Shown here: positions 1-44,825 of the stretch, piece after piece
Layout of the letters: each line of letters opens with the position of its first letter
Numbering within the stretch: the stretch's first letter is position 1
DNA from: Caulobacteraceae bacterium
GTDB lineage: Bacteria; Pseudomonadota; Alphaproteobacteria; Caulobacterales; Caulobacteraceae
Reading direction: 5' to 3'
Assembly (NCBI GenBank): GCA_947447115.1
Contig: CANFKD010000005.1
Span: forward strand, 1 to 44,825
Length of the DNA: 44,825 nucleotides
Program-made: the position numbers and the translations under genes
Notes under the pieces: model-generated
Told to the model about the DNA's origin: nothing
Seen by the model: only the letters and a program-made list of their open reading frames with translations
Databases searched by the model: none

Positions 1-12
1 GAGAGCATGGCC

Positions 13-306
13 ATGGCCGAGATCGTCCTGAATGTTGAACTGCGTGAGCGCACTGGTACCGGTGGCGCGCGTGAAACCCGCCGTGCAGGTCATGTACCGG
101 GCGTCGTCTATGGCGGCGGCGCTGAGCCTTTGGCCATTTCGGTCAAGAGCAACGAATTCCGCAAGGCCCTATTGTCCGGCAAGCTGGCTGGCCAACAGGT
201 GACCCTGTCCCACGGCGGCAAGACCCAGAAGGTCGTCGCCAAGGAAATCCAATTCCACCCCGTCAGCGATGAGCCGGTCCATTTCGACCTGCTGCGCGTC
301 AGCTAA
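13..306 (+). CDS. rplY: 50S ribosomal protein L25, short form
   Basis: L25 binds 5S rRNA in the large ribosomal subunit. The protein reads as a complete N-terminal L25 domain (RAGHVPGVVYG, the core IQFHPVSDEPVHFDLLRV) and then stops. Most alphaproteobacterial L25 proteins are about 200 residues, with a second TL5/CTC-type domain after this point; here the frame ends at 97 residues, and only about 170 bp separate it from pth, so that domain is absent rather than shifted out of frame. The ORF track starts at base 7, but GAGAG at bases 1-5 is too close to that ATG and correctly spaced for the ATG at 13, which also gives the usual MAEIVLN N-terminus. Upstream sequence lies outside the window. Identity is certain; the start is less so. 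Confidence 0.9.
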   Translation: MAEIVLNVELRERTGTGGARETRRAGHVPGVVYGGGAEPLAISVKSNEFRKALLSGKLAGQQVTLSHGGKTQKVVAKEIQFHPVSDEPVHFDLLRVS

Positions 307-394
307 TCAAAGCGACCTTTGATCTGCGTTTGCTGAACCGCTAAAGTCTGGCGCTCGCGACGGCTAGATCTGAAACGCTAAGACCCTAATACTG

Positions 395-428
395 CAGGGC
401 GTGCCTTAACGGGCGCGCCCTGTATCTA
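395..428 (+). terminator. Probable intrinsic terminator after rplY
   Basis: An 11-bp stem (CAGGGCGTGCC with GGCGCGCCCTG, one G-T pair) closes a 6-nt loop and is followed by the moderately T-rich TATCTATATT. It lies between rplY and pth and could separate their transcription. The T-tract is imperfect, so it may only attenuate. Confidence 0.6.
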
Positions 429-477
429 TATTCAGGCCCCTATTGGCCCCTGATGGCCCATTGAGAATGGACGCCCC

Positions 478-1113
478 ATGTTGATCTTGGCTGGTCTGGG
501 CAATCCTGGACCGAAATATGAGCGCAATCGCCACAATATCGGCTTTCTCTGCGTCGATGAGATGGCCAGCCGCTGGCGCTTTGGCCCTTGGCGCACCAAG
601 TTTCAGAGCGAGGTCTGCGAGGGCAATATCCAGACCCCCGCAGGCGAGGTTCGCGCCCTGCTGATGAAACCCCAGACCTATATGAACGAAAGTGGCCGCG
701 CGATCTCGGCTGCTGCCAAGTTCTACAAGACCCCGCTCGATCAGGTGGTGGTGTTCCATGACGAGATGGATCTGGCGCCGGGACGTTTCCGCATGAAAAC
801 CGGCGGCGGGGCGGCGGGTCACAATGGCCTTCGCTCAATCATCGGCCAGATGGGTCCCAACTTTCGCCGAGCCCGCATGGGTGTGGGCCATCCGGGCGAC
901 AAGGATATGGTTCTGGGCTGGGTGCTGTCCGATTTTAACAAGGTCGATGGGCCATGGGTTGAAACCCTATGCCGGGCTTGCGCGGACGCCGCCCCCCTGC
1001 TGGCCGCGACCGAAGACGAGAAATATCAGACCGAAGTCATGCGTCTGGCTCCCTCGCCCAAGGCCGATCCGCGCAAGGCGGGCCTGATTGAAGGGGCCAA
1101 ACCCACCAACTGA
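478..1113 (+). CDS. pth: Peptidyl-tRNA hydrolase
   Basis: Pth cleaves the ester bond of peptidyl-tRNAs that drop off stalled ribosomes, recycling tRNA in the cytoplasm. The 211-residue protein has the family signatures in order: GLGNPGPKYERNRHNIGF near the N-terminus (H19 is the catalytic histidine), the KPQTYMNESG segment carrying the substrate-contacting Asn, FHDEMDLAPG with the catalytic-site Asp, and the glycine-rich GGGAAGHNGLRSI loop. Length is normal for alphaproteobacteria, including a polar C-terminal tail. It follows rplY in the same direction, an arrangement often seen in this class, and precedes ychF. The ATG at 478 places the conserved LILAGLGNPG strand at the usual N-terminus. 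Confidence 0.97.
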   Translation: MLILAGLGNPGPKYERNRHNIGFLCVDEMASRWRFGPWRTKFQSEVCEGNIQTPAGEVRALLMKPQTYMNESGRAISAAAKFYKTPLDQVVVFHDEMDLAPGRFRMKTGGGAAGHNGLRSIIGQMGPNFRRARMGVGHPGDKDMVLGWVLSDFNKVDGPWVETLCRACADAAPLLAATEDEKYQTEVMRLAPSPKADPRKAGLIEGAKPTN

Positions 1114-1228
1114 ATAGCCCTGACCCTAGCGCAACATTTGCGCCTTGGCCTTCGCTCGGCCATAAGGGCCTTCGACGCGTCGTTCATAGCGGCGCACCCC
1201 TGTTTTCACCTTCTGATCCGAGGACTCG

Positions 1229-2326
1229 ATGGCGCTCAAAGTCGCAATCGTCGGCCTGCCCAATGTTGGCAAGTCCACCCTATTCAACGCCCTGACCCAG
1301 ACGGCTCAGGCCCAGGCGGCCAACTATCCGTTCTGCACCATTGAGCCCAATGTCGGCGACGTGGCCGTGCCAGAGCCGCGCTTGGACAAGCTGGTGGCCA
1401 TTGCAGGCTCTAAGGAAATCATTCCTGCCCGGATCAACTTTGTTGACGTGGCGGGCCTCGTGCGCGGCGCCTCCAAGGGTGAGGGGCTAGGCAACCAGTT
1501 CCTCGCCAATATCCGCGACTGTGACGCTGTGGCCTTCGTGTCGCGCTGTTTCATCGATGATGACATCACCCATGTTGAGGGCCGCATCGATCCCCTGTCT
1601 GACCTCGAGATCATCGAAACCGAGCTTATGCTCGCCGACCTCGAGAGCCTTGAAAAGCGCATCGTCAATCTCGAAAAACGCGCCAAGGGCGGCGATAAGG
1701 AAAGCATCAACACCCTGCGTCTGGCCAAGCTGGCCCTCGACCAACTGAACGAGGGGCGCCCCGCCCGCGCCGCCAAGATCGAGGCTGACGACGAGAAGGC
1801 CTGGCACATGCTGCAACTTCTGACCTCCTTGCCCGCCCTCTATGTCTGCAATGTCGAAGAAAATAGCGCCGATCAGGGCAATAGCCTGTCCAATCTGGTC
1901 GGTGAGCGGGCGGCGAAGGACAATGCCAAGTCCGTGGTTATCTCCGCCAAGATCGAGAGCGAAATTGCCCTGCTCGACGCCGATGAGCGCGCAGAGTTCC
2001 TCGAAACGCTCGGCCTTGTTGAGCCTGGCCTCAATCGCCTGATCCGCGAAGCCTACAGCCTCTTGGGCCTTCAGACCTATTTCACGGTTGGCCCCAAGGA
2101 GGCCCGCGCCTGGACCATCCATGTCGGTGATACGGCCCCGCAAGCGGCCGGTGTCATCCATACCGACTTCGAAAAGGGCTTCATCCGCGCTGAAACCATC
2201 GCCTTTGACGACTATGTCCGCCTCAATGGCGAACAGGGTGCCAAGGAAGCCGGCCGGATGCGTCTGGAAGGCAAGGAATACAAGGTTCAGGATGGCGACG
2301 TCCTGCATTTCAGATTTACGAGCTAA
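1229..2326 (+). CDS. ychF: Redox-regulated ATPase YchF (Obg family)
   Basis: This is a universally conserved Obg-family P-loop NTPase that prefers ATP, associates with ribosomes and is linked to oxidative stress response. The 365-residue protein has the G1 P-loop GLPNVGKST (about residues 9-17), the G3 DVAGLVRGA, NVEE in place of the GTP-selective NKxD (the feature that gives ATP preference), a coiled helical insert around residues 130-200, and a C-terminal TGS domain ending in DVLHFRF. Its start has GAGGA seven bases upstream. It follows pth by 115 bp, a linkage common in proteobacteria. Downstream is the first palindromic repeat cluster. Long antisense ORFs here are shadows. Confidence 0.97.
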   Translation: MALKVAIVGLPNVGKSTLFNALTQTAQAQAANYPFCTIEPNVGDVAVPEPRLDKLVAIAGSKEIIPARINFVDVAGLVRGASKGEGLGNQFLANIRDCDAVAFVSRCFIDDDITHVEGRIDPLSDLEIIETELMLADLESLEKRIVNLEKRAKGGDKESINTLRLAKLALDQLNEGRPARAAKIEADDEKAWHMLQLLTSLPALYVCNVEENSADQGNSLSNLVGERAAKDNAKSVVISAKIESEIALLDADERAEFLETLGLVEPGLNRLIREAYSLLGLQTYFTVGPKEARAWTIHVGDTAPQAAGVIHTDFEKGFIRAETIAFDDYVRLNGEQGAKEAGRMRLEGKEYKVQDGDVLHFRFTS

Positions 2327-2382
2327 AACAGATCGGGTCGCGTCATTGCGAGACGCGGGTGGGCCACTTTGCGCCTGAGTGC

Positions 2383-2434
2383 AAGGGTCTGGATCCCCGC
2401 CTGCGCGGGGAATACGGAAAATAAGAAAACAAGG
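2383..2434. repeat. Type D palindromic repeat
   Basis: The sequence AAGGGTCTGGATCCCCGC continues through a short CCCCGC/GCGGGG hairpin and ends in AGAAAACAAGGCC. A near-identical copy is at 43433-43485. Just before it, at 2339-2353, is a half copy of the GCGTCATTGCGAG repeat (type C). It belongs to a cluster filling the convergent ychF/asnB gap (2327-2652). Confidence 0.75.
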
Positions 2435-2517
2435 CCCTCACCCAACCCTCTCCCACAGGGAGTGCGCTTGTCGGTTCTAGCCCTCGCCCCCTTGGGGGAG
2501 AGGGTTGGGTGAGGGGG
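2429..2517. repeat. Type A palindromic repeat
   Basis: Perfect 20-bp inverted arms (CCCTCACCCAACCCTCTCCC at 2435-2454 and its complement at 2496-2515) flank a centre that also folds. A second copy with the same arms is at 23177-23268, and a decayed half copy is near 43323. As RNA this would make a very stable hairpin from either strand. Confidence 0.85.
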
Positions 2518-2545
2518 TCATCCCCTGCCCTATCCATTGATCAAA

Positions 2546-2653
2546 ACAAGGCTCCCTACGGCCCTTCGGGCCACTTCCCCCAGAGGGGGAAGATTTACCG
2601 CTCCAAGATCTTCCCCCTCTGGGGGAAGTACCGGCGCAGCCGGGGTAGGGGGT
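2546..2653. repeat. Type B palindromic repeat
   Basis: The core consists of 21-bp inverted arms (CTTCCCCCAGAGGGGGAAGAT and its complement), each arm being itself nearly palindromic. Outside them are two small hairpins (GGCCCTTCGGGCC on one side, CCGGCGCAGCCGG on the other), and the ends read AACAAGGC and GGGGTAGGGGG. Other copies are near 16289, 38731, 43150 and 43477. Confidence 0.85.
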
Positions 2654-4389
2654 CAGGCCACCAGCGCCCGCAGCGCCTCATCCGGCTCAGCGCCCTCGAC
2701 GTGGATGGCGTACCAGACCGCATAGAACAGCAAGGGCCAGCGGCTCGAGGCGTGGGCATCGTCGGTGAAGACGGCACGGACGGCGCTCTGATCACAGACC
2801 TGCGCCACACCAGCGCTGGCGGCAATCCGTGGCCCCAGCTCGGCAGCGCGCGGCGCAATCCAAGCAGCGACGGGAACCGTAAAGCCCTTCTTCTTGGCAA
2901 AGGGCTCGGCCGCAGGACAATGACGCGCCAGCCATTGACGCAGGATCCACTTGCCCATACGTCCCCGCACCTTGAGACGGTCTGGCAGATGAAAGGCGAA
3001 GGCCGCCACAGCCGGGTCGAGGAACGGCGTGCGCCCTTCCAAGCCATGGGCCATCAAACAGCGGTCGAGCTTGAGCAGAAGGTCATTGGGCAGCCAAGTG
3101 GCAATATCGCCATATTGCGCCTCTTGCAGAGGGGTCAGCCCTTTGGGGGCCTTTGCCGCTTGCCGCCAGCGGGCGAGAGCCCCCGCCCCGCCGTCCCGCA
3201 GGAAGGGCGCAAGGACCTGTGGCTCTGCGGCACGCCCACCGAGCCATCTTGGCCTCAGAGCGCGGCGGTAGCGGCCATAGCCGCCGAACAGCTCATCTCC
3301 CCCCTCGCCTGTCAGAACCACCGTCAGATCGTCTCTGGCTGCCTCAGCGAGCCTAAAGGTGGGCAAGGTGGCATAGTCGGTGGTCGGATCATCCAGCGCC
3401 CAAGCCACCTTGGGCAGGAGCCGCCAGAAGTCCTCTTCGGCAAAGGCCACCTCGTGCCAATCCAGATTGAGAGCCCGCGCCACGCGTTCGGCTTGCCCGC
3501 GCTCGTCCTTGGCGCTCCAATCTTCGCCCTTGGGCGGGGTGAAGCCGCAGGTGAAGGCGGTGACAGGGCGTTCATTGAGACGGCTCATCAGGGTGGCGAT
3601 GGTCGCAGAATCCACACCGCCCGACAGGAACAGGCCATAGGGCACGTCTGAACGTTGATGGACCCGAACAGAATCCTCAAGCACTTCATCCAACGCCTTA
3701 AGCACACCCGCCTCGTCGGTGGGAGCAGCACGATTGCGCGGCGGGATGGCCGGACGAATGCGCAGCGGCGAGACCTCACCCTCGATGATCTCGGCAACGA
3801 CGCCCGGCGCAAGACGATGAATCTGCTCAAAGACCGACCCCGTGCCGAGGCTGTAGTTCAGGCTTAACAGTTCCTCGATCCGTTCCTGCACGATCTGGCG
3901 CGGCTCGCCAAGGCGCAAGGCGCGCGGCTCAGAGGCAAAGGCGAAGGTACCGTCCTGCTGCGTCCAATAGAGCGGCTTGATGCCAAAGGGATCGCGTACC
4001 AGCCAGCGCCGGTCGGCCCTATCGATCAGACAGAGGGCATACATGCCGCGCAGCCGATCGAAGGCCACCTCCCCTTCGCGGCCATAGAGGCTCAAGAGGG
4101 GTTCGAAATCTGATCCTGTGGTTAGGCTGCCCGATAGGCCATGGTCTGCGGTCAGCTCGATATAGTTATAGATCTCGCCATTGCCGATCACCGTGCAGCC
4201 TTGGCCATGCAAAGGCTGCCAGCCGCCCTCTAGATCGATGATCGATAGGCGCGCATGGGCAAGGTCCCAGCCCTTGCCCTGCTCGATACGAATACCGTCA
4301 GGGCCGCGATGGGCCAGCGTGGCGGCCATGGCCTTGATCACCGAGCCATCGGTAACCGCCGGGCCAAACCATCCGGCTATGGCGCACAT
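2653..4389 (-). CDS. Asparagine synthase-like glutamine amidotransferase
   Basis: AsnB-family enzymes hydrolyse glutamine at an N-terminal Ntn domain and pass ammonia to an adenylated carboxylate. The start is fixed by chemistry: the nucleophile must be Cys2, so the protein begins MCAIAGWFG at 4389, not at the upstream start in the ORF track. The 578 residues contain the class II amidotransferase domain (HRGPDG, GNGEIYNY), the synthetase PP-loop LFLSGGVDSATIA, GEGGDELFGGYGRYRR, and GRTPFLD near the C-terminus. The start overlaps the end of the upstream glycosyltransferase gene by 13 nt, so the two are co-transcribed. Such pairs are common in surface polysaccharide loci, where the enzyme may amidate a sugar acid or make asparagine; true asparagine synthetase activity is possible but not proven by sequence. 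Confidence 0.9.
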   Translation of the reverse strand: MCAIAGWFGPAVTDGSVIKAMAATLAHRGPDGIRIEQGKGWDLAHARLSIIDLEGGWQPLHGQGCTVIGNGEIYNYIELTADHGLSGSLTTGSDFEPLLSLYGREGEVAFDRLRGMYALCLIDRADRRWLVRDPFGIKPLYWTQQDGTFAFASEPRALRLGEPRQIVQERIEELLSLNYSLGTGSVFEQIHRLAPGVVAEIIEGEVSPLRIRPAIPPRNRAAPTDEAGVLKALDEVLEDSVRVHQRSDVPYGLFLSGGVDSATIATLMSRLNERPVTAFTCGFTPPKGEDWSAKDERGQAERVARALNLDWHEVAFAEEDFWRLLPKVAWALDDPTTDYATLPTFRLAEAARDDLTVVLTGEGGDELFGGYGRYRRALRPRWLGGRAAEPQVLAPFLRDGGAGALARWRQAAKAPKGLTPLQEAQYGDIATWLPNDLLLKLDRCLMAHGLEGRTPFLDPAVAAFAFHLPDRLKVRGRMGKWILRQWLARHCPAAEPFAKKKGFTVPVAAWIAPRAAELGPRIAASAGVAQVCDQSAVRAVFTDDAHASSRWPLLFYAVWYAIHVEGAEPDEALRALVA

Positions 4390-5414
4390 GGCCGGTCTCC
4401 ATAGTGCGCAAACAGGGTCTGCCATTGGGCGACGACCGCGGCTTTGGAAAACTCGCCGTCCATGCGGATCAAACCCTGCTGAACCATCTGATCCCGAAGC
4501 GCAGGCTCAGCCAGTACGCGGCGGGCGGCGGCGGCCAGCGCCGGGGCATCATCGATGGGGACCAGCAATCCATCTTGCCCGGGCCTGATCAATTGTGATG
4601 GGCCTTGGCTGGCCGCCGCGATGACGGGCAAGCTATTGGCCCAGCACTGCATGACCACATTGCCCAAGGGCTCAAACCGGGAGGGGAACAGGCAGGCATC
4701 CGCAGTGCGATAGAGGGCGGCAGCATCATTGCGCCAGCCCAAGAACCGCACCCGCTCTGCGACACCAAGGGACTGCGCCAAGGCCTTAAGCTCGGCCTCT
4801 AGCGGCCCGGTGCCCGCGATCCACAGATAGGCCTCTGGGATCAAGGCCAAGGCCTTTAGGCTAATATCATGGGCCTTTACCGCGTGTAGGCGGCCCATCG
4901 CCAACAGTAAGCGCACATCAGCAGGCGTATCCAGAGCGGCGCGGTCAACCGTTTCAAGCGATCCGGCCTCGGCGAAATTGGGGATATAGTGGACGCGATC
5001 TTGCGGCCAGCCTTGCGCCAAGATCCAATCGGTTATGTCACGCGTATTGCCCACCAAGGCGTCAAAGCCGCGATAATATTTCAAGTCATAATAGCCGCCT
5101 AACCGGCCAATCCGCGCCCATGGGCCCTTTGGCGCGTGGCTGGCGGCACGGTTCATCCAGGCCAGCAGCACCTTGGCCTCAGAGACCCGGGCGACTTGCC
5201 GGATCTTACCCTTGGTGAAGAGGTCCAACTGCCTGCCAAAGCGGGCTATTGTCGTCGGAATTTTTGCGTCCTGAAGCGCGGACTGGCGTACCGCATGGGC
5301 TCGGATCACCGCGACCTGATCGGTTCTCGCGGCGGCCAAGGCCCTCGTCAGGTCCGTGAAATAGGTCTCTGCGCCCCCGTCGATGGCGGAACCCAAAAGT
5401 TGCAGAACGCTCAT
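4377..5414 (-). CDS. GT4-family glycosyltransferase
   Basis: This is a GT-B fold retaining glycosyltransferase, probably using a nucleotide sugar on the cytoplasmic side of the inner membrane. MSVLQLLGSAIDGGAETYFTDL is the expected N-terminus, so I start at the ATG at 5414 (345 residues) rather than the TTG at 5486. The C-terminal half contains LLAMGRLHAVKAHDISLKA, VRFLGWRNDAAALYRTADACLFPSRFEPLGNVVMQ and a GLLVPIDD segment. The usual EX7E motif reads E-PLGNVVM-Q, so the second Glu is Gln, which may affect activity but also occurs as family variation. It overlaps the amidotransferase gene by 13 nt. Donor and acceptor cannot be told from sequence. Confidence 0.85.
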   Translation of the reverse strand: MSVLQLLGSAIDGGAETYFTDLTRALAAARTDQVAVIRAHAVRQSALQDAKIPTTIARFGRQLDLFTKGKIRQVARVSEAKVLLAWMNRAASHAPKGPWARIGRLGGYYDLKYYRGFDALVGNTRDITDWILAQGWPQDRVHYIPNFAEAGSLETVDRAALDTPADVRLLLAMGRLHAVKAHDISLKALALIPEAYLWIAGTGPLEAELKALAQSLGVAERVRFLGWRNDAAALYRTADACLFPSRFEPLGNVVMQCWANSLPVIAAASQGPSQLIRPGQDGLLVPIDDAPALAAAARRVLAEPALRDQMVQQGLIRMDGEFSKAAVVAQWQTLFAHYGDRPCAP

Positions 5415-5516
5415 GAGGACGGACCCTAACCCTATCCGCTCCACGACCCAAGCGGCCTGCGCGGTCTGATCGGGAATTTCCCGCAAAAGACTTGATCAGG
5501 AACATGAAACGGGCGC

Positions 5517-5545
5517 TTGAAGCGGATCGGACTTGCCCCTATAAG
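5517..5545 (+). promoter_or_regulatory. Probable housekeeping promoter of tRNA-Met
   Basis: TTGAAG (5517-5522) and TATAAG (5540-5545) are separated by exactly 17 bp and lie about 26 bp before the mature tRNA 5' end, implying a leader of roughly 19 nt. It also lies just upstream of the minus-strand glycosyltransferase start, so regulation of the two may interact. Confidence 0.6.
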
Positions 5546-5570
5546 CCATCCCTCGCTCGGCAATGCCTTT

Positions 5571-5647
5571 GGCTGGGTAGCTCAGATGGTTAGAGCGGTG
5601 GATTCATAACCCACAGGTCGGCGGTTCGATCCCGCCTCCAGCTACCA
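5571..5647 (+). tRNA. tRNA-Met (CAT)
   Basis: A full cloverleaf with encoded CCA: acceptor GGCTGGG with TCCAGCT (wobble G-U pairs at both ends), D arm GCTC/GAGC, anticodon loop TTCATAA (CAT), T arm GGCGG TTCGATC CCGCC, discriminator A. The anticodon stem GTGGA/CCCAC has an A-C mismatch next to the loop. The D-loop and general pattern match alphaproteobacterial elongator tRNA-Met. It lacks the unpaired first position expected of the initiator; an Ile-tRNA with a lysidine-modified CAT cannot be fully excluded. Confidence 0.93.
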
Positions 5648-5700
5648 AAGGCATGCCGCGGCGATTTCTTAAGGAAATTCAGCTGTTTTGACGGTTGCGA

Positions 5701-7290
5701 CTAGGCAACCGCGCTGGCGTCGGCCTGTGCTACGCCGGTCGTCGAGGCGAGGGCTGCCCGGATCGCATCGCGCAAAATGTCGGATTTGATCGGCTTATCG
5801 ACCACATCGCACATTCCAATGGACAGATATCGCCGAACATCTTCGGGGTCCGCATTGGCAGTCAGGGCAATGATGGGAAGATTTCGCGCAGCAATCGGCA
5901 AGGCGCGGATCGCTAAGGTCGCCTCGACACCATCCATGCGCGGCATCTTTATATCCATCAAGGCCACATCAAAGCGGCCCGTGGCGGCATAGTCTACCGC
6001 CTCAACCCCATCTTCGACGGCCTCAGAGGTGCAACCGAACATCTCGCATAGGGCCTCAGCAACCATGCGGTTGGTGGCATTGTCATCGACCACCAGAACA
6101 TGGGCCCGGATGGCCCCGTCGGAGCCTTCGCCTTTGGGCGCGTTAGACAGGGCAGGATGCGAGGCCAAGGCGGGTGCCAGCACATCAAAGGCGATGTTTG
6201 AGCCAGAACCGACATTGCTCTCGGCCCGGATATTGCCATGCATGACGCCAATGATGCGGTTGCAAAGCGCAAGTCCGACACTTTCCAAGAAGGAGCCGCC
6301 CGCGCGGTCGGGCATAGGCTCAAAGATGCGAGCCAAGCGATTTGCCGCAAGGCTGACGCCGCCATCCCGAATTCGGCCTTCGAGATAGACACCCGCCGCC
6401 TCGACCTTGGCCTTGAGGCTGGCCTCGACAATGCCGCGCGGCGTGACAGACAAGGCCCGCTCGACAAGGGTGTTGAGAAGGCGGCGCATCATTTCAGGGT
6501 CAAGACTGACCGTAAGGTCCTGCGGCCCTTCATAGGACACCATCAGGGTTAGACCGGCCGCTTCCGCCCGAATGCGCCAAGCCTCTTCGAGGTCTGCCAT
6601 GAGGTTGCCGAGGATCACCGGCTCGGGCGCCAAGACAATATCCCCCGCATCAATTCGGCTCAGCGCGGCGGCGTGGCGAACGAGCTGAAGGACCCCTCGG
6701 CCCGTTTCAAGGATGGTGTGAACCTGGGTTCGACCGTCACTGTTCATCGGATGACGCGAGAGCCGCTCAGACAGGCTGATAATGCCCTCTAAGGGGCCAT
6801 CGATCTGATGGGCAACCGCAGAGATGAACAGTTCACGATCTCGGGCTGAACTGCTGGGGATCGTCGAGGATTGGGCGGTTTTGGTTGCCTGAACGCCCCG
6901 CTCAAGCCGAAGGCTCTGTTGCAAGGCGAGCAGGAGCGCCGTGGCGGAAATCACGCCAATATAGGCCCCCTCAGTATCGACCATGATGACACCGGGTGCG
7001 GCATCGCTTGAGCTGCGCATCCGGTCACAAATATCGTCGAGGCCCAGAGCGGCATTGATGATCACCGGATCAGCAAGCGTCATCGCCTGAATAGAACCAC
7101 TCAGAGCGCCATCTTGAAGCAGGCCAAGGGCGAACCGGCCTCTGGTAATCAGGCCAACAGGACGATTGTTCTCGACGACCGGCAATAGCTCTAGCCCCGG
7201 CTCGGTCAGGAACCGGTCAAGCACCTGCGCCCGCCCGGAATCAGGCCCGACCGGCAAGATAGGTTCGCAGAGGGGCAAGGTAACGGACAT
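5701..7290 (-). CDS. CBS-pair / degenerate histidine kinase / receiver hybrid protein
   Basis: This is a cytoplasmic signalling protein of 529 residues with no membrane segment. Residues about 10-125 form a pair of CBS domains, which often bind adenine nucleotides. Residues about 150-210 are a HisKA-like dimerisation helix with H161 in AHQIDGPLEG. Residues about 230-375 are an ATPase-like domain, and about 395-515 an intact receiver with D402/D403, phospho-acceptor D446, T477 and K499. The kinase part is eroded: the residue after the phospho-His is Gln rather than an acidic residue, the N-box reads LVERALSVT with Arg where the metal-binding Asn should be, and DxGxG reads DGGVS. It may act as a phosphatase, a scaffold or a phosphate sink rather than a kinase. 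It lies alone between tRNA-Met and a receptor gene. Confidence 0.85.
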   Translation of the reverse strand: MSVTLPLCEPILPVGPDSGRAQVLDRFLTEPGLELLPVVENNRPVGLITRGRFALGLLQDGALSGSIQAMTLADPVIINAALGLDDICDRMRSSSDAAPGVIMVDTEGAYIGVISATALLLALQQSLRLERGVQATKTAQSSTIPSSSARDRELFISAVAHQIDGPLEGIISLSERLSRHPMNSDGRTQVHTILETGRGVLQLVRHAAALSRIDAGDIVLAPEPVILGNLMADLEEAWRIRAEAAGLTLMVSYEGPQDLTVSLDPEMMRRLLNTLVERALSVTPRGIVEASLKAKVEAAGVYLEGRIRDGGVSLAANRLARIFEPMPDRAGGSFLESVGLALCNRIIGVMHGNIRAESNVGSGSNIAFDVLAPALASHPALSNAPKGEGSDGAIRAHVLVVDDNATNRMVAEALCEMFGCTSEAVEDGVEAVDYAATGRFDVALMDIKMPRMDGVEATLAIRALPIAARNLPIIALTANADPEDVRRYLSIGMCDVVDKPIKSDILRDAIRAALASTTGVAQADASAVA

Positions 7291-7368
7291 GGGGAACGCA
7301 ACGCTTTTGGATACTGTTACGTCACCTTACCCAGGTGGTGTTGCAAAGCCGTTAAGGCACAGTGCACG

Positions 7369-7401
7369 AAAAAGGGGCCGGTGGAGTATTCCACCGGCCC
7401 C
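7369..7401 (-). terminator. Intrinsic terminator of the first TonB receptor gene
   Basis: A perfect 12-bp stem (GGGGCCGGTGGA with its complement, 7374-7401) has a 4-nt loop, and on the minus strand it is followed by TTTTT. It lies 24 bp past the receptor stop codon and separates it from the downstream signalling gene. Confidence 0.92.
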
Positions 7402-7424
7402 GATCCTAGATCATCTATTCAGTC

Positions 7425-10181
7425 TTAGAAGGACTTCTGGATCGAAACACCGAAGGTGCGAGGCTCGAGCAGGAAGCCGTTCCGGAACAGACCCGACGAG
7501 TCATCAGTCAGATAGAGGTCGGTGATCGGCGCGTCATCGAGCAGGTTCTTCACATAGGCTTCCAGCTGAATGCCGTTGCCTGGGTTCGAGATCTGCAAGG
7601 AGGCGTTGACGTTCTCCCAAGAGTCGATCCGGTCCGCGAAGCTGTTGTAGATGCGCGAATAGGACTGGCCCTGGTGATAGTAGTCACCACGGATCGTACC
7701 ACCCCAACCGGCGGGCAGTTCGAAGGTGTATTGCGCACCGACGGACAGCGTCGCCTTAGGCGAGTTCGGCAGTTCGTTGCCCTTCAGGTTCTTCGAGACA
7801 CCGTCGCTGAAGGGGATATCGATGCCGAAGACCTTAAGCGGATTGGCCGCGCCAGTGAATGCACCTGAGCAAACACCGAGCATGGTGGTTGGTGCGAGGG
7901 CACCCGCATTGATCAGGGTCATCAGACCCTGAACGCCAGCCTTGCTTGCCGTACAGTTGGAAGCGTTCGAAGCCTTAATCACGACCAGGTTCGGATTGCC
8001 CTGCGTGCGGTTGAAGGTATCGATCGAGCTGGCTTCACCGATCTCCGTCTTCAGCAAGCCGAGGCTGGCATTGAAGCGCAGGTGATTGATGGGTTCCCAG
8101 ATCGATTCCAGTTCGAGACCCTGGATCTTGGCATCGATATTTTCGTTCACCGAGGTCCGATTGACGATCTTCGACACCTGATAGCCGGTATAGTCATAAT
8201 GGAAGACCGTAGCGTTCAAGATCAAGCTGCCGTCAAGCATCGTGTTCTTCATGCCGACTTCGAACGAGCTCACGAACTCTGGATCGAAGGTGGTCTTCAC
8301 AGCGGCTAGTGCCGACGCAGCCGACTGCGGCGGGTTCATACCGCCGGCCTTATAGCCGCGCGAGTAGAAGGCATAGATCAGGCTACTGTCGGTCATGGCC
8401 AGATCAGGCTTCCAGTCGAAACCAAAGCGACCCGTCATTTCCTTGAAGTCAGCAATCTGGATTGGCGTCACGGCATCGACGGGGTGGCCGCTGCCAGGGG
8501 CGAGCAGGACAACCGGCAAGGTCGTGGTCTGCTTACGGTCATGGGTATAACGCAAGCCGCCGGTCAGCTTGAAGCTGTCGGACAGTTCGTAATAGACCTC
8601 ACCGAAGACGGCCTTAGACTTCAGATGATAGGGCGTGCGGTTGTCATAGTAGTTATGGCCGTCGCCTGTTGGGGTTGGATTGGGATCAATATAGACGCAG
8701 GTTGGTGTGTTGATCGCGCAAGGCTTGCCGCCGTTGAGGATCACTGAATAGGCCGTCAGCGTATTACCGTAGACATAGTAGTCGGACTTGCTCTTAAAAT
8801 CGAGCGCAATGGCACCAACGTTGAAGTTCAATGGACCAGCAAAGGCCGACTGCAAGCGAAGCTCTTGCGACCATTGCTTGGAGTCAGCGCTGGACACATC
8901 GAAGGTCGCAAACTTGTTGGACGCCCCGACCTGAGGGTCATTGAAAACACCACCGGGCGAGATGCCGGGAATGGCATTCAAAGTATTGTTCGGCGACACG
9001 CGGTTATAGTCCGCATTCGAATAGAGCGTGCCCTTCGAATAGCCGGTCAACGAGGTCAAGGTCAGGTCGTCGGTCAGGTCGTAGGCCATCTGGAAAGTGC
9101 CAACGTCGGTCTTGGCCCGGTAGATCGGATCCTTAAGGGATTCGATGTTCCGCAGGTCGGTCGACTGCATCTTGCCAGCATAGGCGTCGCCGGTGATCAG
9201 GCCGGTCAGGTTGCCGAGCAGGCCGCCCAAGGTGGCTGACGAGTTCGGCGTGCCCAGAGCGCCCGGCGCATAGACCGAGGTTTCCAAACAGCCCTGGCTC
9301 AGGAAGCCGTGCTGGAAGGTCGAGATGGTCGCGTTGGTGGAGTAAGGCATACCGGCAGCGCCGGTGTCCTTGACGCAATATTGCTTACCGACGCGCGAAC
9401 GGCTGTCGTCTTCCTGGAAATGTTCCCACATCAGGTAGGAGCTGAACTTCTCGGTTGGATTGAACGACACGGTCGTACGCACAGCGTACAGATCGCGGTC
9501 ATCAATATTGTTGCCGGTCACCAGGTTGTCACCGAAACCATCACGCTTCAGCATGGAGCCCGCAACGCGAACCGCCAACTTGTCGCCCAGTGGCACGTTG
9601 AGCATGCCGCGGACCTTCTTGGTGTTGAAGTTGCCCAACTCGCCCTTGATGTTGGCGGTAAAGTGATCAACAGGCTTGGCGGTCATGACGTTGACGACGC
9701 CGCCGGTGGCGTTACGGCCGTACAGGGTGCCCTGTGGGCCACGCAGAACTTCGACGCGCTCGACGTCGTAGAACTCGGCTTCGAACAGGTTGCTGGCGGT
9801 CAGCGGCACGTTGTTCAGGTGGATACCGGTACCGGCATCACCCGACGCGGCGACCAGCTTGGAGCCCACGCCCCGGATCTGGAAGTTAAAGCCCGTGAAG
9901 TTGCCCTTCGAGAAGGCAACGTTTGGAATGGCGAGTTGAAGGTTTGGACCACCGTCGATCTTGGCCTTTTCTAGGCTGTCCTGGCTGAAGGCCGAAACGG
10001 CGATTGGCACGTCTTGAATGGCTTCTTCGCGCTTTTGCGCGGTGACGACCAGCTCTTCGATCACAGAGCCGCTCTTAGCGGGTGCAGCCTCTTGAGCGAA
10101 AGTCGGCGTGGCAACTGCAGCGATAGCCACCGCCGAGACACCCATGGCCAGATAGCTGCGCAGGCGCAGTGTTTTAGACAT
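7425..10181 (-). CDS. TonB-dependent outer membrane receptor
   Basis: This is a 22-stranded outer membrane barrel for energised uptake of iron complexes, sugars or other large substrates. The start at 10181 gives MSKTLRLRSYLAMGVSAVAIAAVATPTFAQE, a signal peptide with an AFA-type cleavage site, preceded by GGGAGGG at correct spacing; the longer frame in the ORF track has no signal peptide at its end. A TonB-box-like segment EELVVTAQKREE follows, then the plug (VEVLRGPQGTLYGRNATGGVVN) and a long barrel ending in Phe (GVSIQKSF). Length is 918 residues. No transport, sigma/anti-sigma or enzyme genes accompany it, so the ligand is unknown. The type is widespread in sphingomonads and caulobacters. 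Its leader nearly matches that of the next receptor. Confidence 0.93.
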   Translation of the reverse strand: MSKTLRLRSYLAMGVSAVAIAAVATPTFAQEAAPAKSGSVIEELVVTAQKREEAIQDVPIAVSAFSQDSLEKAKIDGGPNLQLAIPNVAFSKGNFTGFNFQIRGVGSKLVAASGDAGTGIHLNNVPLTASNLFEAEFYDVERVEVLRGPQGTLYGRNATGGVVNVMTAKPVDHFTANIKGELGNFNTKKVRGMLNVPLGDKLAVRVAGSMLKRDGFGDNLVTGNNIDDRDLYAVRTTVSFNPTEKFSSYLMWEHFQEDDSRSRVGKQYCVKDTGAAGMPYSTNATISTFQHGFLSQGCLETSVYAPGALGTPNSSATLGGLLGNLTGLITGDAYAGKMQSTDLRNIESLKDPIYRAKTDVGTFQMAYDLTDDLTLTSLTGYSKGTLYSNADYNRVSPNNTLNAIPGISPGGVFNDPQVGASNKFATFDVSSADSKQWSQELRLQSAFAGPLNFNVGAIALDFKSKSDYYVYGNTLTAYSVILNGGKPCAINTPTCVYIDPNPTPTGDGHNYYDNRTPYHLKSKAVFGEVYYELSDSFKLTGGLRYTHDRKQTTTLPVVLLAPGSGHPVDAVTPIQIADFKEMTGRFGFDWKPDLAMTDSSLIYAFYSRGYKAGGMNPPQSAASALAAVKTTFDPEFVSSFEVGMKNTMLDGSLILNATVFHYDYTGYQVSKIVNRTSVNENIDAKIQGLELESIWEPINHLRFNASLGLLKTEIGEASSIDTFNRTQGNPNLVVIKASNASNCTASKAGVQGLMTLINAGALAPTTMLGVCSGAFTGAANPLKVFGIDIPFSDGVSKNLKGNELPNSPKATLSVGAQYTFELPAGWGGTIRGDYYHQGQSYSRIYNSFADRIDSWENVNASLQISNPGNGIQLEAYVKNLLDDAPITDLYLTDDSSGLFRNGFLLEPRTFGVSIQKSF

Positions 10182-10284
10182 TTGTAACCCTCCCAAACGG
10201 CGCGCCCAGTTTTCTGGCTCTACGTCCGTCGTTTCCTCGTCATCGCGCGAACAGAGACTGCGGAAGGTGCGCGACATACCTCAA

Positions 10285-10327
10285 GCAGCATCGGCACATA
10301 TGCATATGCTGCGAATAGGGCTGTCAA
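10285..10327 (-). promoter_or_regulatory. Likely promoter with overlapping palindromic operator for the first receptor
   Basis: On the minus strand TTGACAG (complement of 10321-10327) is followed after 11 bp by GCATATGC, which partly resembles the Caulobacter housekeeping pattern. The perfect 12-bp palindrome CATATGCATATG (10297-10308) and the flanking 7-bp inverted repeat GCAGCAT/ATGCTGC (10285-10291, 10306-10312) cover the -10 region, as expected for a repressor site. The leader to the ATG at 10181 would be about 110 nt. The rest of the 10182-10497 gap holds an AT-rich stretch with GATAAC repeats (10353-10380) and the terminator of the other receptor. Confidence 0.45.
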
Positions 10328-10441
10328 TATAATGGGGGAAAAATGATCATTGATAACTAATCACGATAACCTTAGCCAACGGCTTATTGGTCAACAAAAT
10401 TCGAACTGTGACAATTCTGCTTCTAGGCCAAGCGACGGATC

Positions 10442-10476
10442 AAAAAAAATGGGCGGCAGGATCGCTCCTGCCGCCC
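10442..10476 (-). terminator. Intrinsic terminator of the second TonB receptor gene
   Basis: A perfect 11-bp GC-rich stem (10451-10461 with 10466-10476) with loop TCGC is followed on the minus strand by A and eight T residues. It sits 22 bp past the receptor stop. Confidence 0.95.
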
Positions 10477-10497
10477 TCGTTTCTAGAGACTGATTTT

Positions 10498-13404
10498 TTA
10501 GAAGTGGTAGTGCACTTCCGCACCGATCAGGCGAGGCGCCGTCAGGTTCAACGTCTTGTTGTTGACGTAAGGAAGAGTCGTTCCACCCGCTGGATTGCGA
10601 ACATATCCGCCGCCAGCTGCGGCTTCATAGCCGATCTGGTCAAACAGGTTCTTCACGTAGGCGACCAACTCGTAGTTGCCCTTGTTGCTCGTCCAAGTGC
10701 TGCGCAGATCCACTTGGCTCCAAGCAGGGGCCTCGTTGTAGCTACGGGCAAAGATGTTGGCGTAGGACTTGTCCTTCCAGATATAGGATCCAGAAACGGT
10801 CAGGTTACCCGGCTCAAACTCCATCGTGTAGTTGGCATTGATCGCAAACTTGTTCTTCGGCGTTTGTGGCAAAGGATTGCCCTCAACGCTTTGGATCTGG
10901 TCGTTATAATCAGCGCTGGCGACGTTGCCGTTGGCCACCGTTCCTGGATATTGCGAGTAGGTCGCCAGGGTCTTACCGCGTGGCTGAGCGCCAGCGGCAA
11001 TGGCCAGTGGATCGGCTGGATCAATGAAGCAGCTGGTCGAGGCAGTCGCAATAAAGCCGGCGGCATTGGCCACTGGCGGCTTACAGGCGGTCGTGATCTC
11101 GGTCTTGTTGTAACCATAGATCATCGAGAAGTTCAGGTGACGAACCGGGGTCCAACGCATCGACAGTTCAATACCATCCGACGTTGCCGTTGGGATGTTA
11201 ATGAAGCGGTTCAGGTTGATATAGGTCGCCTTAAGAGCCGAAGGCCCGCTGATACCGTCTTGCCCGGTGTAGCTTGGCGAACCGAGTGGCACCTGATTGT
11301 TCTTATAGTCATAGTGGAAGGCCGCGAGGTCGACGGTCAGGCTGCGGTCGAAGAAGGACTTCTTCAGACCCATTTCATAATCGTCTAGGCTTTCTGGTTC
11401 GGCATAGACGCCTTCACCAATATAACCCGCGTTCAGAGCAAAGGCCTTATAGCCACGGCTGTAGCGAGCATAGGCCAGAGTATCGCGATCAGGCGTATAG
11501 TTGACAGCAAGTGTGCCGGTTGTCGCATCGGAATGACCACGAAGATAACGCGTGGCATCGCCTGCATACTTGCCCGTGGTCGCATAGATCACTGGACCAG
11601 CGATGCCCTTGCCAGGAGCCGTCGAGATCAGCACAGAAGTAATATCTGCGGCTGGGGTTAAGCTACCCAAGATACCCGCGAGGTTCGAGCTATTCATCTT
11701 GATGTACCGCGTCTCTTCGTGAGCGGACTTCAGGTCGTAAGAATAGCGCAGACCGGCGGTGACTTTGATGGTGTCGGTCACCTTATAATCGGCCTGTGCA
11801 AAGGCAGCGGTGGTGTTGGAGTGCGACTGATAGCTGGCAAAGATCAGATTGCCGCTCTGGAGCGGATTTTGTAGCGCGCGCTGAGCCGCAGGCATTCCCT
11901 TATAGGCCGGAACGCCAAGCAGGCCGAGATAGTGCAGGACCTCTTGCGTCGACGATGCCGTTGGGAACTGTGCTGCAGGTGCCCCAAGGACATTGTTCAG
12001 GGTGATCACGTTCCAGGTCGAGCCGGTTTGAAGGGCGGACTGGGAAGAACTGGTGGTGAAGGGGTTATCGGTCTGCTCATCATAATGATAGGCACCCGCC
12101 ACCCAGCTCAGCTTACCATTGCCGGTCGAGGTGAAGGTCACTTCATTGCTGTACCACTTGGGGTGGGCTTCAAACATGAAGTTGGTGCGCGTATCGACGG
12201 TCAGGGGCGAACAGGCGGCGCCCAAATAGGCGCAGACGGGGGTCGCCGAATTGGCTGGCGTATAGAGCGGCAGCTTGTAGGACGTGACCGAAGACTGACC
12301 ATTGGTGAAGTCATACTGGTTCAGCACATAGTGATATTCCGAATAGCCACCGACATATTTCATGTCGACGCCGTCGAAATGGTGCGTCCAGTGGAAGTTC
12401 AACGAATAGGAAGAACGCAGCTTGATCGTGGTGGGCTGCTGAACGCTGACTGTTCGGTTCTTCAAGGTCGAAGGATTGTCGGAGGTGGCGTTCTTACCGA
12501 CGGCTGAACCGGCAATGATGTCCGTGCCATAGGCACCGTTCGGGTTGAAAAACAGACCCGTACCCTGAGCGGTCACATCCAGCGCACCGATGGTGGGCAT
12601 GCCGAGCAACGAGCCGGGGCCACCACGGTTATTGTTGAAGGACTGGTCATAGGCCATGAACCATAGCTCGTCCTTGGCACCCTTATATTGCAGCTGCAGT
12701 TCACCATAGTTGTCATGGTGAACTTCGCCGAGGGACTTGCCTGCGAGGTTCTTATAGTAGCCGCGATCTTGGTCGAGGCGGAAGAAACTCAGGCGACCGG
12801 TCAGGTTCTCGGTCAGCGGGCCCGAAACAGTCCCGGCCAGCTTGTGATACTGATAGCTGCCGACGGCGGCGCGCAGTTCACCGGAGAAGGACTCGGTTGG
12901 ACGACGCGACTTGGTGTTGATAACGCCACCGATCGAGTTGCGGCCATAGAGCGTGTTTTGTGGACCGGAAAGCACTTCAACCTGCTCGACCAGCATATCG
13001 TCGCGGCCAGCGAGGTAGGAGGAGTTGGTGAACAGGTCATTGTCATAAACGCCAACAGCAGAGTCGGCCAGATAGACGTTGGTGCTGCGCGACAGACCGC
13101 GGATGACCGGACGGTCAAGCTGGCTGGAATAGGTCAGGCCGGGCGTGAAATTGGTCATGTCCTGAACGCTGTTGATCCCGATCAAGGCGCGTTCTTTGGA
13201 CGTGAAGGCGGTTACCGCGATGGGCACCTGCTGGAGGCTGACCGAACGCTTTTCGGCGGTGACAACCACCTCTTCAACGGTGTTGCCCTTGGCAGTGGCT
13301 TGAGCCGGTTCATCAGCGGCATAGGCAAAGTTAGAAATGGTAGCAACGGCAATGGCTGAAACGCCAATTGCCAGATAGCTCCGCAAACGCAGAGTATGTG
13401 TCAT
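10498..13404 (-). CDS. TonB-dependent outer membrane receptor
   Basis: A second energised outer membrane transporter, 968 residues. The start at 13404 has TAGGGAGG upstream and yields MTHTLRLRSYLAIGVSAIAVATISNFAYAAD, a signal peptide. Next come a TonB-box-like EEVVVTAEKRS, the plug with VEVLSGPQNTLYGRNSIGGVIN, and a barrel that ends in HYHF, with the terminal Phe typical of outer membrane barrels. The signal-peptide region is almost identical to that of the neighbouring receptor (LRLRSYLA[MI]GVSA), but plug and barrel have diverged strongly, suggesting an old tandem duplication or domain exchange. Ligand unknown. The divergent gap to queC (13405-13699) holds the short palindrome CCAATTGG and an AT-rich block at 13466-13490 that may contain its promoter. 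Confidence 0.93.
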   Translation of the reverse strand: MTHTLRLRSYLAIGVSAIAVATISNFAYAADEPAQATAKGNTVEEVVVTAEKRSVSLQQVPIAVTAFTSKERALIGINSVQDMTNFTPGLTYSSQLDRPVIRGLSRSTNVYLADSAVGVYDNDLFTNSSYLAGRDDMLVEQVEVLSGPQNTLYGRNSIGGVINTKSRRPTESFSGELRAAVGSYQYHKLAGTVSGPLTENLTGRLSFFRLDQDRGYYKNLAGKSLGEVHHDNYGELQLQYKGAKDELWFMAYDQSFNNNRGGPGSLLGMPTIGALDVTAQGTGLFFNPNGAYGTDIIAGSAVGKNATSDNPSTLKNRTVSVQQPTTIKLRSSYSLNFHWTHHFDGVDMKYVGGYSEYHYVLNQYDFTNGQSSVTSYKLPLYTPANSATPVCAYLGAACSPLTVDTRTNFMFEAHPKWYSNEVTFTSTGNGKLSWVAGAYHYDEQTDNPFTTSSSQSALQTGSTWNVITLNNVLGAPAAQFPTASSTQEVLHYLGLLGVPAYKGMPAAQRALQNPLQSGNLIFASYQSHSNTTAAFAQADYKVTDTIKVTAGLRYSYDLKSAHEETRYIKMNSSNLAGILGSLTPAADITSVLISTAPGKGIAGPVIYATTGKYAGDATRYLRGHSDATTGTLAVNYTPDRDTLAYARYSRGYKAFALNAGYIGEGVYAEPESLDDYEMGLKKSFFDRSLTVDLAAFHYDYKNNQVPLGSPSYTGQDGISGPSALKATYINLNRFINIPTATSDGIELSMRWTPVRHLNFSMIYGYNKTEITTACKPPVANAAGFIATASTSCFIDPADPLAIAAGAQPRGKTLATYSQYPGTVANGNVASADYNDQIQSVEGNPLPQTPKNKFAINANYTMEFEPGNLTVSGSYIWKDKSYANIFARSYNEAPAWSQVDLRSTWTSNKGNYELVAYVKNLFDQIGYEAAAGGGYVRNPAGGTTLPYVNNKTLNLTAPRLIGAEVHYHF

Positions 13405-13699
13405 GTAGGTCCTCCCTAGCAACCAAGGCCGATTTTGATCGGTCCAATTGGTGCAAATCCCCGGCGAAAATATTGTTTTGACTAAAATAACCTAGATTTC
13501 AGACGCTTAGCCTCTGAAAGCCATGTTGCGGTTATGTCGGCCAATCCTGATCCGGCGGCACCTGGGCGAACCCAGACGTCTCCGTCGAAGCAGGACGAGC
13601 GCTGGCTAACAGCAACTGACTCTGGGTGCGAGAGATAAATGCGACTTTCCCTGCGGCATAAGGTAAAAAAACCCGCCTGTGACTAATTTGAGAGCATCC

Positions 13700-14434
13700 A
13701 TGACACCTTCCCCTAAGTCGCCCGAAGGCGCTCTGGTCCTCTTTTCCGGCGGGCAGGACTCTACGGTCTGTCTGGCTTGGGCACTGGAGCGCTATGGCCG
13801 GGTCGAGACGGTGGGCTTTGACTATGGTCAGCGCCACGGCGTGGAGATGCAGGCGCGCCAGGTGGTGCGTGACAATGTGCTAGCGGGCTTTCCAGACTGG
13901 GCGCAGCGGCTCGGGCCAGATCATGAGCTTGAGATGCGCGGCTTTGGCGCCATAGGCGGCTCGGCCCTAACCACGGACCGTGAGATTGAGATCAATGAGC
14001 GGGGCTTGCCCTCGACCTTTGTGCCCGGGCGCAATCTGGTGTTCTTGACCTATGCGGCGGCCTTGGCCGACCGGCGCGGGCTGAATGTCCTGATCGGCGG
14101 CATGTGCGAGACCGACTTTTCGGGCTATCCGGACTGTCGGCGCGATACTCTCGATGCGCTGCAGACCGCGCTTAATCTGGGCATGGACCGGGACTTTCGG
14201 ATCGAGACGCCGCTCATGTATCTGACCAAGGCCCAGACCTGGGCCCTGTCCAAGCGCCTTGGCGGCCAGGATCTGGTCGATATCATCCTTGAGGACAGCC
14301 ACACCTGTTATAAGGGCGAGCGCGGCAAGCGCCACGCTTGGGGCCATGGCTGCAGCGTCTGTCCGGCCTGCGACCTGCGGGCCAAGGGTTGGGCCGAGTG
14401 GAATGCGGCGGGCGAGCCAGGCAAACCCTCATGA
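13700..14434 (+). CDS. queC: 7-cyano-7-deazaguanine (preQ0) synthase
   Basis: QueC converts 7-carboxy-7-deazaguanine to preQ0 using ATP and ammonia, a step in queuosine synthesis. The PP-loop [18 protein letters not shown] is near the N-terminus, [11 protein letters not shown] follows, and the zinc-binding cysteine cluster [13 protein letters not shown] is near the C-terminus. I start at the ATG at 13700 (244 residues) because it has GAGAG upstream; the GTG at 13679 in the track adds a non-conserved extension. The stop overlaps the queE start (ATGA). No recognisable preQ1 riboswitch was found upstream. Confidence 0.95.
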
Positions 14435-15063
14435 GCTATGCCGTCAAAGAAATTTTCTTGACCCTGCAGGGCGAAGGCGGACAGGCGGGCCGCGCTGCAG
14501 TCTTCTGCCGCTTTGCCGGATGCAATCTGTGGAGCGGTCGCGAGCAGGACCGGGCCAGCGCCGTCTGCAGCTTCTGTGACACCGATTTCGTCGGCATGGA
14601 TGGCCCGGGCGGTGGTCGCTTTGATGACGCGCAGGCTCTGGCCGAGGCGGTGCTGGCACAGTGGCAGGGCGGCCCTGACGGGCGGCTTGTCGTCTGCACC
14701 GGGGGCGAGCCCCTGTTGCAACTGGATGAAGCCGCCATCGCGGCCCTTCATGCCCTAGGCTTTGAGATCGCGGTTGAGACCAATGGCACGCTGAAGGCCC
14801 CTGACGGGATTGACTGGATCTGCGTCAGCCCCAAGGCGCAGGCCCCGGTGGTCCAGACCTCTGGCCAAGAGTTAAAGCTGGTCTATCCGCAAAAGGACGT
14901 CGATCCGGCCCGCTTTGCTGAGATGGATTTTGAGCGTTTCTATCTGCAACCGCTCGACGGCCCGGACCGCGACGCAAGCACCCAGGCGGCGATGGCCTAT
15001 TGCCTTTCCCATCCTCAATGGCGATTAAGCGTCCAAACCCACAAATATCTGGGCATTCCTTGA
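14431..15063 (+). CDS. queE: 7-carboxy-7-deazaguanine synthase (radical SAM)
   Basis: QueE rearranges 6-carboxytetrahydropterin to 7-carboxy-7-deazaguanine. It starts at 14431, overlapping the queC stop by 4 nt, giving [21 protein letters not shown] and 210 residues. The iron-sulfur cluster cysteines have the CX14CX2C spacing (C31, C46, C49) of one established QueE subtype rather than the usual radical-SAM CX3CX2[10 protein letters not shown] is the SAM-contacting GGEP motif, and VSPKAQ lies further on. It is translationally coupled to queC. Confidence 0.95.
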
Positions 15064-15094
15064 AAGCGCTGCCCTTGGCGGCGGCGATGAGACC

Positions 15095-15466
15095 ATGAGC
15101 GAACCTGAGTTTGAAATCACCAAGTCGGCGACCTTTGACGCGGCGCACTTCCTGCCTGCCGGTCCAGAGGACAGCCTCTATCGGCGCATGCACGGCCACT
15201 CTTTCAAGGTCGAGGCCACTGTGCGGGGCCGCGCGCAAGAGCCTGTGGGCTGGGTCGCCGATCTGGCCGGGCTCGATGCAGCCCTGCGCGCTGTCGCAGC
15301 GGAACTGGATCACAGCACGCTCAACGATAAGGCCGGACTGGAAAGCCCGACACTGGAACGCCTTTGCCTCTATTTTGTGGCGCGTCTTAAGCCGAGCTAT
15401 CCGGGCCTTTGCCAAGTCATCGTTTCGCGTCCGACCATCGGCGAAAGCTGCGCCCTCAAGGTCTAG
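15095..15466 (+). CDS. queD: 6-carboxytetrahydropterin synthase-like protein, QueD family
   Basis: QueD makes 6-carboxytetrahydropterin from dihydroneopterin triphosphate, the first dedicated step of preQ0 synthesis. The 123-residue T-fold protein has the three zinc histidines (H18 in DAAHFLP, H33 and H35 in MHGHSF) and the Asp-His pair in ELDHSTLND. In E. coli QueD the catalytic Cys sits four residues before the first HGH histidine (CGRLHGH); here that position is Tyr29 (YRRMHGH). The C-terminal substrate-binding segment is also altered (SRPTIGESC rather than KET). The gene is third in queC-queE-queD, so a preQ0 role is likely, but the missing Cys means either a different catalytic arrangement or a different reaction. 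It starts 31 bp after queE. Confidence 0.85.
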   Translation: MSEPEFEITKSATFDAAHFLPAGPEDSLYRRMHGHSFKVEATVRGRAQEPVGWVADLAGLDAALRAVAAELDHSTLNDKAGLESPTLERLCLYFVARLKPSYPGLCQVIVSRPTIGESCALKV

Positions 15467-15504
15467 ACCTCCTCACATCACACACCGCCAAAGGATGTTT
15501 CTCC

Positions 15505-16281
15505 ATGCTGCTCGTTGATCGTTCCGGCCCTGTGGCCACCGTCACCCTGAACCGGCCCGAGGCGATGAACGCCCTGTCGCGCGCCCTGCGCCAAGCCCTT
15601 CGCGATGCCTTGGTCGAACTGGCGGCAGATGACAGCGTGCGGGTCATCGTCCTGACCGGAGCGGGCCGAGCCTTCTGCGCCGGTCTGGACCTCAAGGAGT
15701 TGGGCCAAGAAGAGGGCGCGCTGGGTAGTGCGGTCGGCGGCGATCCTGCGGCCAATCCCGTCGCGGCCATGGACGCCTGCCCCAAGCCGATCATCGGAGC
15801 CATCAATGGCGCGGCCATCACCGGCGGCTTTGAGTTGGCCCTAGCCTGCGACGTGCTGATCGGATCGTCCAATGCGCGCTTTGCCGACACCCACGCCCGC
15901 GTCGGGATCATGCCCGGCTGGGGCCTGTCGCAAAAGCTCAGCCGCGCCATCGGCATTTCGCGGGCCAAGGAACTGTCCCTGACCGGCAACTTCCTCGATG
16001 CCGCCACCGCCTCGGACTGGGGCCTGATCAACCGCGTGGTGGCCGCCGACGACCTGTTGGCCGTCTGCCAAAAGCTCGCGCTCGACATGGCCTCCGTGCC
16101 AGAAGCGGCCAGCCAAACCTATAAGAGCCTGATCGATGAGGGCTTTGGCCTATCCTTCAAGGACGCCATGGCCGTCGAGGCCCGCGTCTCCCAAGCCCAC
16201 AATCCCGGCGTCAAGGCCGAGTCCGTGGCCCAAGCCCGCTTGGAAGTCACAGCGCGCGGTCGGGACCAGACGGCGGGCTGA
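15505..16281 (+). CDS. Crotonase-family enoyl-CoA hydratase/isomerase
   Basis: Crotonase-fold enzymes act on acyl-CoA thioesters, stabilising an enolate in an oxyanion hole. The start at 15505 has AAGGA upstream and gives MLLVDRSGPVATVTLNRPEAMNAL (258 residues). The first oxyanion-hole segment is AGRAFCAGLDLKEL; the second is AAITGGFELALACDVL, including the first catalytic Glu. Where classical hydratases have the second Glu (PEI..G..PG), this protein has THARVGIMPGWG, so ordinary hydration is doubtful and an isomerase or other crotonase reaction is possible. It stands alone between queD and a repeat; the substrate is not predictable. Confidence 0.88.
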   Translation: MLLVDRSGPVATVTLNRPEAMNALSRALRQALRDALVELAADDSVRVIVLTGAGRAFCAGLDLKELGQEEGALGSAVGGDPAANPVAAMDACPKPIIGAINGAAITGGFELALACDVLIGSSNARFADTHARVGIMPGWGLSQKLSRAIGISRAKELSLTGNFLDAATASDWGLINRVVAADDLLAVCQKLALDMASVPEAASQTYKSLIDEGFGLSFKDAMAVEARVSQAHNPGVKAESVAQARLEVTARGRDQTAG

Positions 16282-16287
16282 GGCTGG

Positions 16288-16397
16288 AACCCCCTACCCC
16301 GGCTTCGCCGGTACTTCCCCCAGAGGGGGAAGATTTACCGTCCTAGATCTTCGCCCTCTGGGGGAAGTGGCCCGAAGGGCCGAAGGGGGCCTTGTTT
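16288..16397. repeat. Type B palindromic repeat
   Basis: An inverted-orientation copy: it starts ACCCCCTACCCCGGC, has the two CTTCCCCC-centred palindromic arms separated by TTTACCGTCCTAG, and ends GGGGGCCTTGTTT (complement AAACAAGGCCCCC). One arm carries a point change (TTCGCCCTCT). It fills the convergent gap between the crotonase gene and lpxK. Confidence 0.85.
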
Positions 16398-16402
16398 AGG
16401 CC

Positions 16403-17410
16403 TTACCCCACCGCTGCCAACAGCAGCCGGTCCACCGCCGCCTCGTCCAAAAATCTCGCGCGGACGGGCCATGGGGTGACGCGCAGGCGCCAGTGCATGG
16501 GTAGTCGCATCCAGTCCTTTTCCGTGGTCACAAGTCCGGCACCAAACAGGGCCGCGCGACCGGCGAGGAAGGTCAGGGTCTCGTCATCATAGGGGTCGTG
16601 ATCGGGGAACGGGGCAAAGTCGACCAGTTCGCAACCCGCTTCGGTTAAGGCCCGCTCGACCTTCCAAGGCTTACCAACCCCTGCAAAGCCCAGTTGCGGG
16701 CCACGCGGCGGCGGGGCGGGCGCTTCGAGGCGCGCCACCAACACCGGCTTATCGCCAAACTCCGCAATGAGATCTGGATCAACCTTGGTCAGGCCATGTG
16801 GGAGCAGCACCACGACCGCATCGGCGCGCGCCAGACCCCGACGCAGCGGCTCTCGCATTGGACCGGCAGGGAACACCGCACCATCGCCAAAGGGCCATTC
16901 CTGACCGCGTGTCTCGCCATCGACGACAATGATCGACAGGGCCTTTTTCACGTCGGGATTTTGGTGGCCATCATCCATGACCACGACCTGAGCGCCCGCC
17001 GCAGCCGCCGCCTTGGCACCGGCCAGCCGGTTGCGAGCGACCCACATGGGGAAGTCTTGCGCCAGCATCAGCGGCTCATCACCGACCTCTGAGGCATCGT
17101 GGTTGTCAGGATCGACCTGAATCGGGCCTTCCAGCGTGCCGCCATGACCGCGCGAAAGGCCATGGGCGCGCTTCTTGGCATGGGTCAAGCGCAGCAGAAT
17201 CTCACGCACAACTGGCGTCTTGCCCGCACCGCCCATGGTCAGGTTGCCGACACAGATCACCGGTATCCCAGCATCACCGGGCTTGGCATTTCTGATGCGT
17301 CGTTCCGTAAAGAAGGCCCAAAGCCACGATAGAGGCCGCAGAAGCATTCGGGTGATCGGGGCGGGCGCGCCGGTGCGCACATACCACCAACGCGGTGTTG
17401 AAAGGCTCAT
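16403..17410 (-). CDS. lpxK: Tetraacyldisaccharide 4'-kinase
   Basis: LpxK phosphorylates the 4' position of the lipid A disaccharide at the inner membrane, giving lipid IVA. The 335-residue protein has an N-terminal hydrophobic segment (LLRPLSWLWAFF), the P-loop VGNLTMGGAGKTP, VVMDDGHQN carrying the catalytic-site DDGHQ, and a C-terminal VTTEKDWMRLP motif typical of LpxK. Its ATG overlaps the waaA stop by 4 nt, making it the last gene of the msbA operon. Its stop is followed at once by a type B repeat that may serve as terminator. Confidence 0.97.
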   Translation of the reverse strand: MSLSTPRWWYVRTGAPAPITRMLLRPLSWLWAFFTERRIRNAKPGDAGIPVICVGNLTMGGAGKTPVVREILLRLTHAKKRAHGLSRGHGGTLEGPIQVDPDNHDASEVGDEPLMLAQDFPMWVARNRLAGAKAAAAAGAQVVVMDDGHQNPDVKKALSIIVVDGETRGQEWPFGDGAVFPAGPMREPLRRGLARADAVVVLLPHGLTKVDPDLIAEFGDKPVLVARLEAPAPPPRGPQLGFAGVGKPWKVERALTEAGCELVDFAPFPDHDPYDDETLTFLAGRAALFGAGLVTTEKDWMRLPMHWRLRVTPWPVRARFLDEAAVDRLLLAAVG

Positions 17411-18690
17411 GCCCCTGCCTCGCGGCGCGGCAGGAGGGGTGAGAGGGCCTGCCAGATCGCGGCCATCTGTCCGCCATCCTGCGCCGCAAACCGGGCCGCC
17501 GCCGCTCCCAAGGCCTTGGCCTTAGCGCTATGGGTCAGCAGGTCGTTCAGGGCGCTCATCAACTCAATCTCCGACGCAACAAGGACCAAGCCTTGAGCAC
17601 GCTCCATATCGCCACAGACTTCGGCGAAATTAAACACCTGATCTCCGCACATCATCGTGACACCCAGCCGCGCGCCCTCGAGCGGGTTGTGACCCCCAAT
17701 GCCCGGAAGAAAGGATCCGCCGATGATGGCAAGGCTCGCCAGCCGATAGAACAGGCCCATCTCGCCCAAGGTGTCGGCCACATAGACTTCGGTTGAGGGC
17801 TCCAAGGGCTCGGCAGCGGCGCGGCGGGCGACCCTAAGGCCCTGATCGCTTGACAGTTTTGCTACCGCTGGCCCGCGTTCGGGATGACGCGGCGCAAGGA
17901 TCAGCAAGGGCTTCGGCTCCGGAATAGAGCCATAGGCCCGCAGCATGATCTCGTCTTCACCCTCATGGGTGCTGGCGGCAAGGACCACCGCACGCCCTGC
18001 GACGCCATGGCTCAAGGCCTCAAGGGCGACAGGATCAAAGTCCAGCGGAAGGGCGAGGCTCTTGAGATTGGCCAGTCCCTGAACCGTGCCACCAAGGCCC
18101 TCCAGTCGTTCAGCACTGGCGCTATCTTGAGCTTGGATCAGATCAAAGGAGGACAGAAGCGCCTTCGCGGTCTTGGGCCACCTCGCCCAACCATCGGCGC
18201 TGACCTTCGTCATGCGGGCGGACAGCAGGGCAAGGCTCACGCCTCGCTCACGGGCCGCCAAGATCAGGTTCGGCCAAAGCTCACTCTCGACGAACAGAGC
18301 AAGGTCTGGTCGCCAATGGTTCAGAAACCTTGCGACGGCGCGGGGGGCGTCGATGGGGACATAGTGATGGATGACGCCGCTGGGCAGTCTTGCCGATAGG
18401 AGGTCCGCTGCCGTGCGCGTTCCACTGGTCACGAGCAAGGTTAGGTCTGGTCGCTCTGTGCGCAGATGATCGATCAGGGGCAGGTGTGACAGGCTCTCGC
18501 CAACGCTGGCGCCATGCAACCAGATCAGAGAACCGGCGGGCCGCGCGAGGGGCGAATGGCCGAGACGTTCCCTTACGCGGGCAGCGTCTTCCTTGCCGCG
18601 CTTGACCCGCGCCGTGAGCAAGAGCGGAGCAAAGGGCTCTAAGATCGCCGTGGCCAGCCGATAGAGCTGCAGAGCCAAGGTTCGGCTCAT
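17407..18690 (-). CDS. waaA: 3-deoxy-D-manno-octulosonic acid (Kdo) transferase
   Basis: WaaA adds Kdo from CMP-Kdo to lipid IVA at the cytoplasmic face of the inner membrane. The 427-residue protein has an N-terminal hydrophobic anchor (LALQLYRLATAILEPFAPLLL), the acceptor-side motif WLHGASVGE with the catalytic-region Glu, FVESELWPNL, and the C-terminal nucleotide-sugar half with LAPRHPERG and GGSFLPGIGGHNPLEGARLG, all diagnostic. It overlaps both neighbours by 4 nt. KdsD, encoded elsewhere in this window, supplies the Kdo precursor. Confidence 0.97.
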   Translation of the reverse strand: MSRTLALQLYRLATAILEPFAPLLLTARVKRGKEDAARVRERLGHSPLARPAGSLIWLHGASVGESLSHLPLIDHLRTERPDLTLLVTSGTRTAADLLSARLPSGVIHHYVPIDAPRAVARFLNHWRPDLALFVESELWPNLILAARERGVSLALLSARMTKVSADGWARWPKTAKALLSSFDLIQAQDSASAERLEGLGGTVQGLANLKSLALPLDFDPVALEALSHGVAGRAVVLAASTHEGEDEIMLRAYGSIPEPKPLLILAPRHPERGPAVAKLSSDQGLRVARRAAAEPLEPSTEVYVADTLGEMGLFYRLASLAIIGGSFLPGIGGHNPLEGARLGVTMMCGDQVFNFAEVCGDMERAQGLVLVASEIELMSALNDLLTHSAKAKALGAAAARFAAQDGGQMAAIWQALSPLLPRREAGA

Positions 18691-19367
18691 TTTACCAGCG
18701 CCTCGGCCCGCTCAGTCACCGCAGTCAAGCGCGCGGCCCAGTCGAGCGCTACGGCCTCGGCATCGATCTTGCCATCAAGCTGAAACGGCCCCTCCCAGAC
18801 CATGGCAGCCTTGCCAAAGGGGATGGGCAGGACGGCCTTATCCCAACTGCCCAGCCGGATACAGGGATTGCAGGCTAGACCGACAAACAGCACCGGCGCG
18901 CCGGTCAGCCGCGCCAACATCGGCGTGCCCTCCGCCATCACATGGGCCGGGCCGCGAGGGCCATCAGGCGTGATCGCGACGGCGCCGCCCGAATTGACCC
19001 ATTTGGCCATGTCGCGAAAGGCCGCCATGCCGCCCTTGGACTTGGCGGGATCGGACTTCTTTTGCGAGGACCCACGAATGGCTGGGAAACCGACCAGCGC
19101 CATCGCCTTGGCGATGAACTCGCCATCCGCCGATAAAGAGATCAAGGCGCGGCACTCCTGCGCCTCCTTGGGCCAAGAGGCCGGGGACAGAGAAATCCGG
19201 TCATGCCAAAGACAAAGCATGGCCCCGCCTTCGCTCTTCCAGACCCCTTGGGCCCGCTCGCGATCGACATGGGTCCAGCGCATGGTGCTGATGGACAGCC
19301 GCATATAGGCAGCGAACAGATAGGCCAAGGCGCTCTGGATCAAGGCCGAACGGAACAGGGCTTTCAC
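18687..19367 (-). CDS. DUF374 lysophospholipid-type acyltransferase, LpxJ-related
   Basis: DUF374 proteins are inner-membrane LPLAT-like acyltransferases; the epsilonproteobacterial member LpxJ adds secondary acyl chains to lipid A. The 226 residues include a hydrophobic N-terminus (ALIQSALAYLFAAYMRL), the catalytic-block LCLWHDRISL (H55), IRGSSQK, and AITPDGPRGPAHVMAEGTPMLA (about 128-150), all DUF374 hallmarks. It starts with GTG within a 4-nt overlap with msbA and ends in a 4-nt overlap with waaA. The context strongly suggests secondary acylation of lipid A or its precursor, but the acyl chain and acceptor are not known. A separate LpxL-like gene is at 28280-29218. Confidence 0.85.
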   Translation of the reverse strand: MKALFRSALIQSALAYLFAAYMRLSISTMRWTHVDRERAQGVWKSEGGAMLCLWHDRISLSPASWPKEAQECRALISLSADGEFIAKAMALVGFPAIRGSSQKKSDPAKSKGGMAAFRDMAKWVNSGGAVAITPDGPRGPAHVMAEGTPMLARLTGAPVLFVGLACNPCIRLGSWDKAVLPIPFGKAAMVWEGPFQLDGKIDAEAVALDWAARLTAVTERAEALVK

Positions 19368-21157
19368 GGTTGGGTCTCCATGGCCGCACCCCTATCCAAG
19401 TCCTGCGACTGTGCCAACCGGGCATAGAGCCCGCGCTGCGCCATCAGACTGTCATGGTCGCCGGTCTCGACCACCTGACCCCTGTCGATGACATAGATGC
19501 GGTCGGCGCCGCGCACGGTCGAGAGGCGGTGGGCGATGAGGAGGGTCGTGCGACCGGCCATCAGCCGCTCCAACGCTTCCTGGACCTTGGCCTCGCTCTC
19601 GGTGTCCAGCGCACTGGTGGCCTCGTCGAGCAGCAGGATCGGGGCGTTCTTGAGAAAGGCGCGGGCAATGGCGATCCGTTGACGCTGACCACCGGAAAGG
19701 CGCGCGCCGGCCTCTCCGACGGGGGTGTCATAGCCCTTGGGCAGGGCGAGGATGAAGTCGTGCGCAGCGGCCTGAGCCGCAGCAGCCTCGATCTCGGCTT
19801 GGCTGGCGCTGGGGCGCGCATAGGCGATATTGGCCCCGATTGTGTCGTCGAACAGGAACGGCTCTTGCGTCACCAAGGCGATCTGGTCGCGCAGGGAGGC
19901 CAGGGTCACGTCCCGAACATCCACGCCATCGATGGTCAATCGCCCGGCGGTCACGTCATAAAAGCGCGGGATCAGGTTCAAGATCGTGCTCTTGCCACCG
20001 CCCGAGGGCCCGACCAAAGCGATGGTCTCACCGCGCCTAGCGCTAAGGCTGACATGGGACAGGACCGGCGTTTCGGGGCCATAGGCAAAGGACACGTCTT
20101 CGAGGCTCAGGCTGGCCTCACCGCGCGTCAGGGCCTTGGCCTCGGGTGCATCCCGAACCTCGGCCTCGACATCGAGACTGGCAAAGAGGCGGCGCGCGGC
20201 GGTCAGACCCTCGGCCATCACGGTCTGGAGATTGGCAAGCTGGCGCAGGGATTGGGATGCCATGGCCAAGGCCCCCAGAAAGGCAATAAAGGCCCCGACA
20301 TTCATCTGGCCGGTGGTCGAGCGCCAACCGGCATAGGCCATGACCCCGGCGGTAATTACCGTCATCAGGGTCTCGGTGGCCGGGGCAGCGGCGGCTCTGG
20401 CATTGGCCCCCTTGATCAGATGCTCCTGACGGCGCTCCACAACGGTCGCAACGCGGGCCTCTTCATAGGCTTCTCGGTTCTCGATCTTGACGATCTTGAC
20501 CCCGTCCAAGCTCTCCATAACGGCTGTGGACAGGGCAGAGGTCTCGGCCATCGCGCCCTTGGCGGCCTTGGTGGTGCGCTTGGAAAAGCGCCGCATGATC
20601 GTAACCGCCAGCGGCGCAACGACCAGAACGCCAAAGGACAGCCAAAGGTCCTTGGACATCATCACCGCCACGGCTCCGGCCACGGTCAGGAAGTGCTGGG
20701 TATAGTTGACCACGCCCGAGGTTGCCGCCTCACGGATCAAACCTGCATCATAAAGAACCGACGAGACATAGGCTCCCGAATGGGCGGTGCGCAGACGGGC
20801 GAGATCGGCGCGGATCAACTTGCCAAAGAGCTGGACCTGCACATCGCCGACAATGCCATTGCCGATGCGGTTGACGAGGCTAGCTTGGGTAATCTGCGCC
20901 ACCCCGCGCACGACGGCGAGGACGGCGATAGTGGCCGGGATGGCCAGCAAGGCCCCCGGCTTGTGATCGACCATCAGCTGATTGATCGCCGGATCAAGGA
21001 TCTGGATCAGCCAAGCACTGAGGCCCGCCACCACCGCCGCACAGAACACCGAGAGGCTTAAGCCCTTCCAGCGCGGGGCCAGATAGGTGCGCAGAACCCG
21101 GCTGGCCAAGGCACGGTCGGTGATCGACGGTTCAGAGGTGGGCGAAAACTCATCCAT
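19364..21157 (-). CDS. msbA: Lipid A flippase-type ABC transporter
   Basis: This half-size exporter (fused membrane and ATPase domains) probably flips core-lipid A across the inner membrane. Six membrane helices occupy about residues 20-320. The nucleotide-binding domain has Walker A GPSGGGKST, signature LSGGQRQRIAIARA, Walker B ILLLDEATSALD and the H-loop IAHRLST. I choose the ATG at 21157 (597 residues); the track begins at a GTG at 21214, and an in-frame GTG preceded by AAGGAAG also lies between them, so the start is uncertain. As first gene of the operon with the DUF374 gene, waaA and lpxK, lipid A is the expected cargo, although single-gene similarity alone would only say ABC exporter. 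Confidence 0.9.
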   Translation of the reverse strand: MDEFSPTSEPSITDRALASRVLRTYLAPRWKGLSLSVFCAAVVAGLSAWLIQILDPAINQLMVDHKPGALLAIPATIAVLAVVRGVAQITQASLVNRIGNGIVGDVQVQLFGKLIRADLARLRTAHSGAYVSSVLYDAGLIREAATSGVVNYTQHFLTVAGAVAVMMSKDLWLSFGVLVVAPLAVTIMRRFSKRTTKAAKGAMAETSALSTAVMESLDGVKIVKIENREAYEEARVATVVERRQEHLIKGANARAAAAPATETLMTVITAGVMAYAGWRSTTGQMNVGAFIAFLGALAMASQSLRQLANLQTVMAEGLTAARRLFASLDVEAEVRDAPEAKALTRGEASLSLEDVSFAYGPETPVLSHVSLSARRGETIALVGPSGGGKSTILNLIPRFYDVTAGRLTIDGVDVRDVTLASLRDQIALVTQEPFLFDDTIGANIAYARPSASQAEIEAAAAQAAAHDFILALPKGYDTPVGEAGARLSGGQRQRIAIARAFLKNAPILLLDEATSALDTESEAKVQEALERLMAGRTTLLIAHRLSTVRGADRIYVIDRGQVVETGDHDSLMAQRGLYARLAQSQDLDRGAAMETQP

Positions 21158-21251
21158 AGGCGATGGGTTGACCGTGATTGCGCGCAAGTCAAGCACGACA
21201 GGCTTCCTTTTCACTCCAGAAGGTCATAACCAGAGGCCTTAAACAGGAACC

Positions 21252-21923
21252 GTGATCTTGTCAGGCTTCGATCTCACCACCTCCGCTGGGCGCCGCCGAG
21301 CCTATCTGGACTATCTGGTCAATGACCACGCCTTCTTGCGCGTGGGCTTTCAGAACGCCCATTGGATCACGCCAGAACTGGTGCGCACCAACCAGCCTTG
21401 GCCGTTCCAACTGGCTTGGTGGAAGAAGCAGGGCGTGCGCACGATCATCAATCTGCGCGGTGGCTTTGATGGCAGTTTCCACGCGCTGGAAAAGGATGCC
21501 TGCGAGCGACTGGGCCTGACGATGGTCGACTTCACCATCACTTCACGAGAAGTGCCATCACGCGAGCGGGTTCTCGGCGCGCGGGACCTCTTTGCCTCGA
21601 TCGAATATCCCGCCCTCATGCACTGCAAGTCCGGCGCAGACCGGGCCGGGATCATGAGCGTCTTCTATGCCCACTTTCGCCTCGGTCTGCCGATCCGCGA
21701 GGCGATGAAGGAACTGTCCCTGCGCTATCTGCACGTCAAACAGGGCAAGACCGGGGTGCTCGACTATGTGTTTGAGCGCTATCTGGCTGAGGGCGAGCCG
21801 ATTGGCCAAAGCTTCATCGACTGGGTGATGAGCGATGCCTATGATCCCGTCGCGATCAAGGCTGATTTCCGGTCGCAGTGGATCGGCACGCTCTTGACCG
21901 AAAAGCTGCTTCGTCGCGAATAG
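21252..21923 (+). CDS. Dual-specificity-type phosphatase, CtpA-like
   Basis: This Cys-dependent phosphatase has the signature HCKSGADRAG (H124, C125, R131), with SNQP-like TNQPWPFQLAW and TIINLRGG upstream, as in a conserved alphaproteobacterial family. The essential Caulobacter protein CtpA belongs to this kind of family and has been linked to outer membrane integrity and lipid A phosphate removal. No signal peptide or membrane segment is evident in the 223 residues. It begins with GTG, with AGGAA nearby, and is transcribed divergently from the msbA-DUF374-waaA-lpxK operon. Lipid A dephosphorylation is therefore a reasonable inference; the substrate is not shown by the sequence. Confidence 0.75.
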   Translation: MILSGFDLTTSAGRRRAYLDYLVNDHAFLRVGFQNAHWITPELVRTNQPWPFQLAWWKKQGVRTIINLRGGFDGSFHALEKDACERLGLTMVDFTITSREVPSRERVLGARDLFASIEYPALMHCKSGADRAGIMSVFYAHFRLGLPIREAMKELSLRYLHVKQGKTGVLDYVFERYLAEGEPIGQSFIDWVMSDAYDPVAIKADFRSQWIGTLLTEKLLRRE

Positions 21924-21930
21924 GACGGGT

Positions 21931-22527
21931 CTAGGCGCGCCCGGTCTGGCCCGACAGGCTGCTGGCATGAACGCCGATCTTGGCGAGGGCCTTGGACCAT
22001 TTGTCATTGGGGTTGGGATCAAACAGCAGGTCCTCATCCGCCTCGCAGGTCAGCCAAACATTATCGCGCAGTTCCTGCTCCAACTGCCCCGGACCCCATC
22101 CTGCATAACCTAGCGCGAGGATAGATCGCCTTGGCCCACTGTCACCGCCAATGGCCTGCAGAACCTCGCGGGTGGCGGTCATGGATACGCCGTTGGCCAC
22201 AGGCAAGGTGGCGGTTTCACTGAGATAGTCATCGGTGTGCAGAACAAAGCCGCGCTCACGCTCGACCGGCCCGCCGATCAGCACAGGGGCAGGCCCCGCC
22301 TCGCTGATCAAAGGAATTTCGAGCGTCTTGAGCACATCGGCCAAGGTCACCCCATCGACCGGCCGGTTCAAGGTCACGCCCATGGCCTGATCGGGGGTGT
22401 GAACGCACAGATAGACGATGGACCGCTCAAAGCGTGGGTCCTCTATCCCCGGCATGGAGATCAACACCCGTCCAGCCAGAAAGGTCCGCTCGCCGGCCTC
22501 GCGCCATTCTTTGTTACGGTCAAACAT
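21931..22527 (-). CDS. YqgE/AlgH family protein (UPF0301)
   Basis: A conserved bacterial family of unknown biochemical role, named for a proposed link to alginate regulation in Pseudomonas. The 198 residues show the family pattern: FLAGRVLISMPGIEDPRFERSIVYL, GVTLNRPV, IGGPVERERGFVLHT, and GYAGWGPGQLEQELRDNVWL. It ends 8 bp after the convergent phosphatase gene and starts 165 bp before the divergent peroxiredoxin. I can say nothing firmer on function. Confidence 0.93.
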   Translation of the reverse strand: MFDRNKEWREAGERTFLAGRVLISMPGIEDPRFERSIVYLCVHTPDQAMGVTLNRPVDGVTLADVLKTLEIPLISEAGPAPVLIGGPVERERGFVLHTDDYLSETATLPVANGVSMTATREVLQAIGGDSGPRRSILALGYAGWGPGQLEQELRDNVWLTCEADEDLLFDPNPNDKWSKALAKIGVHASSLSGQTGRA

Positions 22528-22691
22528 GAGGGGATGATCGGCCGACTAGGGGCGGGTTTCAAGTCTTGAACATCAAACTTCAATGACAAGTGCGAGAGAT
22601 CGCGCGCGTGAGGCTTGGCGAACGGTCTTCGCGGCCTTATGTCGATGGCATGCACGTCATTTCGCGTGTCTCAGACAATCAGGAGGCCCTC

Positions 22692-23174
22692 ATGGCCATC
22701 AAGATCGGCGACAGCCTGCCTAAGGCAACCTTCATGACCATGACCGCTGAGGGCCCTGCCCCGGTCACCACCGATCAGCTGTTCGGCGGCAAGCGCGTTG
22801 CCCTGTTCGCCGTCCCCGGTGCCTTTACCCCGACCTGCTCGGCCAAGCACCTGCCCGGCTTTAAGGACCACGCCGCAGACTTGAAGGCCAAGGGCATCGA
22901 CACCATCGCCTGCGTTTCGGTCAACGACATGTTTGTGATGAAGGCTTGGGCCAAGGATCAGGGCATCACGGACGAAGTGCTGATGCTGGCAGACGGCAAT
23001 GGCGACTTCACCAAGGCCTTGGGTCTTGAAATGGACGGCTCCAAGTTCGGCATGGGCCTGCGCTCGCAGCGCTATTCCTTCGTCGCCAAGGACGGCGTCG
23101 TTGAGAAGCTGAATGTCGAAGCGGGCGGCGACTTCAAGGTCTCCTCTGCCGACTATATGCTGGCCCAACTCTAG
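22692..23174 (+). CDS. Peroxiredoxin, Prx5/AhpE-like subfamily
   Basis: This is a thiol peroxidase reducing H2O2 and organic hydroperoxides. The start at 22692 has AGGAGG eight bases upstream and gives MAIKIGDSLPKATF; the longer frame in the track has no support. In the 160 residues the peroxidatic Cys is C49 in PGAFTPTCSAKHLPGF, with the conserved downstream Arg in GLRSQRYSFV. There is no clear resolving Cys near the end, so it likely uses glutathione or glutaredoxin, as is known for Prx5-type proteins in proteobacteria. A type A repeat follows at once. Confidence 0.95.
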   Translation: MAIKIGDSLPKATFMTMTAEGPAPVTTDQLFGGKRVALFAVPGAFTPTCSAKHLPGFKDHAADLKAKGIDTIACVSVNDMFVMKAWAKDQGITDEVLMLADGNGDFTKALGLEMDGSKFGMGLRSQRYSFVAKDGVVEKLNVEAGGDFKVSSADYMLAQL

Positions 23175-23176
23175 AA

Positions 23177-23268
23177 AAGGCCCTCACCCAACCCTCTCCC
23201 ACAGGGAGAGGGCTTATCCGCTCTTTCTTAGCCCTCGCCCCCTTGGGGGAGAGGGTTGGGTGAGGGGG
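23177..23268. repeat. Type A palindromic repeat
   Basis: The same 20-bp perfect arms as the copy near 2.4 kb (23181-23200 and 23247-23266), with an extra inner hairpin (CTCTCCCACAGGGAGAG) intact here. It fills the whole 97-bp convergent gap between the peroxiredoxin and phosphotransferase genes, and is probably a two-way terminator. Confidence 0.88.
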
Positions 23269-23271
23269 ATT

Positions 23272-24345
23272 TTACGCCCCGGCCTTTTTCGCAAAGGCCC
23301 AGGCCGTATCGCCCAAAATGGGAACCCGCTCGCCCATGGCGATGGCGTAGGGCGACGAGGCGGTGCCGTCGCGCACCCGGCCCGCAATGCCCTGACAGAT
23401 GCCGCCAAGCCGGAACAGGTTATAGGCGAAGAACCAATCCAGGTTGGGCAGACCCGAGCGATTGGTCAGGGCGCAATAACGTTCCACCGCGTCTTCGATC
23501 GAGGGAATGCCCGCTGCCTTGAGGTCCATCTCAGCCAATCCGCCGCGCTGATCAGACGGCATGACCCACTGCATCAGGAAATAGGTGAAGTCGGCCAAGG
23601 GATTGCCAAGGGTCGACAGTTCCCAATCCAGCACAGCCAGAACGCGGTTCTCGGTCGGGTGCAGGATCATATTGTCCAGACGATAGTCGCCATGGACGAT
23701 GGAGGTCATGTCGTCCTCGGGCGCACTTTGCGGCAAGTAATCCATGAGACTGTTCATCGATGGAATGACCTGGGTCTCTGAGGCCCGGTACTGCTTGCTC
23801 CAACGGTCGATCTGGCGCGAGAAATAGTTCCCCGGACGGCCATAGTCGGCCAAGCCGATAGCGGCATAGTCGGTATTGTGCAGGGCGGCCAGCGTGTCGA
23901 TCTCAGCGCGATAGATCTCGCCCCGATCCTTTGGCGTGCTGTCTTCGAGGCGCCCGTCCCACAGGATGCGGCCCTCCACCATGCCCATGACATAGAACAT
24001 GGTGCCCAGAACGCTTTCGTCGGTGCACAGGGCATAGGCCTTGGCGACCGGGAAGTTGGTCTTGTTCAGGCCTGAAATGACCTTGAACTCGCGGTCCACC
24101 GCATGGGCCGAGGGCAAGAGCTTGCCGGGGGGCTTGCGGCGCAGAACATAGCGCTGATTGGGGGTGATCAGTTGATAGGTCGGGTTGGACTGACCACCCT
24201 TGAACTGACGCACCTCTAGGGGACCGGCATAGTCCTCGACATTGGCCTGCATCCAGTTGGCCAGAGCCGCCTCATCAATCCGGTGGCGCTCGTCAACATC
24301 CTTGGTGCCGGAAAAGGCGTCTTGAGGGGCTTCTACGGCGGCCAT
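23272..24345 (-). CDS. APH-family phosphotransferase (ACAD10/FadE36-like)
   Basis: An aminoglycoside-phosphotransferase-fold kinase of the clade found with acyl-CoA dehydrogenases, probably acting on a hydroxyacyl or other small hydroxyl substrate rather than a drug. The 357 residues contain FKGGQSNPTYQL and YVLRRKPPG (nucleotide loop and Lys), the Brenner motif HGDYRLDNMI, and LDWELSTLGNPLADF with the metal-binding Asp. I use the ATG at 24345, preceded by GGGAGA, not the GTG at 24363. It lies downstream of purD on the same strand, separated by 86 bp containing a small GCCTTG/CAAGGC hairpin. No acyl-CoA dehydrogenase gene is adjacent. Confidence 0.85.
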   Translation of the reverse strand: MAAVEAPQDAFSGTKDVDERHRIDEAALANWMQANVEDYAGPLEVRQFKGGQSNPTYQLITPNQRYVLRRKPPGKLLPSAHAVDREFKVISGLNKTNFPVAKAYALCTDESVLGTMFYVMGMVEGRILWDGRLEDSTPKDRGEIYRAEIDTLAALHNTDYAAIGLADYGRPGNYFSRQIDRWSKQYRASETQVIPSMNSLMDYLPQSAPEDDMTSIVHGDYRLDNMILHPTENRVLAVLDWELSTLGNPLADFTYFLMQWVMPSDQRGGLAEMDLKAAGIPSIEDAVERYCALTNRSGLPNLDWFFAYNLFRLGGICQGIAGRVRDGTASSPYAIAMGERVPILGDTAWAFAKKAGA

Positions 24346-24431
24346 GTGGTTTCTCCCGAACACTTGCTTGGCTGGAGTTTAACGATGGAGCCTTGCGAGA
24401 CAAGGCCCCCAAGGGTGGCAATTGCGAGGAA

Positions 24432-25697
24432 CTAGAGGGCGCGCCAACCAATATCGGTGCGGTGGAAGCCTTCGGGCCAGTCGATCTTGGCAACCGCGTC
24501 ATAGGCCTTGGCCCGCGCTTCGGTCAGGTCCACGCCGCGCGCGCAGACATTGACCACCCTGCCCCCGGCGGCGCGAAGGCTGCCATCGGCGGCGCGTTCG
24601 GTCCCGGCATGGAAGATCGCCACATCGGGCCCGAAATCCTGCTCTAGCCCCGTAATCACAGAGCCGGTAACCGGCGCATCCGGATAGCCCGGCGCGGCCA
24701 AGACCACGCAGATTGCCGCCTCATCATGCCATTGCGGCGCGGGGAGCTGATCCAAGGTACCCGTGGCGACGGCCAGCAGATAGGGCACCAGATCGCTCTT
24801 TAAACGCAGCATCAGGACCTGACATTCGGGGTCCCCGAAGCGGGCATTATATTCGACCAGCTTTGGCCCTGTCGGCGTCAGCATCAGACCGGCATAGAGC
24901 ACGCCGCGATAGGGATGACCCTCTGCGGCCATCCCGGCGACGGTCGGAGCGATCATCTTCTGCTCGGCCTCGGCCATCAGGGCTGGGGTCAGGATCGGGG
25001 TGGGAGAATAGGTGCCCATACCGCCGGTATTGGGACCCCTATCGCCATCAAAGGCGCGCTTATGGTCCTGCGCTACACCAAACAGCATGGCCGCCTGGCC
25101 ATCGCTGAGGGCAAAGAGCGAGGCCTCCTCGCCGGTCATGAACTCTTCGATCACCACCCTCGCGCCAGCCTGACCGAACCGTCCGCCGAGCATGTCGTCA
25201 ATGGCAGCCTCGGCCTCAGCGCGGCTCTCGGCAATGACCACGCCCTTGCCCGCCGCCAGACCATCGGCCTTGACCACATAGGGGGCCGTAAAGCCATCAA
25301 GGAAAGCCTTGGCCGGACCGGCGGCTTCGAACACGCCATAGGCGGCGGTAGGGATATTGTGGCGGGCGGTAAAGTCCTTGGTGAAGGCCTTAGAGGTCTC
25401 CAACTGCGCGGCCGCTTGGGTTGGACCAAAGCAGGGAATGCCCAGCTCCGCCAACCGGTCCGCCAGACCGCGCTCGAGCGCCGATTCGGGTCCAACCACG
25501 ACAAGATCCGCCGCGATCTCTTGCGCCAAAGCCACCAAGGCCTCGACATCTGTGACCTTGATCGGGCGGGTTTCACAAAGGGCCGCAATGCCCGGATTGC
25601 CCGGCGCTGTCACCAGACGCCCAACCAACGGCGAGGCCGCGATTTTCCAAGCCAGGGCGTGTTCGCGGCCGCCCGATCCGACGAGAAGAATGTTCAT
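24432..25697 (-). CDS. purD: Phosphoribosylamine-glycine ligase
   Basis: PurD (GAR synthetase) joins glycine to phosphoribosylamine with ATP in purine synthesis. The start at 25697 gives [18 protein letters not shown] and 421 residues, the normal length; the 503-residue ORF in the track only adds antisense xseA sequence. The ATP-grasp features are present: [44 protein letters not shown] and the C-terminal [14 protein letters not shown]. It diverges from xseA across 105 bp, an arrangement also seen in related alphaproteobacteria. Confidence 0.97.
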
Positions 25698-25802
25698 AGC
25701 CCAGCCTTTGGCTTGCACGGCGGCGGGCGTCAAGTCGGGCTGATCGACGAGGCCCTGTGGAACCCTTTGCCCTCGGCTCACCTTGACCTCTATAGTTGGC
25801 CC

Positions 25803-27302
25803 ATGACTGACTCTGCGTCCAATGCTGCGGCCTTTTCGGTCTCCGAGCTCGCCTTCTCTCTGAAGCGGACTTTGGAGGATGCTTACGGCCATGTGCGGCT
25901 GCGCGGTGAGGTGTCCAAGGTCACACGTCACAGTTCCGGCCATGTCTATCTAACCCTCAAGGATGATAAGGCCGCCATTGATGGGGTGATCTGGAAGGGT
26001 GTCGTTCGCGGCCTTGCCTGTCAGCCTGAGCAGGGGCTGGAGGTCATTGCCACAGGCAAGATCACGACCTTCCCGGCCTCGTCCAAATATCAGATTGTCA
26101 TCGACAGTCTGGAACCGGCGGGCATTGGCGCCTTGCTGGCGCAGCTCGAGCGATTGAAGACCAAGCTTCAGGCAGAGGGCCTATTTGATCCGGCCAAGAA
26201 GCGGCCGATCCCGCAGATGCCGACGGTCATTGGCGTCATTACGAGCCCGACCGGCGCGGTGATCCGCGACATTCTCCACCGCATCCGCGAGCGCTGGCCC
26301 TGTCATGTTCTGGTCTGGCCCGTGGTGGTTCAAGGTGATCAGGCAGCCCAGCAGGTGGCCACAGCCATCGCTGGTTTCAACAGCTTGGGCCGCGATAGCA
26401 AGGTCCCGCGCCCGGATGTCCTGATCGTGGCCAGAGGCGGCGGCTCGGTCGAGGACCTCTGGGCCTTTAATGACGAGGCCTTGGCCCGCGTGGTGGCGGC
26501 CAGCACGATCCCGGTCATCTCTGCCGTCGGGCACGAGACCGACACCACCCTGATTGATTTTGTCTCGGACCGCCGCGCCCCGACCCCGACGGCGGCGGCC
26601 GAGATGGCGAGCCCGGTCTTAGCAGAGCTTAAGGCCGCCGTGATGGATCTGGATCGGCGGCTCATGCGGGCGGGGGGCCGTCTCTTAGAAGATCGCCGCG
26701 TGCGGCTTTCGGCCACCAGCCGGGGCCTGCCACGTCCTGCGGACCTGCTGTCGGTCGCCAGCCAGAGATTTGACCTTTCCGCCGGACGGCTCAATGCGGC
26801 CCTCGAGCGCAATGTCAGCCTGCATGATCGCGACCTTATGCGCTTTGCCGCGCGCCTGACACCGAGCCTTCTGGACCGCCCTCGCCGGTTGAAGGCCGAA
26901 CGTCTGGGCGACCTCGCTACCCGCTTGGGCCTCGCCATCCGCCGCGCAGCCGATCAGGCCGAACGACGGGCCAGATTGCCAGAACTTACCGCACGGATGG
27001 CGGGCGCGGTGGACCGCAGACTGTCGGCGGCAACCGAGCGTCTATCGGGGCTCGACAAGCTAAGGCTATCGCTCGATCCGAACCGCCCATTGGAGCTGGG
27101 CTTTGCCCGTGTGCACCATGCCGATGGCAGCCTTGCCAGAAGCGGCGCTGAACTAGCCGAAGGTGAAGCCGTGCGTTTGGTCTTTGCTCACGACAGCCGC
27201 CAAGCTCTGATCAGCGACGCCGCTGCGCCACCCCCAACGGCAAAACCTCAGAAGGTCCCGTCCAAAAAGACCGCCGAGGGCTCACAAGGCAGCCTGTTCT
27301 AG
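25803..27302 (+). CDS. xseA: Exodeoxyribonuclease VII large subunit
   Basis: XseA forms, with several XseB subunits, a nuclease that degrades single-stranded DNA into oligonucleotides. The start at 25803 gives [25 protein letters not shown], an OB-fold domain ([25 protein letters not shown]) by about residue 100, then the catalytic domain with [35 protein letters not shown] and [28 protein letters not shown], followed by a long helical region. It is 499 residues; the 795-residue frame in the track is an artefact of open sequence opposite purD. The xseB gene is not in this window. Confidence 0.96.
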
Positions 27303-27334
27303 ACCTGACAGTCCTTAGGGGGTAAAAGGGTGGC

Positions 27335-27565
27335 ATGAACGCGTTCGACAGAGACAAGATTTCAAAGGCTGGAGAGCCCGCCGTCCTGCATTATGGGGAT
27401 GGCGAGTTCGTGGTTATGAAGCCCGGTGCCTTTGTTCTTTGCGCGGTGACCGGGCAAAAGATCCCCTTAGAGGCTCTGCGCTATTGGAACCCGATTGCTC
27501 AGGAGGCCTATGCCGGTCCTGAGCAGGCCTTGGTGCGTTGGCAGGCCCTAAATCCGAAAAAATAA
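27335..27565 (+). CDS. DUF2093 domain protein
   Basis: A small (76-residue) alphaproteobacterial protein of unknown function, recognisable by AVLHYGDGEFVVMKPGAFVLCAVTGQKIPLEALRYWN and the ending QEAYAGPEQAL. It follows xseA by 32 bp with AAAGGG before the ATG, so it is probably in the same operon, a conserved neighbourhood in this class. It has no signal peptide or membrane segment. Confidence 0.9.
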   Translation: MNAFDRDKISKAGEPAVLHYGDGEFVVMKPGAFVLCAVTGQKIPLEALRYWNPIAQEAYAGPEQALVRWQALNPKK

Positions 27566-27755
27566 TACGATATTCGACGAGAACCTGTTCGATAGGTTGT
27601 TAAATTTTGATCGTTACAGTTGCTTCTTACTTTAGACGAAGTGTAACAAAGCAACGCGTATCAACTGCGTGCTTTGACCGACCTGCAACAGCTTAGGCCA
27701 AATCGCCTTTGCCTCGCTTGAAGCGGTCAAATAGGTCTCTGGAGCCAATTATCAC

Positions 27756-28274
27756 ATGAGTGCCAAACTCAGCTCGCTCCGCGTATTGTTGATCGACGAC
27801 AATGCCAATATGCGCGCGATCATTGCCGCCATCTTAGAAGGCATCGGCATCAAGGATGTCCGCCACGCCAAGGACGGCGAAATTGGCCTTGGTATTTTGC
27901 GCGAGTGGCCCGCCGATATTGCCATTATCGACTATCTGATGAGCCCGATCGATGGCTTGGAGTTTACACGCAAGATTCGCCATGGGCGCGGCGCGCTGAA
28001 CAACCAACTGCCGATCATTATGGTGACCGGATATGCTGATCGCATCCGGGTTCTGGAAGCGCGCGATGCTGGTGTGACAGAACTGGTGGTAAAGCCGGTG
28101 ACGGCCAATGCTGTCATTTCACGGCTCAATCAAGTGATCTTCAAGCCCAGATCCTTTGTACGAACCGATGACTATTATGGCCCAGACCGAAGACGCCGCA
28201 GCGATCTCGCCTTTAATGGACCCTTCAGGCGCCAAGCCGATGTCAACCCAAAGACGAAGGTCGTACACATCTAA
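27756..28274 (+). CDS. Single-domain response regulator with DRRRR tail
   Basis: A CheY-like receiver of 172 residues with no output domain. The acidic pocket is D14/D15, the phospho-acceptor is D59 in IIDYLMSPIDG, the switch Thr lies in IIMVTGYAD and the Lys in VVKPVT, so it should be phosphorylated. The basic C-terminal tail FVRTDDYYGPDRRRR is shared by a family of stand-alone receivers in alphaproteobacteria and may bind a partner. No kinase gene is adjacent. It has a 190-bp leader region containing overlapping inverted repeats (see findings) and ends 5 bp from the convergent acyltransferase gene. Confidence 0.9.
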   Translation: MSAKLSSLRVLLIDDNANMRAIIAAILEGIGIKDVRHAKDGEIGLGILREWPADIAIIDYLMSPIDGLEFTRKIRHGRGALNNQLPIIMVTGYADRIRVLEARDAGVTELVVKPVTANAVISRLNQVIFKPRSFVRTDDYYGPDRRRRSDLAFNGPFRRQADVNPKTKVVHI

Positions 28275-28285
28275 GGTCTTTAGAT
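28269..28285. repeat. Small inverted repeat spanning two convergent stop codons
   Basis: ATCTAA (28269-28274) and TTAGAT (28280-28285) pair across 5 nt. The left arm contains the TAA stop of the response regulator and the right arm the TAA stop of the LpxL-like gene on the other strand. The stem is short and AT-rich, so its role as terminator is doubtful. Confidence 0.35.
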
Positions 28286-29218
28286 TGCTGATTTTCCGAT
28301 CTTCTCGGCAAGATCCGAATAGACCTCACCTGGCCAGCGCTTGTGGACCCAGAACCATTCCTCTGGCCGCTCACGAATTCGATCCTCCATGAACCGGTTG
28401 ATCAGGCCAACCCCGGCCTCAATGTCGGCGGTGCGATCCCCTGTCCTGGGCACGGTGATGGGATCGTGCACAACCACCTTGAACCGCGCGCCCTTGGTCC
28501 GTTGCACCGACATGGGCTGCAGCACTGTCCCAAACCGTAATGCCAGCCTCGTCGGTCCCGGCGCCGTGTGGGCCAGATGCCCAAAGAACGGCGCCGCCAC
28601 GCCGCCATTGAACTTTTGATCATTCATCAGCGCGACGGACTCGCCGCGCCCCATGGCCTCCAGCAACTCGCGCGCGCCATCGCCGCCCTTCGGCGCAAAG
28701 AGCCGCACGCCATAGCGAAACCGGCTCTTCTTGATTCGATCATCGACATAGGGGTTGTTGGCCGCCCGATAGGTCATTTGGCAGGTGACGCCCGAATCAA
28801 CGATCGCGGCGGGCATGACCTCCCAGTTGGACAGATGACCGGAGATAAAGACCACAGGCAGGCGCTCAGCGGCGATCTGATGCAGGCGCTCGACATTGAC
28901 CACCTCGACTCGGCCCGTGGAGGGCAAGATCCGGTCCATCAGGGAAAATTCAGCAAAGGCGCGGCCAAAACCATCCCACTGCGCCACCAAAACCCGTTTG
29001 CGCTCCAGATCGGACATGTCCGGAAAGGCCAGCCGCAGATTGCGATCCGCAACCTTGTGAGCCCCCGACAAGGGCCCCAAGGCGCGCAACACGGCCCCGC
29101 CCATGGCCGAGGCCCAATCGACCGGTAACAGTCGAAACAGGGTGGTGAAGATGTCAAAGCCCAGCGCTTCTAAGCGCCAGATCACATCCTGCTGCAGTGA
29201 GATTTTCGGGTGGGACAT
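28280..29218 (-). CDS. LpxL/HtrB-family lipid A acyltransferase
   Basis: Late acyltransferases of this family add secondary fatty acids to lipid A at the inner membrane. The start at 29218 gives MSHPKISLQQDVIWRLEALGF and 312 residues; the upstream extension in the track is not conserved. There is a hydrophobic segment near the N-terminus (FDIFTTLFRLLPVDWASAMGG), the catalytic HX4E motif in FISGHLSNWEV, and later SVALMNDQKFNGGVAAPFFG and EWFWVHKRWP typical of the family. It is not in the lipid A operon at 16.4-21.2 kb but shares the likely pathway with the DUF374 enzyme there. The chain length added is not predictable. Confidence 0.9.
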   Translation of the reverse strand: MSHPKISLQQDVIWRLEALGFDIFTTLFRLLPVDWASAMGGAVLRALGPLSGAHKVADRNLRLAFPDMSDLERKRVLVAQWDGFGRAFAEFSLMDRILPSTGRVEVVNVERLHQIAAERLPVVFISGHLSNWEVMPAAIVDSGVTCQMTYRAANNPYVDDRIKKSRFRYGVRLFAPKGGDGARELLEAMGRGESVALMNDQKFNGGVAAPFFGHLAHTAPGPTRLALRFGTVLQPMSVQRTKGARFKVVVHDPITVPRTGDRTADIEAGVGLINRFMEDRIRERPEEWFWVHKRWPGEVYSDLAEKIGKSAI

Positions 29219-29307
29219 GCCCCTGTTTAGTCCGCCAAGGCCGGTCCATGCAACGGACAGCTTTCGCCTGTCGGGAGACCGGCACGCGCCTTGCGGGATA
29301 ATCCCCT

Positions 29308-29330
29308 GACTGTCCCGTATTGAGACAGTC
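29308..29330. promoter_or_regulatory. Possible operator upstream of XRE regulator gene
   Basis: A perfect 7-bp inverted repeat, GACTGTC-N9-GACAGTC, ends 21 bp before the regulator ATG. A GGGATAATCCC palindrome at about 29295-29305 contains a GATAAT that could be a -10 element. Autoregulation by the XRE protein is plausible. Confidence 0.4.
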
Positions 29331-29351
29331 GCAAAGACAGGGCCATTCCAA

Positions 29352-29726
29352 ATGACCGGCGACATTGATCAACATCTCGGCAACCGCGTTCGGCGGCGCA
29401 GGCGCCTTCTTGGCCTCACCCAGCTGCAGTTGGCGGAGAAGGTCGGTGTCCGGTTTCAGCAGGTCCAGAAATACGAATGTGGTGCCAACCGCATGTCGGC
29501 CTCTCGCGTCTGGCAGTTGGCCATGGCCCTTGAGGTGCCAGTCGCCTATTTTTATGACGGACTATCCGATGGGGCCGACGACGCGTCAGAGCATGAGCGC
29601 CGAGACATGTTCGCTCAAAAGGAAACATTGGACCTGATCAAGGCCTATTACGACCTTGATGAACGCCCACGTCGCCGCCTGCTCGATCTGGCCAAATCCT
29701 TGAACAGCGACTTGGAACCAATCTGA
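29352..29726 (+). CDS. XRE-family helix-turn-helix transcriptional regulator
   Basis: A 124-residue DNA-binding protein. The Cro/C1-type helix-turn-helix occupies about residues 8-64 (LGNRVRRRRRLLGLTQLQLAEKVGVRFQQVQKYECGANRMSASRVWQLA), followed by VPVAYFYDGL and an acidic, helical C-terminal part ending RRLLDLAKSLNSD. This arrangement is common among short alphaproteobacterial regulators. It is divergent from the LpxL-like gene and lies 46 bp upstream of hisN in the same direction. The inverted repeat just upstream is a candidate autoregulatory site. Confidence 0.92.
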   Translation: MTGDIDQHLGNRVRRRRRLLGLTQLQLAEKVGVRFQQVQKYECGANRMSASRVWQLAMALEVPVAYFYDGLSDGADDASEHERRDMFAQKETLDLIKAYYDLDERPRRRLLDLAKSLNSDLEPI

Positions 29727-29772
29727 GCGATCTGGCTTTTCAAGGTTCCGGTGTCAGGCTAAGCCATAGTCC

Positions 29773-30603
29773 ATGAGCACCCTGACCCATGACCGTCTCC
29801 AGTCCCTCGAGGACTTCATCCTGCGCCTGAACGCCGAGGCGGCGCAGGTGATCTTGCCCCTGTTCCGCGCCGACCACGGGCTAGAGAACAAGGCCTCTCA
29901 CGGGGCCTTCGATCCGGTCACCGCCGCCGACAAGGGCGCAGAGGCTGCGATCCGGCAACTCATTTCCAAGACCTTCCCAGATCACGGCGTGATCGGTGAG
30001 GAATATGGTGAAGATCGCCCCGACGCCGAATTTGTCTGGGTCTTGGATCCCGTCGATGGCACCCGGGCCTTTGTGGCGGGCCTGCCGGTTTGGACCACCC
30101 TCATTGGCTTGCGCTATCAAGGTGCACCAGTCCTAGGCCTGATTGGTCAGGCCTATCTGGATGAGGCCTTTGTCGGCTCCAAGGCCCTCGGTTCGCGGCT
30201 CATTCGCGGGACCTCGTCCGTGCCGCTCAAGGTGCGGGCCTGCCCGCAACTGAGCGATGCCATCATTGCCACCACCGATCCGGGTCTGTTTGACGCCCAC
30301 GAGGCGCCGGCTTGGACCGATGTCCGCGCCAAGTCCCGGCTGGCGCGCTTTGGCTGCGATGCCTATGCCTATGCCATGGTCGCCTTGGGCAAGATGGACC
30401 TGATCCTCGAGACCGGCCTGAAGAGCTGGGACATCGAGGCAGCCATCCCGGTCATCGAGGGGGCTGGCGGTAGTGTATCAGATTGGCACGGTCGCCCGAT
30501 CAGTGCGACGCCCGCTCTGGCCGGTGGTCAGATGGTGATTGGCGGAGATCAGGCCTGCCTCGAACAGGCCCTGGCCTGCCTGACCCAAGCCGCGAAGGGC
30601 TAG
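29773..30603 (+). CDS. hisN: Histidinol-phosphatase, inositol-monophosphatase type
   Basis: HisN removes phosphate from histidinol phosphate in histidine synthesis, using the Mg-dependent inositol monophosphatase fold. The 276 residues contain the metal-binding motifs GEEYG (about 75-79), DPVDGTRAF (92-100, with the HisN-like RAF rather than TNF ending) and SWDIEAAIPVIEGAGG near the C-terminus. The family also includes inositol and other sugar phosphatases, so HisN is an informed choice. Its TAG stop overlaps the stop of the convergent hydrolase gene within a shared CTAG. Confidence 0.83.
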   Translation: MSTLTHDRLQSLEDFILRLNAEAAQVILPLFRADHGLENKASHGAFDPVTAADKGAEAAIRQLISKTFPDHGVIGEEYGEDRPDAEFVWVLDPVDGTRAFVAGLPVWTTLIGLRYQGAPVLGLIGQAYLDEAFVGSKALGSRLIRGTSSVPLKVRACPQLSDAIIATTDPGLFDAHEAPAWTDVRAKSRLARFGCDAYAYAMVALGKMDLILETGLKSWDIEAAIPVIEGAGGSVSDWHGRPISATPALAGGQMVIGGDQACLEQALACLTQAAKG

Positions 30604-31556
30604 GGCGCGACCTCGTCGGCAAGAGCATCAAAGGCCTGCCAGAAGGGCGCGCGCAGGGCGTCGGTTTCCATCAGGATTTCGTGGAAGGCGCCCTCGACCA
30701 TCTGGTGACGGCCTTTGGGCATGCGAGCCGTGACCGCCGCCTGTTCGGTATTGTCGACCAAGGCTTCCGCGCCTGCACCCAGAACAATAACGGGAATGGT
30801 GATCCTTACGACCGCCTCATTCTTGGCCAGCCAATCACAGGCCTGAAAGGCAAATTTCAGCCAGCTCCAGGTCGGTGAGCCGAGGGCCAGATCCGGACAG
30901 GTCGTGATCTGGGCAAAGGCCCGATCAAAACGGCTCTGGTCATGGGTCAGGGCATTGTTGGCAAAATCAGACATAAAGGGCTTGCCGGGATCGCCCAGCA
31001 CATAGTCGCCGCCCTTGCCCAGCAGGACCATGGCTTGGGCCAGCAGCCGCGTGATCGCCTTGGGCCGACCGCCGGTATTGAGCCCAAACATCGGGGCCGA
31101 CAGGATCGCCGCGCTAAAGCGGCGCTCACCGTGGCCGAGCGCAAGCGCGGTCAAACAGCCCCCCATCGAGTGGCCCATCGCGATCCACGGCTTGGGCAGG
31201 CGGGTTTCAAAGGCTGAGAGCAGAGCCTGATAATCGTCAAGGAAGGGTTGGGTCCCCTCGGCATGGCCCTTGAGACGGTCGGGCAGCATGCGATGGGACA
31301 GGCCTTGGCCGCGCCAGTCGTGAACCAGAACCACAAAGCCTCTGGCCTGCAGGTCTGCCACCACTTCAAAATATTTTTCAATCGCTTCGGTTCGGCCGGG
31401 GCTAAGCACCACCGACCCTCGGGCCTTTGCGGGGTCCTTAGACGCAAACAGGGCCGCACGCAGACGCGCACCGCCCTGTCCGGTGAACCATTCCGCCGCG
31501 CCGCCCGTCGGAACGGGTGCCTGAGGTAAATCAAGCAGGGGCGCGGCGACGGTCAA
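30600..31556 (-). CDS. Alpha/beta hydrolase, monoacylglycerol lipase/PldB-like
   Basis: A serine hydrolase of the Hydrolase_4 type, which often cleaves monoglycerides or lysophospholipids. Features in the 318 residues: oxyanion region VVLSPGRTEAIEKYFEV, VLVHDWRGQGLS, the nucleophile elbow GHSMGG, an Asp in VIVLGAGAEALVDN, and a His in EGAFHEIL. It lacks a clear signal peptide. The start appears to be TTG at 31556, just 4 bp after the stop of the SCP2 gene, so the two form one transcript. The start codon is uncertain. Confidence 0.85.
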   Translation of the reverse strand: MTVAAPLLDLPQAPVPTGGAAEWFTGQGGARLRAALFASKDPAKARGSVVLSPGRTEAIEKYFEVVADLQARGFVVLVHDWRGQGLSHRMLPDRLKGHAEGTQPFLDDYQALLSAFETRLPKPWIAMGHSMGGCLTALALGHGERRFSAAILSAPMFGLNTGGRPKAITRLLAQAMVLLGKGGDYVLGDPGKPFMSDFANNALTHDQSRFDRAFAQITTCPDLALGSPTWSWLKFAFQACDWLAKNEAVVRITIPVIVLGAGAEALVDNTEQAAVTARMPKGRHQMVEGAFHEILMETDALRAPFWQAFDALADEVAP

Positions 31557-31560
31557 ATCT

Positions 31561-31863
31561 TTAGCCCCGGGCCTTAGCCATGATGGGCTGAAGCTTCATG
31601 GCCACGGACATGTCGCCATTGACCTTAATCTTGCCCTGCATGAAGGCCATGGTTGGGTCGAGCTTGCCATCGGCCATCGACTGGAAATCGTCAAAGGCGA
31701 TGACGATGGTGCAGTCAGCAGGCTTGTCGTCGTTGGTCACAGAGCCACCATCGATGTGGATGAAGCCGTCGCCCTTGAAGTCGAACTTCAACGTCTTGCC
31801 GAGGCCGGAATCTTCGCCCACAGCGCCAGCCATAACGGCGGTGATCTCTTGCAGCGTAGCCAT
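31561..31863 (-). CDS. SCP2 sterol-binding domain protein
   Basis: A 100-residue single-domain protein of the SCP2 fold, which forms a tunnel binding fatty acids, acyl-CoAs or sterols. The start at 31863 has AGGAG upstream and gives MATLQEITAVMAGAV. Conserved segments are KFDFKGDGFIHIDG, DCTIVIAFDDFQSMADGKLDPTMAFMQGKIKVNGDMSVAMKLQP, the last being the classical SCP2 C-terminal pattern. It is cytoplasmic (no signal). It sits 138 bp after the exported methyltransferase-like genes and just before a lipase-like hydrolase, which together suggest lipid metabolism. Confidence 0.92.
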   Translation of the reverse strand: MATLQEITAVMAGAVGEDSGLGKTLKFDFKGDGFIHIDGGSVTNDDKPADCTIVIAFDDFQSMADGKLDPTMAFMQGKIKVNGDMSVAMKLQPIMAKARG

Positions 31864-32001
31864 TTTACGCAGTCTCCTGAAGGTGCGCCGTTGCTTGCGC
31901 AGATGAAATTTCAGCCGGAAAACAATTGTCTGGCCGGGCGCCAATTTGCCGACAGAACCTTCAGAAGTAAACACCGTAAAGACGTGAAATTTCGGTCATT
32001 T

Positions 32002-32889
32002 TTAGGGTTTAAGGGGCTTGCGAAACCGCAAAGTCATCCTATCGCTTTCGCCAATGGCATCGAAGGCCTTGTGATCAAAGCCAGGATCGGGCGCTTGCCC
32101 CCGCGCTGAGGACCGGCGCACGGGTGGCAAGGTCCAGACGCCGAAGGGGTGATCGGTATCGTCCAAGGGATTGGCATTGATCTGGCTGGCCTCTTCAAAA
32201 ACGAAGCCGGCCTCCTTGGCCAGTTGCTTGACATAGGCCTCTTGGACATAGCCGTCAGAGGCCAAGGCATCTTGCACACGATCGGGCTTGGCCCGGTGCT
32301 CTTCCACCCCAAGGACGCCGCCAGGCTTGAGGGCGGCATAGGCGGCGGCAAAGGCCTTTTCAGCGATCCCAGCCGACATCCAGTTATGAACATTGCGCAG
32401 AAAGAGCACCAGATCAGCCTTGCCATCAGGCGCGACCGGTCCGGACCTTGGTCCAAAGCTCGTGATCTTCACGGCGCGATAGAGTTGGGGCGAGGATTTG
32501 ATCTTGCTGGCAAACTGCTGACCGACCTCGGACAGGGACGGATCTTGCGGACCTGCCTCTAGGCCCACCGCATAGAGCGTGCCGCGATTTTGGGTCAGGT
32601 AGGGACCCAAAATGTCGGTATACCAACCCGCTCCGGGCCAGAACTCGACCACTGTCATGCCCGGCTTTAAGCCCCAGAAGGTCAGGGTCTGGATCGGATG
32701 GCGCCAACGATCACGGGCCTTGTCCTGCGCGGGTCTCCAGTCGCCCGCAACCGCCCAGGCCAGACTGCCCACCTTGCTTGCGGCCTTCGGCTGATCCGCC
32801 GCCTTGTCGTCTGTAGCCCCTTTGCGGCCACAGGCACTCAAGACGAACAGCGCCGCCGCAGAGGTCAGAATAAACCGGCGCGAGGTCAA
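32002..32889 (-). CDS. Putative lipoprotein with methyltransferase fold (COG4798-like)
   Basis: The 295-residue protein begins with TSRRFILTSAAALFVLSAC, a signal with a twin-arginine-like SRRFIL and a lipobox (LSAC, lipidated Cys at 20), so it should sit in the envelope, with Arg at +2+1 favouring the outer membrane. The rest is a Rossmann-like methyltransferase: WGLKPGMTVVEFWPGAGWYTDIL resembles motif I, then LVLFLRNVHNW, ALKPGGVLGVEEHRAKP and AGFVFEEAS. Ending PFGVWTLPPVRRSS and RMTLRFRKP is shared with the next gene. The start is a TTG, supported only by the signal peptide. SAM is not normally found outside the cytoplasm, so the activity is open. Confidence 0.75.
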   Translation of the reverse strand: MTSRRFILTSAAALFVLSACGRKGATDDKAADQPKAASKVGSLAWAVAGDWRPAQDKARDRWRHPIQTLTFWGLKPGMTVVEFWPGAGWYTDILGPYLTQNRGTLYAVGLEAGPQDPSLSEVGQQFASKIKSSPQLYRAVKITSFGPRSGPVAPDGKADLVLFLRNVHNWMSAGIAEKAFAAAYAALKPGGVLGVEEHRAKPDRVQDALASDGYVQEAYVKQLAKEAGFVFEEASQINANPLDDTDHPFGVWTLPPVRRSSARGQAPDPGFDHKAFDAIGESDRMTLRFRKPLKP

Positions 32890-32901
32890 ATTAAGCGGGC
32901 T

Positions 32902-33774
32902 CTAGCGCGGCTTGCGAAAGCGCAAGGCCATCCGGTCACTCTCACCAATGGCTTCAAATTTGTGGCCATCGAACGCGGGATTTGCCGGTTGTCCCCCTGG
33001 AGCCGAGCGGCGCGTGGGCGGCAAGGTCCAGACGCCGAAGGGATGGTCCTTTGTATCCTTAGGGTTCGCATTGACATCGGAGCGTCCGTCTAGAACAAAA
33101 CCAGCTTTCGAAGCAGCTTCAATAACATAGGCTTCCGATACATAGCCGTCGCGCGCCTCTGGCACCATGGGGCGAGGATCGGCGCGGTGCTCTTCAATGG
33201 CCAATATGCCGCCGGGCTTTAGGGCGGCGAAGGCGTCATTGAAGGTCTTGTCCAACCGCCCCGGCGACCAGATCAGGTTGTGAATATTACGCGTGGTCAA
33301 GAACAGATCGACCGTTCCTGCGGGCGCGAAGGGGCCGGAGCTTGCGCCATAGTTGGTCGGCTCAACCGTGCCGTAAAGCGTGGTGTCCGCATATTTTGCC
33401 AGAAAGTCAGCCCGCCCCTTGCGTGCTGCCTCCGAGACAGTAGGGCTAGAAATATCGGCCAGTCCGACGATGTAACGCCCTCCCGTCGCCTTCGCATAGG
33501 GGGCTAGGATTTCGGTCCAGTAGCCGGTGCCTGGCAAGATTTCCACCACGGTTTGACCCGGCTTAACACCCCAGAAGGTCAGGCTTTCTAGGGGGTGCCG
33601 CGCACCGTCTCTGGCCACATCCTGTGCAGGACGGGTCGCGCGCGATACCGCCGCGATCAAAGCCCCATCTTTGGTTGGCTTGGCCGGAGCCGCCGCGACC
33701 GGCGCGCTGGCGAGGGCCGCAACCGCCAGAACAGAAAGACCGAACCGCACCAGCGCAGATGTTGACGTTGTCAT
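32902..33774 (-). CDS. Putative secreted protein with methyltransferase fold (COG4798-like)
   Basis: A paralogue of the downstream gene, 290 residues, but with a Sec-type signal peptide (LVRFGLSVLAVAALASAPVAAAPAK) instead of a lipobox. The motif I region is WGVKPGQTVVEILPGTGYWTEIL, followed by LFLTTRNIHNL, ALKPGGILAIEEHRADP, KDHPFGVWTLPPTRRSA and RMALRFRKPR, which align over their length with the neighbour. The two genes are 12 bp apart and co-transcribed, a tandem duplication followed by change of location signal. Function unknown; a role in modifying or binding an envelope small molecule is conjecture. Confidence 0.8.
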   Translation of the reverse strand: MTTSTSALVRFGLSVLAVAALASAPVAAAPAKPTKDGALIAAVSRATRPAQDVARDGARHPLESLTFWGVKPGQTVVEILPGTGYWTEILAPYAKATGGRYIVGLADISSPTVSEAARKGRADFLAKYADTTLYGTVEPTNYGASSGPFAPAGTVDLFLTTRNIHNLIWSPGRLDKTFNDAFAALKPGGILAIEEHRADPRPMVPEARDGYVSEAYVIEAASKAGFVLDGRSDVNANPKDTKDHPFGVWTLPPTRRSAPGGQPANPAFDGHKFEAIGESDRMALRFRKPR

Positions 33775-33919
33775 GGATCAAACCCCAAACCCAAAGGAAG
33801 GGGCGAACCTGACCGCTCCAGCCGATTAGGGCAACCCCGTTCGTGCAGCCTCTCTAAACTGTGAGCACTGGCCAAAATGGCGCACCCCTTGCACCGCTAA
33901 TTTTGATCACCACCTATCA

Positions 33920-34031
33920 TTCGAAGGCGCTGGATAACCGGGCCTTTCAGGATCGACGCGGGGCCCATTTGGGACTGCGTGATGGCCTGCCCATGAACCA
34001 CAACCTTGCTTAACCCAAGAAGGATGTTGCT
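33920..34031 (+). promoter_or_regulatory. ROSE-like RNA thermometer in the hsp20 leader
   Basis: The last 30 nt before the ATG fold into a hairpin: CACAACCUUGCUU pairs with AAGAAGGAUGUUG around an AACCC loop, with a bulged G in UUGCU opposite the Shine-Dalgarno AAGGA. A UUGCU (UYGCU) strand facing the ribosome binding site is the defining feature of ROSE elements, which melt on heating. Upstream, GGGCC/GGCCC can form another stem. A possible heat-shock promoter (CTTG at 33888, CCTAT at 33913) has non-ideal spacing. The class assignment rests on hand folding. Confidence 0.65.
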
Positions 34032-34490
34032 ATGCGTACGACAGATTTTTCCCCGCTCTATCGCTCTGTGGTCGGCTTTGACCGCTTGGCGCAGCTGCTC
34101 GAATCCGCTGCGGCCACCGAAGGTCCGACCGGCTATCCGCCCTACAATATCGAGCGCACCGACGAGAACGCCTATCGGATCGAGATTGCGGTTGCAGGCT
34201 TTTCGCAGGACGACCTGACCATCGAGGTCAAAGAGAACCTGCTCACCGTCCAAGGTCGTAAGCCCGCCAGTGAAGAGACCAAGCGCTATCTGCATCGCGG
34301 CCTCGCCGCCCGCAGTTTTGAACGCCGGTTCCAACTGGCTGACTATGTGGTCGTCACCGAAGCGGGCTTGGCCAACGGACTACTCTCTGTCTCGCTAAAG
34401 CGCGAACTGCCTGAGCAACTGAAGACCCGGCGTATTGAAATCACGACCTCAACAGGACCCTTGATTGAGACCACGGCCCAAGCCGCCTAA
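34032..34490 (+). CDS. Small heat shock protein, Hsp20/IbpA type
   Basis: An ATP-independent chaperone that holds unfolding proteins during heat stress. The 152 residues comprise a short N-terminus, the alpha-crystallin domain (YNIERTDENAYRIEIAVAGFSQDDLTIEVKENLLTVQG to LANGLLSVSLKRELPE, about 38-130), and a C-terminal tail carrying RRIEI as the IxI-type anchor. The pattern YRIEIAVAGF and DLTIEV is class A rhizobial/IbpA-like. Its expression is probably controlled by the RNA hairpin that hides its ribosome binding site, and the gene ends in its own terminator. Confidence 0.95.
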   Translation: MRTTDFSPLYRSVVGFDRLAQLLESAAATEGPTGYPPYNIERTDENAYRIEIAVAGFSQDDLTIEVKENLLTVQGRKPASEETKRYLHRGLAARSFERRFQLADYVVVTEAGLANGLLSVSLKRELPEQLKTRRIEITTSTGPLIETTAQAA

Positions 34491-34515
34491 TCCCCTCCCT
34501 AGGCGCTTGGTATAG

Positions 34516-34567
34516 CCCCTGCCCGCTGCGTCCTTCCCCCCGAGGACGCGGATGGGCGGGGGTTTCT
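34516..34567 (+). terminator. Probable intrinsic terminator after hsp20
   Basis: An interrupted GC-rich stem: CCCC-GCCC with GGGC-GGGG and an inner GCGTCC/GGACGC, followed by TTTCT. It lies in the convergent gap before the pentapeptide-repeat gene. Confidence 0.65.
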
Positions 34568-34587
34568 GCTTCGAACGGCACACGGAG

Positions 34588-35832
34588 CTAGGGGTTCTGG
34601 TTCCAGCCCATTACGTGGTCAAGCATCGCACCGTCAAACTCACATCCCCGGATATTGGCATTGGTGAAATCAGCGCCAGTTAAATCGGCGTTCGTCAGCA
34701 CAGCCTCACGAAAATCCGCCTCGATGCCGTTGACCCCGCGAAGGCTCGCGCCCGTCAGGTCGGTTTTTATCGCGCGTCCATCGCTTATTCTGAGGGGCCC
34801 CAACTGCGCCCTTTCAAGATTTGCCAATGAGAGGTTCGCGCCAGCCAGCCGCGCGCCGCGTAGGTCTGCTGATCGAAGATTACATCCCCGAAGGTCAGCG
34901 CCTTCCAAATGAGCGCCCTGCAAGCCGACGCCCTCAAGATCTAATCCAAAGAAGATCGCATTTTTCGCAGACAGAGCGGACAGCAGCATCCCACGCAAAG
35001 TCGCCACAGAGCGAAGGTCTGCCTCGTCAAAGCGTGTAAGCGCACCCTCACGCCCTGCCGTTTCACACCAGAGGCTATAGTTTTTTAGTAGCTCACCGTA
35101 AGGGCGATCCGAACTGACTCCATCACGAATGATGCCGGTCAAGAGGGCGCGGTCCATGATGCAGCCTTCGGTCTTCGCCCCGATCAGGATGGCTCGCGAA
35201 AGATTGGCATCTGTCAATTTCGTACCCGACAGGTCGCTACCAGACAGGTCGGCGTTGCTTAGATTGGCCGATTTCAAATTGGCTCGGACCAATCGGCAAT
35301 CCTTGAGGATCGCATTGGAAAAATCTGCGCTGATGGCGACAATACCGCCCAACTGAGATCGAGAAAGATTGGCCCCAGAAAGGTCAGCAACGGGCGCGCC
35401 GCGTCGGTTGGCCCAGAGGGAATGGGCAACCACGCCCTGTTTGCGATCGGAAAGGGCAATCGAGCCCTCTCGAAGATCGGCCTCAAATAGGTCGGCCTCG
35501 GTCAGGTTGGCACCCCTTAGACAGGCACCCCTTAAATCAGACCGACGAAGATTGCCCCCCCGCAGATCCGCATCCGTCAGGTCGGCTCCAAACAGGGTCG
35601 CATTCTCAAGGGAGGTTCGTAGAAATTTCGTGCCACGTAAGATCGCGCCGGTGAAATCGGCCTCAGAAAGGTTTTTGCCGCTCAAGACCAGTCCGGAAAG
35701 ATCCATCCAAGCAAAGACAGCTCGCGCGCCTCCGGGCCGCGTGGTCTTAAACCGCTCATGTTTGTCACAGATCTCATTGATCTGGGCTTGGGTCAGGCGA
35801 GAGGGCGGTTCAATATTCGGCGGAATGGCCAT
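34588..35832 (-). CDS. Pentapeptide-repeat protein
   Basis: A right-handed quadrilateral beta-helix protein of 414 residues built mainly from A(D/N)LXX repeats (LSGANLSRSQLGG, DLTDADLRGGNLRRSDLRGACLRGANLTEADL and many more). There are two interruptions: a short one near residue 125 (DRKQGVVAHSLWANRRG) and a longer one near residues 235-265 containing YSLWCETAGREG. The N-terminal 40 residues are non-repeat (PSRLTQAQINEICDKHERF), with no signal peptide, so the protein is cytoplasmic. Some such proteins mimic DNA and protect gyrase; most have no known role. It lies alone, convergent with hsp20. Confidence 0.93.
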   Translation of the reverse strand: MAIPPNIEPPSRLTQAQINEICDKHERFKTTRPGGARAVFAWMDLSGLVLSGKNLSEADFTGAILRGTKFLRTSLENATLFGADLTDADLRGGNLRRSDLRGACLRGANLTEADLFEADLREGSIALSDRKQGVVAHSLWANRRGAPVADLSGANLSRSQLGGIVAISADFSNAILKDCRLVRANLKSANLSNADLSGSDLSGTKLTDANLSRAILIGAKTEGCIMDRALLTGIIRDGVSSDRPYGELLKNYSLWCETAGREGALTRFDEADLRSVATLRGMLLSALSAKNAIFFGLDLEGVGLQGAHLEGADLRGCNLRSADLRGARLAGANLSLANLERAQLGPLRISDGRAIKTDLTGASLRGVNGIEADFREAVLTNADLTGADFTNANIRGCEFDGAMLDHVMGWNQNP

Positions 35833-35899
35833 TTCATCTGCCTAACGTCACGATTACCGTGGCCAGCAGCATGGACCTCAACCCTTAATGAAACAGTCC

Positions 35900-36535
35900 C
35901 TATTGCGTGATTGCTAACAGACCTGCCCGCGAAAGTTCCCAGGCCAGTGGCCCACCCCGTGGGGTCCAGAGGCGCGTATAGCCTGCCGCTCCATAGCGCA
36001 GCAGGGCTGCAGACAGGCCCTCACCCGCTTTGGGTTCAAACAGGGCGTCGAAAGTGGTGCCATGGTCTGACGCTTCGACCAACGGCTTACCCGTCGCCAG
36101 ACGATGGACAAAGCCAGCGCACAGGACCCTCGCCTCGTCGGCCATGAGACCGGTTTCAAAGGGAAGGCCTGCCTCGCGCAGGCGCTCTAAGCCTTGACCT
36201 GAGGCAAAGGGGGATGGGTCTTCGCAGGCGATCACCACCCGCACCACGCCTGAACCGGCCAGACGTTCCGCGCAGGAGGCATGGCCCGAAGACCTTGCCC
36301 CACAAGGCTCCAAGGTCACATAGGCCGTCGCACCGATGGCACGATCGCCCAAGGCCGCGAGGGCCTGTTCTTCGGCATGGGGCCGCCCACCCGGCGCTGT
36401 CGCCGCCTCGGCCAATATCGCACCCTCCTTGGCAATGACACAGCCCACCGACGGGTTCGGCCAAGTCGAGCCAAGATTGGCCATCGCGATTGCAATGGCC
36501 CGGCGCATCAGCAGGATGTCGCCGGTGCTGAACAT
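35900..36535 (-). CDS. RibD-type deaminase with a shortened reductase domain
   Basis: In riboflavin synthesis RibD deaminates then reduces a pyrimidine intermediate. The start at 36535 (5 bp after the gpmA stop) gives MFSTGDILLMRRAIAIAMANLG and 211 residues. The zinc deaminase domain is complete: PNPSVGCVI, HAEEQAL (metal His and catalytic Glu), LEPCGARSSGHASC (metal Cys pair). After about residue 150 only GKPLVEASDHG and some 55 unlike residues remain, where a full RibD has about 200 more residues of NADPH reductase. It may be a second deaminase-only homologue, with the real RibD elsewhere, or the reductase may be encoded separately. Confidence 0.8.
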   Translation of the reverse strand: MFSTGDILLMRRAIAIAMANLGSTWPNPSVGCVIAKEGAILAEAATAPGGRPHAEEQALAALGDRAIGATAYVTLEPCGARSSGHASCAERLAGSGVVRVVIACEDPSPFASGQGLERLREAGLPFETGLMADEARVLCAGFVHRLATGKPLVEASDHGTTFDALFEPKAGEGLSAALLRYGAAGYTRLWTPRGGPLAWELSRAGLLAITQ

Positions 36536-36539
36536 CGGG

Positions 36540-37253
36540 CTAGGCGCGCTTTGGCAGGGGCTGGGCGCGGGCCTCATCGAGATAGCGCGCAGACACCGGC
36601 TTGAGATCCGCGTCCAGATCGATCAGCAAAGGATTGCCGGTCGGGATCTCAACCTCGGTAATCTCACCATCGGGCACGGCGAACAGATGCTTGACGATGG
36701 CCCGAAGGCTATTGCCATGGGCGGCCACCAGAACGGTTTTGTCGGCCTTAAGCTGCGGTGCGATATCGGACTGCCAGTAGGGCAGGACCCGGTCCAGCGT
36801 CGTCTTCAGACTTTCCGTGTCGGGAATGGCGATCCCGGCATAGCGGCGATCCTTGCTGAAATCATAGGTCCCGCCGGGGGCCAAGGGCGGCGGCGGCACA
36901 TCATAGGACCGGCGCCAGACTAAGACCTGGACCTCACCATGCACTTGCGCCGTCTCGGCCTTATTCAAACCGGTCAGCCCGCCATAGTGGCGCTCATTCA
37001 AGCGCCAGTCCTTGGTCAAGGGCACCCAAGCCTGACCCGCCGCTTCGAGGGCCAGACAGGCCGTGCGGATCGCGCGGGTTTGAACTGAGGTGTAGGCAAG
37101 GTCAAAGGCAACGCCTGCGGCGGCCAAGAGATCACCAGAGCGGCGCGCTTGAGCCTCGCCCTCAGAGGTCAAGTCGACATCGACCCATCCGGTAAAACGA
37201 TTCTCCAGATTCCACTGGCTTTGGCCGTGACGAACGAGGGCGAGGGTGGGCAT
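36540..37253 (-). CDS. gpmA: 2,3-bisphosphoglycerate-dependent phosphoglycerate mutase
   Basis: GpmA interconverts 3- and 2-phosphoglycerate in glycolysis through a phosphohistidine. The start at 37253 gives [15 protein letters not shown], with His9 as the phospho-histidine in [43 protein letters not shown] and [17 protein letters not shown] (second catalytic His) follow. It is 237 residues, normal for the family. The RibD-like gene follows 4 bp later on the same strand, so the two share a transcript, with no obvious metabolic link. Confidence 0.96.
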
Positions 37254-37378
37254 GGGACGAGACCGTTCCTGTGACAAGTCCTTGCTGGCTATGGCTCAGA
37301 GCGCCCGGCGTCAAGCCGCCGATTGAAGCATGGCCGAGGCTGTTGGCTCAAATCACGCAGGCCTGTTATAGGAAGTCC

Positions 37379-37627
37379 ATGTCTGATCGTCTCTTTTTCA
37401 TCAGTCTGGGCTTAGCGGCCGCGGCGCTGATCGCTTTTTCCCTTGTTTGGCCTCAGGGCCTCGGGGACCGTTCACCTGCGCCCTTTGGTCAGCCCCCAGC
37501 CCAGCGGACACCCGCCATGCAGGCGGCCATAAAGCGCGAGCGCGATCATGCCATCCAGCAGATGCAGGCCAGCGAGGCGGCCAAGGCTAAGGCCGTCAAG
37601 GCGGCACCAACGGAACAGCCCAAATGA
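37379..37627 (+). CDS. Small single-pass membrane protein upstream of kdsD
   Basis: An 82-residue protein of unknown function. The start at 37379 gives MSDRLFFISLGLAAAALIAFSLVWPQG, one membrane segment (about residues 5-24), followed by a Pro-rich stretch (PAPFGQPPAQRTP) and a charged Ala/Lys-rich helix (AIKRERDHAIQQMQASEAAKAKAVKAA). Its TGA stop overlaps the kdsD ATG (ATGA), so the two are translationally coupled. I recognise no family; the topology suggests an inner-membrane protein with a periplasmic or cytoplasmic helix. Confidence 0.75.
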   Translation: MSDRLFFISLGLAAAALIAFSLVWPQGLGDRSPAPFGQPPAQRTPAMQAAIKRERDHAIQQMQASEAAKAKAVKAAPTEQPK

Positions 37628-38580
37628 CCGCGTTTGATGCCATCGCCGTCGGACGGCGCGTGCTTACCAGCGAAGCCCAGGCCCTAGGCCTCATGGCCGA
37701 TGGATTGGGCGAGGACTTTGTCGCGGCCGTCGAGACCATCTTTACCGCCAAGGGCCGCGTGGTCCTGACCGGCGTGGGCAAGTCTGGCCATGTCGGGCGC
37801 AAGATCGCCGCGACGCTGGCCTCGACCGGGACACCGGCCATGTTCGTCCATGCCAACGAGGCCAGTCATGGCGATCTGGGCATGATCGGCGTCGATGATG
37901 TGGTTCTGGCCCTGTCGAAATCGGGCGAGGTCAAGGAACTGACCGACGTCATTCATTATGCCAAGCGTTTTGGCGTGCCGCTGTTGGCCATGACCGCCTC
38001 GGCGGGCAGCGCCTTAGGCAAGGCCGCTGACATCCTTTTGCTCCTGCCCGATGCGCCTGAAGCCACCGACGGGGTCAATGCGCCGACCACCTCGACCACC
38101 TTGCAGATCGCGCTTGGCGATGCGCTGGCGGTGGCGGTGTTAGAGCGCCGAGGCTTCACCGCCGATGATTTCCGCATCTATCATCCGGGCGGAAAGCTCG
38201 GCGCAATGCTGCGCACGGTTGCCGATATCATGCACGGCGCGGCGGACCTGCCTCTGGTCGCACCCGCAACAACCATGTCCCAAGCCCTTCTGGTCATGAC
38301 CGAAAAGCGCTTTGGCTGTGTCGGGGTGCTAGATCAGACTGGACAACTGGGCGGATTGATTACCGATGGTGACCTGCGCCGACATATGGACGGCCTGCTC
38401 GGCCTGACCGCCGGACAGGTGATGACCGCCAAGCCCCGCACCGTCGGACCAGACATGCTCGCCGCAGAGGCCCTGCGCCTCATGAACCAATGGCGCATTA
38501 CGGTCCTGTTCGTGGTTCAGGACGGCAAGCCCGTCGGCATCTTGCACATCCATGATCTGCTGCGCGCGGGCGTGGTTTAG
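37624..38580 (+). CDS. kdsD: Arabinose-5-phosphate isomerase
   Basis: KdsD converts ribulose-5-phosphate to arabinose-5-phosphate, the first step to Kdo. The 318 residues have an N-terminal SIS sugar-isomerase domain (GRVVLTGVGKSGHVGRKIAATLASTGTPA, VLALSKSGEVKEL, PTTSTTLQIALGDALAVAVL) and two C-terminal CBS repeats from about residue 205 (VADIMHG, GVLDQTGQLGGLITDGDLRRHM, MNQWRITVLFVV). It is coupled to the small membrane protein by ATGA overlap. Together with WaaA in this window it supplies Kdo for lipid A. A repeat cluster follows. Confidence 0.96.
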   Translation: MTAFDAIAVGRRVLTSEAQALGLMADGLGEDFVAAVETIFTAKGRVVLTGVGKSGHVGRKIAATLASTGTPAMFVHANEASHGDLGMIGVDDVVLALSKSGEVKELTDVIHYAKRFGVPLLAMTASAGSALGKAADILLLLPDAPEATDGVNAPTTSTTLQIALGDALAVAVLERRGFTADDFRIYHPGGKLGAMLRTVADIMHGAADLPLVAPATTMSQALLVMTEKRFGCVGVLDQTGQLGGLITDGDLRRHMDGLLGLTAGQVMTAKPRTVGPDMLAAEALRLMNQWRITVLFVVQDGKPVGILHIHDLLRAGVV

Positions 38581-38626
38581 GGGCGGCCTCGTCCTTTGCC
38601 TGAATAGGGGCAAGCACCATAAAAAT

Positions 38627-38727
38627 CGCGTCATTGCGAGCGCAGCGAAGCAACCCAGGGGTCTGACGCGAACCTATGGTGATGTTCCCCTGGGTTGCTT
38701 CGGCGTTTCACGCCTCGCAATGACGCG
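38627..38727. repeat. Type C (GCGTCATTGCGAG) palindromic repeat
   Basis: Long inverted arms: GCGTCATTGCGAGCG...GAAGCAACCCAGGGG and the complementary CCCCTGGGTTGCTTCGGCG...CTCGCAATGACGC. This resembles the TCATTGCGAG REP-type repeats common in many bacteria. Shorter copies are at 2339-2353 (half) and 43277-43312. Confidence 0.85.
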
Positions 38728-38730
38728 GGG

Positions 38731-38841
38731 AGGAACCCCCTACCCCGGCTTCGCCGGCACTTCCCCCAGGGGGGGAGATTTAGAACGCCAAGATCTCCCC
38801 CCCTGGGGGAAGCGATGCGCAGCATCAAAGGGTGCCTTGTT
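38731..38841. repeat. Type B palindromic repeat, diverged copy
   Basis: It begins AACCCCCTACCCCGGC and ends GTGCCTTGTTT, with arms CTTCCCCCAGGGGGGGAGAT and ATCTCCCCCCCTGGGGGAAG that differ from the other copies yet still pair with each other, i.e. compensatory changes have kept the stem. It abuts the type C repeat and together they fill the kdsD/glmM convergent gap. Confidence 0.85.
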
Positions 38842-38845
38842 TCGC

Positions 38846-40201
38846 CTAAGCGACCGCCGCAGCCTTAACCGCAGCAACGATACTCTCCACCACCTTGGAC
38901 ACCAGCCTGTCGTCGTCGCCTTCGGCCATAACGCGGATCAGCGGCTCTGTACCGGAGGCACGGACTAGAACGCGGCCATTCTTGCCAAGCTGGGCTTCAC
39001 CGTCAGCAATGGCTTCCTTGACCAGCGCGCTGTCCAGCGGCTTTCCAGCCGAAAAACGGACATTCTTCAACCGTTGCGGCACCGGCTCAAACTGGCGCGC
39101 AAGGCTGCTCATCGGTTGCTGCGCTGAGACCAGCACCGCCAGCACCTGAAGGGCAGCGATCATGCCATCGCCCGTGGTCGAGAAATCGGACAGGATGACG
39201 TGGCCAGACTGCTCACCGCCAAGATTAAAGCCGCCTTCGCGCATGCGGGCCATGACGCTGCGATCCCCGACGGGCGTGCGCTCAAGCTTAAGGCCGCGCG
39301 CATCCATGAACCGCTCAAGGCCTAGATTTGACATGACGGTGGCAACCACGCCGCCGCCCTTGAGCCGATCTTCAGCCGCCCAAGCGCCCGCGATGATGGC
39401 CATGATCTGATCGCCATCGACGACATTGCCATGCTCATCACAGATCACCAGCCGATCCGCATCGCCGTCGAGCGCAATGCCAATATCGGCGCGATAGTCA
39501 CGGACCGCCTTGGCCATGGCCCCGGGATGGGTCGAGCCGCAATCAGCGTTGATGTTCATGCCATCGGGCGAAACACCAACCGAAATCACCTCTGCACCCA
39601 GCTCATAAAGAGCCGTCGGGGCGACCTTATAGGCTGCACCATTGGCGCAATCGATCACCACCCTCATGCCCGAAAGGCTAAGGTTCCGGGGGAAGGTCGC
39701 CTTGATAATTTCCACATAACGGGCCTGAGCATCGTCAATGCGCATGACCCGGCCAAGACCGCGCGGCGCAGCAAGGCCCTCTTGCAGACCCTCATCCATC
39801 AGGGCCTCGATCTGCAGTTCATGCTCGTCCGAAAGCTTATAGCCGTCAGGGCCAAACAGCTTGATGCCATTGTCGGCAAAGTCATTGTGCGAGGCTGAGA
39901 TCATCACGCCAATATCGGCGCGCATGGAGCGGGTCATCATCGCCACAGCAGGAGTCGGCAGCGGCCCGAACAGGCGCACATCCATACCCACGCTGGTAAA
40001 GCCCGCCACAAGAGCCGGTTCGATCATATAGCCGGACAGCCGGGTGTCCTTGCCGATCACCACCAGATGACGTCGGTCCCCGCCGCGCTGGAACAGCTTG
40101 CCCGCCGCAAGACCGACCCGAAGGGCGACTTCGGCGGTCATGGGATGGCGGTTGGCTTCACCGCGAATACCGTCAGTTCCAAAATAGGCGCGCTTGGTCA
40201 T
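38846..40201 (-). CDS. glmM: Phosphoglucosamine mutase
   Basis: GlmM converts glucosamine-6-phosphate to glucosamine-1-phosphate on the way to UDP-GlcNAc. The 451 residues contain [12 protein letters not shown] at the N-terminus, the active-site serine loop [18 protein letters not shown] (phospho-Ser S104), the metal-binding DGDADR and the substrate loop GEQSGH, with [12 protein letters not shown] near the C-terminus. It is divergent from glmS, the enzyme immediately before it in the pathway, across 175 bp. Confidence 0.97.
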
Positions 40202-40235
40202 GGAGACGAAAAATCCGAGAAATGATCAGAAATGA

Positions 40236-40272
40236 GGATTTACTCGCCAAACCCTCAACGAGTGCTAAATCC
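40236..40272. promoter_or_regulatory. Inverted repeat in the glmM-glmS divergent promoter region
   Basis: GGATTTACTCG (40236-40246) pairs with CGAG-tgc-TAAATCC (40259-40272), 11 matching positions with a 3-nt bulge and a 12-nt loop. It lies 35 bp upstream of glmM. A TATAAT at 40306-40311 may be the glmS -10, but no good -35 is visible. It may be an operator or a leader hairpin. Confidence 0.4.
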
Positions 40273-40376
40273 GCAGCGGCCCACCGGGGCTGAACCATTG
40301 TAACCTATAATCATGTCCAAGGTAAATTTAGCGCGAAGTGATTCGCAGCGCCTCGGACCGGAGCGGCAGACCTAAG

Positions 40377-42194
40377 ATGTGCGGAATCATTGGCATTGTC
40401 GGTAAGCAGCCCGTCACCGAACGGCTGATGGATAGTCTAAAGCGCCTCGAATATCGCGGCTATGACTCTGCCGGGGTGGCAACCATTGTCGGCGGAAAGA
40501 TTGAGCGCAGACGCGCCCAAGGCAAGATCCGCGCCCTCGAAGATCGCCTGTTGAACCAGCCTCTCAGCGGCAATATCGGCATCGGCCACACGCGCTGGGC
40601 CACCCATGGTGCGCCCAGTGAGCGCAATGCGCACCCCCACACCAGCGGCCGGGTCACCTTGGTCCATAATGGCATCATCGAGAACTTCGCCGAACTCAAG
40701 GGCGAATTGACCGGCCAAGGCCACAGCTTCGAGAGCGACACCGACACCGAAGTCATCGCCCATCTGATCGATCGTCAGCTTAGCCGCGGCGATAGCCCGG
40801 TCGCTGCGCTCAAAAACACGCTGGAGCAGATCACCGGGGCCTTTGCCCTCGCCGTCCTGATCGCAGGCGAAGACAATATGATTATGGGCGCTCGGAGAGG
40901 CAGTCCACTCGTGGTCGGCTATGGCGTGGGCGAGATGTTCATCGGCTCCGACGCCCTCGCCGTTGGCCCCTTTACCAACCGCATCGCCTATCTGGACGAG
41001 GGCGACTTTGTGGTCATCGATCATGACCGGGCCCAGATCTTCGATGCCTCTGGCTCGGCCGTCGACCGCCCGATCAAGATTGTTTCCGCCGCCGCAGCCC
41101 TGGTCGAAAAGGGCAACTACCGGCACTTCATGGAAAAGGAAATCCATGAACAGCCTGAAAGCTGCCAGCGAACCTTGGGGGCCTATACCGACGCCCTGAC
41201 CAGCCGCACCATTCCCACGCCCGGTCTCGATTTTGCTAGCGTCGAGCGCATTCAGATCGTGGCCTGCGGCACCGCCTCCTATGCGGCCCAGATCGCGCGC
41301 TATCTGTTTGAGCGATTGGCGGGCCTGCCGACCGATGTCGAGATCGCTTCTGAGTTCCGCTATCGCGACCCGGCCCTCCTGACCACGACCCTCGCTGTGG
41401 CCGTGTCGCAATCGGGAGAAACCGCCGACACCCTTGCGGCCTTGCGCTGGTGTAAGGCCGCTGGTCTACGCACCGCCGCGCTGGTCAATTCCCATGAATC
41501 GACCATGGCCAGAGAGGCCGACTTCCTCTGGCCGACCCATGCCGGACCAGAAATTGGCGTGGCCTCGACCAAGGCCTTTACGGCCCAGATCACAGCCCTC
41601 ACGGCGCTGGCCGTCACCGCCGCCGTGCAACGCGGCCGCATCGATGCCAGCCAAGAGGCCAAGCTGGTCAAGATCTTGCTCGAGGCCCCGCGCCTCATCG
41701 CGGCGTCCCTCAAGACCGAAGAGGCCGTTCGCGCCCTGGCCATCGACACGGCCATGGCCAGAGATGTCCTCTATCTGGGTCGCGGCCCTATGTATCCTCT
41801 GGCCATGGAAGGTGCGCTAAAGCTCAAAGAAATCAGCTATATCCATGCTGAGGGCTATGCGGCGGGCGAGTTGAAACACGGTCCCATCGCCTTGGTGGAC
41901 GAGGCCACACCCGTGATCATCATCGCGCCGCACGACAGCTTCTTCGAAAAGACCGCCTCCAACATGTCTGAGGTCATAGCGCGCGGGGGACGGGTCATCC
42001 TGTTCACCGACGAAGAGGGCGCAGCCCATGCGCCTGCTGGGGTCCGTGTCGTGATTGCGCCCAGCAGCGATCCCTTGATCACGCCTCTGGTCATGTCTGC
42101 ACCGATCCAGATGCTGGCCTACTATGTTGCGGTCCAGAAGGGTGCCGATGTCGATCAGCCGCGCAATCTGGCCAAATCGGTTACGGTGGAATAA
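40377..42194 (+). CDS. glmS: Glutamine-fructose-6-phosphate aminotransferase (isomerizing)
   Basis: GlmS makes glucosamine-6-phosphate from fructose-6-phosphate and glutamine. The start must place Cys at position 2 for the Ntn nucleophile: MCGIIGIVGKQ at 40377, not the frame start at 40338. In the 605 residues are RLEYRGYDSAG and HTRWATHGAPSERNAHPH (glutaminase half), then two SIS domains with CGTASYAA, SQSGETADTLA, GRGPMYPLAMEGALKLKEISYIHAE and the C-terminal PRNLAKSVTVE. No glmS ribozyme is expected or seen in this phylum. Confidence 0.97.
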   Translation: MCGIIGIVGKQPVTERLMDSLKRLEYRGYDSAGVATIVGGKIERRRAQGKIRALEDRLLNQPLSGNIGIGHTRWATHGAPSERNAHPHTSGRVTLVHNGIIENFAELKGELTGQGHSFESDTDTEVIAHLIDRQLSRGDSPVAALKNTLEQITGAFALAVLIAGEDNMIMGARRGSPLVVGYGVGEMFIGSDALAVGPFTNRIAYLDEGDFVVIDHDRAQIFDASGSAVDRPIKIVSAAAALVEKGNYRHFMEKEIHEQPESCQRTLGAYTDALTSRTIPTPGLDFASVERIQIVACGTASYAAQIARYLFERLAGLPTDVEIASEFRYRDPALLTTTLAVAVSQSGETADTLAALRWCKAAGLRTAALVNSHESTMAREADFLWPTHAGPEIGVASTKAFTAQITALTALAVTAAVQRGRIDASQEAKLVKILLEAPRLIAASLKTEEAVRALAIDTAMARDVLYLGRGPMYPLAMEGALKLKEISYIHAEGYAAGELKHGPIALVDEATPVIIIAPHDSFFEKTASNMSEVIARGGRVILFTDEEGAAHAPAGVRVVIAPSSDPLITPLVMSAPIQMLAYYVAVQKGADVDQPRNLAKSVTVE

Positions 42195-42278
42195 AGGCTA
42201 AGGGGTCTTTAGTCTGTTTGACGAAGACGAGAACGCCTAACGGGTCAGATCATGGTCCCGCATCGGTACGGAGAGCCT

Positions 42279-43148
42279 ATGAAACCCGTTCGCAAAGCCG
42301 TTCTGCCCGTGGCGGGTCTTGGAACACGCGTCCTTCCGGGCACCAAGGTGACCCCCAAGGAACTGCTCAACGTCGTTGATCGGCCGATCCTGTCCTACAT
42401 CATCGCTGAAGGCCGCGCCGCCGGGATCGAGCATTTCGTCTTTGTCACGGGCCGCTCAAAGGGTGCGATTGAGGACTATTTCGACCATCAGGTGGAACTG
42501 GAGGCCCAGCTTCAGGCCAAGGGCAAGCTCGACATTCTGGCCGAGTTGCTCGGTGAATTGCCGAGGCCCGGCGAGATGAGCTTTGTGCGCCAGATGGCCC
42601 CGCTGGGTCTGGGCCATGCGGTCTGGTGTGCCCGTGACATTATCGGTGACGAGCCGTTTGCCGTCATGCTGCCCGACATGGTGATGAGCGCGGCCAAGGC
42701 ACCGCTCGGCCAAGCCATCGAGGCCTACAATCAAAAGGGTGGCAATATTGTCGTGGTCGAGCCCTGCCCCGAAGGCCAAGCCCACCAATATGGCATTGTC
42801 GCGCTGGATAATCCCTCAGGCCGTCTCAATCGCATGACCGGCATGGTCGAAAAGCCCGCCAAGGGCACCGAGCCCTCCAACCTGTTCATTTCAGGCCGCT
42901 ATATCCTTCAGCCTGAAATCTTTGGCCTGCTGGCTGAACAGGGCAAGGGCGCGGGCGGCGAGATCCAACTGACCGACTCCATGCTGACCCTGCTCAAGAG
43001 TCAGGACTTCCACGCCTTGGAATATGAGGGCGTGACCTATGACTGCGGCGACAAGCTCGGCCTCCTGCGCGCCAACATCGCGCTGGCCCTCGCCCGTCCA
43101 GAGATGGAAGCCGATGTGCGGGCCATGATGCGCCAGCTTTTGGGTTAG
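42279..43148 (+). CDS. galU: UTP-glucose-1-phosphate uridylyltransferase
   Basis: GalU makes UDP-glucose, the donor for many surface glycans. The start at 42279 is preceded by GGAGAG and gives MKPVRKAVLPVAGLGTRVLPGTKVTPKELL, the nucleotide-binding loop. In the 289 residues, YIIAEGRAAGI, FVRQMAPLGLGHAVWCAR, PFAVMLPDMVM, YGIVALD and GMVEKPAKGTEPSNL with TYDCGDKLGLLRAN are standard. It follows glmS by 84 bp in the same direction and may share its transcript. Confidence 0.96.
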   Translation: MKPVRKAVLPVAGLGTRVLPGTKVTPKELLNVVDRPILSYIIAEGRAAGIEHFVFVTGRSKGAIEDYFDHQVELEAQLQAKGKLDILAELLGELPRPGEMSFVRQMAPLGLGHAVWCARDIIGDEPFAVMLPDMVMSAAKAPLGQAIEAYNQKGGNIVVVEPCPEGQAHQYGIVALDNPSGRLNRMTGMVEKPAKGTEPSNLFISGRYILQPEIFGLLAEQGKGAGGEIQLTDSMLTLLKSQDFHALEYEGVTYDCGDKLGLLRANIALALARPEMEADVRAMMRQLLG

Positions 43149-43149
43149 G

Positions 43150-43261
43150 CAAACAAGGCCCCCTTCGGCGCTGCGCGCCACTTCCCCCAGAGGGGGAAGA
43201 TCACCCATCCGTAAATCTTCCCCCTCTGGGGGAAGTACCGGCAAAGCCGGGGTAGGGGGTT
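43150..43261. repeat. Type B palindromic repeat, copy 1 of a close pair
   Basis: It starts AAACAAGGCCCCCTTCGGC and ends GCCGGGGTAGGGGGTT, with the standard palindromic arms and the spacer CACCCATCCGTAA. It begins directly after the galU stop. About 80 bp of it, from CTTCCCCCAGAGG onward, are identical to the copy at 43477. Confidence 0.88.
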
Positions 43262-43276
43262 TCCTAGAACCTCACC

Positions 43277-43312
43277 GCGTCATTGCGAGCGTAGCGCGCC
43301 GCAATGACGCGG
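43277..43312. repeat. Type C palindromic repeat, short form
   Basis: GCGTCATTGCGAGCG and its near complement CGCCGCAATGACGC form a compact hairpin. It is a minimal version of the long type C element at 38627. Confidence 0.75.
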
Positions 43313-43322
43313 TTAAGTGAAA

Positions 43323-43364
43323 GCCCTTTCCCCCCTTGAGGGGGAGAGGGTTGGGAGTGGGGGG
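43323..43364. repeat. Type A repeat remnant
   Basis: GCCCTTTCCCCCCTTGAGGG then GGAGAGGGTTGGGAGTGGG corresponds to the right half of type A with several changes. Its left arm is missing, so it looks decayed. Confidence 0.55.
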
Positions 43365-43432
43365 TATTCATCCAATGGCCTTTGCGTTCCAACGAAAGCG
43401 AGGGTCCAGTGGGCCGTTTCCTGTTTGAGTGA

Positions 43433-43485
43433 AAGGGTCTGGGTCCCCGCCTTCGCGGGGAAAACGGAAGGAAGAAAACAAGGCC
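43433..43485. repeat. Type D palindromic repeat
   Basis: Matches the 2383-2434 copy (AAGGGTCTGG, the CCCCGCCTTCGCGGGG hairpin, AAGAAAACAAGGCC) and runs straight into the next type B element, as the first copy runs into type A. The stretch 43365-43432 between repeats holds nothing I recognise. Confidence 0.75.
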
Positions 43486-43587
43486 CCCTTTGACGCTACG
43501 CATCGCTTCCCCCAGAGGGGGAAGATCACCCATCCGTAAATCTTCCCCCTCTGGGGGAAGTACCGGCAAAGCCGGGGTAGGGGGTTA
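43477..43587. repeat. Type B palindromic repeat, copy 2 of a close pair
   Basis: Same layout, arms and CACCCATCCGTAA spacer as copy 1, differing mainly in the first arm region (TTTGACGCTACGCATCG instead of TTCGGCGCTGCGCGCC). The region 43149-43662 holds no gene and is made almost wholly of repeats. Confidence 0.88.
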
Positions 43588-43662
43588 CTTGTTCTCTAGA
43601 AAAACTCAGTGACCTCCACCACCATCCTGCTATCCCTTAGGCAAGGATCAGGGGAAAGCCGG

Positions 43663-44526
43663 ATGGCGTCGGAACTGTTCATCTATGGTTTGGGGTTCAG
43701 CGGTGAGGCCTTGGCGCGGCGGATGGTCCAGCGAGGCTGGAGCCTGTCCGCTACCGCGCGCACCCCTGAAAAGGCCAACCTGATGAGAGATCAGGACATG
43801 ACCCCCGTCGATCCCGACGACCGAGCGGCGATGGTCGCCGCCATGGGCCGAGCGCGCGCGGTTCTGATCACCGCACCGCCGGGACCAGAGGGCTGCCCTG
43901 CCCTACAGCAGATCGTTCCGGCCTTGGCCCAGTCCGGTGCCTTTCCAGACTGGATCGGCTATCTGTCGACCACCGGTGTTTACGGCGACCTAAAAGGGCG
44001 TTGGGCGTTCGAGGTCTCTGCGCTGCGAGCCAGCTCTATGGAGGGCGCGCGGCGGGTTGGGGCCGAACAGGATTGGCGGCAGGTCGGACAGGGGATGGGG
44101 CTGAGCGTCACCGTCTTTCGCCTGCCGGGAATCTATGGCCCCGGCCGCTCGGCCTTTGACCGGTTAAGGGCGGGCAACGCTTCGCGCGTGATCAAGCCCG
44201 GGCAAGTCTTTTCACGCATCCATGTCGAGGACATAGCCAGCGGCCTTGCGGCCTCCATCGACCGGCCCCGCGCGGGCGGCATCTATAATCTGTGTGATGA
44301 TGAGCCTGCGCCGCCGCAAGACGTGATTGCCTACGCCGCGGCCCTCGCAGGCCTGCCCCTACCGCCTGAAGTGTCGGTCGACAGCCTGCGCCCCATCGCC
44401 CAGCGCTTCTATGCCGAGAACAAACGCGTCTCCAACGCCTTGGCCAAGCAGGAACTGGGCTGGAAACCGGCCTATCGGACCTATCGCGAGGGCCTAAACG
44501 CCATCTGGGCCGACGAAAACGCCTAG
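43663..44526 (+). CDS. NAD(P)-binding epimerase-like protein (YeeZ-type SDR)
   Basis: An atypical extended short-chain dehydrogenase/epimerase homologue. The start at 43663 has AGGGGA upstream and gives MASELFIYGLGFSGEALARRM (287 residues), whose GLGFSG is a nucleotide-binding glycine motif. Then come VLITAPPGPEGCPAL, YLSTTGVYGDLKG, VFRLPGIYGPGRSAFDRL, FSRIHVEDIASG and YNLCDDEPAPPQDVI, matching the YeeZ-like family. The canonical YxxxK is not evident, so catalysis is uncertain. Its stop overlaps that of the convergent hydrolase in a shared CTAG. The repeat-filled gap upstream separates it from galU. Confidence 0.85.
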   Translation: MASELFIYGLGFSGEALARRMVQRGWSLSATARTPEKANLMRDQDMTPVDPDDRAAMVAAMGRARAVLITAPPGPEGCPALQQIVPALAQSGAFPDWIGYLSTTGVYGDLKGRWAFEVSALRASSMEGARRVGAEQDWRQVGQGMGLSVTVFRLPGIYGPGRSAFDRLRAGNASRVIKPGQVFSRIHVEDIASGLAASIDRPRAGGIYNLCDDEPAPPQDVIAYAAALAGLPLPPEVSVDSLRPIAQRFYAENKRVSNALAKQELGWKPAYRTYREGLNAIWADENA

Positions 44527-44825
44527 AGACGCCCCATCAGATCTTCAGTCAGGGCTAAGAGTTGCTCGAGGTCTTCAAGCCGCGACAGACGATGGTCACC
44601 GTCCTTGATCAGGTTGAAGCTGACATCCGGGCTCTGGAGCGCGTTGCTCAAGGCCATAGCGTGGGCCCAAGGCACATCGGGGTCTTGCCCTCCTTGTAAC
44701 ACCCGCACCGGACAGCGGATCTCAACCGGGCCGGGCAGGATCGACCACTGAACCCCATCAGCCAGAAGGGTCGCGGTCAGGGGGTAGGGCTCCTCACCAT
44801 AGTCCGAAGGCTGCATATAGAGCCC
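44523..44825 (-). CDS. Alpha/beta hydrolase, C-terminal part (runs off the window)
   Basis: The visible 100 or so residues are the C-terminal third of an alpha/beta hydrolase: a YMQPSDYGEEPYPLT segment, IRCPVRVLQGGQDPDVPW, which carries the catalytic Asp, and KDGDHRLSR, which carries the catalytic His. The start and the serine elbow lie beyond the window end, and the frame is open to base 44825. Substrate unknown. Confidence 0.8.
   Translation of the reverse strand, partial: GLYMQPSDYGEEPYPLTATLLADGVQWSILPGPVEIRCPVRVLQGGQDPDVPWAHAMALSNALQSPDVSFNLIKDGDHRLSRLEDLEQLLALTEDLMGRL

Follow-up and report, generated by a model that had tools for sequence, protein, structure and literature searches.

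A predicted ROSE-type RNA thermometer in the ibpA leader of Caulobacteraceae, in a variant missed by Rfam

Introduction

Is the ribosome binding site of a small heat shock protein (sHsp) gene in a Caulobacteraceae genome masked by an RNA hairpin of the ROSE type, and is that hairpin more than a chance pairing of a pyrimidine-rich strand with a purine-rich one? ROSE elements have been known in alpha- and gammaproteobacteria since 2001-2005. The question arises in a window of 44,825 nucleotides (the whole stretch of DNA analysed here) which comes from a metagenome-assembled genome, and in which the original prediction had placed a hairpin with a UUGCU strand immediately in front of a small heat shock gene. 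A U(U/C)GCU strand blocking the Shine-Dalgarno (SD) sequence is a major characteristic of the ROSE-like thermometers of sHsp genes (PMC3669281). A passage of the same 2013 paper lists Caulobacter crescentus among the classical ROSE carriers, so the element in the window adds to a known kind of thermometer.

Results

The gene at 34032-34490 (+ strand) encodes an IbpA-type sHsp, which agrees with its original description as a small heat shock gene (hsp20). The 152-residue product matches the NCBIfam IbpA model at 165 bits (below the equivalog cut-off of 212), and its translation ends in Ala-Ala (34482-34487), as does Caulobacter sHSP1, a ClpXP substrate with a C-terminal AA degron according to a review (PMC8119881), which names the two sHsps of C. 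crescentus sHSP1/IbpA and sHSP2. An AAGGA SD sequence lies at 34020-34024 (+ strand), 7 bases 5' of the ATG, and a GC-rich inverted repeat followed by TTTCT at 34516-34566 (+ strand) is, from its sequence, a likely intrinsic terminator. The neighbours are two adjacent, similar open reading frames for secreted or lipoprotein methyltransferase-like proteins, divergent from ibpA (33774-32002, - strand), and a gene for a large pentapeptide-repeat-like protein, convergent with it (34588-35832, - strand).

Folding places a hairpin over the SD sequence at 33998-34029 (+ strand), which ends 2 nucleotides 5' of the ibpA reading frame and carries the U(U/C)GCU motif at 34006-34010. The lower stem is formed by C33998-G34029 and, beyond a C-U mismatch (C33999/U34028), by A34000-U34027, C34001-G34026 and A34002-U34025; an A-A mismatch (A34003/A34024) separates it from C34004-G34023, C34005-G34022, U34006-A34021 and U34007-A34020, and the bulged G34008 is followed by C34009-G34019, U34010-A34018 and U34011-A34017, closing a loop of 34012-34016. 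The core is thus only 4 plus 3 pairs. The hairpin proposed at 33996-34031 therefore exists in the place and with the bulge and mismatches described for it, as both a sequence check and folding confirm, with 11 rather than 12 base pairs. The proposal that UUGCU stands directly opposite AAGGA holds in that the strand hides the SD sequence, whereas the register differs by about two bases: UUGCU faces AGAA (34018-34021), and the GG of AAGGA is paired instead with the CC just 5' of UUGCU. An alternative register, in which UUGCU faces AGGA (34021-34024) and a C-U mismatch is followed by C-G, A-U, A-U and C-G pairs, is feasible in the window. It was ruled out in the comparison with relatives, most of which lack its lower stem, and in which sliding the partner by one base lowers the pairing from 94% to about 50%.

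Upstream of this hairpin the leader contains a promoter-like sequence and two further structures, all three of them absent from the original prediction, so that the ibpA leader totals three hairpins, of which the 5'-most is stable. In the literature, ROSE-like thermometers comprise between two and four hairpins, the 5' one being stable. A predicted heat-shock (sigma-32 type) promoter, identified by consensus match, spans 33888-33917 (+ strand) with CTTG at 33888-33891 and CCACCTAT at 33910-33917, and would place the 5' end of the transcript a few bases before 33923. The CTTG-N-CCCA/CCTA arrangement occurs at the same place in 45 of 46 relatives and in 3% of shuffles, counting consensus matches only. 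Hairpin I (33923-33947, + strand; GAAGGC-G-CUGG-AUAA-CCGG-GCCUUU) was found by RNAalifold and has 10 pairs and a bulged G33929. Hairpin II (33948-33989, + strand), found by folding, has a CAGG/CCUG outer stem and an inner stem at 33957-33979.

Folding energies of the single sequence do not distinguish the SD hairpin (z = -1.12) or the whole leader (z = -0.35) significantly from chance. By chance alone, about 0.65 matches per window are expected to the motif accompanied by two flanking pairs and a start codon. A whole-genome search for the pattern TYGCT-N-AGRA was uninformative: its matches were outnumbered by those of a reversed-pattern control in four genomes of the five searched and came close to parity in the other. 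A ROSE-like hairpin, GGUUGCUAGGGAGGACC (13398-13422, - strand), also covers the SD sequence of a TonB-dependent receptor gene elsewhere in the window, at about this chance rate. As to temperature, the energy of the SD hairpin is -8.7 kcal/mol at 25 degrees and -5.7 at 37. Canonical ROSE hairpins of the family are stronger, with a median of -10.9 at 37 degrees. The suggested comparison of folds at 25 and 42 degrees gave only a tiny opening (mean unpaired fraction of the SD sequence from 0.17 to 0.19), which neither supports nor refutes a thermometer, and over 20-50 degrees the SD sequence remains paired in the model, with almost no opening even at 50 degrees. Temperature folding is uninformative here because nearest-neighbour models of 28 canonical ROSE loci, used as a positive control to 42 degrees, predict no opening of the SD sequence either.

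Comparison with relatives is decisive where energy alone is not. An alignment of 48 non-redundant Caulobacteraceae ibpA leaders gave an RNAalifold consensus which reproduces the SD hairpin exactly, together with the two hairpins upstream. In this alignment 95.0% of cells are paired (89.2% in shuffles) and 85 show double changes (28 in shuffles), and the covariation score of 0.242 (0.140 shuffled) was reached by no shuffle; sliding the partner by one base reduces pairing to 57-58%. Covariation within the family is carried by hairpins I and II, the SD hairpin being nearly unvarying there: UUGCU is unchanged in 48/48 leaders, and G34008 is unchanged across all aligned relatives. Both the inner and the outer helix of hairpin II covary, and the cells of hairpin I are 99.2% paired, with double changes. 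Of 47 Caulobacteraceae leaders, 46 have the bulged G of hairpin I and its CYG...CGG core, and the form of this hairpin is recognisable in 34 of 58 leaders from other families (about 1% of shuffles in each case); under a slightly looser rule, the form is also found in 27 of 28 canonical loci of the Rfam type, compared with 4.6% in shuffles. In some Caulobacteraceae ibpA leaders (L018, L023, L100, L101, L204 and L205; several are Brevundimonas sequences), hairpin II and the SD hairpin appear to be separated by one more GC-rich hairpin, such as CCGUCCGGGCAAAUCGCCGGGCGG.

The variation that the SD hairpin lacks within the family is found at the level of the order. U(U/C)GCU precedes ibpA in all 60 sampled loci, two of which belong to Caulobacteraceae and the remaining 58 to four families outside it. 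Beside the motif the two strands of the other-family loci change jointly (UGUC/GACA, GAUC/GAUC, CUGUU/GACAG, CAGUU/GACUG), and one flanking pair is retained in 53 of the 58 as any of four Watson-Crick types (mean 23 and maximum 34 in shuffles). We aligned 68 distinct arm pairs from five families, the arm pair of the window among them, with the loop replaced by N and the 3' arm picked by a sequence rule. The SD hairpin is paired in 94.1% of cells against 74.3% in shuffles, with 116 double-change cells against 36 and a covariation of 0.555 against 0.177, while slides of 1 to 3 bases leave at most 51% of cells paired and a covariation of no more than 0.149. Even the one position of U(U/C)GCU that varies, its Y, belongs to a covarying pair (C-G in 30, U-G in 26 and U-A in 12). 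The compensatory changes which the original prediction had called for are thus present, and they show that evolution preserves the fold of the SD hairpin among over a hundred relatives.

We then asked how widely the leader can be recognised. Trained on 45 leaders, with the window and its genus excluded and the first four codons included, a covariance model scores 83.8 bits in the window (E = 3.5e-18) and finds no other match in its genome at E<=10; in the family it has matches at E<=0.01 in 161 of 199 genomes. The Rfam models proposed as a check behave differently. At the gathering threshold Rfam finds only a tRNA in the window and gives no hit in 20 related loci. RF00435 (ROSE) scores 18.8 bits there against a gathering cut-off of 45, and RF01832 (ROSE_2, the gammaproteobacterial model) gives no match in the window up to E = 10. 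The weak RF00435 match is full-length (33957-34038) and aligns UUGCU and the SD sequence correctly, while mistaking hairpin II for the first hairpin of the model. At gathering, RF00435 has no hit in this genome or its genus. It exceeds the cut-off in 37 of 390 family genomes, and so is functional in Caulobacteraceae. In the genomes that were cross-checked, its matches lie 5' of divergent sHsp paralogues (canonical loci, for example L111-L140), as in G015, G016, G022, G023 and G024, where the adjoining sHsp copies have 50-57% identity; these paralogues appear to be additional copies and not the core ibpA. In the approximately 28 genomes with matches to both models, compared by eye, the RF00435 site was never the ibpA leader. 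The low score in the window is therefore attributable to a curated model which does not cover the ibpA leaders of this lineage, and which overlooks its vertically inherited ibpA thermometer.

The second sHsp gene of the genome (contig G000:C22, locus L141, ATG at 757) is preceded by a promoter-like sequence, CTTGAA...CCATCT, and its SD sequence is covered by a GAAGUC-G-CUU/GAGGGCUUC hairpin with UCGCU (724-757 of that locus). UCGCU is kept 5' of this gene in nearly all relatives compared, and the hairpin itself is again present there in most of the Caulobacteraceae inspected. With both the hairpin and the promoter-like sequence present, the two sHsp genes of the genome appear to carry ROSE-type switches.

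Discussion

By the anatomy read from its sequence, the ibpA leader is of the ROSE type, in a variant missed by Rfam: it has the U(U/C)GCU anti-SD strand, the bulged G, the A-A mismatch below it, a stable 5' hairpin and a predicted heat-shock-type promoter, and the ROSE architecture claimed for it originally is borne out in these respects. We consider it very probable that the leader, about 110 nucleotides starting just before 33923, is an RNA thermometer. From this anatomy and from the gene context, we infer the melting of the RNA, its temperature and the translation that results. At growth temperature, the hairpin at 33998-34029 would pair the SD sequence with the CCUUGCUU strand and keep ribosomes off. 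Upon heat shock the imperfect stem, with its bulged G, A-A and C-U mismatches and short core, would loosen and expose AAGGA, whereas hairpins I and II would remain folded as a 5' cap and scaffold; both expectations are drawn by analogy with known ROSE elements (PMC3669281, PMC8346122, PMC9450479). The message itself would be supplied by the heat-shock sigma promoter, such that IbpA would be made only when hot.

The most serious competitor is a conserved leader which hides the SD sequence irrespective of temperature, setting a low level of translation or making it depend on a protein or small RNA, with heat induction due to the sigma factor only. Covariation is proof of structure and not of temperature sensing, the conservation of hairpin I could suit a binding partner, and the modelled melting is slight. 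Against these points, a U(U/C)GCU strand with an irregular G is what confers the thermal response in ROSE elements (PMC3669281, PMC8346122), and the hairpin in the window is weaker at 37 degrees than its canonical counterparts; we therefore regard a temperature-insensitive leader as improbable. Far less credence is due to the idea that UUGCU pairs with the purine-rich SD sequence by coincidence. The insignificant energy z-scores and the expected frequency of such matches, with a second one at 13422 (- strand) in front of the TonB receptor gene, would allow it, but the compensatory changes and the invariance of the motif over five families refute it. The conserved CUUGCU might also be read as part of a short upstream reading frame, ATGAACCACAACCTTGCTTAA, that attenuates translation. 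The window does contain a frame of this kind at 33993-34013, but one which spans the motif and ends before the SD sequence is found in only 4 of 60 relatives, and we dropped this explanation, which has next to no likelihood, as the frame is not conserved.

The rhizobial ROSE elements (RF00435; Bradyrhizobium hspA ROSE1) likewise precede sHsp genes, have several hairpins and set UUGCU with an irregular G against the SD sequence in the 3' hairpin; the A-A mismatch below is common to many canonical loci, and their stable 5' hairpin also has a G bulging from it (GGC-G-CY...GG-GCC). The leader in the window differs in its SD sequence, AAGAAGG in place of GAGGA, which sets UUGCU opposite AGAA and adds a further C-G pair over the SD sequence, and also in its weaker lower stem and a hairpin II of its own. 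In ROSE1, G83 is reported to form a G-G pair with the SD sequence (PMC8346122), whereas covariation in the present element favours a plain bulge. The C. crescentus element, so far as the passage listing it goes, is alike in coming from the same family, and close Caulobacter species in our alignment bear leaders of the window type. The short ROSE-like elements of Pseudomonas ibpA and the ROSE_2 element (RF01832) of E. coli ibpA share the gene, a heat-shock sigma promoter (predicted in the window), a U(U/C)GCU/SD hairpin and a stable hairpin I; their SD hairpin melts, as its counterpart in the window would be expected to do from its anatomy. The Pseudomonas elements are unlike this leader, consisting of two hairpins in about 60 nucleotides.

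What is added to a known kind of thermometer is a lineage variant overlooked by Rfam, strong order-wide covariation and a conserved bulged-G hairpin I. According to the 2013 paper (PMC3669281), it is not fully understood what the 5' hairpins of ROSE elements, which do not melt, contribute. Rather than an inert support, hairpin I may be a separate working part (a binding site, a protector of the 5' end or a folding nucleus), which would make ROSE leaders two-module devices; we offer this as a speculative proposal, and think it rather doubtful at present. In any case, its conservation sharpens the question of what such hairpins do. The ROSE thermometer predicted for ibpA would be conserved throughout the order Caulobacterales, yet in this family Rfam reports only the divergent paralogues; a better model could be built directly on the alignment.
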